From Deroplatys truncata (taxonomy: Eukaryota > Arthropoda > Insecta > Mantodea > Mantidae), in NCBI GenBank assembly GCA_030765065.1, contig CM060982.1, forward strand, positions 13,699,630 to 13,763,629: a DNA stretch of 64,000 bases, given 5' to 3'. Each line of letters opens with the position of its first letter. Positions within the stretch are counted from its first letter, which is position 1. The notes under the pieces were generated by a model. The model was not told where the DNA came from. It did no database searches and was given only the letters and a program-made list of their open reading frames with translations. Both the position numbers and the translations under genes were made by a program. Positions 1-64,000 of the stretch are shown here, piece by piece.

Positions 1-171
1 ATTCATTTCATATTTCTTGCTTGGTACAGACTGAAAAAAAAAGGAATTGCTGAAAAGCATACATTTAGTAGCTCAAAACACTTTAATAATGACATTCTTT
101 GCAGCTTGGTAGCACAGAAAGTTAATTTCCTTTCAACTCCTTTTATAAAAAACAATAATAAAATTACAATT
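1..171. other. AT-rich flank, nothing recognised
   Basis: I see no gene, tRNA-like box or repeat match to the rest of the window in this stretch. It is simple AT-rich sequence. Confidence 0.4.
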
Positions 172-870
172 GATTCATTCACATGACTTTCTCTATCCTC
201 TATCGTTTATTAGTAGATACATAAATTATTATTCTTAATCAACCTTTTTTTTCTGTCTACTACATTTTAATATAAAAAAAGACTTTGCAGAAATATCTAC
301 ATTACACATTTCGTTATCGATACAAAGAGAACAGCGATAGTCAAATGTTTAACAACTGGACGCTATATGCTGGCCTTAAAATTCCATTCTGTTTCTATGA
401 CATCACGAGAAACAACTGAGTGTTGAAAGGACTTTAAGATAATGACCAAAAAAATGAACAATTGAAACTTTCAAAAAATGAGCAATTCGCACATTTAATA
501 ACGGATATCTCAGAAAGGACTCATGCCACAATAAAGCTTATTTTAAATATATTGTAGCTTTAAAGAGATTTATATTTTTGGTGTAGCACGTCTTCCTCTA
601 TCACTTAAGGATTACCAGTTATACAAGGTTATAAAAAATTCCTTCCGAATGAAGGACTTCATAGGCTCTTTCCCGAAAATCCGAGATATACATTTCATTT
701 GCCATGTAAATATTTTTATGAATGGATTTTAATCAAAATCGTTTCAGCCATGTTTAGAACATCAAAAATTCCCCAAAATATTCCATGTCAAGGGAGTTTA
801 GGTATTTATCCGACTTTTCGTTTTGAGTTATGGCACACACGACGTTTCCACAAATGCTTTATTTGGATGC
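172..870 (-). repeat. R family copy R1, truncated
   Basis: R is a non-coding family of about 1 kb that recurs at least eleven times here. I call it plus when it starts with its palindromic ACTTTCTCTAC end, as in the copy at 23611. This copy is in minus orientation: it opens with CACATGACTTTCTCTATCC, runs through the shared internal blocks (the cattacacatttcgttat block and the gccatgtaaatattttta block) and stops after the gctttatttggat block, so the palindromic end is missing. It is clearly diverged from the other copies. See the copy at 23611 for the class argument. Confidence 0.75.
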
Positions 871-1115
871 CGATGATAATAATACATAATAGTAATAATA
901 ATCATTCTCATAATAATATAATACATCAACAACGATAAATAACAACACGCGGGCCGTATAAGTATACAACTACAATGGCTCGCTGTACATTGCGTGCATG
1001 GGTTGGCTACATGTTATGCCTACAGCGTGTTTTCGATTCTCACCGTTGGCAACAACCACCTAAGCCACGCCCAGGCCGCTCGCTAGCAGACGACAGCCGC
1101 TATAACACATCATTA
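871..1115 (-). repeat. S4 SINE-like repeat with TAA-rich tail
   Basis: The block with TACAACTACAATGGCTCGCT and AACAACCACCTAAGCCACGC recurs at 8362-8520 in the same orientation and at 11397-11545 in the opposite one. Read on the minus strand, it starts with GGGCGTGGCTTAGGTGGTTG, which resembles a tRNA A box, and ends in a (TTA)n tract. That arrangement suggests a short retroposed element, but no clear B box is visible. It directly abuts R1. Confidence 0.45.
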
Positions 1116-1934
1116 CCAAATAAGGTATCACTATAAACTCCTACATTTACACAATTGCTCGTTGATACGAAAATTCTGGTTTATTTTTATATTTTCGGCA
1201 TTGCTATTTTATCAGCTGACTTCCATCTTAGTTTAGTTTCAAGCCTCAGCAATCAGCATGGCGTAGGTCGCGACTCCTTCCCTCTTGAACTGGAAGATCG
1301 TTCCCTTTCGTTTATTTTCGGCATTCGCTCGAACTTCGTCGGGCAACTTCGGTTGGCTTTCTGCAAGCGCTAGTTGTGAGCACAGGCACAGTCTGTGTTC
1401 TGTGGCACAGTTTAAGAACTGCCTGAGAGCATCATACTTGACTGACTTACGCATGTAAAATGTGTATATCCACAGAACATCAAATCTATCATTAAACGCC
1501 CAGTGTTGGAAGTGCTTCACCGTGTAATTGTTATGCAATAGAGACAAATTAAAATGGAAAGCAACGGGAAACAAGGAGGAATTAAGAGCTGCAGTAGTTT
1601 AAAGATAGTAAGGATTAAATTTCGGCAATGTTTAACATCAGAGGGTAATCATGTATTTATGGTAATAGTAGGGCTATTTGAAACATTCTGGCGACAATCT
1701 GATTTTAGTTCTGTACCTTGGTGATGAAAATGTGTTATGTCGAACAGACGAATATTTAATGCCGCTAAAGCCGGTAAGATACTCAGCCTCAAGGCGTAGC
1801 CGAGAGATTGAGGGCCCTCAGCCTCAAAGCGTAGCCGAGGGATGTTTTTTTAGAAGGAAAGCCGTGTAGCAAAGAGAACTAAGAGCAGATTTGCCTATTT
1901 TGGAATGGAGTTTCTACAGATATAACCGTTTTCG
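1116..1934. other. Unclassified, CpG-containing stretch with a small direct repeat
   Basis: No gene is recognised. A minus-strand open frame of 111 codons (1239-1574) has no motif I know. At about 1777-1840 a unit reading cagcctcaaggcgtagccga occurs twice about 35 bp apart with the palindrome TGAGGGCCCTCA between the copies. CpG dinucleotides are commoner here than in the flanks, which could mean a decayed gene or mobile-element promoter. Confidence 0.3.
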
Positions 1935-1990
1935 CTTATCCTGTAGAATAGCGGCCTGGGCGTGGCCAACCTTAGGAAATGAACGCGCGG
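1935..1990 (+). repeat. S4 repeat, short fragment
   Basis: The words aatagcggcctgggcgtggc match the head of the S4 repeat seen on the plus strand at 11397, but the body is missing. Confidence 0.35.
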
Positions 1991-2267
1991 AATATAACAA
2001 CATTATAACATTAAGTTATCGGTGCGCTAATTAAAATAGTCGGGTAAATTGTCATACTTTTGCCCGCATTAGCGACTTAAGTTATGTGTTACAAGTCCAA
2101 CAGATGTCACTGTATGTCATTCTCTGGCTTCAATGCAATGCAACCAACATATGAAAAAGTAATGCCGCCAAAAGGCACAGATATATCCCCAAATTTCTCT
2201 GTTTGGGGTTTTTTGGTATATAAGCTTACGTGTCTGAATTAACAGAACGTCGTCAGCTATTTCTCTT
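1991..2267. other. No feature recognised
   Basis: AT-rich spacer between an S4 fragment and an R fragment. I see nothing else in it. Confidence 0.3.
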
Positions 2268-2338
2268 GGGAAACATGTCCATCTGTGAACAGCATACTCA
2301 GAGACGAACAGTCCGATAAACACGAAACTTGGTATTTA

Positions 2339-3517
2339 TACCCCCGCCGCTGAATCTTTGCACTTGACAGTTCATGTGGCTTCGCGTAAAGTTGGCTACA
2401 TTGTGGTTGCGACGTTGCCAGAGTGGCTAGTAAACAACAGCTGATAGTTCTGTCTGTGTCTAAGCCGCATACAAAAGTGTACGTAGTAGCGAACGTCAAT
2501 GTATAATAACTATTTTGTATTATTATTGTTAATTGAAAATAACTTTGCATAAACATTGCAGCGTATGTAGAATAAATTACGCAGTTTTGACAATATAGAA
2601 ACAGAACAATGCAAACTTGCCTGCCACATTGAGGAGAAATAAAACAAATTATTAGCACGCGATAACAAAAGTTACTTTCATTCACGATTTAAAACTGCAA
2701 TGGCTCAATTCCATCCAAATCCCGTCATCATTATCTTCACCAAGACATATCATTAATGGTTCACACTCACTAATAATTCCGTCTATTTCTTGTGTTTTTC
2801 GTATTAGCTTATTCACATGATCTACTTTCTTCTTCCATGAAGCCGCGTCCACCGTCACCACACCTTCCCACAAAAGCCTTTCCACCTCGGTAATGGTAAA
2901 TGACTTATTGTTCTCCCTCACATAAACCTTAATGTCGTTTCACACTAATTTGATAGGGTTGAAGTGACAGTGTACGGCTTTATCAGCAGGAATAGAGGGA
3001 TGGCCGTGAAGCTTCACGTACTCCTTTCCTGTTCAAAGAATTCTCGGGTGCTCCTTAATAGTTCCAATGTCTGACTATTAAGTGGCGCAAAGGATTTTCA
3101 CTTCGTGAATCATCACTCGGCGATAGACGTCGTTTTTCAGACATTGTCGCACTTAAATCTTGTATAAATAAATAATATGACTTAAATGTATATAAAACAG
3201 ATAAATATCTATATAAATATATATGTATAAACGAACAATAACTAAACTATAAAACAAGAACAATATGTAGCTTGCAAAGAACAACTCGACATTTGTGCTA
3301 GAGATTCACAAACTGAAGCACGTGGTTGGGGATAGCTACATCCGGCAACAGAGCCGCTTCCAGCTCCGGTTCCGCTTCCACTTTGTCATCGACCATCCAG
3401 AATGCTGCCTTGTGATTGGCTTAGAAAGTCAAACGGTGAAAGCTTTTCATCTGTTTTGTTGCGAGTGTACCAACTTAAACGCGAGCTGTCAAGTGCAACG
3501 TTTCAGCGGTGGGGGTA
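2339..3517 (-). mobile_element. TA-flanked DNA transposon T1 (Tc1/mariner-IS630-like), C-terminal transposase part
   Basis: The element is 1,179 bp and is flanked by TA on both sides (2337-2338 and 3518-3519). Its terminal inverted repeats of about 32 bp begin TACCCCCGCCGCTGAA on the left and TACCCCCACCGCTGAA on the complement of the right end, and both finish in TTGCACTTGACAG. The minus strand carries the end of a DDE-type transposase (2682-2921). The N-terminal half is not recognised inside these ends, so this is a deleted copy. Pre-insertion R sequence can be read across the site, which supports the boundaries. Compare the element at 8767-10206, which carries the other end of a similar protein. 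Confidence 0.75.
2682..2921 (-). pseudogene. C-terminal fragment of insect-type DDE transposase
   Basis: Seen: the open frame reads RENNKSFTITEVERLLWEG, then ...AASWKKKVDHVNKLI, and ends in an acidic patch (GEDNDDG). Just upstream on the same strand the words HCHFNPIKLV-stop-NDIKVYV can be read, where related proteins have HCELNPIELIW. Known: this is the last part of a DDE_3/IS630-like transposase common in insects, with the final catalytic Glu in the NPIE motif. Here that position reads Lys and the following Trp codon has become TGA. The fragment is therefore dead as a transposase. The family assignment rests on remembered motifs, not on a search. Confidence 0.6.
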
Positions 3518-3548
3518 TAGGTTATGTATCTCCCAGAGATGCACACAA

Positions 3549-3810
3549 GCAGTGGCAATATTGTCATTGTCTTTGAGCCACAAAACACACATTGTATTAA
3601 TGTACTGCAATGAGTTAGCAATGAAAAATCTGATAAACACGTGTAAATTAGGTGAAATGTAAGGTGCATACATTATTACACAAAAGCAGTGGCAACATTG
3701 TCCTTGTCTTTGAGCCGCAAAACACACATTGTTATGTTACTTTACAGCAATGAAAATCACAATAGCAAAAATACTTATGTCATTAAAAAAATAGAAACAG
3801 AAATATGCAC
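3549..3810 (+). repeat. Local duplication with about 140-bp period
   Basis: The segment agcagtggcaatattgtcat...gagccacaaaacacacattg at about 3549 recurs at about 3688 with a few changes. It looks like a two-copy tandem duplication next to the R2 fragment. No coding sequence is recognised. Confidence 0.45.
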
Positions 3811-3825
3811 CTTTGATTGAGTTCC

Positions 3826-4207
3826 TTTTCATTCATTCATTATCTGTTTACCCTCCTCTTATGTAGGACTTACACCCCCCAGGACTTACAAGCGGGTGCC
3901 TGGGGTCAGAGGCCCGTCGAGGAGCAGACACTCGTGGATCAGACAGAACATCCAGGATGGGTGATCAGCCCGATGCCTGGTATGGGATGAAGGAAGTAGA
4001 TGAAACGAAATGTTGGTGAAATGGATGAAAGGAAAGGTGATGATGGAACAGTTGGTGGAATGAATGGCGGGGGGAACTGGAGAACCCAGAGAAAACCCGC
4101 CCAGACGCCACTTCATCCACCACAAATCCCACATGCAGGTCCCTGGGATTGAACCTGGGCCGCCTCAGTGGGAGGCAAGCGGTCCTACCACCCGACCACG
4201 GCGCCGC
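3826..4207 (-). mobile_element. SINE family S2, tRNA Leu/Ser-like head
   Basis: Read on the minus strand, the element starts GGCGCCGTGGTCGGGTGGTA (A-box-like), has GGTTCAATCCC as its B box, and ends in an ATGAATGA-type tail. A perfect 15-bp target duplication, CTTTGATTGAGTTCC, flanks it at 3811-3825 and 4208-4222. A second member lies at 26110-26460. Known: such tRNA-derived SINEs are copied by LINE machinery from internal pol III promoters. The duplication is intact, so the insertion is probably not very old. It sits next to the 3' end of the Merlin transposase remnant. Confidence 0.85.
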
Positions 4208-4222
4208 CTTTGATTGAGTTCC

Positions 4223-5240
4223 ACCTTGTTAAATTACACCGGGTAATGCTGTGCAATGACATTCAGTATCACACTAAACATGTCTTGTCCCCGAAAACTA
4301 TTCCGGAACAGGAATTCCTGAAGACAGGATGTGAAGAGGGCCTCACTTGTATCAAACTGGCACCAAATTTTCCTCTTCATCCTCATCCACATGTTTTCCA
4401 CATTCTGCGTGTGGATGTAGTTGTCCTTGGGGTCAACAAAGTTCTGTTCATGGATAATAACATTGTGAGCATACATGCCATCAAGTAGATTTCCAATGTT
4501 GGCTTAAGAAGCCCATTCATCCGAGATGATGCGGCTTCCAGGAAAATATACTCAATGATCAGGGCCTCCGGCTTCTGCCTTCCTGTCAGGCATTTCCACC
4601 AGAAAGCCTTTCCCTGAGCTCCTCTCAATACCGCTGAATATCCAGTGGCCCTCATGCCACATCCCTCTGTGGTACTTGCGGTGGAAGGACTTCGACACAT
4701 GTATTTCTGCAGTCATGGGCTCGTTATTTTCGTCTAGGGCAGCAATGAAGTCTGGATTTTCTTTCAACCACCGCTCAGTTTCTTCTCTGAGAATTTGCAC
4801 CAGTCCATAGAGGAATGGTAATTGGCCACTGAGACTTTCCGTCCCATGTATTGCGGCAGTTCGAAAGCCCAGGTATATACCAGGAGTATCACATGCTCCA
4901 AGTGCAGCTTGCTTCCGGAAAAGATCAATGCATCCCGGATGGACTAACTCCTCCTGCAAGATCCACATGACCACCACTTCCGATCGACGCTGCCATTGTA
5001 ATTGTGCAGCACACACGGCTGCTGGCAGTCATTGCAGATCTTGCTATTCACAAGCAGTCTGCTACAGTCTATTCTGCAGGGCAGAATGGGCAACGACCAG
5101 ACTTCACTAATCGCCGCATCCCGGCCAAGAATTTCTTCTTCAGGCACAATTGCTAAAGTACGTTGGGTCATGTTAACAAGAGAGCAATACAACTGGGAGT
5201 CTGTACTTCTCAGAATAACTTTCAAGTATGTGAATAACAT
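4223..5240 (-). pseudogene. Merlin (IS1016/ISXO2-like) transposase remnant
   Basis: On the minus strand the product starts near 5171 with MTQRTLAIVPEEE, has a Cys-rich part (CNDCQQPC), then the core FHRKYHRGMWHEGHWIFSGI, FLVEMPDR, IISDEWAS and HTQNVENMWMRMKRK, and ends ...VIAQHYPV near 4234. Known: ISXO2-like DDE transposases of Merlin elements share these blocks, with Asp in the ISD word and Glu in VEN. Seen: the first expected acidic site (usually IDES just before the FHRKYHRG block) reads IHVS, so the first catalytic Asp appears lost. At least one stop (within the ISDEWAS block) and two frame changes break the gene. I did not identify the element's terminal repeats. Confidence 0.8.
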
Positions 5241-5606
5241 ATGGAGAAGTAATGTTAGAAGTAAAAGTAAGGGTAAAGCTCTTCGATCCCTAAATTTCTA
5301 ATTGGCTACCAGGGATGGATGTCACTTTAAAGCAAACAATGGAAGTTGGGGGGGGAGGCTGATAGTTGTCAAAAGGAAAGGAAGGCGTGAGAAATATGAA
5401 CTTTTAAGATTGCCAATCCAGGGTGGACTTTCCCAAACAAAAACATTGGAAAAAGAGCAAAGAAGGATAGTGAATCCCTCCCCCCTCTAGAACACCATTT
5501 CACCGATAAATTACAACGTAAACACTTGTTAATTTGTTTACTTATTTATCTGTCGTTTGACTTTATCTATTATCAATTATTTTATCTATTGCTTGCTTCA
5601 CCTTAC
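5241..5606. other. Spacer, no feature recognised
   Basis: Sequence between the Merlin remnant and the mini-R tandem. It contains a G8 run near 5348. No gene or repeat match is seen. Confidence 0.3.
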
Positions 5607-5835
5607 CTGTAAGCAAAATTTTGCATATCATCAAAAAATTTGATATCGAGATGAGAAGATAAATAAGAATAAACGATAATGGGTAGAGAAATACACATGA
5701 ATGTAACATATAAGATATACCTGTAGGCAAAATATTGCATATCATCAAAAAATTTGATATCGAGATGAGAAGATAAATAAGAATAAATGATAATAGGTAG
5801 AGAAATACACATGAATGTAACATATAAGATAAATA
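5607..5835 (+). repeat. Two tandem 114-bp units made of the two ends of R
   Basis: The unit starts at ctgtaagcaaaattttgcat (5607) and again at 5721, with only a few differences. Within each unit the first part resembles the palindromic-end side of R (ttgcat...aaaaaatttgatatcgaga) and the last part resembles the opposite end (gtagagaaa...catgaatgtaacat). The middle of R is missing. It thus looks like an internally deleted R element duplicated head to tail. Confidence 0.6.
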
Positions 5836-5920
5836 CTTATACATTTAGTTTGGACCTGACAATAAAATTCCAAGAAAGTTGCAAAGCCTGTTTTACTGTA
5901 TGATTCATTCGAAAGCTTAT

Positions 5921-6215
5921 GTCATCCTCCATGGTGTAATGGTTCCCATGCTAGCCTCTAGTTCCTGAGGTTGCAGGTTCAAACCCGGAAGGCCAATGGA
6001 TTTTTTCGGGCATAAAAATCCTTAGCATTGCTTTCTTCGGAAGGGAAGTAAAGCCGGTGGTCCTGTGTTGTAGATTTATGGCATGTAAAAGAATCTCAAG
6101 CCTGATTAAGTGGCCTCTGAGCAAAATTACCGGTTTTTCACACCCAATATAGAATGGGACAGTAAGGACCACAGGAGTTAAAGGGCTTAAATAAAGCTCA
6201 ATTTAATTTTAAGAA
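5921..6215 (+). mobile_element. SINE family S1, tRNA Asp/Glu/Val-like head
   Basis: The head GTCATCCTCCATGGTGTAAT contains an A-box-like TGGTGTAATGG, and GGTTCAAACCC is a clear B box about 45 bp on. The body has the family words ttttttcgggca, ctgagcaaaattaccggt and gaatgggacagtaaggac, and the tail is aagctcaatttaattttaa. Other copies lie at 13618-13898 and, inverted, at 46121-46409. Transcription by pol III from the internal promoter is expected for the family. Confidence 0.8.
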
Positions 6216-6309
6216 ATAAATAAACCGTTGCTGAAAACAATAAAAGATTGAAAGCACAATTCAGAGGTGCATCATGGAAGGCACGTTTGTAAGTTGAATC
6301 TTGAATTTT

Positions 6310-7037
6310 ACTTTCTGTAGCAGTATCTGTAATAGGTATAGGAAGTATTCCATCTCGCTAAAACATTAAATATATGTTTTGAGGCCCCCTGAATAAATAA
6401 AAAAGAGAAAACATGTGCATCGATGTGTGTGTGTATCTACAGCATAAATAAAAACAAAATCTAGGATAAACTGCTACTTAAGCTCGGTATCTTCCAGAGA
6501 TTCAACACCAAGAATTTCAAGAATATCTCCCACCATAACCCTGCATTTCAATGGAACATTTTTATTTTCTGAAGAATTGTTCTAACATTGTGTTAAAATA
6601 GGATATATTTCAGATACTTACATGACAAATTAAATGTGCATCCTGAATTTGCTGTGAATGGCTTGCTAAGAATGAATTTTGTATAATTTTAATGTAACTG
6701 ATAAACCATAAGAGGTAGATAAAAACTTACGATACAACAAATGTAGATGTCTTTAAAACTTACAATTTATTTCAAATAAAGTTTTTGTTGCATCACCCAT
6801 TTTGGAGGTATCTGCTGTTATTCTTTTAATTATTCAATATTTTCTCAGTTTTTGAAATGGCTTCCCATTCATTTGTTTCTCATGATTGCATGGAAACAGT
6901 ATGGAATTTTAAGGCTAACATATAGTGACAAGTTCTTAAACATTTGACTATTGCTGTTCCCTTTGTATCTATAACGAAATGTGTAATGTAGCTATTTCTG
7001 CAGGTTTATCTCAATTAAAATGTAGTAGATAGAAAAA
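6310..7037 (+). repeat. R family copy R4
   Basis: Starts with actttctgtag...aggaagtattcc (the palindromic end, diverged) and follows the R blocks in order: tgttttgaggccccctgaat, ctcggtatcttccagaga, aaccataagaggtagat, and gtagctatttctgcaggttt. It lacks the last bases of the family and runs straight into R5 in the opposite orientation. It has no coding capacity. Confidence 0.75.
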
Positions 7038-7855
7038 ATCTAATGTGATACTTTCACATGACTTTCTCTACCCTCTATCTATATTAATGGTTATACTAAC
7101 TATTCTTATTAAAGCTTATTTTTCTATCTACTACATCTTAATCTAAATAAACCTTTGCAAAAATAGCTACATTACACATTTTGTTATAGATACAAAGAGA
7201 ACATGTATAGTCATGTTTAATAAATGGATACTATATACCCAGGTTTAAGCGGAAATTTTGAGTATGATTTAAAAAAAATTATTGCTTTAAAGTTCCACGA
7301 ACTCAAATATATATAAAAGAATAAAAATCAGCCTTAAGTAAAACATCAGCCTTAAAATTCGACACTGTTTCCATGACATTGCAAGATACAATTAAAATCA
7401 ATGGGACTTTAAAAGAATGATAGGTACTGAACAACTCGAACTGTTAATAACGGATATCTCAGAAATGGCTTATGCCACAGAAAACATTTTAAGTGAATTG
7501 TGTGTTTAAAGATCTACGTTTTTTTTGCGTGGTATGTGTACGTCTATCGCTAATGTTTACCGATTATACAAGATTATACAAAACTCCTTCCAAATGAAGA
7601 GGACTTCACAGGATATTTACAGAAAATTCAAGATATACATTTTATTTGTCATGTAAATATCTTTAATATATGATATTTTAATCAAAATCATTACAGCCAT
7701 TTTTTAGAACATCAAAATTTCAAAAAATATTCTCTGTAAATGGTAATTTAGGGTGGGGGGATGGTGTTGGAAAAATTTGCGTCGCATCTTTGGTAAATAT
7801 TTTACCTAAATACCAAGTTGGGTATTTATCCAACATTTCATCTTTGAGATATGTG

Positions 7856-7889
<34 letters not shown>

Positions 7890-8022
7890 GACATGTTTCC
7901 ACAAATGCTTTATTTGGATTCAGCGGACCTCAAAACTTGTATTTCCGATAAATCTCAGTATGGAATTTTGGGGTGGAATGCAATACTTCCTGATCTTACT
8001 ATAGTTAGTAGAGAAAGTAAAA
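7038..8022 (-). repeat. R family copy R5, near full length with (CA)n tract
   Basis: Runs from atctaatgtgatactttcac through CATGACTTTCTCTACCC to ttagtagagaaagtaaaa, so both family ends are present in about 985 bp. It contains a (CA)n microsatellite at about 7858-7886, at the same internal place as in the copies at 45126 and 23611. With R4 it forms an inverted pair joined at the non-palindromic ends. Confidence 0.8.
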
Positions 8023-8361
8023 ACTAACAGCTACGGACTAAACTTTGAATATTTACACTTTGAGACTCGGCAAAAATAGATTCTGTAAAAGAGGAATAAA
8101 ATCCTCTGAGGCTCTGTCATATGTTGGAGACCCAATTTTGTGTTTTGTTTGCAATGTTTACTAACCAAGTTCTAGTAGACGCATGTTGTTATAACTAAAT
8201 GACAATCTCAAAAGGTCTGCTTGAAATACATAAATAAAGTGAAATATTTTGTGGTAAAAGTTTTCTTTCGCCTCAAAATAGTAATTATAAATTAAGAAGT
8301 TTAAAATGTCCCTTAAGGTATTTAAAGTGGATAAAGCAGGTGAAACTGCTCTTCTTGAGAT
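8023..8361. other. Spacer, no feature recognised
   Basis: AT-rich sequence between R5 and an S4 copy. I see no gene or known repeat. Confidence 0.3.
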
Positions 8362-8520
8362 ATTATAATAATAATAAGAAGAAGAAGAATAACACACATG
8401 CCGTCTATGTATACAACTACAATGGCTCGCTCTACATTGTGTGCATGAGTTGGCAACAACTACCTAAGCCACGCCAGCAAAAAAGGCCGCTAATATACAG
8501 CATAACCACAAAGCATACGT
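8362..8520 (-). repeat. S4 SINE-like repeat
   Basis: The TAA and GAA tract at 8362-8390 is the tail, and tacaactacaatggctcgct with aactacctaagccacgcc is the body. It matches the copies at 871 and 11397. Confidence 0.5.
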
Positions 8521-8574
8521 AAACTACACAATAAATATGCTTGAAATTTTGTGTAAGTCTGTGATATATGAAGT

Positions 8575-8766
8575 TTAGAATTGTTGATTTTTTAAAATTC
8601 ATTTTTACTTATTGTTTTTCTCATTCATTATTCTACCACGTACATAGTAGGTAGAGGAGGTATTGCATTCCACCCAAAAATTCGACACTGAGATTTCGCC
8701 AGAAATACACGTTTTGAGACCTTAAATGAAAATAAAAGGAATGTTAACTTATTCTAGCACGTACTA
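8575..8766. repeat. Left part of an R-terminus array
   Basis: This holds one unit of the R palindromic end (attctaccacgtacatagta...gtagaggaggtattgcattc) and the start of a second (ttattctagcacgtacta), which is cut by the T2 transposon insertion at 8767. The array resumes at 10207. Confidence 0.65.
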
Positions 8767-10206
8767 TTCTTGAATTAACTTAGCTTCTCAATTCTGACAG
8801 CTCAGCATGCTTTCTGCACGTGTATGTGGGTCTGTTGTCATGACAACCAGAGTTGACCTTGAAGTAGCCAATCGCCGTTTAAGCCCCCTCCTTACCCTTC
8901 ACCAGAGCTCAGAGGAAGTGTTGCCACATGGCAAACGTTGTTTTGTTTGATTTATCAGATACTTGCGTAATTTGTGTATCTTTATAGTGTAGCGCAACAT
9001 TTAAAGTTTAAGCATACAACTATTTTAAATCACTGAACTGTGCAATTGCATATCAGTGTTATTTTTCAAGTCCTAAACGTGTAGCTGTAGTATAGCGAAT
9101 GACGATATTGTGGTGATTATATTATTTTAAAATATATAACCTGTGCTGAAATTTCTGTGTGATTGGCAATGTCTGATCCTGGGCAAAAGCATAGTGGAAG
9201 ACCATGAACTTGTTCCCCAAGAAAAAATACTCTAAACTTGGACAAGGTACTGCAATTCGCGGCCAAGCTCGTGAGATAGTATGTGCTTTAAGGGCATATT
9301 TCAAACTGGAAAAAGAAAACGGTGGACCAATGATTGATGTAAACACAGTCACAGATAGGACAGCTGCTGCACTTAAAATAGGTAAACGGACTGTTGTCAA
9401 TATAGGGAAAGAACAAGAAAGAAAAGAGGAATCACAGTTTGAATCTTCAAAAGTAATATTAGAAACCCGACATTGTCAAAAATTATTACAGATATAGGTG
9501 CCTTCCAAGTAGATACTATTCGTCATATGTGTAGTTATTATGAAAGAACACAATTACTTCACACTTTTAAATGCAAAGTTTGTCTTATCTAATTGAGAAT
9601 TAAAATAAACATAACAGTGAAAATAAGAACTTCAGAGTAAATGTGGTACTAACTTGAATAATCTGCTATCTGAAGGTTTTGCAATAGTATTAAAAATGTT
9701 TTTCGAGTAGCGCATTTTGAAATTTTAGAAATATAACGAAAGTGAGAGCGGAAAAATCAGCTTTAAAGCTTTGTTCTATGTAGGTAATATAATATTATGT
9801 ACGGACATTTAAAGCATCGCGCAAAGGAATTTAAAAGATACAAAATGGAAGACAAGCACTAGAATAAAACAATACAGGGTGAAAAGGTATTAAAACTATT
9901 AATATTTAATATGCGCTTATTCTCACATACCACAAAGATGAACATGAACATAATGCAATAGTTGATAGGCACACTGTATCCTTAGAAGTGTATAGAGATG
10001 TTTAGTGTAGTATATTATTTCACGTCATTTCGTTAGGCACAACGAAGAACTTTTATATTTGTTTAGCTCTCCTCTCCTCTTCCACTCGACACGAACAACT
10101 CGCAGGCGGACGAGCCGACAACACCGCATGTTTTACGCGTGGCATAGCTGAAACACACATGGCAGGAGAGCAACTGTCAGAATTGAGAAGTTACGTTAAT
10201 TCTAGT
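8767..10206 (+). mobile_element. TA-flanked DNA transposon T2 (Tc1/mariner-IS630-like), N-terminal transposase part
   Basis: 1,440 bp with inverted ends of about 34 bp: the left reads ...GAATTAACTTAGCTTCTCAA..., the complement of the right reads ...GAATTAACGTAACTTCTCAA..., and both run on to TTCTGACAG. TA lies directly outside both ends (8765-8766, 10207-10208). It is inserted in the palindrome of an R-terminus unit. The plus strand carries the first part of an insect-type DDE transposase and the catalytic domain is missing. Its ends finish in TGACAG like those of T1, but the outer bases differ, so the two are related families rather than copies of one element. Confidence 0.75.
9204..9590 (+). 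pseudogene. N-terminal fragment of insect-type DDE transposase
   Basis: Seen: the frame from 9204 reads MNLFPKKKYSKLGQGTAIRG, then QAREIVCALRAYFKLEKENG and VTDRTAAALKIGKRTVVNIG. After about 9465 the homology continues in another frame with SKITDIGAFQVDTIRHMCSY, so one frame change is present. Known: in insects this order (a helix-turn-helix region, then DIGAFQVDTIRHM) precedes a DDE_3 catalytic domain. That domain is not found in the rest of this element. The start at 9204 is taken because the family usually begins a few residues before the basic KKK patch. Confidence 0.6.
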
Positions 10207-10940
10207 TAGTAGGAGAGGTATTACATTCCACACAAAAATTCTATAACCAGATTTCACCGGAAATATATGTTTTAGGCCCCTTGAATGAAAAGAAATGGAA
10301 CTTTCTTATTCAACTACGTATCTAGTAGGCAGAGAAGATATTTAATTCCACACAAAAAATTTTATACCGAGATTTCACTGGAAAGACATGTTTTGAAGCT
10401 GTATGAAACCAAGAAATGCATTTTTATAAAGCAAAACTTCTTTACCTACAGGTATGTGGTAGAAAAAGTAAAAATGCTCTTTTTGGTTCAGGGTGCCTCA
10501 AAACATGTATTTCTAGTGAAATCTCAGTATCAAATTTTTGTGTGGTATACAATACCTCTTCTACCTTTTTAGGTGCGTGGTAGAATAAGTAAGAGTGATT
10601 TTTTTATTCATGGACCTCAAAACATGTACTGGTGAAATCTCGATATTACATTTTTGCGTGGAATGCAATATCGCTTCTATATACTAGGTACGTGGTAGAA
10701 TAAGTAAAAGTTATTTTTCTTTCCATTCAGGCTGCCTCTAAAACATGTTTTTCGGTGGAATCTCGTATCAAATTTTTGCGTGGAATGCAATACTTTGTCT
10801 ACCTTTTAGGTACACGGTAGAATAAACAAAGGCTTTTTGTATTTATGGGCTTCAAAACATGTATTTCCGGTAAAATCGTTGTGTGAAATGCAGCACTTCT
10901 ACTTAAGGCGTTCGTGGTAGAATAAGTAAAAATTAAAAAA
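10207..10940. repeat. R-terminus array: about six units of 105-145 bp
   Basis: Each unit is the palindromic end of R: a palindrome like ctaccttttaggtacacggtag, then the block with aatttttgcgtggaatgcaa and aaacatgtatttccggt. The first two units run with attccacacaaaaatt on the plus strand and the remaining four are inverted. Units differ by many substitutions, so the array is old or made of separate insertions. A run of A's (about 10932-10949) closes it. Confidence 0.65.
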
Positions 10941-11396
10941 AAAAAAAAAAAGAAGAAGATTGATAATTTTCTATTTTTCTTGCCAGAGTTGACGTATGCT
11001 TTGCTTTAAACATTATATATGTTCGGCTTCATCTACGTGTTTTGTTTTACGGGTTATTACGTTTCATTTTTGTGTTTTTGCACACAATCTGTGCATATTT
11101 CTGTGCGGTATACCCATGTTTATACATATTTCAATTTATTCACCCTTATAGAAAACATGCATTACTTATTTTACATGTGTACAAAACATCAAATACATCA
11201 TATGCACATTTCAACATCACCTAAGTGTTTCCTGCTTGTTTAAAATCTAGTGATGTTGTTACATATTACGTTGGTAGCAGCTGGTATCCAGCAAAAACAC
11301 AGTTGTGATATTGGTACTTCTTTAAACGCTGTGCGTGGCTGCCATGCTAAATAAGAGTCATTGCACAGAATTACCAGAGAAGGTAGGTTATGCTGC
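10941..11396. other. Spacer with poly-A, no gene recognised
   Basis: After an A18-type run the sequence is AT-rich with short open frames but no recognised motif. Confidence 0.3.
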
Positions 11397-11545
11397 ATAA
11401 TAGCGGCCTGTCTTCTGCTAACAGCGGGGTGGGCATGGCCTAGGCGGTTGTTGGCAATTGTGCAAATGGAAAACACGGTGTAAGTATAACATGTTGCCAA
11501 TCCATGCACACAATGTAGTACGAGCCATTGTACCTAGTCTTACCA
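11397..11545 (+). repeat. S4 SINE-like repeat, plus orientation
   Basis: Contains taatagcggcctg, gggcatggcctaggcggttg, ccatgcacacaatgtagtac and gagccattgtac, the reverse complement of the copies at 871 and 8362. No TAA tail follows here. Confidence 0.45.
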
Positions 11546-11696
11546 TAAATACTGTCCCAAAGTTTTAAGTAAATTGACACAAAATGATTACAGATATTTT
11601 AATATCCTAATAATATGAATTATGTGGATGCATTATGAATCAAAATCACAAATAATTATTCAAAATGGCCACCATTAGCATGCATACAGTCCCTAA

Positions 11697-12170
11697 GGCT
11701 GTATTCATAGTCAATTTTGGTCCAGACTAACTAGGTACTTCCGGTGGATTTACAGCGGACCATTGATTTTCTTATCCATAGACCGCGACTTGCGTTGGTC
11801 CGGGGATCAAATGCCTTGGTCTGGACCAAATTTTGGTCTACCTCAAGAGGGGTAGATTAAAGGCTTAATGGATGACTTTGGAGTAATGGGCGTGGCTGCT
11901 TGCGTAGTATTCGTGAAATGAGACGGTAGAGTAAAACTATACACCAAAATTAGACATAATTGGAAAGTATGGCGCCCTAAACTTCAAAACGAATACAGGT
12001 TTAGTAAAGCAAAGGTTAGGAGGCTGATCAAACGGATTCATCCTAACCTATATGACAGAGATGATAACCGAGGCTCGAGTATCTCAATTGATATGATGCT
12101 AATAGCACTTCCACATTATGCAAGAGAAGGGTATCAAGAAAACACTACTAACCTTAGTAAGTCGCATTAT
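11697..12170 (+). mobile_element. PIF/Harbinger transposon, 5' part
   Basis: TAA at 11694-11696 is followed by GGCTGTATTCATAGTCAATT, a typical Harbinger terminus (TAA target duplication and a GGC..GTATTCATAG end). From about 11945 a frame reads VWRPKLQNEYRFSKAKVRRL and then RGSSISIDMMLIALPHYARE, matching the N-terminal region of HARBI1-like nucleases (FR.S...V..L, and R..S.S...QLLIAL..YA). The homology stops at CTTAGTAAG near 12165, which has the form of a splice donor. Harbinger transposases are often spliced. The rest of the element is not present in the window. Confidence 0.65.
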
Positions 12171-12394
12171 AACTAATGACTCATATGCCATTGCTAGATT
12201 TACCTTCGTTAAACTGGGATTACTATCACTTTACATAACATGACGGGATGTAACGCGAAGTTAAGAAATTCTGCTACAGTAAAGGTTTAATTAGGATGCA
12301 CTTTACGTAACGGAAATGAATCTTGATTGATTGTTCTTCTATTACTTTATGCTACTGCTTCACGCTGATGGATTCTAATTGCAACTCAGACCAG
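12171..12394. other. Probable Harbinger intron remnant
   Basis: AT-rich sequence between the last Harbinger coding word and the start of LINE A homology. No coding match seen. Confidence 0.25.
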
Positions 12395-14280
12395 CGATAT
12401 AAACGGGGCCACTATTTCAGAAAGTATTCTTGTAGCTAGAGCACTTTCAAAGCCCTCAAAATCAACACTGACTTCTGCATCAACATTGCCAAGTCGGTTA
12501 CTGGGAAGATCATAAAGTGAAATCACCAGCAAAACCGTCGACCTCAACCAATAAGACTGGTAAGGCGGTAATATATAATGCATCGCTGAAAAAGTTAAGG
12601 ACCATCTACGACAAAACTGGCTTCCTGAAGGAAAACGAGAAGTCTGTACCCGGAACATCCAAGGGGAACAAAAGTCCACGATCATCTCGGAGATCCTCTT
12701 CTCGAGAATATTCTGGGAAGGATTCAGATCGGCAATCTACATCTTCACTGATCTCTACTTTCATCTCGAACGAATTTTTCTATTGTAAAAGGGTCCTCCC
12801 CTGTGGAGAAGATGGAGCATGGGATTTTTTTCCCACAAGGCCAGAATGACAGTGAAAAAGGGGTAGGATATATCCTGCGTTAAAGGTGTTAGCCCGACAT
12901 CAAAGAACAAGGGTAAATTGATTCCACCACCGCTATCCCCAATGCCATAGATTCTTACAATTGAGAACTTATCCCCAAATAATTACTATGGCTATCCTAC
13001 AATGGAATATAGATTGAATTAGAACACATTGACCAGAGTTTGAACGTTTGTTAAAGTATGAGGCTTTGTTCGTATGTTTGCAAGAGACTAAACTCCGTCG
13101 GCAAGACAGCTTTCAAATTAGACAGTACGCCATAGCACGGCATGATCTTACAATGGAAGAAGGTATTCCTACGCACGGCGGCACCATGATGCTCATCAGA
13201 GATGATATATTCATGGGATCTGTTTCCATAATTGCCATCTCAGTTGCTGTGAGGATTAAACTGCCATCCATCGATTTACCGTTTGTAATATTTATCTGCC
13301 TCCAGCTGACCTCTCGCCCAGTGAATTAGAAGATCTAGTTTCCCATTACCATCTTTTCTGTTGGTAGGAGTCGTCAATGCCATCACCTTTTTGGGGCTCA
13401 CCTCAGGCTTGGGCGAGAGACAAATTAATCGCCGATTTTTTGATCATTTATAACTAGCTCTTCTGAACACCAGAAAGCCTATATTTCTTTCAGACTCCAA
13501 CAATTTTTCACATCTTGATATTGCAGTTTGTTCACTACAGTTAGCAGTTTCCTTATAATAGAATGTCATCTTTCATTTACACTCAAGTGACCACTTTCTA
13601 TGTCTTATTAGTCTCTTGTCGTCATCTATGGTGTAGTGGTTACCATGCTAGCCTCTAGTTCCCTAGGTTGCGGGTTCAAACCCAGTGGAGGGCGATTGAT
13701 TTTTTCGGGTGAAAAAATCATTAGCATGGCTTCCTTTGGAAGGGAAGCAAACCAGTGGTAGATTTATCGCACATAAAACAACCTCAAGCCTGATAAAGGG
13801 GTCTCTGAGCAAAATTACCGGTCTAACTCGCCCAGTATAGAATGGGATGCTAAGGACTATAGCAGTTAAAGAGCGTCCATAAATAAAACTCAATTCAATT
13901 ATTAGTCTCTTTAACACACGATATATGTTCCATACGTTTGCCTGGATGGCACTTGGATCAAGCCAACTGGAACCTTTACTCCCATTTGGCTGTTTAATTA
14001 CAATGAGAATGACTCTGTGAATGTTTTAGCCAAACATCTCGCACAGACGATTCTTCCTACTGCTGAGCTATCTATTCCTCGGTCGACTGCCCACCCCCAT
14101 CGATTTCAGGTCCCGTTGTGGATGGATGAATGTTGAAAGGCCATTCGTGCTCGCAGGTATGCTCTTAGGATTTTCCAGCATCGCCCTACCCTGGATAACC
14201 TGACCCAGTACAAGAAAATGCGTGTGCCAAGTCAAGGCAAATTATTAAGGATAGCAAAAGGACATAATGGAGAAAGCGTT
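12395..14280 (+). mobile_element. LINE A (I/Jockey group): end of ORF1 and endonuclease part
   Basis: The 5' part (12395-12960) reads as the Lys/Ser-rich end of an ORF1 protein (AKPSTSTNKTGKAVIYNASL, KSPRSSRRSSSREYSGKDSD) and is broken. ORF2 starts near 12988 with MAILQWN and LFVCLQETKLRRQDSFQIRQ, the first endonuclease block (Glu in QET). Further on are WGSPQAWARDKLIADF and, past the SINE, words matching the basic linker (KAIRARRYALRIFQHRPTLD). Several frame changes and stops break it. An S1 SINE sits at 13618-13898, and the LTR element cuts it at 14281. It resumes at 25627. Confidence 0.8.
13618..13898 (+). mobile_element. SINE family S1 inside LINE A endonuclease
   Basis: Starts GTCGTCATCTATGGTGTAGT, has B box GGTTCAAACCC and the S1 body words. 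A perfect 13-bp target duplication, TTATTAGTCTCTT, flanks it at 13605-13617 and 13899-13911. The LINE A coding homology reads on across the duplication, so the SINE is younger than LINE A. Confidence 0.9.
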
Positions 14281-15315
14281 TGAGGCAGTATTTTGATACC
14301 TGAATAATTTAAATTGTATTTTATATAAAAGTAAATTCAATAACAGCCCGCCTTGAAATAATATGTAAGTATTAATTATTTAAATTGTATGTAACAGTCA
14401 TTGCAAATGCTTATTTTTATTGTAAACATGTTTTATTAATATTATGTGAATACATTAAATACTTTAATAATACAAGAGCTGTGAGAATAATAAGTTTTAA
14501 GTTTCTAATAATGAGGTAACCTTGTAGCAATAGTGAGTTAAAGAGTTTGAAAAGTTACCAGTCATGATTATATCAACGGTAAGGTAAATTCAGTAACAGT
14601 TTAAAATTAGCCAATCAATAGCAAGGAAAAAGTTTAAATAAAATGCAGATATTCTATTGGACTAGGATTAGCCAATCAGAGACTTGAAATACTGAAGCTT
14701 ACAGGTTTAACCGTTGAAATCTTACTCTGTTGCTGGCAAGTCTTGGTAGTGAACAGATGTAAGATGTGTTCTCTACGAGTGAATCGTAAAATACGTATAT
14801 GCGCTAAGTGAAAGTATTGAAGATTCTCACAGTTCTTAAAAACTGTAGTTCTTTATAAAAATGTGCAAGAATTAATAAAGGAAGTGAATTTTAAAAAGTT
14901 AAATTCTGTGATGTCTACATTCTTGTTGCACCGCACCCTTAATAAGAGAAACACATTTCTAAAGTAAGACTGATGCAGCCGAGGCAATATAGAAGCAGTG
15001 TTAATAACAAAGTTAAATATTATAGTGTAAAACTTGGAGTGTAATAAAAAAAAACATCTTGAAATCAGCCTCTCATACGTAACAGCATATTGCGCAATAA
15101 CAGTAACTATTATGTAATCAACAAAATTCAAACCGATGCCCAAAGCGTGTTTTTAGGAACTCCTTAAAAACAACTAAATAAATATTACGTAAAACACAAT
15201 TACGTAAGCATACGATCTTCAAGTTTAAACAATATGCAACAATACATCTTCAAGTTTAAAATTACGTAAACAAATTAACATCTTCAAGTTAAACATTGCA
15301 TAATAAACTACTTCA
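14281..15315 (+). repeat. 5' LTR of the Gypsy-type element
   Basis: 1,035 bp direct repeat, TGAGGCAGTATTTT at its start and AATAAACTACTTCA at its end. It should hold the promoter and polyadenylation signals, as LTRs of the family do. I did not map them. Confidence 0.85.
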
Positions 15316-15639
15316 AGTTGGCATCCAACTGCGGGGCTCAGAATCAACAAGAATTTGTGACGACATCAGAGAAGAAAAGTTCGACGGAACGACCAGAATC
15401 AATGAAACCACGAGACTACATCTCAGAATTTCAAGATCGTCAAGTCCAAGGTCAACAACAATTCTTCAGGAGTAAGGGTCACATGGTTAACATCTCAACA
15501 ACAAACTACGCGGGAACACTGAGTTTAAAAGTTTAATAACAGCCAGAACAAAAGGTCAGAAAATTCCATTGTGTAATATAATAATTGTCAATTTTAGAAA
15601 ATATATTGTTATTTTTGAGCAAAATTCATGTTATTAAGA

Positions 15640-17680
15640 AGTGGAAAACTAAAATTAAGCAATTCAAAGGCAAATATACAAAGTAAGATGGAAACTGAAA
15701 ACAATGAATGTATGGAAGTAGTTGAGGTTAGGTCAGTCATTACAGATTGTAATGTAGATTTACAATCAGAACTAGAGAAAACAAATAGGTTAGATGTGTA
15801 AGAGCAGTTATCTGAAAATTCAGAGGTAGACGTAGAAAGAGATAGCAATAGTATGCAAGGTCATTTACATATGTTAGTGCAGGGAACAACAAAAGAGAGA
15901 ATCCCGCAAACATCTAGCCAAAAAGAGCAAGAAAGTTATCACAACAAAATGTTATGTGCCTCATAAAAGCAATAAATGACTTTAAAGTAACTGAAAGTAA
16001 TGCAGACTTAAATAATAAGTTAACTGAAACTAGTGCAGAGTTAAGTAATAAATTAACTGAAACAAATGCAGAGCTATCTAATATTAAAATTGATCTAGCG
16101 AGACAAATAGAAAATTGTATGAAAGAATGCAAAGCTGAAAGCAGGAGGTTAGAAATAAAGCTAGAACAATCTTCCAAAGCAATTCAAAAAGACATAGATT
16201 TAAAAGTAAACAAAGGTTGTAAACAACTAGAACAGAAATTGTCAAGTCATACTGACAAAAATGTAACTGAAATGGAGTTAAAACTTCCTGATACTAAACA
16301 GGGTATTTGCTACAAGTTAGATAAACAGGATGAAGAATTGAAAACAATGGTAGAAAATACAAATGCAGACCTTGTACAGATACAAATAGATTTAACTGGG
16401 AAAATTAATAAAATGCATGAAATGGTAAAAACAAATGCAGATGCAGTAAAAGAAGCAAATACGGCAAGGACAAGTAAAGTCAATGATAGATGAAATCAAA
16501 GTTAAAGTACAAGAAAGTAGTAAAGAAATTGATAAACTTAGAAATAGTTTTGAAAATTTAAGTACAAGTGTACCAAGAGTAAATGCAAATGTAACTAGTT
16601 CTGTAAATGCAAATCAAATGCATGTCAATAATGCAAGTACAGAAAGAAGTGTATCACCTTTGTTAATTAACAACACAAGAGATGCTACTGCTTTTTCCAT
16701 AACATCAGCCTCTCAAACACACAACAATAATGATGACACACATATGCATGTACCAAACCAGATGTCAAACTATTATTCTGTGCTTAATGAGCTACCATTA
16801 CCTAATTTTAATGCTTCCTCAAGTCCAGTACAGTTTATAAATGATCTTATAGAATATTTTAAATTGAAAAATGTGCCTGAAGCATTAAAAATGATCCTTG
16901 TTAGAAAATGCTTAGACAACAAAACTTTAGAATGGTTACATATGGTAGCAGACAGTGAAATGAATTTTGAAACATTCAGAATTTTATTCATGAATAGGTT
17001 TTTGGAATACCACTGTGCAACATAAGATTAGGCAAGCCTAAGCTACTCACAGTACAATAGGGATGATAACTTATCAATGACAGACTGTCTTATTAAATAT
17101 GCAGGATATGTCAGATATTTAACCCCAGCTATGCATGAGGAGGATTTCATTAGTTTAATTACTAGACACTACCCTCTACACATACAAAACTACATCTTAA
17201 TTGCAAGACCCAAAACTATTTATGAGATGACAGAGCTCATATCATCATTAGAACAGCAGGGAAACAGTAATAGTTATGAAATGTGGAATCCACACAGGCG
17301 AGATAGACAGATCAGGTGCGAAAGGCGTAATGATATGCCTTACAATACACGCTATCACTATGAAAATGGGAGAAATAATGAATTTCAGGGCCAGAACAGA
17401 TTCAATCACAACACACAAATCAGAGATTCAAGACAACAAGGGAGACAGGAACACATAAATTATGTGAGAATGGAAAGAATGAATCAGCAGAATTCTACTT
17501 CACCTAGGGGTAATAATAGATTCCAGCATAGAAGAAGTATGCAAAACAGGGGAAACTTCCACAACTATAATGAAACAAGCAACAATCATCCAGAAGATTA
17601 TACACATGGAGGACATAGCAATTTTAGAGGGAGAACGGGCGTGGCTCATACCCAAATATCAATGATAATGAAATAATAGT
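15640..17680 (+). pseudogene. gag region of the Gypsy-type element
   Basis: Fossil. Long coiled-coil-like stretches rich in Lys, Glu and Asn with a short internal repeat (LTET.AELSNKL, about 15990-16075) are followed by a capsid-like part and an Arg/Asn/Gln-rich end that is probably the nucleic-acid-binding part. No CCHC knuckle is obvious to me. It is broken. Confidence 0.6.
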
Positions 17681-17899
17681 AACTGCAGTACAACATGGCA
17701 ATCCTGTAGATACGAACATAATCATCAGGAAAACTAAGTTATGTATTGCCTGACGTAGATTCTGGTAATACAGTACCTTCTGCTCTTAGTGGCAAGAATA
17801 AAATATCTACACACTTGGATTGTTACTGTCTAAGTACAAACAGGGAATTGTGAAAACAAATATGATATTCACCGTACATACAAACTATTATAGCAGGAA

Positions 17900-20800
17900 G
17901 GGAAGTAAATGTTGCAGTAGATTCATGATCATCAAGCTTTATCTGCTCAAAGAAAGTTTTTGAACAACTGTTGAATGAAGGGATACAACTTATGATAGCC
18001 CCAATCAGCAACTTAATATGTAGGGTAGCTATAGGTACAATAACCCAAACGATCAAATCACAAGCATCGATACCTATACAGATAGCAGATATTACATTGG
18101 AGGTCATGTTTTTAATTGTTCCAAACTTTATATGCGAAGTTATAATTGGGTGTGATATTTTAATAGAGTTCTCTGCGATAGTTGATTTTAAGAAGGACAG
18201 AATAGTATTAAATAAAGAAGAAAAGAAGATATATGCGCCTTTTATAAAAGATAAAGTATGTAAAGTACAAAGAATGGAACAAGAAAATGCAGTATATGAA
18301 GAAGAGTGCTTCATACAAATAGTTAATGTCCAAGCAAGTAGGGAAAACAATGAAAGGTTATTGACCCTTAACTTCGAAGAACAGAACACTGACCTTACCA
18401 AATGGAACCCTTATGCAAAGATATCTAAGGCAGAAGAAAATATACTAGAGCAAGTAGAAGATAGTTATGCAACAGAGATAGAAAACAGGAAGATACATAC
18501 AGACACACTGATGACAAATACAATACTGACTGACAATGAAAAGTTAATAATGGAAAAGGTATTACAAGACAATAAACATGTTTTCAGTGAAATTCCAGGA
18601 CGGTGTACATCATATATTCACACATTCACAGTAGAAAATGTACCAGCATTTAGAAGAAAATATAATAATTTACCAGTGAATCTAAGAAACGAAGCTAAAA
18701 AGTTAATAGCTAGTATGCTAGAAAATAACATCATTGAGCTTAGCAATTCACAGTATATAAATAGTGTTTGTTGGACAGTAAAGAAAGACAAGTTTAAGAA
18801 TCACTATAGATGGAAGATATTTGAATAAATTCATGCTACCAGACCACTTTCAAAATGAAAGTATAGAATAAACAATTGCAAAGTTATCACGTGGCAAATA
18901 TATCTCTTCCATAGATCTTACAGCTTCATTTTGGCAAGTCGAGCTAGATCCTAAAGTACGTGATTACACAGCCTTTCAAGTTTTTGGATTACAATATAGG
19001 TATTGTGTAAATCCATATAGAATGAAGAATAGTGCTAGTGGATTCCTGAGAGCAATACATAGCATTTTTGGTAACACAGCAGATGATTTCTTAATCAGAT
19101 ACACTGATGATTTTCTAATAATAAGTCTAACCTTTGAGGGACATTTAGAAAATGTAATTTATGTGTTAAATAAATTACATGAACATGGCGTGACTGTAAA
19201 TATCAAAAAGTCAAAATTCTGTGTACCTGAAATCAAATTCTTGGGATATGTAATAAATGAAATGGCATTCGACCAAATGAAGATAGAATAGAAGCCATAT
19301 TAAGAATACCACCACCTAAGAATATTCGACAGCTACGACGTTTATTTGGAATTTGGAATTATGAAAGTAAATTCGTACCAAGATATGCTATAGAAGTAGA
19401 ACCTTTAAGACAACTTCTGAAGAAAACAAATAAATGGAAGTGGACAGCAGAGCTACAAAAATGTTTTGAAAATGTCCGAAAGCTGTTTGCAAATGCAATA
19501 TTGTTGAAACGTCCAAGAGATGAGTTAGATTATGAGTTGTACGTGGATGCATCTTGTCAGGGATATGCAGGAATATTAGGACAAAGAGAACCTGACAACA
19601 CATTTCATGTAATTAATACTGCATCACGTGGCTTAACCAATATTGAAAGAAATGCATCAGTAACAATGTTAGAAATTGGAACACTATATTTTTCACTACT
19701 GAAGTTTAAGACATATATATTTTAGAAGAAACTGAAAATATATACAGATCATATTAGCTTAACTTTCATTCAGAAATGTAAGTTATATAGTGGCAAGTTA
19801 GCTAGAATGATTCTCGCTATAATGGAATTTGATGTTGAAATTATACATATTCCAGGAAAACAAAATACATTCAGTGATTTAATATCAAGAATCAATCACA
19901 ACAAACAATTTCCTGAAAGCTGTTCAAGACAACAATATGAAATTAACGTGCTTACGATAGACATTCCAATGAAAAAGGAATTGAACCAATTTAGAAATAT
20001 TAAAGAAGAGCAAGACAAAGATATTAAACTAGCAAATTTAAAAGAAAAAGCTCCAAAGATAGAAGAGGCAAAGAACAGTACAATCGCTGTTAAAGATGGT
20101 GTATTATATAAGAAACATGGAAAGGAAATAAAGAGATGGAAAACATATACTCCAACAAACATGGAGTTGGAAATAATAGAAAAATTTCATTTAGGATTAA
20201 TACATGCAGGTACAGAGAAGACAACCGTTACTATTTTGGAAAACTTATAAATTAGGACATAAAGTAAGAAAATATATATCATGTTGTGATCTTTTTCAGA
20301 AAGTAAAACAAATTAATCTTGCTTATGACTATACAACAAGCTCAGTGATTAGAGATAAACCAAGATGTTTATTAAGTTTAGATTTACATGGTCCAATTCT
20401 TGTAAGTACATTTGGGTACAAATTTTTATTTGTATGCTATGACGTATTTAGCAAATATGTTAGAATATATGCACTCAAGAATGCAACCAGCGTAGCATGC
20501 TTAAACAAACTAACAAAATCATATTTCCCAGAGGAAGGAATAGTTGAGGCCATACTTTGTGACAATGCATCAGTGTTTACCAGTTATAAATTTATGAATG
20601 GAATTAAAGATTTGGGAGTCCAACAGTATTTCTCATCAAGATACAGACCAAATGCCAATCCAGTAGAAAGAGAGATAAAAGAAATTGCAAATTATCTATG
20701 TGTAGTGTGTCATAACAAGCAGAGCAGTTAGTACTCATACATCAGTATTATTCAAAATTTACTAAATCAATCCATAAATGCAGTTACAGGATTTAAAACA

Positions 20801-21240
20801 ATTGAACTTCACCATGGAAAACTGTACAATACTTTGAGCCATAATATACCATAAGTTATTGAAGACCAAACAATTAAATTACCAGAAAAAGAGGAAATCT
20901 TCAAATTAACATTTTTGAAAATACAAGCAAAAGCCCTCAAGAGAAAACAAAAACATGAAGAAAGAAAAAGAAAAGTTTGGAAAATAAAGACAGGAGATCA
21001 AGTGTTACTGAAGAATAAAAGACTATCAAATAAGCTTCGTAAAGAATACTGGAAATTATGTCTATGCTACCATGGTCCTTATGAAGTAATAAATATATTT
21101 GGAACAGATACATATGAACTTAGGAACAATAACACAAATAAAATAATTGGAAGATTCCACAAACAAATGTTAAAGCCATATAAAAGTAAACCATCCGAGG
21201 CACAAGAAGAGAAAGAAAATAATGTATCTGGAACATAAAA
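17900..21240 (+). pseudogene. pol region of the Gypsy-type element
   Basis: Fossil. In order: a retropepsin-like part (about 17900-18250), reverse transcriptase (about 18540-19300, with a YTDDFL palm word), RNase H (about 19400-19900, ELYVDASCQGYAG), integrase (about 20200-20740, with CDNASVFTS) and a C-terminal GPY/F-type module (YHGPYEV, about 21070). The order places it in Ty3/Gypsy. The region has several breaks and cannot make a full polyprotein. Confidence 0.8.
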
Positions 21241-21634
21241 GGGGAAAGCAATGTAATTTAAAAATGTAAAATACTATTTAAAATAATATCTTTACTAAAT
21301 GTAGAAAATTGTCAATAAGAAAGGAAAGTTTAGATAAAAAGAAGTAACAAAAATCTATTGTTAGTAAGAAATATTAAAATATTTAAGAAACAAATTGTAA
21401 AGAAAGGGTAACAAGTGTAAATATGTCTAACTTTATGTAAAATGTATAGCATATAAACTGCTTAATAGTGAACGGGCAAACTTCGCTCAGATCATTAAGC
21501 TTATACCAGGTCATTAACCTTGGAAAGTGTCAAACAAGTGAATATGAAGTGTTCTGCTATACACGAGTGTAGTGAAAAACCAAAAGTGAGAAAAGTGACA
21601 GTGAAAGATAGGAAGTGCAATAATAAAAGTTATT

Positions 21635-21977
21635 TTAAAATAAAGAGAGTTGAGGGTTGTTACACTACATCACTATAATATTCTTACTTGAACGCGTTTC
21701 GGGAGACGGTTTGTTCCCATCGTCAGCATGTCCTCATCTGATTTTGCCGGTCATCGTCTGGGGGATGTGTGTGGTTAGTGGTGTTCTCTGGTGCTGGGCT
21801 GATGAACCTCCAAAGGCTGTTGGGTGGCGGCAGTTCGAAATTCATTAGGTGATTCCTGTGTTTGACAATATGTATTTTTTCCCAGATGTCCAATTCATTA
21901 CTGCTGTTGATCGGTTTTAAGAGTTTTATGTTTGGAGTGATATCATGGTTTGAAGACCAGAAATGATGTGCTACTGC
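21635..21977 (-). repeat. Left inverted arm of the Penelope-like element
   Basis: Starts ttaaaataaagagagttgag and is the reverse complement of 22981-23320. The arms are nearly identical by eye, which suggests a recent event. The right arm contains the end of the GIY-YIG reading frame, so this arm carries that frame on the minus strand. Confidence 0.85.
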
Positions 21978-22980
21978 TCTTCCCAAGCATACCAAAAGAA
22001 GAATTATTACCACTCCTAGAAAATTGGATATTAAACAATGGCACACCTAGAGCACAAACAGAAGATTACCTAAAACTAACAAAATTATGTCTAGACCAAA
22101 ATTTCTTTTCATTCCATCACAAAATCTTTAAACAAACCTCAGGCCTAACTATGGGAAACCCCCTTTCACCATTTTTAGCAGAACTATATATGAGCCATTT
22201 TGAATGCCATATTACTAAATCTTTCCCACATCTATTCAAAACCTGGTATAGGTATGTAGATGATATTTTTGCTATTGTTCCAAAAAAACTTTCAGAAGAT
22301 GCTTTGAAATTATAAATTTACAAAAAAGATCTATTAAATTCACAATAGAAAAAGACGAAAATGGCCAATTACCTTACCTAGACATCAGGATCATCAGAAA
22401 TAATGCACACAACAAACTAATGTTCGGCATTTACAGAAAACCAACGCACACAGAAAATTATATTAAAAACAATAGCTACAATCCTACAAGCCACAAACAT
22501 GCAATTTTAAATAGTATTACAAACAGGTTAGTACATATACCAATGGAGAAAGAGGACTACCAGAAAGAATACCAACACATTATCAACATAGCCACTATGA
22601 ATGGATACCAGAAAAAAACAAAAGATAAGAAGATAAAAAGGTTTGAAAGACAGAAATACATCCAACAAATGACTACGTTACTCAGACAACAAAAACCACA
22701 AGCATATAGAAAATTCACTTATCACCCTTGGACACATCATAAATTTCAAAGGATTTTAAAAAAATACAACATCACCCTGTCTCCACAGAATAACCACAAC
22801 ATACAGAAACTACTATGCAACAGAACAAAAGATCCTATCCCCAACGATAAATCAGGTGGTATATATCAAATTGATTGTAATGAATGTAACCTGGTATATA
22901 TAGGAAGAACAAAAAGAAATCTTGAAATAAGACTTAAAGAGCATATGAGATGCATTTACCAAAAGCAGCCAGATAAATCA

Positions 22981-23320
22981 GCAGTAGCACATCATTTCTG
23001 GTCTTCAAACCATGATATCACTCCAAACATAAAACTCTTAAATTCGATCAACAGCAGTAATGAATTGGACATCTGGGAAAAAATACATATTGTCAAACAC
23101 AGGAATCACCTAATGAATTTTGAACTGCCGCCACCCAACAGCCTTTGGAGGTTCATCAGCCCAGCACCAGAGAACACTAACCACACACATCCCCCAGACG
23201 ATGACTGGCAAAATCAGATGAGGACATGCTGACGATGGGAACAAACCGTCTCCCGAAACGCGTTCAAGTAAGAATATTATAGTGATGTAGTGTAACAACC
23301 CTCAACTCTCTTTATTTTAA
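22981..23320 (+). repeat. Right arm of the Penelope-like element
   Basis: Ends ctcaactctctttattttaa. It encodes the last part of the endonuclease domain, which closes ...ENTNHTHPPDDDWQNQMRTC-stop. Confidence 0.85.
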
Positions 23321-23475
23321 ATTATGACACATCACTGGTACTAGCTTCTAAATTTTCAAAATTAGTCAATAAAAGTTATGTTTCTTTCTTTCAGAGACTT
23401 TTAGAAAATATTTAAAAAATTAAAAGAACAAAACAAAAAGGAATAAATTTTAAATATTTCTAAAAGGGGGCAATT

Positions 23476-25626
23476 TGAGGCAGTATTTTAATACCTGAAT
23501 AATTTAAATTGTATTTTATATAAAAGTAAATTCAATAACAGCCCGCCTTAAAACAATATGCAAGTAATAATTATTTAAATTGTATGTAACAGTCATTGCA
23601 TATGCTTATTACTTTCTCTACTACATATAGTAAGTAGGGGAAGTATTGTATTCCATCCAAAAATTTGATACCGAGATTTCACCGGAAATACATGTTTTGA
23701 GATCCCCTGAATCCAAAAAAAAAGCATTTTTGGAAACGTGTTTGTGTGTGTGTCTGTCTGTGAACAGCATAACTCAGAAACGAAGTCTGATAAACACCAA
23801 ACTTGGTATTTAGGTTCAGTATCTTCCAGAGATGCGACACAAAGGTTTTCAAGAAAATCCCCCCACCCCCAGAGTACCCTTTACATGGAACATTTTTCGA
23901 AAATTTTAATTTTCTCAAAAATGGCTCTAACGATTTTGATTAAAATATCATATGTTTAAGATATTTTCATGACAAATAAAATGTATATCTTGAATTTTCT
24001 GGGAATGTCTCCAAAAGTATTCTTCATTGTGAACGACTTTTGGTAAACTGGTAAACCATAAGAGATAGACAAAATTTTACTACACAAAAGATGTAGATCG
24101 CGTTAAAATACACAATTTATGCCATATACATTTTTGTTGTTCAGTGAACCATTTTCGAGATATTGCTTGTTATTCCCTTAAATGTTTCAATACTTATTTT
24201 CTCAAATGGGAATTCGTTATTAATTTTTTTTGTCTTGGATATGCAAAGAGTATTAATCTGTGGAAAAGGGAATAGTGCTGCACCTAGCAACCAGCTATTA
24301 AGAGATGTATATGTGCTTAAAGGCTACTGTATTTCGATACTGCCCTTGTAAATATATATTCCCCTTGCATCTACAAGAAAATTAGCAATAAGATAGAGTC
24401 TGCAAATGTTTATCTCGATTAACATGAAGTAGATGGAGAATAAGCGTTTGTAAAAATAGTTTGTACAAGAGTAGAGAAAGTCATGTGAGTGTAACACATC
24501 AGAGTTTTTGTCCTGGTAATGCAAAGAGAATGGAATACTCCACATAGCAACCAGCTCTTAAAATATTTGACTATCGCTTAAAGCCTACCAATTTCCCTTG
24601 CATCTACAAGAAAATTAGCAATAAGATTAACATCTCGATTAACATGAAGCATATGGAGAATAAGCGTTTGTAAAAATAGTTTGTACAAGAGTAGAGAAAG
24701 TCATGTGAGTGTAACACATCAGATTTTTTTTATTGCAAACATGTTTTATTAATGTTAAGTGAATACATTATATACTTTAATAATGCAAGAGCTGTGAGAA
24801 TAATAAGTTTTAAGCTTCTAATAATGAGGTAACCTTGTAGCAATAATGAGTTAGAGTGTTTGAAAAGTTACCAGTCATGATTATATCAATGGTAAGGTAA
24901 ATTCAGTAACAGTTTAAAATTAGCCAATCAATAGCAAGGAAAAAGTTTAAGTAAAATGCAGATATTCTATTGGACTAGAATTAGCCAATCAGAGACTTGA
25001 AACACCGAGGCTTACAGGTTTGACCGTTGAAGGTTGTTCAGTCTCTGGCAAGCCTTGGTAGTGAACAGATATAAGATGTGTTCTCTACAAGTGAATCGTA
25101 AAATATGTATACGCGCTAAGTGAAAGTATCGAAGATTCTCACAGTTCTTAAAAAGTGTAGTTCTTTATAAAAATGTGCAAGAATTAATAAAGGAAGTGAA
25201 TTTTAAAAAGTTAAATTCTGTGATGTCTACATTCTTGTTGCACCGCACCCTTAATAAGAGAAACACGTTTCTAAAGTAAGACTGACGCAGCCGAGGCAAT
25301 ATAGAAGCAGTGTTAATAACAAAGTTAAATATTATAGTGTAAAACTTGGAGTGTAATAAAAAAAAACACATCTTGAAATCGGCTTCTCATATGTAACAGC
25401 ATATTGTGCAATAACAGTAACTATTACGTAATCAAAATTCAAACCGACGCCCAAAGCATGTTTTTAGGAACTCCTTAAAAACAACTAAATAAATATTACG
25501 TAAAACACAGTTATGTAAGCATACGAACTTCAAGTTTAAACAATATGCAACAATACATCTTCAAGTTTAAAATTGCGTACACAAATTAACATCTTCAAGT
25601 TAAACATTGCGTAATAAACAACTTCA
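23476..25626 (+). repeat. 3' LTR of the Gypsy-type element, split by R7
   Basis: Begins TGAGGCAGTATTTT at 23476, is interrupted after ...tgcttatt (23610) by the R7 copy, resumes with tttattgcaaacatgtttta near 24727 and ends in aacaacttca at 25626. Without R7 its length is about that of the 5' LTR. Confidence 0.85.
23611..24722 (+). mobile_element. R family copy R7, reference copy (Helentron/DINE-1-like, non-autonomous)
   Basis: Seen: about 1.1 kb inserted in a T run of the LTR (tgcttattTTTattg in the 5' LTR). It starts with ACTTTCTCTACTACATATAG...AGGGGAAGT, a palindrome, and ends GTAGAGAAAGTCATGTGAGT...CATCAGA, so ACTTTCTCTAC is repeated inverted near both ends. It holds a TG-rich (CA)n tract near 23745 and no coding frame. 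Its right end is duplicated (24355-24505 and 24590-24722). Known: Helitron2/Helentron-type and DINE-1 elements show sub-terminal inverted repeats, a terminal hairpin, an internal microsatellite and T-T insertion. Inference: R is such an element. A TIR-type MITE is the alternative. Confidence 0.6.
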
Positions 25627-28370
25627 CGTGTGATTTCATTTAATCGGCATACACCTTCCTCTGTCTTATGGGATAAGTTAAGTCGTTTGGTCGGAAAATA
25701 GACCCACATGCCAATCGCCGATCTTAAAACAGCTGTAGGAGCTGCTGTTGATACATTTGATGTGGCTAACACATTTAGCCATGATTTTGCTCAAGTTTCT
25801 AGCTCAGACAACTATTCGCCCAAGTTTCTTCCCATTAAGACTCGAGTAGAATTTCAAGATTTTTCATTTCGTTTTGGAAACCTTGAAGATTAAAATCGCC
25901 TTTTCACCATGGTGAAGTTAGAACATACTCTTTCATCTTCGCGACTATCAGCACCAGGACCAGATGGTATTCACATACAAATGTTGCAACAACTCTCTCC
26001 GGAAGGTAAGGCTTTCCTGCTCGAGGCCATAATCGTGTTTGGGTTGACGTTTTCCAAAAGTGGCGAGAAGCCACCGTCATACCCATTTTGAAAGCTGGAA
26101 AGGACCGTCGGCAGCGCCGTGGCTGAGTGGTTAGACCGCTCACCTCCCACTGAGGCAGACTGGGTTCAATCCCAGGGTCCTGCATGTGGAATTTGTGATG
26201 GACGGGGCGGGTTTTCTCCGGGATCTCCGGTTTTCCCCGCCATTCATTCCACCAACTGCTCCATCATCACCTTTCCTTTCATCCATTTCACCAACATTTC
26301 GCTTGATCTACTTCCTTCATCCCATACCAGGCATCGGGCTGATCACCCATCCTGGATGTCTGTCTGTTTCTCGACGGTCCTCTAACCCCAGGCACCCGCC
26401 TGTAAGTCCTGGGGGGTCTAAGTCCTACATAAGAGGAGGGTAAACAGATAATGAATGAATGAAAGGACCGTCATCTTCCGTCCAACTACTGTGCTATTTC
26501 CCTCACCAGTTGCGTTTACAAGGTGATGGAACGCATGATTAGGGGATGGTTGGTATGATGTTTGGAAGCTCACAACCTACTGACCAACACTCAGTTTTCG
26601 ACGACGCCATTCAACAATAGACCACCTTGTGTTATTGATGCAGAATGGATTCATGAAGAATTGTCAAATCGTTTCTACTTTTTAACCTTGAGAAGGCTTA
26701 TGATACGTAATGGCGAGCAGGGATACTACGTTCGCTACACACCTGAAACATATGCCATTGTTTATTCAGGAAGTAATGCGTTTTCCGAGTAAGGTTTTTC
26801 GAACCTTTTTGTTCAGGAGAATGGAATGCCTCTGGAATCGGTACTAAGCATTGCAGTGTTTGCTATAGCAATTAATTCGATCTCGAAATGTGTTCCTCCA
26901 GGAGTACCGTCATGTTTATTCGTAGACGACTTTGCGTCTATTGTACTTCTCAGGGTACGCCATATGCGGCAATGTTTAGACAATATTCAAGAATGGAGTT
27001 CTAAAAACAGCTTTCATTTCTCAACTGAGAATTCAATTTGCGTTAACTTCTGGCGCCGTAGGAGACGATTATCACCTTCGCTCCGATTCGGTCCAGATTT
27101 ACTGACATTCGCAGATTCGACGAGATTTCTGGGGTTGACCTTTGACAGGAAACTTAGCTGGTCATCGCTTATAGCACAGTTGAAAGCGTGATGTGACAGT
27201 TCTCTGAATTCGTGTGGGTAGTACATGTCAAATCTTGGGGAGCTGATCGGAAAGTCTTGTTGCGACTATATCGCGCGCTAATCCGATCCGAGCTGACTAT
27301 GGGTGTATCATTTATTCGTCAGCACGACCTGTGCTGAGAAGATTACACACAGTCCATAGTTGGGGCATTCGAGTGGCTATTGGGTCTTTTCCAACTAGCC
27401 CAGTTATAAGTCTTTACGCTGAATCAGCAGAACCTCCTCTTCGTTATCGGTGAGGTATTATACATCCTCTTCTTTTTCCAACACTGCGCCGAGCGAATGT
27501 TATAGGAACAGCTCAAGGCCTGTAAGTGTTTGTTTCCGGGAGCTTCTTAGAAAGCATGTTTCCTAAGGAACTATCCCCCTTGGTTACTTGCAGCATCTCA
27601 TGTAGATCTTGGTATGATGGTATACCAGAAGTCTATGATGCCTACATGTAGTATCCGCACTTGTTTTTAAATTTTTGTCAGGTTACAATGGGTGAATTTT
27701 TATCTACGATAACATCCAAGTACTCCAGTGGTGTTGGATGTGCTTATGTTCATGGAACCAAACTCCATACATTCAGTTTTTATGATAGGACTTCCATTTA
27801 TAATGCAGAGCTGTATGCCATATATTGTGTATGTCCACCATCGAAAATTGGGAGACTGTCAACTATCATGCCATAGTTCAGCAAATTCAGGATGCCCCTC
27901 ATGTTCTATACACTTCTGGCATTAATGTGGAGTGTACTTGGATACCTACCACATTGGCTTGCCAGGGAATGATGTGGAGGTTTTGCCAGTTAAGGCAACA
28001 ACCATGGAACCCAGTGTTGCAATATCTCATATAATGTCGAAAGACTTAAGGCTAGTTGTGTCCGGAGAGCGGTGTTATTGTGCTGGCATGAGGAGTGGTC
28101 AGCTCTCCACAGAAATAATTTTGGAGTAGTAAAGACATTCCGATAGGCTGGGTAACTTCCTCTCATGTGCATCGCCATGAGGAGGTGATTTTGGCTTGGT
28201 TACATATTGGCCACTGCAATTTTATCCTGTTAAGGGTGACCCTGCTCCTGTTTGTCTTCTTTGTAGTGAAAGTCTGTCACGTGTTGCTGGAGTGTATTAA
28301 CGATAACCATGCAATTGAAAACGTTTTATCTAAGGTAAATTTTCAAATAAGGAATAAGTCACATTGATAT
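25627..28370 (+). mobile_element. LINE A: reverse transcriptase and RNase H part
   Basis: Homology resumes right after the LTR element with a linker (TPSSVLWDKLSRLVGK). RT blocks follow: SAPGPDGIHIQMLQQL (25950), then, past an S2 SINE, FNLEKAYDT (first catalytic Asp; canonical FDLEKAYDT) near 26690, and PSCLFVDDFAS near 26910 with the Asp pair. DLLTFADSTRFLGLTFDRKL is the following block. An RNase H domain begins near 27720 (SSGVGCAYVHGTKLHTFSFY, IYNAELYAIY). Presence of an RNase H domain favours the I/R1/LOA side of the group. Many stops and frame changes make it dead. The minisatellite follows directly. Confidence 0.85.
26110..26460 (+). mobile_element. SINE family S2 inside LINE A RT
   Basis: Head GGCAGCGCCGTGGCTGAGTG, B box GGTTCAATCCC, tail ATGAATGAAT. 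Flanked by the 12-bp duplication GAAAGGACCGTC (26098-26109, 26461-26472), across which the LINE frame continues. The copy at 3826 belongs to the same family. Confidence 0.9.
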
Positions 28371-28397
28371 TAGTTTTTTTGTACCACTTGGCTTAGT

Positions 28398-29672
28398 TTT
28401 TTATATTCATCTTTATCTCTGGACTTTCATGATTTTATATTGATCTTTTTATCTCTGGCCTTTGCCATGATTTTATATTGATGTTTTTATCTCTGGCCTT
28501 TGCCATGATTTTATATTGATCTTTTTATCTCTGGCCTTTGCCATGATTTTATATTCATCTTTATCTCTGGCCTTTGCCATGATTTTATATTCATCTTTAT
28601 CTCTGGCCTTTGCCATGATTTTATATTGATCTTTATCTCTGGCCTTTGCCATGATTTTATATTGATCTTTATCTCTGGCCTTTGCCATGATTTTATATTC
28701 ATCTTTATCTCTGGCCTTTGCCATGATTTTATATTCATCTTTATCTCTGGCCTTTGCCATGATTTTATATTGATCTTTATCTCTGGCCTTTGCCATGATT
28801 TTATATTCATCTTTATCTCTGGCCTTTGCCATGATTTTATATTCATCTTTATCTCTGGCCTTTGCCATGATTTTATATTGATCTTTATCTCTGGCCTTTG
28901 CCATGATTTTATATTCATCTTTATCTCTGGCCTTTGCCATGATTTTATATTCATCTTTATCTCTGGCCTTTGCCATGATTTTATATTGATCTTTATCTCT
29001 GGCCTTTGCCATGATTTTATATTCATTTTTATCTCTGGCCTTTGCCATGATTTTATATTCATTTTTATCTCTGGCCTTTGCCATGATTTTATATTCATCT
29101 TTATCTCTGGCCTTTGCCATGATTTTATATTGATCTTTATCTCTGGCCTTTGCCATGATTTTATATTGATTTTTATCTCTGGCCTTTGCCATGATTTTAT
29201 ATTGATTTTTATCTCTGGCCTTTGCCATGATTTTATATTCATTTTTATCTCTGGCCTTTGCCATGATTTTATATTCATTTTTATCTCTGGCCTTTGCCAT
29301 GATTTTATATTCATTTTTATCTCTGGCCTTTGCCATGATTTTATATTCATTTTTATCTCTGGCCTTTGCCATGATTTTATATTGATCTTATCTCTGGCCT
29401 TTGCCATGATTTTATATTCATCTTTATCTCTGGCCTTTGCCATGATTTTATATTCATCTTTATCTCTGGCCTTTGCCATGATTTTATATTGATTTTTATC
29501 TCTGGCCTTTGCCATGATTTTATATTGATTTTTATCTCTGGCCTTTGCCATGATTTTATATTCATCTTTATCTCTGGCCTTTGCCATGATTTTATATTGA
29601 TCTTTATCTCTGGCCTTTGCCATGATTTTATATTGATCTTTATCTCTGACCTTTGCCATGATCTGTTTTTCT
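28398..29672 (+). repeat. 36-bp minisatellite, about 35 copies, in the LINE A 3' end
   Basis: The unit is atctttatctctggcctttg ccatgattttatatt(c/g), 36 bp or exactly 12 codons. Because 36 is divisible by three and the unit has no stop in some frames, both strands show long open frames (plus: ISGLCHDFIFIF; minus: MAKARDKDEYKI). These are by-products, not genes. The first few units carry two extra T's. Variation is patterned: minus-strand variants Q-E-E (KDQ, KDE, KDE) repeat as a 108-bp higher-order unit in the left and middle part. The array lies between the end of ORF2 and the LINE 3' terminus, so it grew inside LINE A. Confidence 0.95.
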
Positions 29673-29708
29673 AAAGGCGCTAATGACCTTGAGCACCCTT
29701 GAACACAA
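29673..29708 (+). mobile_element. LINE A 3' terminus
   Basis: The words ggcgctaatgaccttgagca followed by cccttgaacac form a short hairpin-like end (GGCGCTAATGACC...GAGCACCC) of the kind seen at 3' ends of arthropod LINEs of this type. No poly-A or target duplication is evident after it. Confidence 0.5.
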
Positions 29709-29865
29709 ATCTTTATGAGGAACCTTTGCATCAATGTTTATACTACTGTTCAGAAATACCAAATGCATGCCTAGCACTCTGTGATGCAGTAAGAATGGGC
29801 CTTAAACACTACTAAAAAAATATGTATGTACAAGCCCAGAAACTATGTACTGTTTATTTTTATAT
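29709..29865. other. Spacer, no feature recognised
   Basis: AT-rich sequence with an A8 run near 29814. No repeat or gene match. Confidence 0.3.
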
Positions 29866-31960
29866 AGCTTTTACAAACTATTCTTTCAGAAGCTTATTTC
29901 TTTGTCTACTTCATTTGATCAAGATAAAGATTTGAAGAAATAGTTTCAGTATACATTTCATTGAAGGTACAAGGAAGAGATAGACGAAATCAAATCAATA
30001 GATATGAAAAAACAGGGTCCTTATATGATGGCGTAGAAATTTCATACGCATTCAATGACATTGTGAGAAACAACTAAATAGCTACAACAATTTGAAAAAA
30101 ATTATAAAAGTATTAAAAAATTCATACCAATAACAATGGATGTCTCTGTATTGGCTAATGCTATAAAAAAGCTAATTGAAATAAACTGTGTGTTTTAATG
30201 AGATGTATATTTTTGTGCAGTATGCAGTATACCATTTGTACAAAGTTACACAAAATGCTTGCTAACAAAGAAGACTAATCAAGCTATTCCCAGAAAATTC
30301 AATACATAAATTTTATTGTGTCATGTAAATATGTTAAACGTATGAGGAGCATCAGAACAAAATGCACTGCAGACGAAAAGTGTTTTGATACAGATTCCCC
30401 CGTTTCGATAGTGCTGAATCGATCTGTACAATCCATTTCTTTTAAATAGCACTACTTCCTATTGCAAATACAGCATTTGGTTCAGAAAGCGCTTAGTTCA
30501 CATTTTTACAGAAGCAAAGTATTGTTAAGCGACACTGCCTTTGGCTGCTATATTTGTGTTCTGTGGAGCTAGAAATGCACATGTTGCTGCCAAACAAAAT
30601 TAGATATCACTTCCTTGGGTCTTCTAGCAATATTACATCATGATAAATGAATGGAAATGAAGGTCTGAGATAGGGAGCTGTGTCAAGGAAGCACTAATAA
30701 TAGATTTGCTAAGCATTACAGCTTGGAAAAGGAAAGCAAGCAACAGTAGAGGTACTAGAAAGAGAATGAAAATGCAGGAAATGTGAGAAGCAAAGTGAGG
30801 TAAATAACTTGTGTCATGCTGTTAAAACATATTTTTTGTATTACTCTCACACAAATAAATAGAGTTGAATGCCTGCAAAGAATACTGAGATGATGTTCTG
30901 TGTTTGTCTTTTGTGCTAGTTTTTAAAAAATAGTGAAATGTATTAAGTTCTCATTTTCTTGCATTATCTTTCATATAAAGTGATAAGATCCAAACCTAAT
31001 GCACTTTTTGCCCCTCTATATCATTCATATCTCCACTGAAACGGGGATCAGGTTTTAACACTCCAGCAGAGTCAACATAGCAAAGAAGAATGTTGATGCA
31101 CTCTCACAGAAGAGGTTTGGGAGTGGAGACGTGAAGCTGAGCTGCAATTTTATGTGAAGGTTGTGGATGAAGACTCTGTATTCTGTAGAGAAAACAGAAA
31201 ATAAAGGAAGAAATAGGCATTGTTTAAATACAGAAATACAGTTTTGTTTGTTGAAAGAAACAATGACAAAAAAGTGACAAATGAAATTTGAAGACTCACT
31301 TTTTGTTTCCTCCATTGAATCCACAAAGCAAAGTATAAAACTGCTTTTGTAGATGGAATTGAAATTGTTTATTAAAATATTGATAAATATAATGTTTTGC
31401 CATTTAAGTTGGCATGTCCATGTCCAAGACAGTATTTTCGGTATAGTTGGTTCAAAAGCATTAATTGCAAGACATTTTAATTATAAATGTGGTATTAAAC
31501 AAAAACTGATTTTGGTGATAAACAATATTTAGGAAAGTGGCATTTCTACTAAGTTATGTATGAAGAACTTTAAAAAAGTGCTGGTGAGTTTAGAAGATAT
31601 CAGTTTTTCCTCTCTCCTGAAAGCTTTTTTATTATGCACTTAGTGCTTATTTATACAATGCTCCTCATATGGTATTTTAATCAAAATCGTTAGCCACTTT
31701 TGAGAAAATAAATTTAGGAAAATCTTCCATGTAGGGTTGTTTGGGGCAGGAATTTTCTTGAAAAGCTTTGGGTCACTTCTTCGGAAGATGCTGAACCTAA
31801 ATGCCATGTTTGGTATTTAGTAAACCTTTCATTTTTGGTTTAGGATACATACATGCTGACCTTTTTTTAAAAAGGCTTCTGTTTTTAGAATTGGGGGCAT
31901 CAAAAGATGTATTTTTGGTAAAATCCCCTTAAATAATTTTTGGGTGGAGTGCCTACTAAG
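29866..31960 (-). repeat. R family copy R8, diverged, split by a 1.3 kb insertion
   Basis: R blocks in minus order run from about 29866 (ttttacaaactattctttca) to 30345 and resume at 31666 with catatggtattttaatcaaa up to the palindromic end near 31960. The copy is one of the most diverged here. The intervening 30346-31665 is described separately. Confidence 0.6.
30346..31665. mobile_element. Unclassified 1.3 kb insertion with AGGAGCAT ends
   Basis: The sequence interrupting R8 starts AGGAGCATCAGAACAAAATG and ends ...TATACAATGCTCCT, giving an 8-bp perfect inverted end. TATG lies outside both sides, with two extra bases on the right. I see no coding sequence in it. It could be a non-autonomous DNA transposon of unknown superfamily or a retroposed host segment. 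The ends were picked because R homology stops and restarts there. Confidence 0.4.
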
Positions 31961-32420
31961 TGCATGGTGGAGAATGACATTCGGAATAAAGGTCCATGTG
32001 TATGTATGTGTGTCTGTGAACAGCATAACTAAAAAATGAAAAATAGGATAAATACAAAACTTGGTATTTAGGTTCAGCACATTTCGAAGATGCAACACGA
32101 AGATTATCAAGCAAATGCCCCCATCTCAAACTAGCCTCTACATGGAACATTTTTTAATTTTTTTATTTTCTAAAAATGGCTCTAACAATTTTGATTAAGA
32201 TACTAATTATTTTATTATTATATAAAAAATTAAAATATTAACGATATTTACATGACAAATAAAATGTATATATTGAATTTTTTGAGGAATTTTATATATA
32301 CATGGTAAACGATAAACAATAGACAAAAATGTACTGCACAAAAAATGTAGATCTCTTTAAAACACTTAATTTATTTAAAATAACTTCTTTTGTGGCATAA
32401 GCTATTTCTGAGATACTGTC
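31961..32420 (+). repeat. R family copy R9
   Basis: Starts at the palindromic end (tgcatggtggagaatgacat) and runs in plus orientation: ctgtgaacagcataact, acttggtatttaggttcagc, agcctctacatggaacattt, tgtagatctctttaaaacac. With R8 it forms a second inverted pair, here joined at the palindromic ends. It is cut at 32420 by LINE C. Confidence 0.7.
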
Positions 32421-33245
32421 CCCCCAGGAGACTACTCCTCCAGCTGTGTGGAATGGAGGAGGGAAGTTGCAATGGATGATTGGGTATCACGTAGGACTGT
32501 GTACATGTCTGCTGATAAAGGTCAGTCCCGGGGAGGGGCCCTTGTATGAACTGTTTACACTCCTGAAGGCGATTGGGTCTCTCAGTCTACAAATTGTGAG
32601 GTGAAACCCTAAGGTAAACAAGGTCTAGGTCAGGACTCTCACCTAAGTCGGGGTGGTGCCTAGGATGTGAGCATGCCATTGGAGACATTTGCTATGGTAG
32701 AGGATTTTTTTGCTATGGAAAAATCCAAATCAGTAAAACATTTAAATTGAATGTAAAACAAGTAGTCAAATCTTGTAGTCCTCGCTACTTAGTAATTAAT
32801 AGAACAGAGGAGGGAAAGAAGTTTACATTGGCGAATCCATTTACAATTCAATAGGTCTCAATAAAATTGCTGGTCAGTTAAGCCATTGTCATTGTCATGG
32901 GACCCTCCTGGTTGAAGCACAATCAGCTTCCCAGGCAGTGAAAATACTCAGAGCAAATATGTTAGCCAGCCATCCTGTACGAGTTGAGCTGCACAGGATC
33001 TTGAACTATTTGCATGATGTGGTAAATACCCATGCATTGGACAGTATGTCCAACAAGGAGATTCAAGAAAATCTTCAAGATCAAGGTGTGATTCCTTCAG
33101 TGGAAAGAAAGAAGTGAATTTGTGCCCACTGGTACCCTGTTCCTTACTTTTGATTGGGTAGATCTCCCTCAAAGGATTAAGACATGTTATGAAGCCATTG
33201 AAGTTAGGCCATATATCCTGAACCCGCAGTAAACAGTAACATTGA
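32421..33245 (+). mobile_element. LINE C: 5' UTR and ORF1 fragment (Jockey-like)
   Basis: A GC-richer 5' UTR-like part (32421-32750) is followed by ORF1 words: KKFTLANPFTIQ (about 32820), then LVEAQSASQAVKILRANMLA, HPVRVELHRILNYLHDVVNT, MSNKEIQENLQDQGVIPSVE and PTGTLFLTFDWVDLPQRIKT, ending near YEAIEVRPYILNPQ-stop at about 33232. In Jockey-like ORF1 the last block leads into zinc knuckles, which are missing here. Frame changes and stops occur, for example before FVPTGT. The fragment is 3'-truncated rather than 5'-truncated, which is unusual for a LINE and suggests a later deletion. Confidence 0.7.
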
Positions 33246-33568
33246 GTTTGCAAGAGACTAAAGGGGAACGAAACACAAAAATAATGTTTCTTCCTAAATG
33301 AAGGATATTACCTGTAAAATGCAGTGATAAGATTGTTTTCTTACTCTGCCACTCGCTCTGAAAGCGAAATAATAACCACCTTATACGTCATCAGAGACAG
33401 CCATGCGCTGGAAGCAGTTTGGAGATCACAAGTCAGTCATCACTGCATGTGCAGTAATACGCTTTCATAAATTGTTCTTGTTGGTATTTAAGTTTAAGGG
33501 TGGAGTACTTTGTGGTGGTGTTACTGAGTTTAGTATTATACAAACAATGTAAAATTATGAAAAATAAA

Positions 33569-33825
33569 ATGCCTCGCTGTAATGTGAGAAGGGAATTTTC
33601 ACATGTTTCTAAACAGATACACATCTCCCAAAAGGTGTGGGTAGAAATTTGCAAAAGAAAATATTTTTTGCCTGGTCCTGGTGCTCATTTATGTTCTCCC
33701 ATTTTAAGGACACAGATTATAAACAGATAAAGTTATTATAAAAGCAGCTTATGGCAGATGAAAATTTCAGAGGGCTTTTATTAAAACCTGGAACTATTCC
33801 CTATAGAGTCATTCCACATCAAACC
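33569..33825 (+). pseudogene. THAP-domain fragment (P-element or THAP9-like)
   Basis: Seen: MPRCNVRREFSHVSKQIHIS, then KVWVEICKRKYFLPGPGAHL and CSP; after a one-base frame change HFKDTDYKQ, and then ENFRGLLLKPGTIPYRVIP. Known: THAP domains are C2CH zinc fingers starting M-x-x-C, with a W in the middle, C..HF near the end and a LKP..P word after. The second Cys of the first pair is not evident. The domain occurs in host proteins and in P-type transposases, and nothing downstream tells which. An upstream GC-box-like stretch near 33350 could be its promoter. Confidence 0.6.
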
Positions 33826-34639
33826 GAACACACATAAAGCATTACTTTCTCTGAATCTTAGTTTATGTTTGCCACACATAATATAAATTGACAGGTATTT
33901 TATATTTTGTGGAAAATCAAATTATTTTAGGATTTACAGCTTACTTAACATTTTTCTTATATGCGCACAACGTTACATAAAAGTAATTTATTCTTGGAAT
34001 ACAAAATGGTCAGGAATAAGAAGAATACATTGTTTTGCAGATAAAAGCATGGTGGTTTTCTGTACAGAAAATACTACTTTTTCGGAATAAAAAAACAATC
34101 CCTTTTTAAGTATGAATATTTTAAACTGCAATATCATATTTAACCCCCTAATATCAAAATTTGGGGAAAATACAGGAGGAATCTGTGATATATTTTGTTT
34201 TAAATCTGTTAATATCAGGATGGGATCTTCCATAGAAGTATGCTTTTAAACACTTCGTGTTAGCACTAGGAGTTTAGAACATAGACTGCTGACTGAGAGC
34301 TTTACACTGCAGCAGCATGCCATGCTGACCAATGTGTTATGCAGTACGACATGATGTGTTATCACTTCCGGTGTTCAGTGTAACTTAGCAACTGGAATGT
34401 GATATTCTATAAAGCCTCTCTCCGCTGTTTCATTTTAAATGTTACGTTGTGTTCAGCATTTTGTGTTAGAAGTTCATTCTTAGCTGTGTGATTTCTGAAA
34501 GTGCATACTGAGTGAACTGAAGAAACGTAGCTATGACTATTGCTTCAATCCATCTAAAGTTTCCAAGCATAACGAAAGCTAGAAATCATTAGGCTTAGTT
34601 ATCTGCAATATGCTTACAAACTTAAAAATGGAGACACCG
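33826..34639. other. Unclassified sequence
   Basis: AT-rich. The word gagtcattccacatcaaacc at 33806 resembles ends of mobile elements but I cannot confirm one. The part 34240-34560 is richer in CpG and TG and could hold the CENPX promoter or first exon, but I find no coding match there. Confidence 0.25.
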
Positions 34640-34853
34640 TTTAGTGTCCAGTTCTTAAACATTTTATTGTAGCTGACCCCTTTCTGTGTATAACAAAATA
34701 TGTAATGTAGCTATTTCTGCAGTGGTTTGTTTGGATTAAAATGAAGTAGGTATTTTCTATCTACTTAAGCTTTAGTAAGAATAGTTTGTATACCTACTAA
34801 TAAATGATAGAGGGGAGAGAAAGTAATGTGAATGTATCACATCAGACCTTTTT
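34640..34853 (+). repeat. R family fragment R10, right end only
   Basis: Contains ccagttcttaaacattttat, gtaatgtagctatttctgca, gatagaggggagagaaagt and atcacatcaga, the non-palindromic end of R. About 210 bp, so truncated on the palindromic side. Confidence 0.7.
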
Positions 34854-34889
34854 ATCTTATACTGAGAAGATAAAACATAAAGTGCACAC

Positions 34890-35147
34890 AAACTTTTAAT
34901 TTGTTTAGTAAGTTTAATGCCTTTTAACTGGGTAGGTCATTCGGACATTGAATGAATAAATGATGCTTAAATGAGCTTGAGGCCCATGAAACTTAAAAAT
35001 TACCCAACAATTCATCTTTTCAGGATAAGAGAAACCCCCAGAAAAAAAAATCTTATCTGGATTACTTACCCTAACTGAGATTTGAACATGGGACCTCTTG
35101 AATGTGAGGATGATGCTACCTCCACTACCATGGAGGTAGGGTAGTTT
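34890..35147 (-). mobile_element. SINE family S3, tRNA-like head
   Basis: On the minus strand the head reads CTACCCTACCTCCATGGTAG, then GTGGAGGTAGCATCATCC (A-box-like) and CATGTTCAAATCTC (B box), followed by a body with an A/T tract (cagataagatttttttttc) and a tail near cattcaatgtccg. It differs from S1 and S2. No target duplication could be fixed. It lies about 400 bp upstream of the CENPX exon. Confidence 0.6.
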
Positions 35148-35349
35148 TACCTTTGTTTTCAGGCTTAAAATATGAATTCAAAAGCAGCAAATTTTACATT
35201 TGCACTTTATCCTTCCAGCTCCTGAGATCCATTACCATGAATACTAGACATCACACTGAGCACCAGCTATGAAAAATGTTCATATCTCAAAATGCATGTT
35301 ATCACCCATATTTACTGAACATTTGTTTCCTTGATGCAACTATGAGTTC

Positions 35350-35535
35350 TCATTTGAATTGTCACTGGACTGTAGGCAGGGACATTGCATGTGGCAAACC
35401 ATCCCCCAGTCCCTCATAGTCTTTTGGTGTTGTGCACTGCCACTCAGACCAATTTTTACTGCCTGTCAGTGACCCTTGACCACTGTTGTTTGTTTGAGTG
35501 TTGATAACTGCTTCAGAATTCCTATACCTGCTGAA
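35350..35535 (+). repeat. Repeat shared with 63450-63625
   Basis: The words ccatcccccagtccctcata, gtcagtgacccttg and gagtgttgataactgcttca...attcctatacctgctg match the segment at 63450-63625 in the same orientation with many changes. Nature unknown, possibly an old SINE tail. Confidence 0.4.
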
Positions 35536-35558
35536 AAGAATACATTAAAATTTTACAG

Positions 35559-35753
35559 GGAGCAGTAAGGGAGGCATTGAAGCTATATTTCTCAGATCCA
35601 AAAACACGGATAATGGATGATACCACAGAGCTGATTGCTGAGTTATTAGAAACAGTAATAACAGAAGCTGTTCTTAGAGCTGGCAAACAGGCACACAGGG
35701 AAAATGAAGTAGAAATTCATCTTGAGCAAGTTGAGAAAATACTACCCCAACTG
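35559..35753 (+). CDS. CENPX: CENP-X (MHF2/STRA13), internal exon
   Basis: Seen: 65 codons in one frame between an acceptor (ttttacag, AG at 35557-35558) and a donor (CTG|gtaggt, GT at 35754), both phase 0. The product starts GAVREALKLYFSDPKTRIMD, continues TTELIAELLETVITEAVLRA, GKQAHRENEVEIHLEQVEKI and ends LPQL. Known: human CENP-X is an 81-residue histone-fold protein with the same pattern (LHLHFKDDKTK, EAAVR, LEKVLPQLLLDF). With CENP-S it forms the MHF complex, which binds DNA with FANCM and also forms the CENP-T-W-S-X kinetochore tetramer. Compared with human, about a dozen N-terminal residues are missing and must lie in an upstream exon. The exon is intact. Confidence 0.93.
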
Positions 35754-35849
35754 GTAGGTATAATACTTTTGTGTGGAACCTGCATTATGTCATCACTCAT
35801 AAGCATAAAGGTTCAATTCCATCTTTTTATCTCATTTCCTGATAGATAA

Positions 35850-36890
35850 TATGCCAGAAAATTTAGATGGCATTCATTTGTTTTTAGCACACTCGCTATT
35901 GCAGAGCACGTGCAAACTGTGGTTTCTTTTTATGCATGAAACAACTCAAGAATCACTGCATATTTGGACTTGACATTTCACACATCAGCTCTAAAATTTT
36001 TCAATGCATTTTAAACTGCGTTGAAATCAGTCTAGAATTAAAAGCAGTTTGTCTTTAGAGCCTGCCAAAAGCTGCTGTGCTTCTAGAGTTGAAATTGGAT
36101 ATATATTATACTAGCTGGCTTACCGAAAATTGCACGGGTAGGATTTTAAACTCAAATGACATTTTTAATTAATTTACGTCCCCCATTCTGTGAAATTATT
36201 GTACAATGATCTAGAGAGTTTTTATGGTGAATCTTCCCCTTTACCCCTTATTTGTAGTTTGGTGCAGCCTGGTATACCTAACAGCAGGTGAAAAATATTT
36301 TGATATTCATGCAAAAGGATATGAAACATCAACGGAAGATCTGACTTTCTTAACCTCCTCCCGATAGTCTTCCAAGTTTTGTAAATGCTGCATTGTCTAT
36401 AAGTACCCTTTGGCAATGGAACAATCATTGGTTGGAATGATTGAGTAATTTTTTTTAGACAAATTTAAAATCCTGGTGCCTTCTGTTTGATTCCACAGTT
36501 ATTTAATAATATAAAAGCCATTTAGTTTTCACATAATACAGAAACCCTTAACATAAACAATGAATGGAGGTGAAGTAATGAATATGATGTTTCCCAATCA
36601 AGTTACTCCACAGCATTTTGGACCTGAATGGGAAAGTGTGGGTATTTTATACCTTTATGCCACCATAATAAATAACAGACCTCCAGAGGAATTCAATGTA
36701 AGCAATACTGTGAAGATGGAATCTAATATTGGTTTCTCTATAAGGTTTTTACATCCTGTGAGTGTTTTGCAGTTCAGTGTTCTATATAAAAATGGATGAA
36801 TGAGTGAAACATGTTGTCAACAGCGAGAGAAAAAATTGTATTATTTTTGGAACTACTGTATACTTAAGTAATAAAATATTGTTTAAAACA
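35850..36890. other. Intron sequence, little recognised
   Basis: Near 36110 the words tactagctggcttaccgaaaa and ttgcacgggtagg resemble a decayed 'actagctgaccc' repeat common in insects. Otherwise I see no gene. A 79-codon open frame at 36560 has no motif I know. Confidence 0.3.
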
Positions 36891-37742
36891 ATCTGATTTG
36901 ATAGTCACATGACTTTCACTACCCTCTATCATTTTAGGTATGCAAACTATTCTTACTAAAGCTTATTTTTCTTTCTACTACAGTTTTATCCAAATAAACC
37001 TTTGCAGAAATAGCTACATTGCATATTTCATTACAAATACAAAGGAAATAGCGATAATGAAATGTTTAAGAACTGGGCTCCATATGCTGGCCTCAAAATT
37101 CCATGCAATCACAAGAAACAACTGAATATCGAAAGGACTTCAAAAGTATACTAAGTATTGAAAAATTCAAACCATTAATAAGGGATAACTTGGAAATGGT
37201 TTATGCCACAAAAATACTTACTTGAAATAAATTGTGTGTTTTAAAGAGATTACATTTTTTATGTAGTATGTTTTCGTCTATGGCTTAACATTTAGCAGTT
37301 ATACAGGATTATACATTTTGCCATGTAAATATCTTTAATGTATGGTATTTTAATCAAAATCATTAGCCATCTTTTAGAAAATAAAAAATTTCGAAAAATA
37401 TTCCATGTAAAGGGTAGTTTGAGGTGGGGGAGATTTTCTTGAAAATCTTTGAATCACATCTTTGGAAGGTACCAAATCTAAACACTTAAGTTTGGCATTT
37501 ATCCGACTTCTCATTTGTTTGAGTTATACTCTTCACAGACATACACACATCTTTTTTTTAAAAAATGCTCTTTTTAATTTAGGGGGACTCAAAACATGTA
37601 TTTTTGGTGATATCTTTGTATTGAATTTTTGGTTGGAATACAATACCTTTTCTACCTACCTGTACATGGTAGAGAAAATAAAAATAAATATGTGAATGCA
37701 ATACTTTCTCTACCTACTATGTACATGGTAGAGGAAATTAAA
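36891..37742 (-). repeat. R family copy R11
   Basis: Begins atctgatttgatagtcacat and ends with the palindrome ctacctactatgtacatggtag. The last 60 bp are duplicated in tandem (ctacctacctgtacatggta appears first near 37655). Near full length. Confidence 0.8.
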
Positions 37743-37879
37743 ATAAATATGTATAAAATCTGGATAAATACACTACAATGATTTTCAAATGGGAACAAGT
37801 CCAAAGATAACAATACAAACATTGTTTTGCTTTACTGAAAAACAGTTATAACTGGATTTGTCTTACTTTGGAAAATACA

Positions 37880-38240
37880 TACCTCAATTAAAGATATTAG
37901 TATCTGTGTTGACGAGGTTTTAGTATCCTTAGATGTACAATCACTGTTCACCTATATACCCATAGATGAATGAAATAAAGTCCTAAAAAGTGACTGCAAT
38001 CAAATGATTTGACAACAGCAGAAATTGACAAATTTAATGAACTTAATGTATAAAACAAAGTTACTTCACAGATTTTACCACAAAAAACATTCTTAGCCAT
38101 TGTCACCAATTTTAGCAGTTGTTCACATGAGCTCACTGGAAGTACACATCACCAAGGTCTGGTTTAGATATGTAAATGATATTGTACCACAGAAACAAAT
38201 AAATGATGCATTTACATAGCACACACATTAAATTCACAAC
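37880..38240 (+). mobile_element. Penelope-like RT fragment
   Basis: Translated words VSLDVQSLFTYIPIDE, LSPILAVVHMSSLEVHITKV and WFRYVNDIV correspond to Penelope RT blocks, the last being the YVDD palm motif with Asn for the first Asp. Homology stops at ...KFTT near 38240. Decayed. It could be the left part of the same element as 54540-54880, but that is unproven. Confidence 0.6.
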
Positions 38241-38249
38241 GTGAGCCAT

Positions 38250-38640
38250 TTCTGGCTCGTCTTTACGCTGACCAGTGATGGGTACACTTTATTCTCATCA
38301 TTACCAGTTCCATTACTTAGGTGTTGCGCCTGCCAGGACTTCTTATGCAACCAGCTTGGAGGAGTCGTCGAAGCTGTTTAAAGATATGTCGTTGGAACGC
38401 TAGACCGCATTCTCTCTTCCTCTGTCCAGGTGGCATTCAAACTGACTCAAGTCATGTGGTTCGTTCCTCCACTGGTCACCTTGCTAGAGGAACTAGCTCA
38501 CAGATTCTCAACTCAGTGGTGGAGGTAAAGTGTCACATAGATTGCCTTTTCCGGACCTTTTGGGTGGTTCTTAACGGAACTAACACTGCGGTCGGTAGTG
38601 CACATTACTTCATTATCAACTGTTCATGCCCCCCCCCCCC
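38250..38640 (+). repeat. LTR-derived fragment related to the element at 48-54 kb
   Basis: Fossil. Shares gatgggtacactttattctc, atcattaccagttcc, ggaggagtcgt and tgactcaagtcatgtggttc with the LTR at about 53655-53830. It is a truncated or solo LTR, ends in a C14 run and has no internal region. Confidence 0.6.
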
Positions 38641-38655
38641 CACTTTCGAAATGCG

Positions 38656-38770
38656 TGAAAGGAGTGAAAGTCTCAAATAAAATCACCTGTGTTTTTAATG
38701 TTTTTTTTCAACTTGGAGAGAAAACCATTAAACACACAGGTGACTTTATTTAAAATTTGCACTCCTTTCA
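38656..38770. repeat. 115-bp foldback (hairpin) element
   Basis: The left arm TGAAAGGAGTG...ATCACCTGTGTTTTTAATG is repeated inverted on the right as cattaaacacacaggtgact...gcactcctttca. Arms are about 46 bp and agree at roughly 85 percent by eye, with a T-rich loop near 38700. It may be a small MITE. Confidence 0.7.
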
Positions 38771-41700
38771 GTTTGTCTTACTCATCTACTAGAATATTGA
38801 GATCAGTTTTAACTGTCTTAAACTGACAATGCCTTTATGCTCATTTTCAATAAAGTGGGAAAATAGGAAAGGCTGTGGTATGGTATTATGTAATATTATT
38901 CTTTGTATACAGCAGTTTACATTCATCAATTTAAAAGGTGTTAACCTATACACAGAAATGTCATTGATTTGCATTCTATAATATACAAATTATAACATAA
39001 ATGTTATCCTACCATGCACAAAGAATGTCAGCATTTAGTTATACATAAAACATCACACAATATATTAACACGTGTATTGAACAATAAATGAAATACATCA
39101 GCAAAAACAAAAAGCAATTATTCATATACAAAAATAGAATTTTAATAAAGCAGCATCTTGTGCAACATAAACACAAGCAAAATTTCTTACACTAACGTCC
39201 CTTGATGCAGATTTAGCAAGCTATGATACAGTTTTAATAGCTGCTTGTGCATTATTCAAATCATACATTTTTTAGCAATCAACTGTGATCAGTTATTGCT
39301 CTTTGTTGGGCTTTTATTTGGAATATCCGTTGCAGTCTAATCTAGTATCTATTGCCAAGGTACTTAAAATAAGCACTAACACCATAAATTCTATCTCTTT
39401 TTTTTTTTAAAGTGAAAGGTTAAAATTTTTTTACAGCTGTTTTCTGTTAGTCAAGTTTAAATATAGAAACTTGTAATATGCAGGCCATCAACTCGCTCCA
39501 TGGTGCACTGAGAAGTGCTCATTTACTCAAACCTGTGCCTGAGAGAGCACATAGGTGGAAGTGAAGTTGGAGAAACAGTAGTAAAGGAAGTAAACCTCAC
39601 TTTTCAGTTTGACAATGGAATCATAATACTCAACAACTTTGTGCTTAAAATGGATTCAAACCAAACAGCTGTAAACATAAAGATAATCTTATGAGCACCA
39701 TATTAGACACAATTTCTGCTTGTTTTCTTTATAATATTAAATTCTTAATATTTAAAATACATAATTATTCTTTCTAATGTATATTTCCTGTATATATTCC
39801 TCACTATATTACTTAAATCTTAACGAAGCCATGAATTTGTAAGAAAATTCTCTTGGTGAATAAAAACTGCATGCAGACGGGACGGGATGGGGTAAAATAG
39901 TTTATTAATATGGAGCAAATAAGATTACTAAACCATGAGGAAAAACCTAAATTGCAATCCATCATGACTTTTGTTTCCTCAGTAAACTGATATGTTTCAT
40001 TATTATAAAAGTGTTTGCCCCTCCCATGAAGTTGCACTAATTATGGCTATTTTAAAAATCATATTGACATAAATTATGAATGAATGAATAAATAAATAAA
40101 TAACAATAATAATAATAAAGATTAAATAAATAATACCGCTTCCCCTAGCATTATTCCTACCTCACAATTTTTAAATGAAAGAAGTTTTAGAAAGCCTGAC
40201 AATATATACATTTTTTTTTTTTTAAATTTTGTTTTTAGTTCATTGTTTATGAACACAGTGAAAGCAAATCTAGGTTGCAAATTACAATTACAGAGTAGCT
40301 ATAATTTAGGAAAGCTTTGTTTTTAAGCTCAAAACTACTTTCATTAAATGTACTGTTTACATTCACTGCAACAGGAGGAGTACTATTTCTTTATTAAAAG
40401 AATTACATATCCTTGCTACTATTTTGTTCATTTAGTTTCAGAAAAAGCATGTCTGTAGTTATATTCAGCTATTAACAACATTAGCTCAAAAATTGTAACT
40501 TTAAAGCTATTAACACAGAATCACCATAAACAAACAAAACAAAAACAAACAACTAATACACTGAAATAACTGTCTAACACAGATCTCACTTTTTCTGAAA
40601 TTCAAAACATGTTTTCAGCAATAGCCCTCAATGTTTTCATTTTTCAACTGATGTTGAAATGAAAACTCCAAATTGTAAGGAATGTTTGATATTATACGAC
40701 AATAAATAGTGTTTAGGTGAGAGAGAAAGCTTCGTACAATATTAATAATGTTCCTGGAGGTGTTCGCTGCACCTCAACTTATCCAAATCCCCTTGACCCT
40801 ATGCTTTGGATATCTGCCAACGTACCTATGGAGCTTGAGACGGTGACTAAGCTAAACAAAAGGAGAGAAGATCTCATTAATGATTCAATAATGAAGTAAT
40901 AAGGTTAATAAAAGTACTTGAAAGGTGATGACCTGCATCTACAACATCCATGGTATTTCATCACTAATTGCTGTATTAATCAAGAGTTTGAACTATAAAA
41001 TATCGTGTTATTTTTAACATACTCTCTGTTCCTCCACAGCAACTATTTTGTTCATTATTTAGCAACACAGAGTGAAAAAATCATTAATTTTGTAAATATG
41101 ATGCTGTATTTTTACTTATTTACTATAAAAACTTGCTTTTTATTTGCATTTTTTTATACTTAATCCGAAAACTCAATGGTTTTAGGAAAATATTTCCTGT
41201 ATGAAGATACCACAAACTGTGTTAAGTTAAACCATATATCAAGTAAACCAATGCTAAGACGTACACACTCTAAACATTGCAACAACTTGATAAGTATCCA
41301 ATATCAAATGTTTTGCATATTTCTTTACTAAAATTTGGAAATTTAAATTATTTCTTTGTTAAAACAACACTATTACTTTGTGCAGTTTGCAAAAGTATTT
41401 AATCTTAGCATATAGTACTAGGCCATGCCGTAACGGTGTCCCAGAAGTGTTCATGGTTGTGTGTAATGTAATCTCACCATGAAAAAAGAACGACAAAAAC
41501 ATAATTTAGAAGGGATGTGGCAATAACTCTGTCATTAACTTATGAGGCAAAGCGGAAATTCTGTTAAATATGATGAAGGAAATCTGTGTCTTAATTCTGA
41601 GAATACTACTTCTGGAGATGTTTAACAGGAGAATGAACTGCAGTAGCCCATATGGGTAATCTTTCAATTCTAGCTTTCTAAAACTGTAAAGCCCAACTAT

Positions 41701-42829
41701 GATACTAAATAGGACTTTTTTCTTCACTAGTATTTTACTCATTAAATTATTGTGTTATCATGCATAAGTACTCTAGATTCGAACTACCGCTGACTTACAA
41801 AATGTAATATTAGTCAAGCACATATCGTAAGTAGTCAATACAATTTTATTTTAAAATAAATGTATATAAGTAATGCAATTGTGGTTATGTTATGGATTTA
41901 AGTTTGGTTATTCATACATCCTACTTAACAACAGGCCTTTGAAAAAATAGATAGCTTCCTTCTTGCTGTTCATACACTCTTGTATGCCTTTCAAATCTTG
42001 CCTGTTTTACTAAATCAAAGAATTTTCTGCATCTGTTAAAATACGAACTGCAGCTTTAAAATTCTGTCTCAAATCGGATACACTTAGCCAACCTTAGGTT
42101 TTTTTTTTGGTTTTTTTCCCCCACACTGTACATTGAGCTCAAATACAGTGCAAACCGGTCCACTAATATTAAGAAAACAACTTTATATAGAATAAACTGA
42201 TATAATATATCAAATTTTGGACTAAATATTGACATTTTTTCAACCATTTAATATTCAACACAGCAGTTTAGAATAATTGTATTGGCAGCTTTGAATGTAA
42301 TACGTATGGCATCACAGTGTCATGCAGCATTTACATTTGGATACAACGGACATATGCAGCGCTCAAACTGTACCTTTTAGATGGTTGATGCTGCACTGGA
42401 AGCTCCTATCCCAGTTGATACATGCTGAACTAGCTTCAGTTGGAGTTTTGCACAGATATATAGAGATTAGATTGGCAATGCCCTAGCCGAATGCATTGTC
42501 TCGGTGAAACCGGCTTTGAGCACGGCCGCCATAGTTTCTCACTGTTTCTGAGAGGAGTAACCTCGTATGGGTTGAATTCGCACAAAAAATAAGCTTTTGT
42601 GGTGTGAAATGTTGAATTACTCAGTAAATTTATACCGTGACTTTCAAACCAATATAAGGTCAAAATGTATATGGTGTTTGGGTACAATTCCTGTGATATC
42701 AAGAGGAAAAAACAAGTAAAATGAGATGTTTCATTACACAGGTTAGTGTACCAATGTAATGTATGTTGAGATGTTTACTCTTGGAATGGCGATGGTTTGC
42801 AAATTTTCATTTCTTAGATAATGCAAGCT
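38771..42829. other. Intron sequence without recognised mobile elements
   Basis: About 4 kb of AT-rich sequence. Apart from the candidate at 40717 and short A/T runs I see no gene, tRNA-like box or match to repeats elsewhere in the window. It may be the oldest, least invaded part of the intron. Confidence 0.35.
40717..40899 (+). CDS. Uncertain coding fragment, 60 codons
   Basis: The open frame reads ...VPGGVRCTSTYPNPLDPMLW and ISANVPMELETVTKLNKRRE, then DLINDSIMK-stop, with AATAAA four bases after the stop. The composition (Pro, Trp, mixed charged residues, few Lys/Asn/Ile runs) is unlike random AT-rich sequence. I do not recognise the protein. It could be the last exon of another gene, a processed pseudogene fragment or chance. 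The start given is only the first ATG of the frame. Confidence 0.25.
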   Translation: MREKASYNINNVPGGVRCTSTYPNPLDPMLWISANVPMELETVTKLNKRREDLINDSIMK

Positions 42830-43690
42830 GTGTAGAGAGAGAGAGGGAGAGGGAGAAATATTCTTGGTGTTGGGTATATTATTAGTTAAACAAAAAAGCT
42901 CTTGTTGCTGGGTATGTTTATTAGTTATGCTGCATATTTCCTAATTGTATGACATTGAGGGAGTATTTTATATCACAACACTGTAAATGCCAGAGTGATT
43001 GTAGTGTAAATTAACATTATTGTATGGCAATGATTTGAGATGTTTATTAGCTATAAGCATTGTTATGAAATAGGTTTACACGGCCTCACTGAAACTGACA
43101 ATAGGAGCGGGTAACAATGAAGCGAGGGGGTGAGATGTTTATCAATTAGAACAGACAAACAAATGACATCAGAGTAGCATGCCTTTCTTTAGAAATGGAG
43201 GGAATATCTTCCCTAGAGCATATGTATTAGTAATTTTGATTGGCTGACGAAATAGATGCTAATGTTGGCGCGCTTTATTAACCAATAGCAGCTCGATTAT
43301 AATGTTTAGGCATATTGGGATGAGGGAGTATAAATTCTGGAGCCAAAGACAAGTATCATGCAGCTCTACAGAATTATTCACAAGGCAAACGTCACAGAGT
43401 TCTAAGAAATCTCTCTTGCAAGTTACACGGAAGCATTCATGATGTACACATTACGCAATTCTACAGAATCTCTCGTGTCGTAAAGTTAGTTACAAAATGT
43501 GAAATACGCGAATTAATAGTGCGCGGCAAATAAGTGATTGTAGTTACATTCGAAAATATAACAGTTTCAGTCAGGCGTGTATCAAGATTAAATATATGAA
43601 ATAAATTCAGTGTGACGGCAATAAAAGTGTAAAACCAAATTCTTTTATCAGTGTTATCTTTTAGTAACAACTCCTTTCCGTTTACACACC
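42830..43690 (+). repeat. Candidate solo LTR
   Basis: Fossil candidate. Starts TGTGTAGAGAG and ends GTTTACACA, inverted to each other. Inside are CCAAT-type words (gattggctgac, accaatagcag) near 43235-43290, a TATA-type word (gagtataaattctg) near 43330 and AATAAA near 43620, in the order expected for an LTR. No matching target duplication and no second copy is seen. A GA microsatellite lies at its left edge. Confidence 0.3.
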
Positions 43691-44189
43691 CTGTTCAAGA
43701 GATATTTGCTTGACTGAGTAATAATAGCTAGCCGGAGGACAAAGAACCCAAAATTCAAAATGGTAAAACCATAACAGGCGCTCAGCAAATAAGATAACAT
43801 GAACAGAATACCGCGACAACATGTTCAATGTCCCTGAGTGTTGCTCATAACGGGACCAAATGAACAAACAAATGATCGAAATTCGTGATTAATAGTATCA
43901 CACGTTTTACGAAAGTTTTAAGCCAATGCTGTAAGATATGTTATAGATTTTTGTTACATCAACACTAGTTTTAGACCAAGTAATAAAGCTAAATTAAGTT
44001 ATGACTGCCATGATATTTGGTATAGTAATACCATTTTGTAGTATCGTCTGACAGGCCCAAAAATGTGGTTGTATTAAACATTCGTTTATCTAAAAATTTC
44101 TCTGCTTCCCTTTTCCACCCATCTTTACTTGAAAAACTTGGAAAAACAATGAGTTTGACAGATGACGTGTATGGTGTATAATGCAGAGC
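43691..44189. other. Intron sequence, no feature recognised
   Basis: AT-rich spacer before LINE B. No match seen. Confidence 0.3.
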
Positions 44190-45125
44190 ATAGTGACACA
44201 AAATGGCGGCTCTGGCTTCAGCGAAGCAGGTAGCATTGCTGCCTTGATTCGGCTTGCCATTGGCGGGCTCGACACACGGCTGATTGCGGTTTATGACCCT
44301 CCAGACCATCGCTTCTACGAAGCAGACTACCGTACCTTACTGAACCTACACCCTGTGATTTGCATTGCAGGAGACCTCAACGCGAAACACGGGCACTGGC
44401 ACAGCCCACGATTAACCAGAAAGGTCGCGGGCTCTACCGCCTCATCAGCGGAGATCCGAGCCTAATCGCGCAGGGGCTGAGAGGGCCTAAGTTTCATCCA
44501 GCCCGCGGCAGGTCGGATATTCTCGATATCATGATCACCATAAACATTCCATTCCATCTAGACCTCTCGGCGATAAACGAGCTGGACTCCGACCATGACC
44601 CAGTCCTGGTGGATTCCAACGTAGAATGCCAGCACTGGTCAGCCCAGACTGGATAAACGAGGTCGACTGGGATGTAGCGGTCCTAGAACTGAACCGATCC
44701 GTCGACCCACGGCCACGCATCGATTCTATCGATGCGCTGGAAGCTGCAGCGGCAGCGGCGGATTTCTCCCAACAGATCCTGAATGCGGTACGTGCACACA
44801 CTCACCGCATCCCGTTTGACATTCCTAACCCGAGAACCATTCCCAACGAACTCCAACCGCTGCTAAAAGCCAAGGCAACTGTACGGAAGCTATGGCAGCG
44901 TTTCTGCCATCTCAGGATTGGGGCAGTATACCAGCGGTTCAAAACCCTGGCAAAGCGCCTGCTCCGTGTGCACAGAAAGGTAGCCTGGGAAAACACGATG
45001 CAGAATGTTAACTTACAGGAAAAGAAACCATGGCGGATTATCAAATCCTGGATAAAACCCAGTACCAGCACTCCCTACATGGCATTCACGGAAGACTCGC
45101 TTTGAGCCTCACGATTAAAAAAAAA

Positions 45126-46120
45126 ATCTGATGTGTTACACTCACATGACTTTCTCTACTCTTGTACAATCTATTTTTACAAACGCCTATTCTCCATATG
45201 CTTCATGTTAATCGAGATATCGAGATGTCAATCTTATTGGTAATTTTCTTGTAGATGCAAGGGAATATGGTAGCTTTTAAGCGATAGTCAAATATTTTAA
45301 CGCTGGTTGCTATGTGGAGCATTCCATTCTCTTTGCATGTCCAGGACATAAAATTATTGGTAATTTTCTTTTAGATGCAAGGGAAATATGGTAGCTTTTA
45401 AGCGATAGTCAAATATTTTAACGGTGGTTGCTATGTGGCGCATTCCATTCTCTTTGCATGTCCAGAACATAAAAAAAATGAATAACGAATTTGAGAAAAA
45501 GTATAAGTATTGTAAAATTTAAGGAAATAACAAGCAATATCTCGAAAACGGTTCACTCAACAAAAGAAATGTATATGACATAAGTTGTGTATTTTAACGC
45601 GATCTACATTTTTTGTGTAGTAAAATTTTGTCTATCTCTTATGGTTTACCAGTTATGCAAAAGTCGTTCACAATGAAGAATACTTTTGGAGACATTCCCA
45701 GGAAATTCAAGATATACATTTTATTTGTCATAAAAATATCTTAAACATATGATATTTTAATCAAAATCGTTAGAGCCATTTTTGAGAAAATTAAAATTTT
45801 CGAAAAATCTTCCATGTAAAGGGTAGTCTGGGGTGGGGGGATTTTCTTGAAAACCTTCGTGTCGCATCTCTGGAAGATACTAAACCTAAATACCAAGTTT
45901 GGTGCTTATCCGATTGTTCGTTTTTGAGTTATGTTCACACACACACAGACACACACACAGACACACACACACACAGACACACACACGGACATGTTTCTAA
46001 AAATGCTTTTTTTGGATTCAGGAGGTCTCAAAACGTGTATTTCCGGTGAAATCTCGGTATCGCATTTTTGGGTGGAATGCAATACTTTCCCTACTTACTA
46101 TACGTAGTAGAGAAAGTAAA
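45126..46120 (-). repeat. R family copy R12, full length
   Basis: From atctgatgtgttacactcac to cgtagtagagaaagtaaa, about 995 bp, with a (CA)n/(CAGA) tract at 45937-45985. It sits in the T-rich tail of the S1 SINE at 46121-46409 (read on the minus strand), because the SINE target duplication lies outside R12. It is among the best preserved copies. Confidence 0.85.
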
Positions 46121-46409
46121 AATTGAGTTTTATTTATGGATGCTCTTTAACTGCTATGGTTCTTAGCGTCCCATTCTATACTGAGCGTGAAAGATCGGTA
46201 ATTTTGCTTAGAGGCCTCTTTATCAGGCTTGAGGTTATTTTACGTACCGTAAATCTACGACACGGGACCACCGGCTTTACTTCCCTTCCGAAGGAAGCCA
46301 CGCTAAGGATTTTTACGTCCGAAAAAATCCATCGCCCTCCGCCGGGTTTGAACCCGCGACGTCGGGAACTAGATGCTAGCATGATAACCACTACACCACA
46401 GAGGACGAC
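46121..46409 (-). mobile_element. SINE family S1 in LINE B
   Basis: Minus-strand head GTCGTCCTCTGTGGTGTAGT with B box GGTTCAAACCC and the S1 body. The duplication GCCTCACGAT lies at 46410-46419 and at 45106-45115, beyond the R12 copy that later entered its tail. Confidence 0.9.
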
Positions 46410-47821
46410 GCCTCACGATAAGGCCACGGTGTTCGCAGACCATCTGGAACTGCAATTCGAACCTCGGAAGGCCCCCAAGGACGAGGACTTCACTGACCTC
46501 GTGAAGGCGACTGTGGACTACCTTTATGAGCAGCCACAACCCCGAGATTCACAAACTCAATCCAAACAAATACTCTGGACTTGACGGCGCCACGGCGCCC
46601 ATGCTCCAGCACCTTCCCAGAAAGGCCGTCATCCACTTGACGCGGATTTTCAATGCGTGCCTTCACCCACGTCCTTTCCAACTAGTTGGAAGGAGGCGAG
46701 GATCCGGTGTTTCCTTGCAGTTACCGTTCTATTAGTCTACTCCCGATCGTCTCAAAATTCTTAAAACGGTTGCTTCTAGCCCGCCTCACACCTCTCTTTG
46801 AGGAAAGGCACCTCCTCCCGGACCATAGTTTGTTTTCGTTATGGGGACTCCACGACCCCGCAGCTACTGCGATTGGCCGAGAAAGGGCTTCCAGGAGAAC
46901 TTTAAGATAATCGCGGTGCTGCTGGACGTAGAGAAGGCTTTTTGTACAAACTCAAGGAGGCAGACATCCCTCCCGCATATCTCGCCCTGATAAGCAGTTT
47001 CTTCCGGGATCGCACATTCAGGTTGAGAGTGGAGGGGAAGCTTTCATCAGTCCGTCCCATAGCCGCCGGAGTCCCGGAAGGCAGTATACTGTCCCCGGTT
47101 CTCTTCGCGGTCTACATATCAGACTTCCCAACGGAAGCCATGACTGTTACATGCCAGTATGCGGACGATGTCCTCATCATGGCACAGAACAAGAATGTCC
47201 GGTTCTGTTTCGACAGCTCCGAGCGAGAAGTGGAGGATGGCCATCAGCCCGGGGAAGAGCCCTGCGCTTCTCTTGGCGAAGGTCAGTCGCTGGCGGCCCG
47301 AGCGGTCTGAGGCTGCGGCGGAGGAGAATCCCTTGGGTTACCTCGGAGTCACCCTCGACCGCGGGCTAACTTTCGCTCCACATGTCAGGGCAAAGGTCGG
47401 CCTCGGCCACGCCGCACTCAGGCAGCTGTACCTGTATTCCGCTCAACGATGCCTACACACTCCAACTACACCTATATCAGGCGATTATTCCGCCCTTGAT
47501 TCTATATGGCTGCGAGGTCGGGATCGGTGGCATCGACCACCATCCGCAGGCTACAGACCGTCCAGAACAGAGCGCTTCGGATGATCTATGATACCGGGCG
47601 TAGATTCCCGTCACACATCCTACACACCCATTACGGTCTCCCATACATCGTGGACGTGGTGCGGGATAGAACGCGCATCATATACACGAAACGTACTTAC
47701 CACACCAACCAACTGGTGCACTCTTTGGGTCGCTATGACCACAGGGCGACGAAAGAGCTACCGGTTACCAAAGGACGCCTTGGGCCCCCGAGGTTGAAGG
47801 CTACCAATCTTACACATCACA

Positions 47822-48025
47822 AGTTCCTCCAAATTAAGCAGTATCGGGCTTGGTCACTAGCTGGATGAGAGACCGTCTAGTGATGACCCGCCCGTCTGCT
47901 ATCTTGGATATTCCCCACACCATAACCCAATTTCCATTCTTCTTTGCTTCATGCCGGCCTGCTTGGCTTGACGGTGGTCGCCAAAGTTAAGCAGTATTGG
48001 GCTTGGTCACGACATGGACGCTTGT
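47822..48025 (+). repeat. Two 5S rRNA-like segments at the LINE B 3' end
   Basis: Segment 1 (about 47822-47880) reads caaattaagcagtatcgggc, ttggtcactagctggatgag and agaccg. Segment 2 (about 47970-48018) reads ccaaagttaagcagtattgg and gcttggtcacgacatgga. Known: 5S rRNA has ..CCGAAGTTAAGCAGC.T.GGGC.. (box A region) and ..GGATGGGAGACCG.. (box C). Segment 1 has both words at nearly the right spacing; segment 2 lacks the second. The LINE B reading frame ends inside segment 1. They look like a 5S-derived tail, copied twice, rather than real 5S genes, since neither has a 5' part or the terminator context. Confidence 0.65.
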
Positions 48026-48199
48026 CCGCCCAGGTAGGATCGCCGAGACCCAGTCAATGGCAGTACAGAAAGCTAAACTCCGCTTGCGCAAAACTGTTTT
48101 CCCTATTATATCGCTCAGGCAAAGCCGCATTTGCGGCTAGACACTGGCGATTTTCATTCCGTCCAGGTGAACCTGGACGACCTACTCTCTATTGTTGGA

Positions 48200-51100
48200 T
48201 TGCGCTGGGGTAGCGACGAAAACAGTACGCTTTTCGGCTTAGTCAAAGTTCTATAACATTTTGTAAGTAATGTCCAAAGTTCTATATCATGCGTGTGGAA
48301 ACAGTGAACCTTAGGATCTGAGCGATTTAATTATTTAAATTCGTTGCAAGAACACAAGTTGCATCTCTGTAAATGTATGTATATTAAAGAGTGCTTTTTT
48401 TTTTTTTAAGTTAATGCATTTAAATAACAGCTGAAGAATCATAACTATTTGTGTTGTTAACCTGCTTTCTTTCCTTGTCACGTATGAGTCAATCATTATT
48501 TATTTAAAGATAAAAGTGCACGTTTTCACGTTAAGAGAAAAAAAAATAATATACAGGGGCCCAGCACGCAATAAATTCTGAACGTTGCACTTTATTAAAG
48601 TAGAGTAAAGTGAATTTGTAATGAAGGTAACTATGTTCGTATTGGTAACACGATCCAACCTACGATATTTGAAGAAATGCGTAGGTGACATAACGATGAG
48701 TAATAATAGTAATAATAACTGATCAGCACAATAATGGTAGCAGATAGCGTGGAATTGGAAATATATTTTTTATTGCGGTTACTTAGGTTAATTGTCCGTG
48801 AATTACATCGTAATAGTTCTTTGTTATACATAGCTTTATGCACATTTCTTTGGAGCATTGAGGTGTTTGTTCTTTACGTTGTATTCCGTTAAATTGGGCA
48901 AGCAAGCTAGTGGTCTGACTCAATCTATTGCTGCAGCTAACATTGCGTTTTCCAAATTTGTTCTTCTGCACTCTCAGCGATATTTTGCGAGTATATCGTT
49001 GTTTTTTAAGCTTACTGCTTTAAAATGGCAACTAATTTGGAATTAGCGTCATGATGAATTACTATTGTACATTAAATTACCTACTCGCATGCTTGCAAAT
49101 GGATGCTTCTTATAGTGCCACAATTGAAGTTTGAAAGTCAATTTACATTTTGCGGTGGATATTTCATGGTTTTCTAAGGAGAAACTTAAAGTATTAATAG
49201 AGGAAACTATAAATTTCGATTACAGGAGTTTGTTAATCTGTTTGCGGAACAAACTGCTCCATTCTCACCAGGGATATAGCGTTGGTTGCGAGCACGTGTC
49301 AACCACTACTCGGAACATATTCAGTTTCTACAAAATTCCTCAACGCGGAACAGGATAATTTGTCTATACTTTCTCGCGAATATTCGGCATTATTACAGAA
49401 TTATATTACTTTAGACTCTTCGGGGAAAAAAGAATCTTAAATTACCGGTTAAACTGAAACAAAGGAAGCTTGTGTTTCTGTTTCGCCGAACGATTTTTCG
49501 AATGCGCCAGTCGCGCCATTTCAATTTCAACCTTTGAAGGCTGACTATCCGTGCAAACCTTGATAGCAAATGCGCATTTTGTGGTAGATTTAACCCACCA
49601 GACTTTAGACTTTTTGCATTTTTATCTGAAAGTTTGTGATAATTTTTCGGATTCAGTATTTAATCCTTGTGATGGATTTAAATGGTTATCCCTTACTGAA
49701 GGCAAAATAATGTCACTGTTGGAAATGGCTAGAACTGCGGGATTTTGCCGCATTTTATAACTCTGTTTTATAATGTTTCTCCCCTCCACGATTACGTATT
49801 ACTTATTTAGCTAAATGTTATTATGCGCTCAGACAGGAGGACTTTAGTGCTTTTGTGGCACGTGTTCGGGAATGTGCTCGATTATTTCGTGTGCCAGATA
49901 CTGAAAGCCAAATTTGCGACGTTATAGTATCGGGTTTAAATGATTCTACACGTCTTAAATCGGCATTTCTGGCATGGGCTCGTACCTTTGTGGAACTTGA
50001 TAATATTCCAGTATGGTTACAACAGGTGCAAAGTTCGCACTCAATCGGACCGGCCATACAAATTTACGGTTTCAGAAAATTGTGAAACAGGACAATCAAC
50101 TGTTCCTGATACTCCGTTAGCTCCAGTATTACATTGTACATATTGCCCACGTGGGGGTCATACTTTCATTCGTTGTTTTCGGCGACAGAGAGGCATCCGG
50201 GTCTAATAAAAATATTTCATGACTATTATGGCATAGCGGAGCTTTGGCTTATATTCTCTGCATATTCAGGGTTTACTTGATGTATCCTTTCCAGTTATTT
50301 CGGTGCTTTGTGGAAAAATTCCGCTTTTGCCCTATTAATAGAGTAGTAATTTGAATTTGGTTGGTGAACGTTTTCTTTCAACCCTATCTTGTCATTTAAT
50401 TCTTAAAACTAACTACTCAACATGCTTCCGCTACAACCATTGCTGGTTCTGTGGTTACTATTCTGGGGACGGTGCAGTTGCATCTTAACATTCATAACTT
50501 TTCGTGGGCAATTTAATTTTCTATTGTTTTGTATTTGCCCTATTCGATCGTTTTGGGAGCTCCATTTATGCTCTCTTTTCAGACGCGACTTGATTTTTTA
50601 GGCAGATTAGCATTCAATTCTTCATCCGCTATGACATTTTCATTTACCTTGCCCTATTTCTCTACGGTTACTCAATCCGATCTGTCCTTGCAGGCTAAAG
50701 TATTGCTTTTGTCAGACGAACAGCGCCATAAAATCTTGGGACCTAATCATGATTTTCCCGGTATGACAGGCGAACTGAGTCTTGTTAAAGATTTCCAGTA
50801 TCCTATTCATTTAAAGGACAGTACTACGGCGCCTTCGCCGCCGTAAAAGTTATCTCCACCTAAACTTCAAGTACTTCGTGCGCAAATCGATCGTTTAATG
50901 CAGGGCAAAGTCATTGAGCCTTCAACGAGCTCTTATGCTAGTCCATGTTTTTTAGTACCGAAATCAAACAATTAAGAACGGTTGGTGGTTGATTTTGATA
51001 AACTTAATAAGAACATTCTTTTGGATTCTATGCCTTTGCCGCAAATTCACGATGCTGCACATTATTTCAAAGATGAAGCGGTATTTACTAATGCTCGACT

Positions 51101-54007
51101 TAAATCAAGCTTATTATCAGATACCTTTGGCTCCTTCGTCGCCTGCTCTTACGGTTTTTACGACTCCGTGAAATCTAAGAATTCCTTTTGGGATTTCTAC
51201 GGGAGCACAGGCGCTTTCTCGTTTGTTGGATCGTGTATTGCGTAAATTTAAATTTATTTGGACGATCTAGTCATATATTCCGTTGGTCTTCGGCGCAACA
51301 CCAAGCTTTTGAGCGACTTCAGGTTGCCTTGACGAATCCACCAGTGTTGGAAATGCTACACTTTGATCAATCGTTTATTTTACAAACGGACGCGTCCTCA
51401 GTTGGACATTCGGCGGTCATTTTACAGTAATCGCCTCAGGGTCGCAGACCTATAGCATATTTTTCGTGTATTCTTTCCGAACAGGAGCGCCGATTATCGC
51501 TGTACGAACTTGGGGCTTCGGCACTCATGGTGACCTGCGAAAAATTTAAATCGTTTTGGAGCATCGCCCTTTCGAGTTGGAGTGTGATAACCAGGTTATT
51601 ACCTGGGTTCCTCTCCCATCGCCGTCAAACAGGGAAGCTAGCTCATTGGGCTGTGCGACTTAGCGCTTTTGCATTTACTGTTCGTCATATACGCGGAGCT
51701 GACAATTGTGCCGCTGATGCCCTTTCGCGTTTGTTTCAACCGAAGTCATCTCCAGCATCGGCATTGCCGCGAACTTGCCCTACTCAATGTTCTTTCGCGA
51801 GATTTTCCAGGCATTTTTACCTCCCTGCCGGAGCGTCAACGTCATGATCCGGTTTGGGCCCCATATGGCAATGTGGCCGCTCAGGGAAATGTTCCTTCGG
51901 ATTATGTTTTTCGCAATGATGTGTTGCTTGCGCGTTTACCAAAATCCCGTGCCTTACGTATTCTTTGCCCTCGTTTGCTATCTATTGTTCAGTATTTTCA
52001 TGCTTCTCAATTTGCCGCGCATCTCGGAGTTTTTAATACCAAATACCGTATACGCAATTATTTCGTATGGCATCACATGTATAAAGACATTTCAAATTTT
52101 GTCGGGAGTTGTTCCACCTGTTTTAAATCTAACCCACCTCAAACTACACGTTATGGGTTACTTGGCTCTCTTTTCCTCTACTTGTCCTATTGAGCGTTTA
52201 TTTTTAGATTTTGTGGGTCATTTCCACGTTGTTTAAATGGAAAGGTGTATCTGTTGTGGCAGAGGCCTTCACCAAATGTATTTGGTTGACGCTGGTCAGA
52301 GCTTTTACGGCTTAAAATACCATCAACGTATTGTCACAATTTTTGCATCCTTTGGATTTCCACAGACAATCGTTACAGATAATGCTTATTTTAGGACCAG
52401 ATTGTTTCGCACCTTTTTATTTGAACATGGTGTTAAACTGGTACATGCGTCCCCTTATTACCCGCACCCCTCTCTTGCTGAGAGGGTTAATCGCAACGCG
52501 TTGGTTCACTTTTTACGCGGATGATCATCGTGGTTGGGACACGTAATCTGGCAGTCCATGAAGCTCACAATGAGATCCTTTTCACTTAATGTTCCGCTCT
52601 TTGCTTGCGTGTCCTTCGTTGAAAACTTGGAATCTTCATGATATTTTTCCTGACCAGCCAAATTCAATTTCGGTGAAAGATTTGTGGCAGACGTCTTTTC
52701 AACACCTTTGTCTAGATCGCCAACGAAGAGCACAGCGTTATAATAGGCGGATTCCACATCCGTTTCGTGTAGGAGATTGGTTTTATTTGCAAAACCACCC
52801 TCTGTGTCGCGCTTCTCAAAATTTCATACACAAATTAGTAACCCCTGCTATATAGGTCCGTATCGCATTCTAGCTGTTGTCAATGAAGTTTCATTTCATT
52901 TACAGCATTGTACATCGGGAAAGATTACGACGGCCAATGCCTCCCAATTGCGCTTGCGTCGCTGAATCATGCCGCTAACGAGTAAATCTTAAACTCATTT
53001 TTTGTCATGGTGCATTTTGGGGGGGGGGGGTTCCTCCACTATATTTTGATGCCCAGAGGTCCCGCAAATCAATCTTTTTAGTTGCCCATGACAAAATTTC
53101 TTTCATCTTTTCGTGCTTGTTCCCACTCCCCCCCCCCCTTTGTGTTTGTCTCCAACTTGTGCACAAGTATTTGTTCACTACCAATAGTTTAACAGTACTA
53201 TAGCATTAGTTTTATCCAGCTAATTTTTGTTTGTATTGTAGGGGTACCCTGGGAAAGTATTTGTAGTTGTTTTATCCTGTTTACATAGTTTATCTCGTGT
53301 ATTATTCTATTTATATGCGAAGTGTATATTTTATCCTGTTATATATTTATATACTATTTATACTGTTTCATTATTAGACATTTATTTTTGTTATGCAGCT
53401 TTTCACAAAATTTTTGCTTTTGCTGCTTAAACTCATCCCGTTAATATATATAATTTATTTCTCCATCTTTTATGTGGATTTATCTGTATATGGGTTTTTT
53501 CCGCGTTCTTTTTTGTTACTTGCTTGGTTTGCTCCCCCATTGCATGAGCTTACTTCTGGATTTTTTGCATTTGGGGCACCGGGGATGGAGTTTCTTGGAT
53601 TGCTACTGGGGAGATTGATCCATTCCTGGCTCATCCTTATGTCAGCATTTACCTGACGAGTGATGGCTACACTTTATTCTCATCATTACCAGTTCCAGCA
53701 CCAGAACTTACGACGCAACCAGCATGGAGGAGTCGTTGAAACGCTAGAGCGCGTTCTCTCTCCTTCCGTCTAGGTGGTGTTCAAACCGACTCAAGTCACG
53801 TAGTTCGCTCCTCTGCTGGTTGCCCTGCTGGCTAGCATGAAGAGGAACTAGCTTCAATTTGGGAATTTGCTAACGGACGACGCATTGACAGATTTAGATC
53901 CACGCTGGGGGTAGCGACGAGAACACGCACGCTTTTTGGCTTAGTCAAAATTCTTTATAACAATTTGTAAGTAATGTTCAAAATCCTATATCATGCGTGT
54001 GAAAACA
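48200..54007 (+). mobile_element. Second Ty3/Gypsy-type LTR element, broken
   Basis: Fossil. The last 100 bp of its LTR occur at 48200-48303 and 53905-54007 (gctggggtagcgacg...atatcatgcgtgtg). The 3' LTR reaches back to about 53650, but only its end is preserved at the 5' side. Gag-like sequence lies at about 49100-50200 (with a possible knuckle CTYCPRGGHTFIRC near 50130), and protease, RT (about 50850-51250), RNase H (about 51290-51720, FILQTDASS) and integrase (about 51850-52960) follow. G and C runs of 11-12 bases mark the 3' noncoding part. It is GC-richer than the flank. It has perhaps ten or more breaks and looks old. Confidence 0.75.
53655..54007 (+). repeat. 3' LTR of the second Gypsy-type element
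   Basis: Fossil. Includes gatggctacactttattctc, shared with the fragment at 38250-38640, and ends gtgtgaaaaca. Its exact start is uncertain, since similarity to 38250 begins a little before the TGACGAGTG I take as the edge. Confidence 0.6.
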
Positions 54008-54014
54008 AGCTTAC

Positions 54015-54466
54015 CACTTGTGTTGTAAGATTTTGTCTATCTCTTGTTGTTTAGCAGTTATACAAAAGTCATTCAGAATAAGAGGTCTTCACAGGCTATT
54101 TGCAGAAAATTCAAGATATACATTTTAATTATCTTGCAAATATGGTAAACATATGGTATTTCAATCAAAATCGTTAGCCACTTTTTCCATGTAAAGGGTA
54201 GCTTGAGGTGAGGGTTTTTTTTTTAATCTTTGTGTCGCATCCTTAGATGATGAATTTAAATACAAGTTTGATATTTAATAGACTTTTCGTCTTTTTATTT
54301 ATGTTCACAGATACATTTGGATCTTTTTCTAAAAATGCCTTTTTAAAATTTATTTATTAATTCAAGAAGCCACAAAACGTGTATCTCTGGTAAAATCTTT
54401 GTATCAGATTTTTTGGGTGGAATGCATACTTCTACTTACTATAGGCAAGTAGTAGGGAAAGTAACT
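54015..54466 (-). repeat. R family fragment R13
   Basis: Starts at the internal block tgtaagattttgtctatctc and runs to the palindromic end (ctacttactataggcaagtagtag). The non-palindromic half is missing. It directly follows the LTR. Confidence 0.75.
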
Positions 54467-54539
54467 ACTTAAATGTACACATTAGTCGAGTTTCACAGAG
54501 AGTTTGAGAAAATTTTCTAAGAATACAACATAAAAACTA

Positions 54540-54880
54540 GCTCCCCAAAATAAATTCACCTAAACACTCTGTTAAAGAAAGCTATATCCGATTGTGAAAA
54601 GGTTTACATTGGCAAAACCAAAATAAACTTGGAAATCTAATTGAATCAGAAGAATATGAAATTCAAACAGTTGGATCATTGGTGGCACACCACTTTTGGT
54701 CAAACCGTAACACTAAAGGAGAAACTAAACTACTCAAATAGATTACTACTCCATATGAATTAACAATCTAGGAAAGATCATAATTACACGCAGCAATACC
54801 ATCATAAACTTTGAAATTCCAGCAATATGCTCTGTAATAAAGTTCATACATCAACCACCACCAGAGGCCCATACCTCATT
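54540..54880 (+). mobile_element. Penelope-like GIY-YIG fragment, decayed
   Basis: Words GLHWQNQNKLGNL (VYIGKTKINLE in relatives) and VGSLVAHHFWSNRNTKGETK correspond to the endonuclease part seen intact at 22850-23100. Stops and frame changes are present. No inverted arm was found. Confidence 0.5.
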
Positions 54881-55500
54881 TTAATTCAAATTTATTGAAG
54901 ACCACCAGTTGACAAAATGTAGACAAAAAAAGTGATTTGCTTTCAAAACTAGAGAAAGATAAATTGAGAGTGTAAGTGAAGCTTTAAGTACACTTAAAGT
55001 GCACCTTTACTTCACTTAAAGTGTAAAACTGTCAACAAAATAATTTAAGTATGTTATGCAGTTTCACTGTAGAGAAAAACTTAAGAATATTAATGATTTT
55101 ATAATGTTTAATAGATATGCATTTGATAGTTCTGTATGTCAAATTCATTGTTTCTAGCAATATTTGTTTTAAAATATGTGGTAGTTCTTTAGATTTCACT
55201 AGTCTGTATATCAGATGACTGAAGCTAATAAGTGATTCTGACTCACTTTTTATGCTGATTTCAGAACTGCTTTTAGTTTTTTTCTATCATGTACAGTTTT
55301 TTCACAATTTCACTTCAAAAATATAGAGTTGGGCCAGTAGATGAGTATTGTTGAAGGGAAATTTATCACTTCTTGGAGGGAAATTTTTGAATACAGACTT
55401 GTAAGTCTTTAGGTTGTTACACCTATAGATGCTGGTTGCTATTTGTAATTTAGGCATTGTTGTTAATATCAGAGGCTTGCATTACCCGTGCTATATCGTA
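54881..55500. other. Intron sequence with CACTTAAAGTG palindromes
   Basis: At 54960-55025 the near-palindrome cacttaaagtg occurs twice about 29 bp apart inside a longer inverted stretch. No coding match otherwise. Confidence 0.35.
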
Positions 55501-55528
55501 ATTGAAATTATAAATACATTATGTCTAC

Positions 55529-57187
55529 ATGCAAGTGTGGAACAACGCAAATGTTTTCTGCTGCATTTGTGGAAATTATACAGTGCTTCAACAGAGAACT
55601 GATATAACAGACTTGGTAAAAAAAGTGTACCATGCTTATTTTAAAATGAAACTTGGTGGCCAGGACAAGGCCTGGGCTCCAAAGACAGTTTGTCGCTATT
55701 GTGTTGAGAGGTTAAGATTGTGGATAAACGGAAAGAAATCATGCATGCCATTTGCAATTCCTATGGTGTGGAGGGAGCCTTAAGACCACCTTAAAGACTG
55801 CTATTTCTGTTTAGTTAATGTTCAGGGGTGCAATTCGGAAAATAAGAAACACATTGTGTATCCAAGTATTCCTTCAACCATCAGGCCAGTTCCACACGGA
55901 GAAGATCTGCCTGCTCCTCTTCCTCCAGCTGTTTTAGAGAATTTGGAAGATGGTGTTGAAAGTGAACCTCGTGCAATCACCGAAGACGATTCTGATGATG
56001 TCTACCGCCCTGAATATGACGTGATTCCACAACTGTTCTGTCAGAGTGAACTAAATGATCTAGCATATGATTTGAATTTGTCTAAGGAATCTGCAGAGTT
56101 ACTAGGCTCCTGTCTTAAAAATAAGAATCTTCTGGAACCAGGAGCACATTACTCATGATACAGACACAGAGAACAAGAGCTAGTTCCTTTTTCCTTGCAG
56201 ATCGAGTCCTTGGTTTACTGCAATAACATAAACGAGTTAATGCACTTTTGTGACATTGAACATGATCCTACTCAGTGGAGACCTTTTATAGATTCATCAA
56301 AGAGGAGCCTGAAAGGCGTGTTACTGCATAATGGGAATGTGTATGAGTCCATTTCTGTCGCACATTCAATTCAAATAGAGAGACAGTTGAAAGCATGAAG
56401 ATACTTTTAACAAGTATCCAATACGAGCAACACAAATGCCATATCTGTGGTGATTTCAAAGTTATTGGAATACTATTAGGACAACAAGCTGGGTTCACAA
56501 ACATGCATTTTCTGTGCGAATGGGACAGTCAGGCAAAGCGAAGACATTGAAGTGTGAAAGTATGGCCACAGTGGAGAAACTTGTTGCCTGGAACTAAAAA
56601 CATCCTGCACGAACCGCTTGTAGAGAGACAAAAGGTATTGCTTCCGCCATACACATAAAATTGGGCTGAAGCAATGTGTAAGGGCTCTACCACAGGATGG
56701 ACCCTGCTTCAAGTACCTTTCCAAAGGCTTCATTACACAAGACAAATTAAAGGCTGGAATTTTTTTTGGTCCTCAAATAAAGAAATTGATGAAGGATGAA
56801 GATTTTGAGAAGACAATGAATGAGAGAGAAATAGAAGCATGGACCACCTTCTGATCAGTTACTGAAAACTTCTTAGGCAATAACAAAGATCTTAATTACA
56901 AGGCCATTGTTGAAACAATGTTGGAAAATTTCAAGAAGATGGCTTGTAACATGAATGTAAAGGTGCATTTTCTGCATTCACGTATTGACTACTTTCCAGA
57001 AAATCTGGGACATTATAGTGAAGAGCAGGATGAACGTTTTCACCAAGATATTAAGGAAATGGAAAGGAGGTACCAGGGGAGATGGAATGAAACTATGATG
57101 GCTGACTACTGTTGGATGTTGAGGAGCGACAGTCATCTTCAAGGATCTGCAAAGAAGTCAAAGAAGAGAAAGTTTGAAAAAAATTAA
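55529..57187 (+). pseudogene. Broken copy of a widespread CxxC...FHQDI arthropod protein family
   Basis: Seen: NVFCCICGNYTVLQQR with ITDLVKKVYHAYFKMKLGGQ and WAPKTVCRYCVERLRLW, a zinc-binding type start with CxxC twice; YPSIPSTIRPVPHGEDLPAP; a later word FLCEWDSQA (56515); FFGPQIKKLMKDEDFE; and the end FPENLGHYSEEQDERFHQDI, MERRYQGRWNETMMADYCWM. Known to me: many near-identical intronless members occur in insects and cnidarians, with the FLCEWD and FHQDI...YQG.W...ADYCW words. Their role is not established and a transposon origin is likely. The copy has several frame changes and stops. The final 90 codons are open. Confidence 0.65.
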
Positions 57188-57470
57188 ATGAAACACTTTG
57201 GCTTCTTGTTTTGTTAAAATGTAGTCATGAAATAAATTAGGGGAGTTCTTCAGAGTATTCTTAAAAGGTTTTTTGAATAAAAACTTACCTTGTGTGAAAT
57301 GGTGAAATTGTCAAAACATTACTTCTTATTTTGTGTAAAAACCCGTGTAATAACCGGAAGTTATTTTTGGAATCAGCATAAAGATTTGATTCAAGAACAG
57401 CTACTTTTAAGAAATCATCTGACAAAAAGTTTGAAAATGTAGACTAGCATTTTTAATCAAGAGGTTTTTA
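57188..57470. other. Spacer between the CxxC gene and the hAT element
   Basis: Contains possible poly-A signals (aataaatt near 57231) for the preceding gene. Nothing else seen. Confidence 0.3.
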
Positions 57471-57639
57471 TTTTAAGACAGGCCTGGGCAAGTGCTGCTC
57501 AGGGAGCGATCAGTCGCTCAAAGCTTTGCACTGATAAGTGTGTGTGCAAGGTCAAGAGGAGTGGGGGTGATAGAAACAGCAGGCCATCTCAGAGACGTAC
57601 CCTTCACAATTAGTACATCTCCAACTTTTAATCCTGAAT

Positions 57640-59098
57640 AGGAAAAAAAGTTTTTTGCCATCTTCAAAGGTGGAAAATCATGTTCTTTAGTTTGTGGTAC
57701 AATAGTATTATATCCTCATTATAACATTAGAAGGCATTTCACAAATGCACATACAAAGAAATTAGGAGTGGCTCATGAAAAAGTGCTGGATTGCCTTAAG
57801 GAAACGTCACAAGCCGAAAATGAGAGTACAAACAAGATGACAGTTCCCCGTGTCATCAAAGTATAGTTTGTGCCAGTTTTAAAATTGCAAACCAAATTTC
57901 CAAATCCGCTAAACCTCCCACTGAAGGGGACTTTGTGAAGGGAGTAGTAAAGGAGCTGATCAAGATTTCAACATCTGTGAAGAATTTCTAGATCTTGCAT
58001 CATTAAAGGTGAGAATTTGCTTAACGTTGTAGTAAAGATAATAGAAAACTTTAATCTTCCCTTGGAAAAGCTAGTTTGTGTTGCAACCGCTGGAACGCCA
58101 TCCATGATGGGTCACATGGGATTTGTAGGAAGACCGAGCTCTTCTTGCAGAAAATGGAGTAAACCCAGACAGCATGCTGCATGTACATTGCTTTATTCGT
58201 GAGGCTCTGTGTGCAATACAGTAATGTCAGTTGCGCGAATTGTGATACCATTAGGATGCATTTACTTTGTCATAGAGAATTTCAGGAATTTTTAAATCAT
58301 ATACACTCAGATTTTTTAGATCACCATATCATTCAAATTAGGTGAGTAAGTAGGGGCAATGTGCTTGAGCGCACTTTGGCGTTAAGGTGTGAAGTAGACA
58401 TTTTTTTAAAAAGATCAGAAAATAGAGTTTACAGCACTTAGCATCAAAGAATTTTTGAGTGATCTAACATTGCAATTAAATAAATTGAATACCCAGCTAC
58501 AAGGAAAAGGTAACTTAATGATTACAATGATTGATGTGATGATCTAAAATGGATAAATTGCGAATCTGGATCTATCAAATAGAGCACTGATTTGTATCAT
58601 TTTTCCAAATTTATCCATATTTCTTAATGGGTCATCTGAAGTGTTAATGAAATACAAGAAAATTTTGAAACACGTATTGGAAGAATTCAAAATCCAATTT
58701 GATCTGAAGACCATGGACACAATGGAGGTTGTTTAATAATCCATTTTCATTCAATGTTATAAATGTGCCACACACTTTACAGATGGAATTATTCGACCTC
58801 CAGAACAACACCTCTGCGTACTTTTAGGACTATTGGGAGTAGTTATTTCATGCATTGCCCAAAGTGAATTTCCCAAATTTGTCTCTCTTTGGCAGTCATA
58901 TTGTTGCTATGTTTGGTACAATGTATTTATGTGAGCAGATTTCAGCACACTGAACAATGTTAAAAGTGCTTCATGCAGTAGTTTGTGATCAACGTTTAGT
59001 GCACATATTACAATTGCAATGCTCCAATTTAGAGCCAAAGTATGACAAGACAATGAAGAATAAAAGATTGCAGGTTTCAACAGTAGGCTCAGGATAAC
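57640..59098 (+). pseudogene. hAT transposase remnant (ZBED / GTF2I-repeat type)
   Basis: Seen: a BED-finger-like start FFAIFKGGKSCSLVCGT, then YNIRRHFTNAH (57650-57760); VVVKIIENFNLPLEKLVCVA and GTPSMMGHMGFVG (58017-58130); LNKLNTQLQGKGNLMITMID (58475); the end with FGTMYLCEQISA and RLVHILQLQCSNLEPKYDK (about 58905-59050), the hAT dimerisation region. Known: the order is that of hAT transposases related to ZBED and GTF2IRD2 proteins. The first zinc Cys appears shifted (CSLVC for C-x2-C). Many stops and frame changes make it dead. Confidence 0.75.
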
Positions 59099-59289
59099 TA
59101 TGCAGTCAGTAGCGCTTCAGGTTTATGTGATGAATTATTTTAGTTTATTGCAGATTAATACAAGTCTAAATACTATGAATCGTATGAATGATTTATTGTC
59201 TGCTTTGAACTTACATGCAATTTATACAACGTATACAATACAATGGAGTTGCTTATTATTTGTTTACCCCTATTTAACATTCTGTTGTA

Positions 59290-60507
59290 TATACGTGATC
59301 AAAAGTATCCGGACACCCCACAAACATACGTTTTTCATCTTAGGTGCATTGTGCTGCCTCCTACTGCCTGGTACTCATTATCCGTGATCTCAGTAGTCAT
59401 TAGATATTGTGAAACAGCAGAATGGGATGCTCTGTGGAACTCACAGACTTCGAACGTGGTCAGGTGATTGGGTGTCACTTGTGCCAGAAGTCTGTATGCG
59501 AGATTTCCACACTCCTTAACATCCCTAGATCCACTGTTTCAGATGTGATAGTTAGTGAAGTGGAAATGTGAAGGGACATATACAGCACAAAAGCGTACAA
59601 GCCGACCTTGTTTGTTGACTGACAGAGACTGTCGATATTTAAAGAGGGTCGTAAAGAGTAATAGGCAGACATCTATCCAGACCATCACACAGGAATTCCA
59701 AACTGCATCAGGATCCACTCCAAGTACTATGACAGTTAGGCGTGAGGTGAGAAACCTTATGCTGCTCATAAGCCACACATCACACAGGAAAATGCCAAAC
59801 GACGCCTCGCTTGGTGTAAGCAGCATCAACATTACATGATTGAGCAGTGGCAAAACGTTGTGTGGCGTGACGAATCACAGTACACAATGTGGCGATCCGA
59901 TGGCAGGGTGTGGATATGGCGAATGCCCGGTGAACGTCATCTGCCAGTGTGTGTAGTGCCAACAGTGAAATTCGGAGGTGGTGGTGTCTTTCCTGGAGGG
60001 GGCTTGCACCCCTTGTGGTTTTGCGTGGCACGACCACAGCGCAGACCTACATTGATATTTTAAGCACCTTCTTGCTTCCCACCGTTGGAGAGCAATTTGG
60101 GGATGGCGATTGCATCTTTCAACATGATCAAGCACCTGTTCATATTGCATGGGCTGTGGCGGAGTGGTTACACGACAATAACATTCCTGTAATGGACTGG
60201 CCTGCACAGAGTCCTGACTTGAATCTTATAGAACACCTCTAGGATGTTATGGAACACCAACTTCGTGCCAGGCCTCACCGACCTACATCGATATCTCTCC
60301 TCAGTTCCGCACTCCGTGAAGAATGGGCTGCCATTCCCCAAGAAACATTCCAGCACCTGATTGAAAGTATGCCTGCGAGAGTGAACGCTGTCATCAAGGC
60401 TAAGAGTGGGCCAACACCATATTGACTTCCAGCATTACCGATGGAGGGCACCACGAACTTGTATGTCATTTTCAGCCAGGTGTCCGGGTATTTTTGATCA
60501 CGTAGTG
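59290..60507 (+). mobile_element. Tc1-like element (DD34E) inside the hAT element
   Basis: About 1,218 bp between TA dinucleotides. The left end reads TACGTGATCAAAAGTATCCG, and the right end complemented CACTACGTGATCAAAAATAC, then both CCGGACACC. Size, TA target and inverted ends are typical of Tc1. The left-most few bases have diverged from the right end. Confidence 0.9.
59440..60425 (+). pseudogene. Tc1 transposase, DD34E, broken
   Basis: The N-terminal helix-turn-helix words ELTDFERGQVIGCHL and STLLNIPRSTVSDVIV lead to KRTSRPCLLTDRD. The catalytic part has VWRDESQY (Asp 1, about 59868), IFQHDQAPVH (Asp 2, about 60120) and WPAQSPDLNLIEHL (Glu, about 60230), with 34 residues between Asp 2 and Glu. 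A stop (TAG for the usual Trp) follows EHL, and at least two frame changes occur (before VKWKCEG and near the GGG...WRGLAPL block). All three catalytic acids remain. Confidence 0.9.
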
Positions 60508-60547
60508 TATATAATGGGGATGTATAATTTTCCACTATTTACTTTTT

Positions 60548-61850
60548 TTGCCTTGTTACCCTTTTCCCTTCTCCAATTTGCTTCACATTTCTTTTAACCA
60601 CTTTAACCTAATTTTTCCTAAATATTTTCCTGCTTTCTCCATATATTCATTTGATATTGTATTAAAAATCTTCCTAACTTTTAGCTCTATTTATAAATTT
60701 TTCCATTTCTCTAGTATTAAATTCACTCTTCCTTTATCCATATCCTCACATTTCCAGAATATAATGCCAATTGTTATGTAATCTATTACATTTAGTACAT
60801 CTTTCCCCCCTTCTTCTCCCTGTTAGCCCACTTAAATTCATTACTCCTGTCCTCGCCCATGCATACCCCATTCTGGTCTCTTTGTGGCATACTTCGATGT
60901 ATCTTTCTTTTCCCCATTCCATTTTAAAATATTTATAATCTATTAATAAGCTTTTTTCCTTGAAACTACTTATAATTTCTTGCTGTTCAATATCCTCCAC
61001 TCTTGTTCTAATTTCTTTCCAGAAACCCATACTTTTATTGTTTCTTTCTGCCCATGTTTCCCCCATTCCTATTTCTTCCAATGTTGTCTGTATCTTGTGC
61101 ATCCAAGTTTCTTTTTTTCCCATTTTATCCTGTACAACCAAGCATTGCTTTAGTATCTCATTTTCCTCTAGTAGCTTTATTCTGAACCAGTATTTGATTG
61201 CCATTTTGCCTTTAGCTCCCTAGTTCTGCTTGTGCTACTCCATTTGGTGAACTTCATAATCCCAGGCTTATTATTTAAAGTTCCTATGTATAGCATCTAC
61301 ATTTTCCCATCCTTTTCCAGCCCCCATATCTCTGCTGGGAATAACATCCTTGCTTCCAACACTGTGCTATACATCTTTTCTAGCCATGCAATTTGCATTT
61401 CTGGTAGTTTGTTCACACATGGTTTGATTACCTGTATTGCTTGCTTCCCCTTTGCTAGTATTTTTTTTTGTTCTCCCCAATCCCCTGCACTATTGAGCCT
61501 TACTTCTAGATAGTCAATTGTCCTCACTACTTCCAGCTGCGTTCCTTCCCAAAACCAATTTTTGGTCTTTCTTAGTTTACATCCTTTGTTAAAAATCAAG
61601 ATTTTGGATTTCTTTTTGTTTAATCCAGCCCCCAATCTTTACAGTATTTGCTAATTGCTTCAATAGCCTTACTTAGCCCCACAACGGAAATGGAACCTGC
61701 CACTAGATCATTTGCAAACAATAATCCTGGTATTTCTTTATTATTAATAACTGGTGAATGCTTATTAAATTATTTTCATCTTTTCTATATCATCTATAAA
61801 TAGGTTAAATAGCACTGGACTTAGTTTGCGCCCTTATGCCTAAATACTAC
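60548..61850 (-). mobile_element. LINE D, 3' part of an ORF2, minus strand
   Basis: Minus strand, right to left: KLSPVLFNLFIDDIEK (about 61830), LLFANDLVAGSIS (about 61720; palm motif FADD with Asn for the first Asp), LNKKKSKILIFNKGCKLRKT and TIDYLEVRLNSAGDWGEQKK, then WLEKMYSTVLEARMLFPAEI; a C-terminal part ends in RGERCTKCNRLHNNWHYILE, a zinc-knuckle-like word (C..C......H). 5'-truncated near 61850, as LINEs often are. It has frame changes and stops and is inserted in the hAT element. Confidence 0.75.
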
Positions 61851-62026
61851 TGTATAATCTGAAAATGAAACACTACACCAATTATATCTTGTATTACATT
61901 TAATTTTGTATATGTAACAAATTATAATTTAACAACACATGTATGCCACTGACCAGTTTGTATGGGAAGGGAATCGGATAACAAACCGAATGTCACTCAG
62001 GCTAATTCACAAGTTTCCCAGGCCTG
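61851..62026 (+). repeat. Right end of the hAT element
   Basis: Noncoding. The terminal inverted repeat lies at 62017-62026. Confidence 0.6.
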
Positions 62027-62034
62027 TTTTAAGA

Positions 62035-62586
62035 TAAGAAGTATTTTTAGTAGCTCTTATTATTATATAGAGGATTTAGTTTGTAATTTTTTAAGTTTCC
62101 ACATTTGTATTTTATTACATCCCCATTCTTTCCCTGCCAGTCCATTTTAACAGTGATAGATGTTTTATCTTTTTGCATATGTTATTGTTAATACATTTCT
62201 TCCATGTTAATTTTGTATTGGAGGTTATATCACTGTTGCCTCTTTCCACTTTTTATTGCAATCTTGATCCTAGCAGTTAAACTGCCACAGATAATTTTAC
62301 AAATCATGTTGCCTGTACATATGAAATACATTTTAGTAAACAAGCATATTTTTATATGCATTGCTCCTGTGGCCTTTCTTTTTACATTAACTATGCAGCT
62401 TTATTTTTGTTTAATTTTTATTTGACCTTTAATGATTAATATAACCAGTATCTTTTGATTTCATCATGCTTAGGAATCTACAGAACACACAGAAAATGCA
62501 TTTAACCAATAGGTGTTAATATACATAGGCATACCTCACTGACTTAGTCATTTTAATAGCTAACATAAACCATTTTATATTTACAG
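62035..62586. other. End of the CENPX intron
   Basis: AT-rich intron sequence, with the T-rich run and cattttatatttacag acceptor at its end. No other feature is seen. Confidence 0.5.
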
Positions 62587-62604
62587 ATGCTGGATTTCCT
62601 GTAA
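62587..62604 (+). CDS. CENPX: CENP-X terminal coding exon
   Basis: ATG CTG GAT TTC CTG TAA follows the acceptor ttacag (AG at 62585-62586) in phase 0. Joined to the exon ending LPQL it gives LPQLMLDFL-stop. Human CENP-X ends LPQLLLDF. The match in both frame and residues, at a proper acceptor on the same strand, is why I accept such a short exon. The ATG here is an internal Met, not a start. Confidence 0.85.
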   Translation: MLDFL

Positions 62605-62720
62605 TGTAATACAAGGAGAGAAGAAAATGCTTGACAAGTTTGTCCTAATGCAGGGTGCAAAGTCTAAAAATCCAATAAACAGTATTTTAATGTGCACAAT
62701 AAACATTAATTTGATGCAAA
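62605..62720 (+). terminator. CENPX: CENPX 3' UTR with two AATAAA signals
   Basis: AATAAA occurs at 62674-62679 and 62698-62703, within 100 bp of the stop, so cleavage is probably near 62690-62725. Confidence 0.6.
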
Positions 62721-63449
62721 CATTTTAAATAACTCATTTCCAAATTCCTGCAAACTAATTTAATTCAAAGTGCTAAACTGATTTATAAAAATCTTATCTT
62801 TTTTTTTTTTAATATATAATGCAACAAAATAATAGACCGTGCTTTGGGGGTGTTGAGCCTGGGTTCAAATGTGGTTGGGTGTTGCAGCATGGCTGAAGAT
62901 TTTATTCCAGATTATTTGGATGAATATCAGGTAGATATAGCAGTTTTGGTTAAATTCATCTTTGAATTAATTTCATATATTGTTGGCTACTTTCTATGTA
63001 ATTATGGGAAGTAGCATTTTTACATTTTAGTGGGTGTAGAATTCAATGCACATGACAAAAAAATTTCATATTATTTTGGTAAAAATCTTTATATTGCAAG
63101 ATTTAAAATGTTTTCCTTTTAAAATAATTTTCATAAGCAATGAACTGAGCTTTCCAGATATTCTATTCAGGTAGTTTTCTGTGAAACACATTTACAAAAC
63201 CCAAGCCTCTCTTTCCGGGAAACAAGAAACCAGCACCACCTTTTCCACAAGTCAGGTACAGTTGAGAAAATGTAGCATTTCTGATGTCACATGAGAAATT
63301 AAGTCCTCTATTCTTGAAGAGTTTTTATTTTCGTAAACTGGTGCTTTTAGTGGCATATGGTATGTTATTAGCAGGGACAGGAATCTCTAAGCACTAAAGC
63401 TAAGATTGAAGGAAATATAGTTGAATTATTACTAGACCATAGGTAGGTA
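62721..63449. other. Downstream flank with a possible small first exon
   Basis: At 62889 an ATG in a fair context (gcagcatgg) opens MAEDFIPDYLDEYQ, followed at 62931 by GTAGAT, which could be a donor. Read on, the frame closes after 42 codons. I recognise no protein. The rest is AT-rich and unremarkable. Confidence 0.2.
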
Positions 63450-63625
63450 TATCACAGATAACCAACCCCATCCCTCCTAGTCTCTTGCATTTACAGACAG
63501 CACTCAAACTGACTTTTATCGGCCGATCAGTGACCCTTGTCTGAGTTCTTTCTAGTGATAATAGTTTGAGCATTGATAACTTGAAGCCAACTGCTTAATA
63601 ATTCTTATGCCTAGCAATTAGTATT
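63450..63625 (+). repeat. Repeat shared with 35350-35535
   Basis: Words ccatccctcctagtctcttg, gatcagtgacccttg, gagcattgataact and attcttatgcctagca match the other copy in order and orientation. Function and class unknown. Confidence 0.4.
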
Positions 63626-64000
63626 TAGGACAAAGTAGCCAGTAACTTCTTTGTTCTAATTTTAAGGGCATTACAGCTATTAAAAACAATAAAATCCATG
63701 TAATTTGTTGCATTTCATTTGATATTTTATTATTAAATGTGGACAAAAATGTACAACTTTTTTTTTTTAACTAATGAAGTAAAACTGCTCCAAATCCTTA
63801 AAGTAGGATGTTTAGGCTAAAAAAAAATCATAATGTTATTTTTCTTCAGATTTTGTCTATTTCTAACTATAACCTAGCTTGTTAAAGTATGTTACAGAAG
63901 CCGTTATTATGATGAGTAGAGTACAGAACTTCATGTATTTGGATGTTTTTATTGACTAGCATAACACAGACAATTTCAATCTTCTTTGTTAACCATGGTT
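63626..64000. other. AT-rich flank, nothing recognised
   Basis: No gene or repeat match is seen up to the end of the window. Confidence 0.35.

Follow-up and report, generated by a model that had tools for sequence, protein, structure and literature searches.

What kind of mobile element occupies the right-hand member of a pair of direct repeats in the 64,000-nt stretch of Deroplatys truncata DNA analysed here (the window), and what moves it? A sequence-only reading had described a high-copy non-coding family, R, with Helentron/DINE-1-like structure, and had predicted that an autonomous partner exists elsewhere. Our follow-up strongly favors this view: we put at about 94% the probability that this genome also houses a Helentron, a rolling-circle transposon bearing an endonuclease, and that R is its non-autonomous partner, a HINE. 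Comparison of the sequences shows ends and a 5′ 724 bp held in common, insertion after TTWTT, a gain of about five T, a target word left uncopied, and, at different sites, composites with two 3′ ends.

The window element and its relatives

A mobile non-coding element is indeed present at the interval first proposed, with inverted ACTTTCTCTAC ends, an end hairpin and a GT/CA tract; as claimed, it has no coding frame, the longest stop-free frame on both strands being 90 codons. On the forward strand, the target word TTATT (23606..23610) is followed by a complete R element, here counted without its T run (23611..24503), and the start reads TTATT|ACTTTCTCTACTACATATAGTA. The 5′ end (23611..23644) is an imperfect hairpin containing the subterminal inverted repeat ACTTTCTCTAC (23611-23621); by folding energy, 2 of 200 shuffles fold equally well. 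The internal CA tract of the earlier reading is the GT tract at 23743..23762. At the inner 3′ end (24471..24503), GTAGAGAAAGT is accompanied by a short stem-loop and CATCAGA. Beyond it lies a second 3′ tail, from a related element (24504..24723), which closes with a second 3′ end (24691-24723). The finish reads GTAGAGAAAGTCATGTGAGTGTAACACATCAGA and then eight T, of which the first five (24724..24728) can be ascribed to the element's own 3′ terminus on the evidence of empty sites and of copies that follow TTATT. The copy in the window is therefore composite: another 3′ tail has been added to a full-length R (23611-24503). The 5′ boundary drawn earlier, 23611, is exact, but the 3′ boundary, placed at 24722, lies at 24728 when the five terminal T are counted.

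ACTTTCTCTAC with at most one mismatch is found at 18 sites in the window (8 exact), against 1.34 expected, and none of 100 shuffles reaches 18. Each end of R has it, as does the 3′ end of the partner, with the at least 11 identical bp of the Helentron/HINE family rule. The palindrome reported for one end, ATGTG...CACAT at the 3′ end, is visible by eye, but its folding energy is not significant (21 of 200 shuffles fold equally well), and the 5′ end forms a hairpin too. R and the partner both have a 5-bp 3′ stem; for the partner's 3′ end, 107 of 200 shuffles match the folding energy.

Two direct repeats of ~1 kb are present, and the element sits in a T run within one of them (14279-15315 versus 23474-25626 less the insert, 94–96% identical); following the first reading, we take the two repeats as LTRs. 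The left repeat preserves the empty site, TTATT^TTTA (14411..14419, forward strand), in the context GCTTATT^TTTATTG; the right repeat is filled and reads GCTTATT-[element]-TTTTTTTTATTG, a net gain of 5 T. Insertion in T runs is thereby borne out. Together with the flanks of further copies (below), the comparison of filled and empty sites that had been proposed shows that insertion leaves the target word uncopied. Inside the element bounded by the direct repeats there is also an inverted repeat of ~345 bp, 98% identical between its arms (21634-21978 and 22980-23321).

A BLAST search of the element against the window gives ~14–15 separate places, mostly fragments, at 68–90% identity. The 5′ end is kept at only 3 places and the 3′ end at 8 (thresholds, ≤11 mismatches of 38 and ≤9 of 33), with 0 of either in 20 block shuffles. 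The earlier count of at least eleven copies is thus right for related pieces, and too high for complete elements. On the reverse strand lie a second well-kept relative, which follows TTTTT and has stacked 3′ tails (45122..46117), and an older relative with both ends, likewise after TTTTT (7033..8018). Other repeats of the window include a tandem array with a unit of ~36 bp, 94–97% identical (28399-29662), and a ~290-bp repeat present three times (5920-6211, 13617-13904, 46120-46409), once starting beside the R 5′ end at 46117, which is possibly another element family.

Across the 4.29-Gb genome, the 33-bp 5′ end of R occurs 262,839 times with at most two mismatches, and the reversed pattern 0 times; the 38-bp 5′ end has 3,780 exact matches. 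At 0.6–0.9 kb each, R would make up an estimated 4–5% of the genome, a figure that counts stacked and truncated units as copies. An alignment search yielded 3,281 candidates; among the best 40, the main matches are mostly to R 1-899, at 91–96% identity, and four, the window copy among them, cover the whole 1,112-base query including the second 3′ tail. Viral contigs gave 0 matches to the exact 33-bp 5′ end.

A coding partner with shared ends

The genome that houses R also contains the autonomous partner foreseen by the first reading, an element that encodes Rep, helicase and endonuclease and has the two ends in common with R. A profile search for Helitron_like_N, in which 150 of 291 candidates were scored, gave at least 18 matches in stop-free frames of 2,108–2,543 aa among the matches listed. 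One partner copy that we read through extends 2,324 aa from stop to stop, and its two halves match the tegument-like protease domain Herpes_teg_N, DUF6570, Helitron_like_N, PIF1 and, at the C terminus, Exo_endo_phos_2. The Rep (Helitron_like_N, 98.5 bits) and PIF1 helicase (97 bits) matches exceed their cut-offs; Exo_endo_phos_2, an AP-type endonuclease, matches over the whole profile with E 1.3e-5 and 25.5 bits, below the Pfam cut-off of 27.4, and the putative domain carries an SDH motif. The Rep motifs are VEFQMRGSPHEH and YIIKY. In the Rep motif (V/I)ExQxRG(S/L)(P/L)HxH, an S flanked by G and P is described as a Helentron sign (PMC4067079), and this S is present in VEFQMRGSPHEH. The second sign given in that source, (F/Y)(w/l/y/k)R, reads YQR in the partner, which fits at two of the three positions. 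Among the coding relatives examined, all of them Rep-helicase elements, none with a DDE transposase and matching ends came up, the finding that would have refuted the first reading. Because two partner copies are 99.5% identical over 8.9 kb, with open frames, recent activity is suggested.

Two further features of these frames can be mentioned. In the partner ORF (L029), a tract of 63-bp (21-aa) repeats, kept in frame, lies within residues ~300–600 and is variable from copy to copy; five frame lengths (2261, 2324, 2345, 2387, 2408) differ by multiples of 21, and others do not. Separately, L009-L012 score higher for Helitron_like_N than the Helentron copies and have one stop each, and are perhaps another, decaying rolling-circle family.

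In all 11 partner copies sampled at the 5′ side, every one taken from the 18 long frames, R 1-724 lies directly upstream of the partner body at ~90–92% identity (10 directly, 1 with further R in the junction). The sample for the 3′ side also numbered 11, five of them in common with the 5′ set and some with broken frames. The same kind of 3′ end is seen in 11 of 11, and in six a second, R-type 3′ end follows 219–232 bp further on. The last 55 bases of this outer end match R at 53–55 positions in five of the six copies (those measured). A third 3′ end in L113 matches R at 51, the second 3′ end of L111 is of another type, and L109 has further R tails nearby. R's 3′ end is indeed unlike the partner's inner end, where 42 of 60 bases are alike, below the likeness found at the outer end; the outer tail, present in 6 of 11 copies, resolves this difference. 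This pattern of matching implies that R corresponds to the longer Helentron form. R is not a simple deletion of the partner's short form, since it differs from the partner's inner 3′ end and from the partner body.

R-type 5′ ends upstream of partner bodies follow TT in 25 of 25 cases, eight of which share the inherited junction CATTTT, such that the 25 are not independent insertions. At L037-L045, one, two or more R-type 5′ units are stacked before the partner body; L045 has a single unit, after CTTATT. We also considered whether the partner might start at CTATATTGCGC rather than at an R 5′ end. Copy C8 seemed to be such a case, but it holds further R in a T-run junction.

Could the partner, and R with it, belong instead to another group of rolling-circle elements, Helitron2 or the canonical Helitrons? 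All of these groups have Rep and PIF1 helicase, and Helitron2 elements likewise have asymmetric inverted ends and palindromes (PMC4067079). We nonetheless regard this as very unlikely, given the C-terminal endonuclease domain (a sub-cut-off match) with its SDH motif, the S in the Rep motif, a target that is T-rich and not the canonical A^T, and an N-terminal tegument-like domain of a sort reported from Helentrons (PMC9741609).

The target word and the terminal T residues

Sampling 28 R copies out of the 40 best matches, we find that the left flank ends in TT in all 28 and the right flank starts with T in 27; target duplication in these copies does not exceed that of shuffled pairs. Position −6 is T in just 6 of 28, indicating that the left motif is about five bases and not any long T run. 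Among the 3,780 exact 5′ ends genome-wide, 3,632 follow TT, 2,713 TTTTT, and 336 TTATT, the class of the window copy.

Empty sites were sought with the joined flanks of 18 of the 28 copies, 40 candidates being scored per search; L055, L060 and L065 were left out, as were seven others (the window copy, or copies with R sequence in their flanks). Junction-spanning sites were obtained for 6 of the 18. Relatives of a single copy took up nearly all of one search, and for the other 12 copies the lack of sites does not count as a negative result. The gain is +5 in 6 of 6 sites fetched for L006 (at least 39 sites), +6 at the one site of L049, +4 to +6 in 7 of 8 fetched for L050 (at least 40 sites), the eighth being altered, and +5 in 2 of 2 for L054; L058 (5 sites) and L059 (1 site) give +4, in alignments that are just 73–78% identical. 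An R nested in a partner copy shows +5 relative to relatives with T8, and some relatives have T7.

A net gain of about five bases makes a 5-bp target duplication a serious alternative. R would then move by cut and paste as a TIR/MITE element, always duplicating 5 bp of target, mostly TTTTT, a reading with which the inverted ends also agree. Copies that follow TTATT distinguish a duplicated target from a T5 tail. We assembled 22 such copies in which a 3′ end was present. Five came from the 28 above and 17 from 20 further ones fetched (the remaining three had no 3′ end within the stretch and were excluded). On the right side, 19 read TTTTT, 1 reads TTATT and 2 read otherwise. The single TTATT case, L054, with TTATT on both sides, fits duplication better than a T5 tail, and two of the 22 fit neither. 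Given these counts, the best reading is that the element brings the T5 with it, and the duplication reading is largely refuted. Moreover, the ends of R are asymmetric, with the 3′ copy of the inverted repeat ~22 bases inside, and are common to Rep-helicase elements. We therefore hold a TIR/MITE origin to be highly improbable. On the flank evidence, the target looks like TTWTT^, and the T5 seems to belong to the terminus of the element itself. A SINE-like retroposon, with the T run being its poly-A seen on the other strand, would also be non-coding, very abundant and next to a homopolymer, but on the poly-A strand the run would sit at the 5′ end, the 28 copies have no long target duplications, and the ends are shared with a DNA element, making the chance of this negligible.

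The Helentron-like interpretation of the sequence-only reading is supported in two respects, a coding partner with shared ends and a target without duplication. To that reading we would add that the 5′ end forms a hairpin as well, that the copy is composite, and that the element appears to carry a T5 tail, which is open to confusion with a 5-bp duplication.

Stacked 3′ tails and the biology of the family

Some R and some partner copies terminate in two 3′ ends. The exact 33-base junction of two such ends occurs 4,213 times genome-wide, and several of the 100 places listed form rows ~231–232 bp apart. Such rows, for example at C1:24690187-24690683 and C1:43803535-43804030, are satellite-like arrays in which each unit carries the transposon's 3′ end. 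Composite units are found at different flanks (L001, L002, L103, and also partner copies, for which 12 bases of flank were seen), from which it seems that the pair of 3′ ends has moved together, the first stop having been passed. L003 and L004, which lie in or beside other R sequence, are weaker cases. The second tail begins just after a T run like that inside R, and we infer that a nested insertion, followed by passing of the inner stop, explains it.

A scheme can be proposed for R as a HINE mobilized by the Helentron. The Helentron protein would cut at the 5′ end, just past the T run (TTTTT^ACTTTC), and a single strand would be peeled off until a stop after the 3′ stem-loop and T5 (CATCAGATTTTT^). 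The peeled strand would then be joined into a TTWTT^ target, and cut site, stop site and target would all be one common five-base word. Stops may sometimes be passed, giving elements with stacked 3′ tails, the tails being supplied by nested insertion into the element's own T run. Some bacterial HUH elements choose their targets by matching their own terminus. It is possible, though on our estimate somewhat less than an even chance, that TTTTT (with TTATT tolerated in the target) serves as cut, stop and target word, such that the Helentron picks targets in this same way, and that frequent passing of stops helped R to reach at least a quarter million 5′ ends.

The kind of element described here is already known. 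Helentrons and HINEs, including DINE-1/INE-1 (Thomas, Vadnagara and Pritham 2014, PMC4067079), similarly have inverted subterminal repeats, a microsatellite, a T-rich target without duplication, Ts at their ends, and a Rep-helicase-endonuclease partner with common ends that is outnumbered by non-autonomous copies; their 3′ palindrome may have a counterpart in the 5-bp stem visible in R. Our comparison of R with Drosophila DINE-1 concerns likeness in organization, not core sequences. By the account of PMC4067079, the side on which the flanking Ts lie, and how many there are, is unclear or variable; here, by contrast, about five T are gained, on the 3′ side, at a TTWTT target. R also differs from the elements of that account in its 262,839 5′ ends, and in being related to a long partner form with an extra 3′ tail rather than arising by simple deletion of a short one. 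Cg_HINE of the Pacific oyster (PMC7492417) likewise comprises non-autonomous Helentrons with T-rich targets, no duplication and internal tandem repeats; its repeats are central, whereas the repeated units here include the 3′ end (~231 bp) or the 5′ part.

Some published Helentrons carry a tegument-like deubiquitinase (VTD) domain (PMC9741609), and they resemble the partner in that this kind of domain is part of a Rep-helicase-endonuclease protein; the partner adds the 21-aa repeat tract, and its own tegument-like domain is a predicted one. No literature was found that pairs Helentron with the name Herpes_teg_N, the tegument-like domain being in print under another name in PMC9741609, and none of the titles found on Helentrons in Orthoptera or Helitrons in a bush-cricket concerned the R family. 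For an endonuclease that reads T runs, a parallel is provided by human LINE-1, whose endonuclease nicks at TTTTT/AA (PMC8565326).

What is notable about R is its copy number and its sharper insertion rule. How flanking Ts are divided between element and host, a question left open by the defining paper (PMC4067079), can be settled by counting where 5′ ends number in the hundreds of thousands, as in this genome; our samples favor a T5 tail, with TTWTT^ as the target. Copies with stacked 3′ tails, in turn, offer a natural series for how rolling-circle transposons stop.
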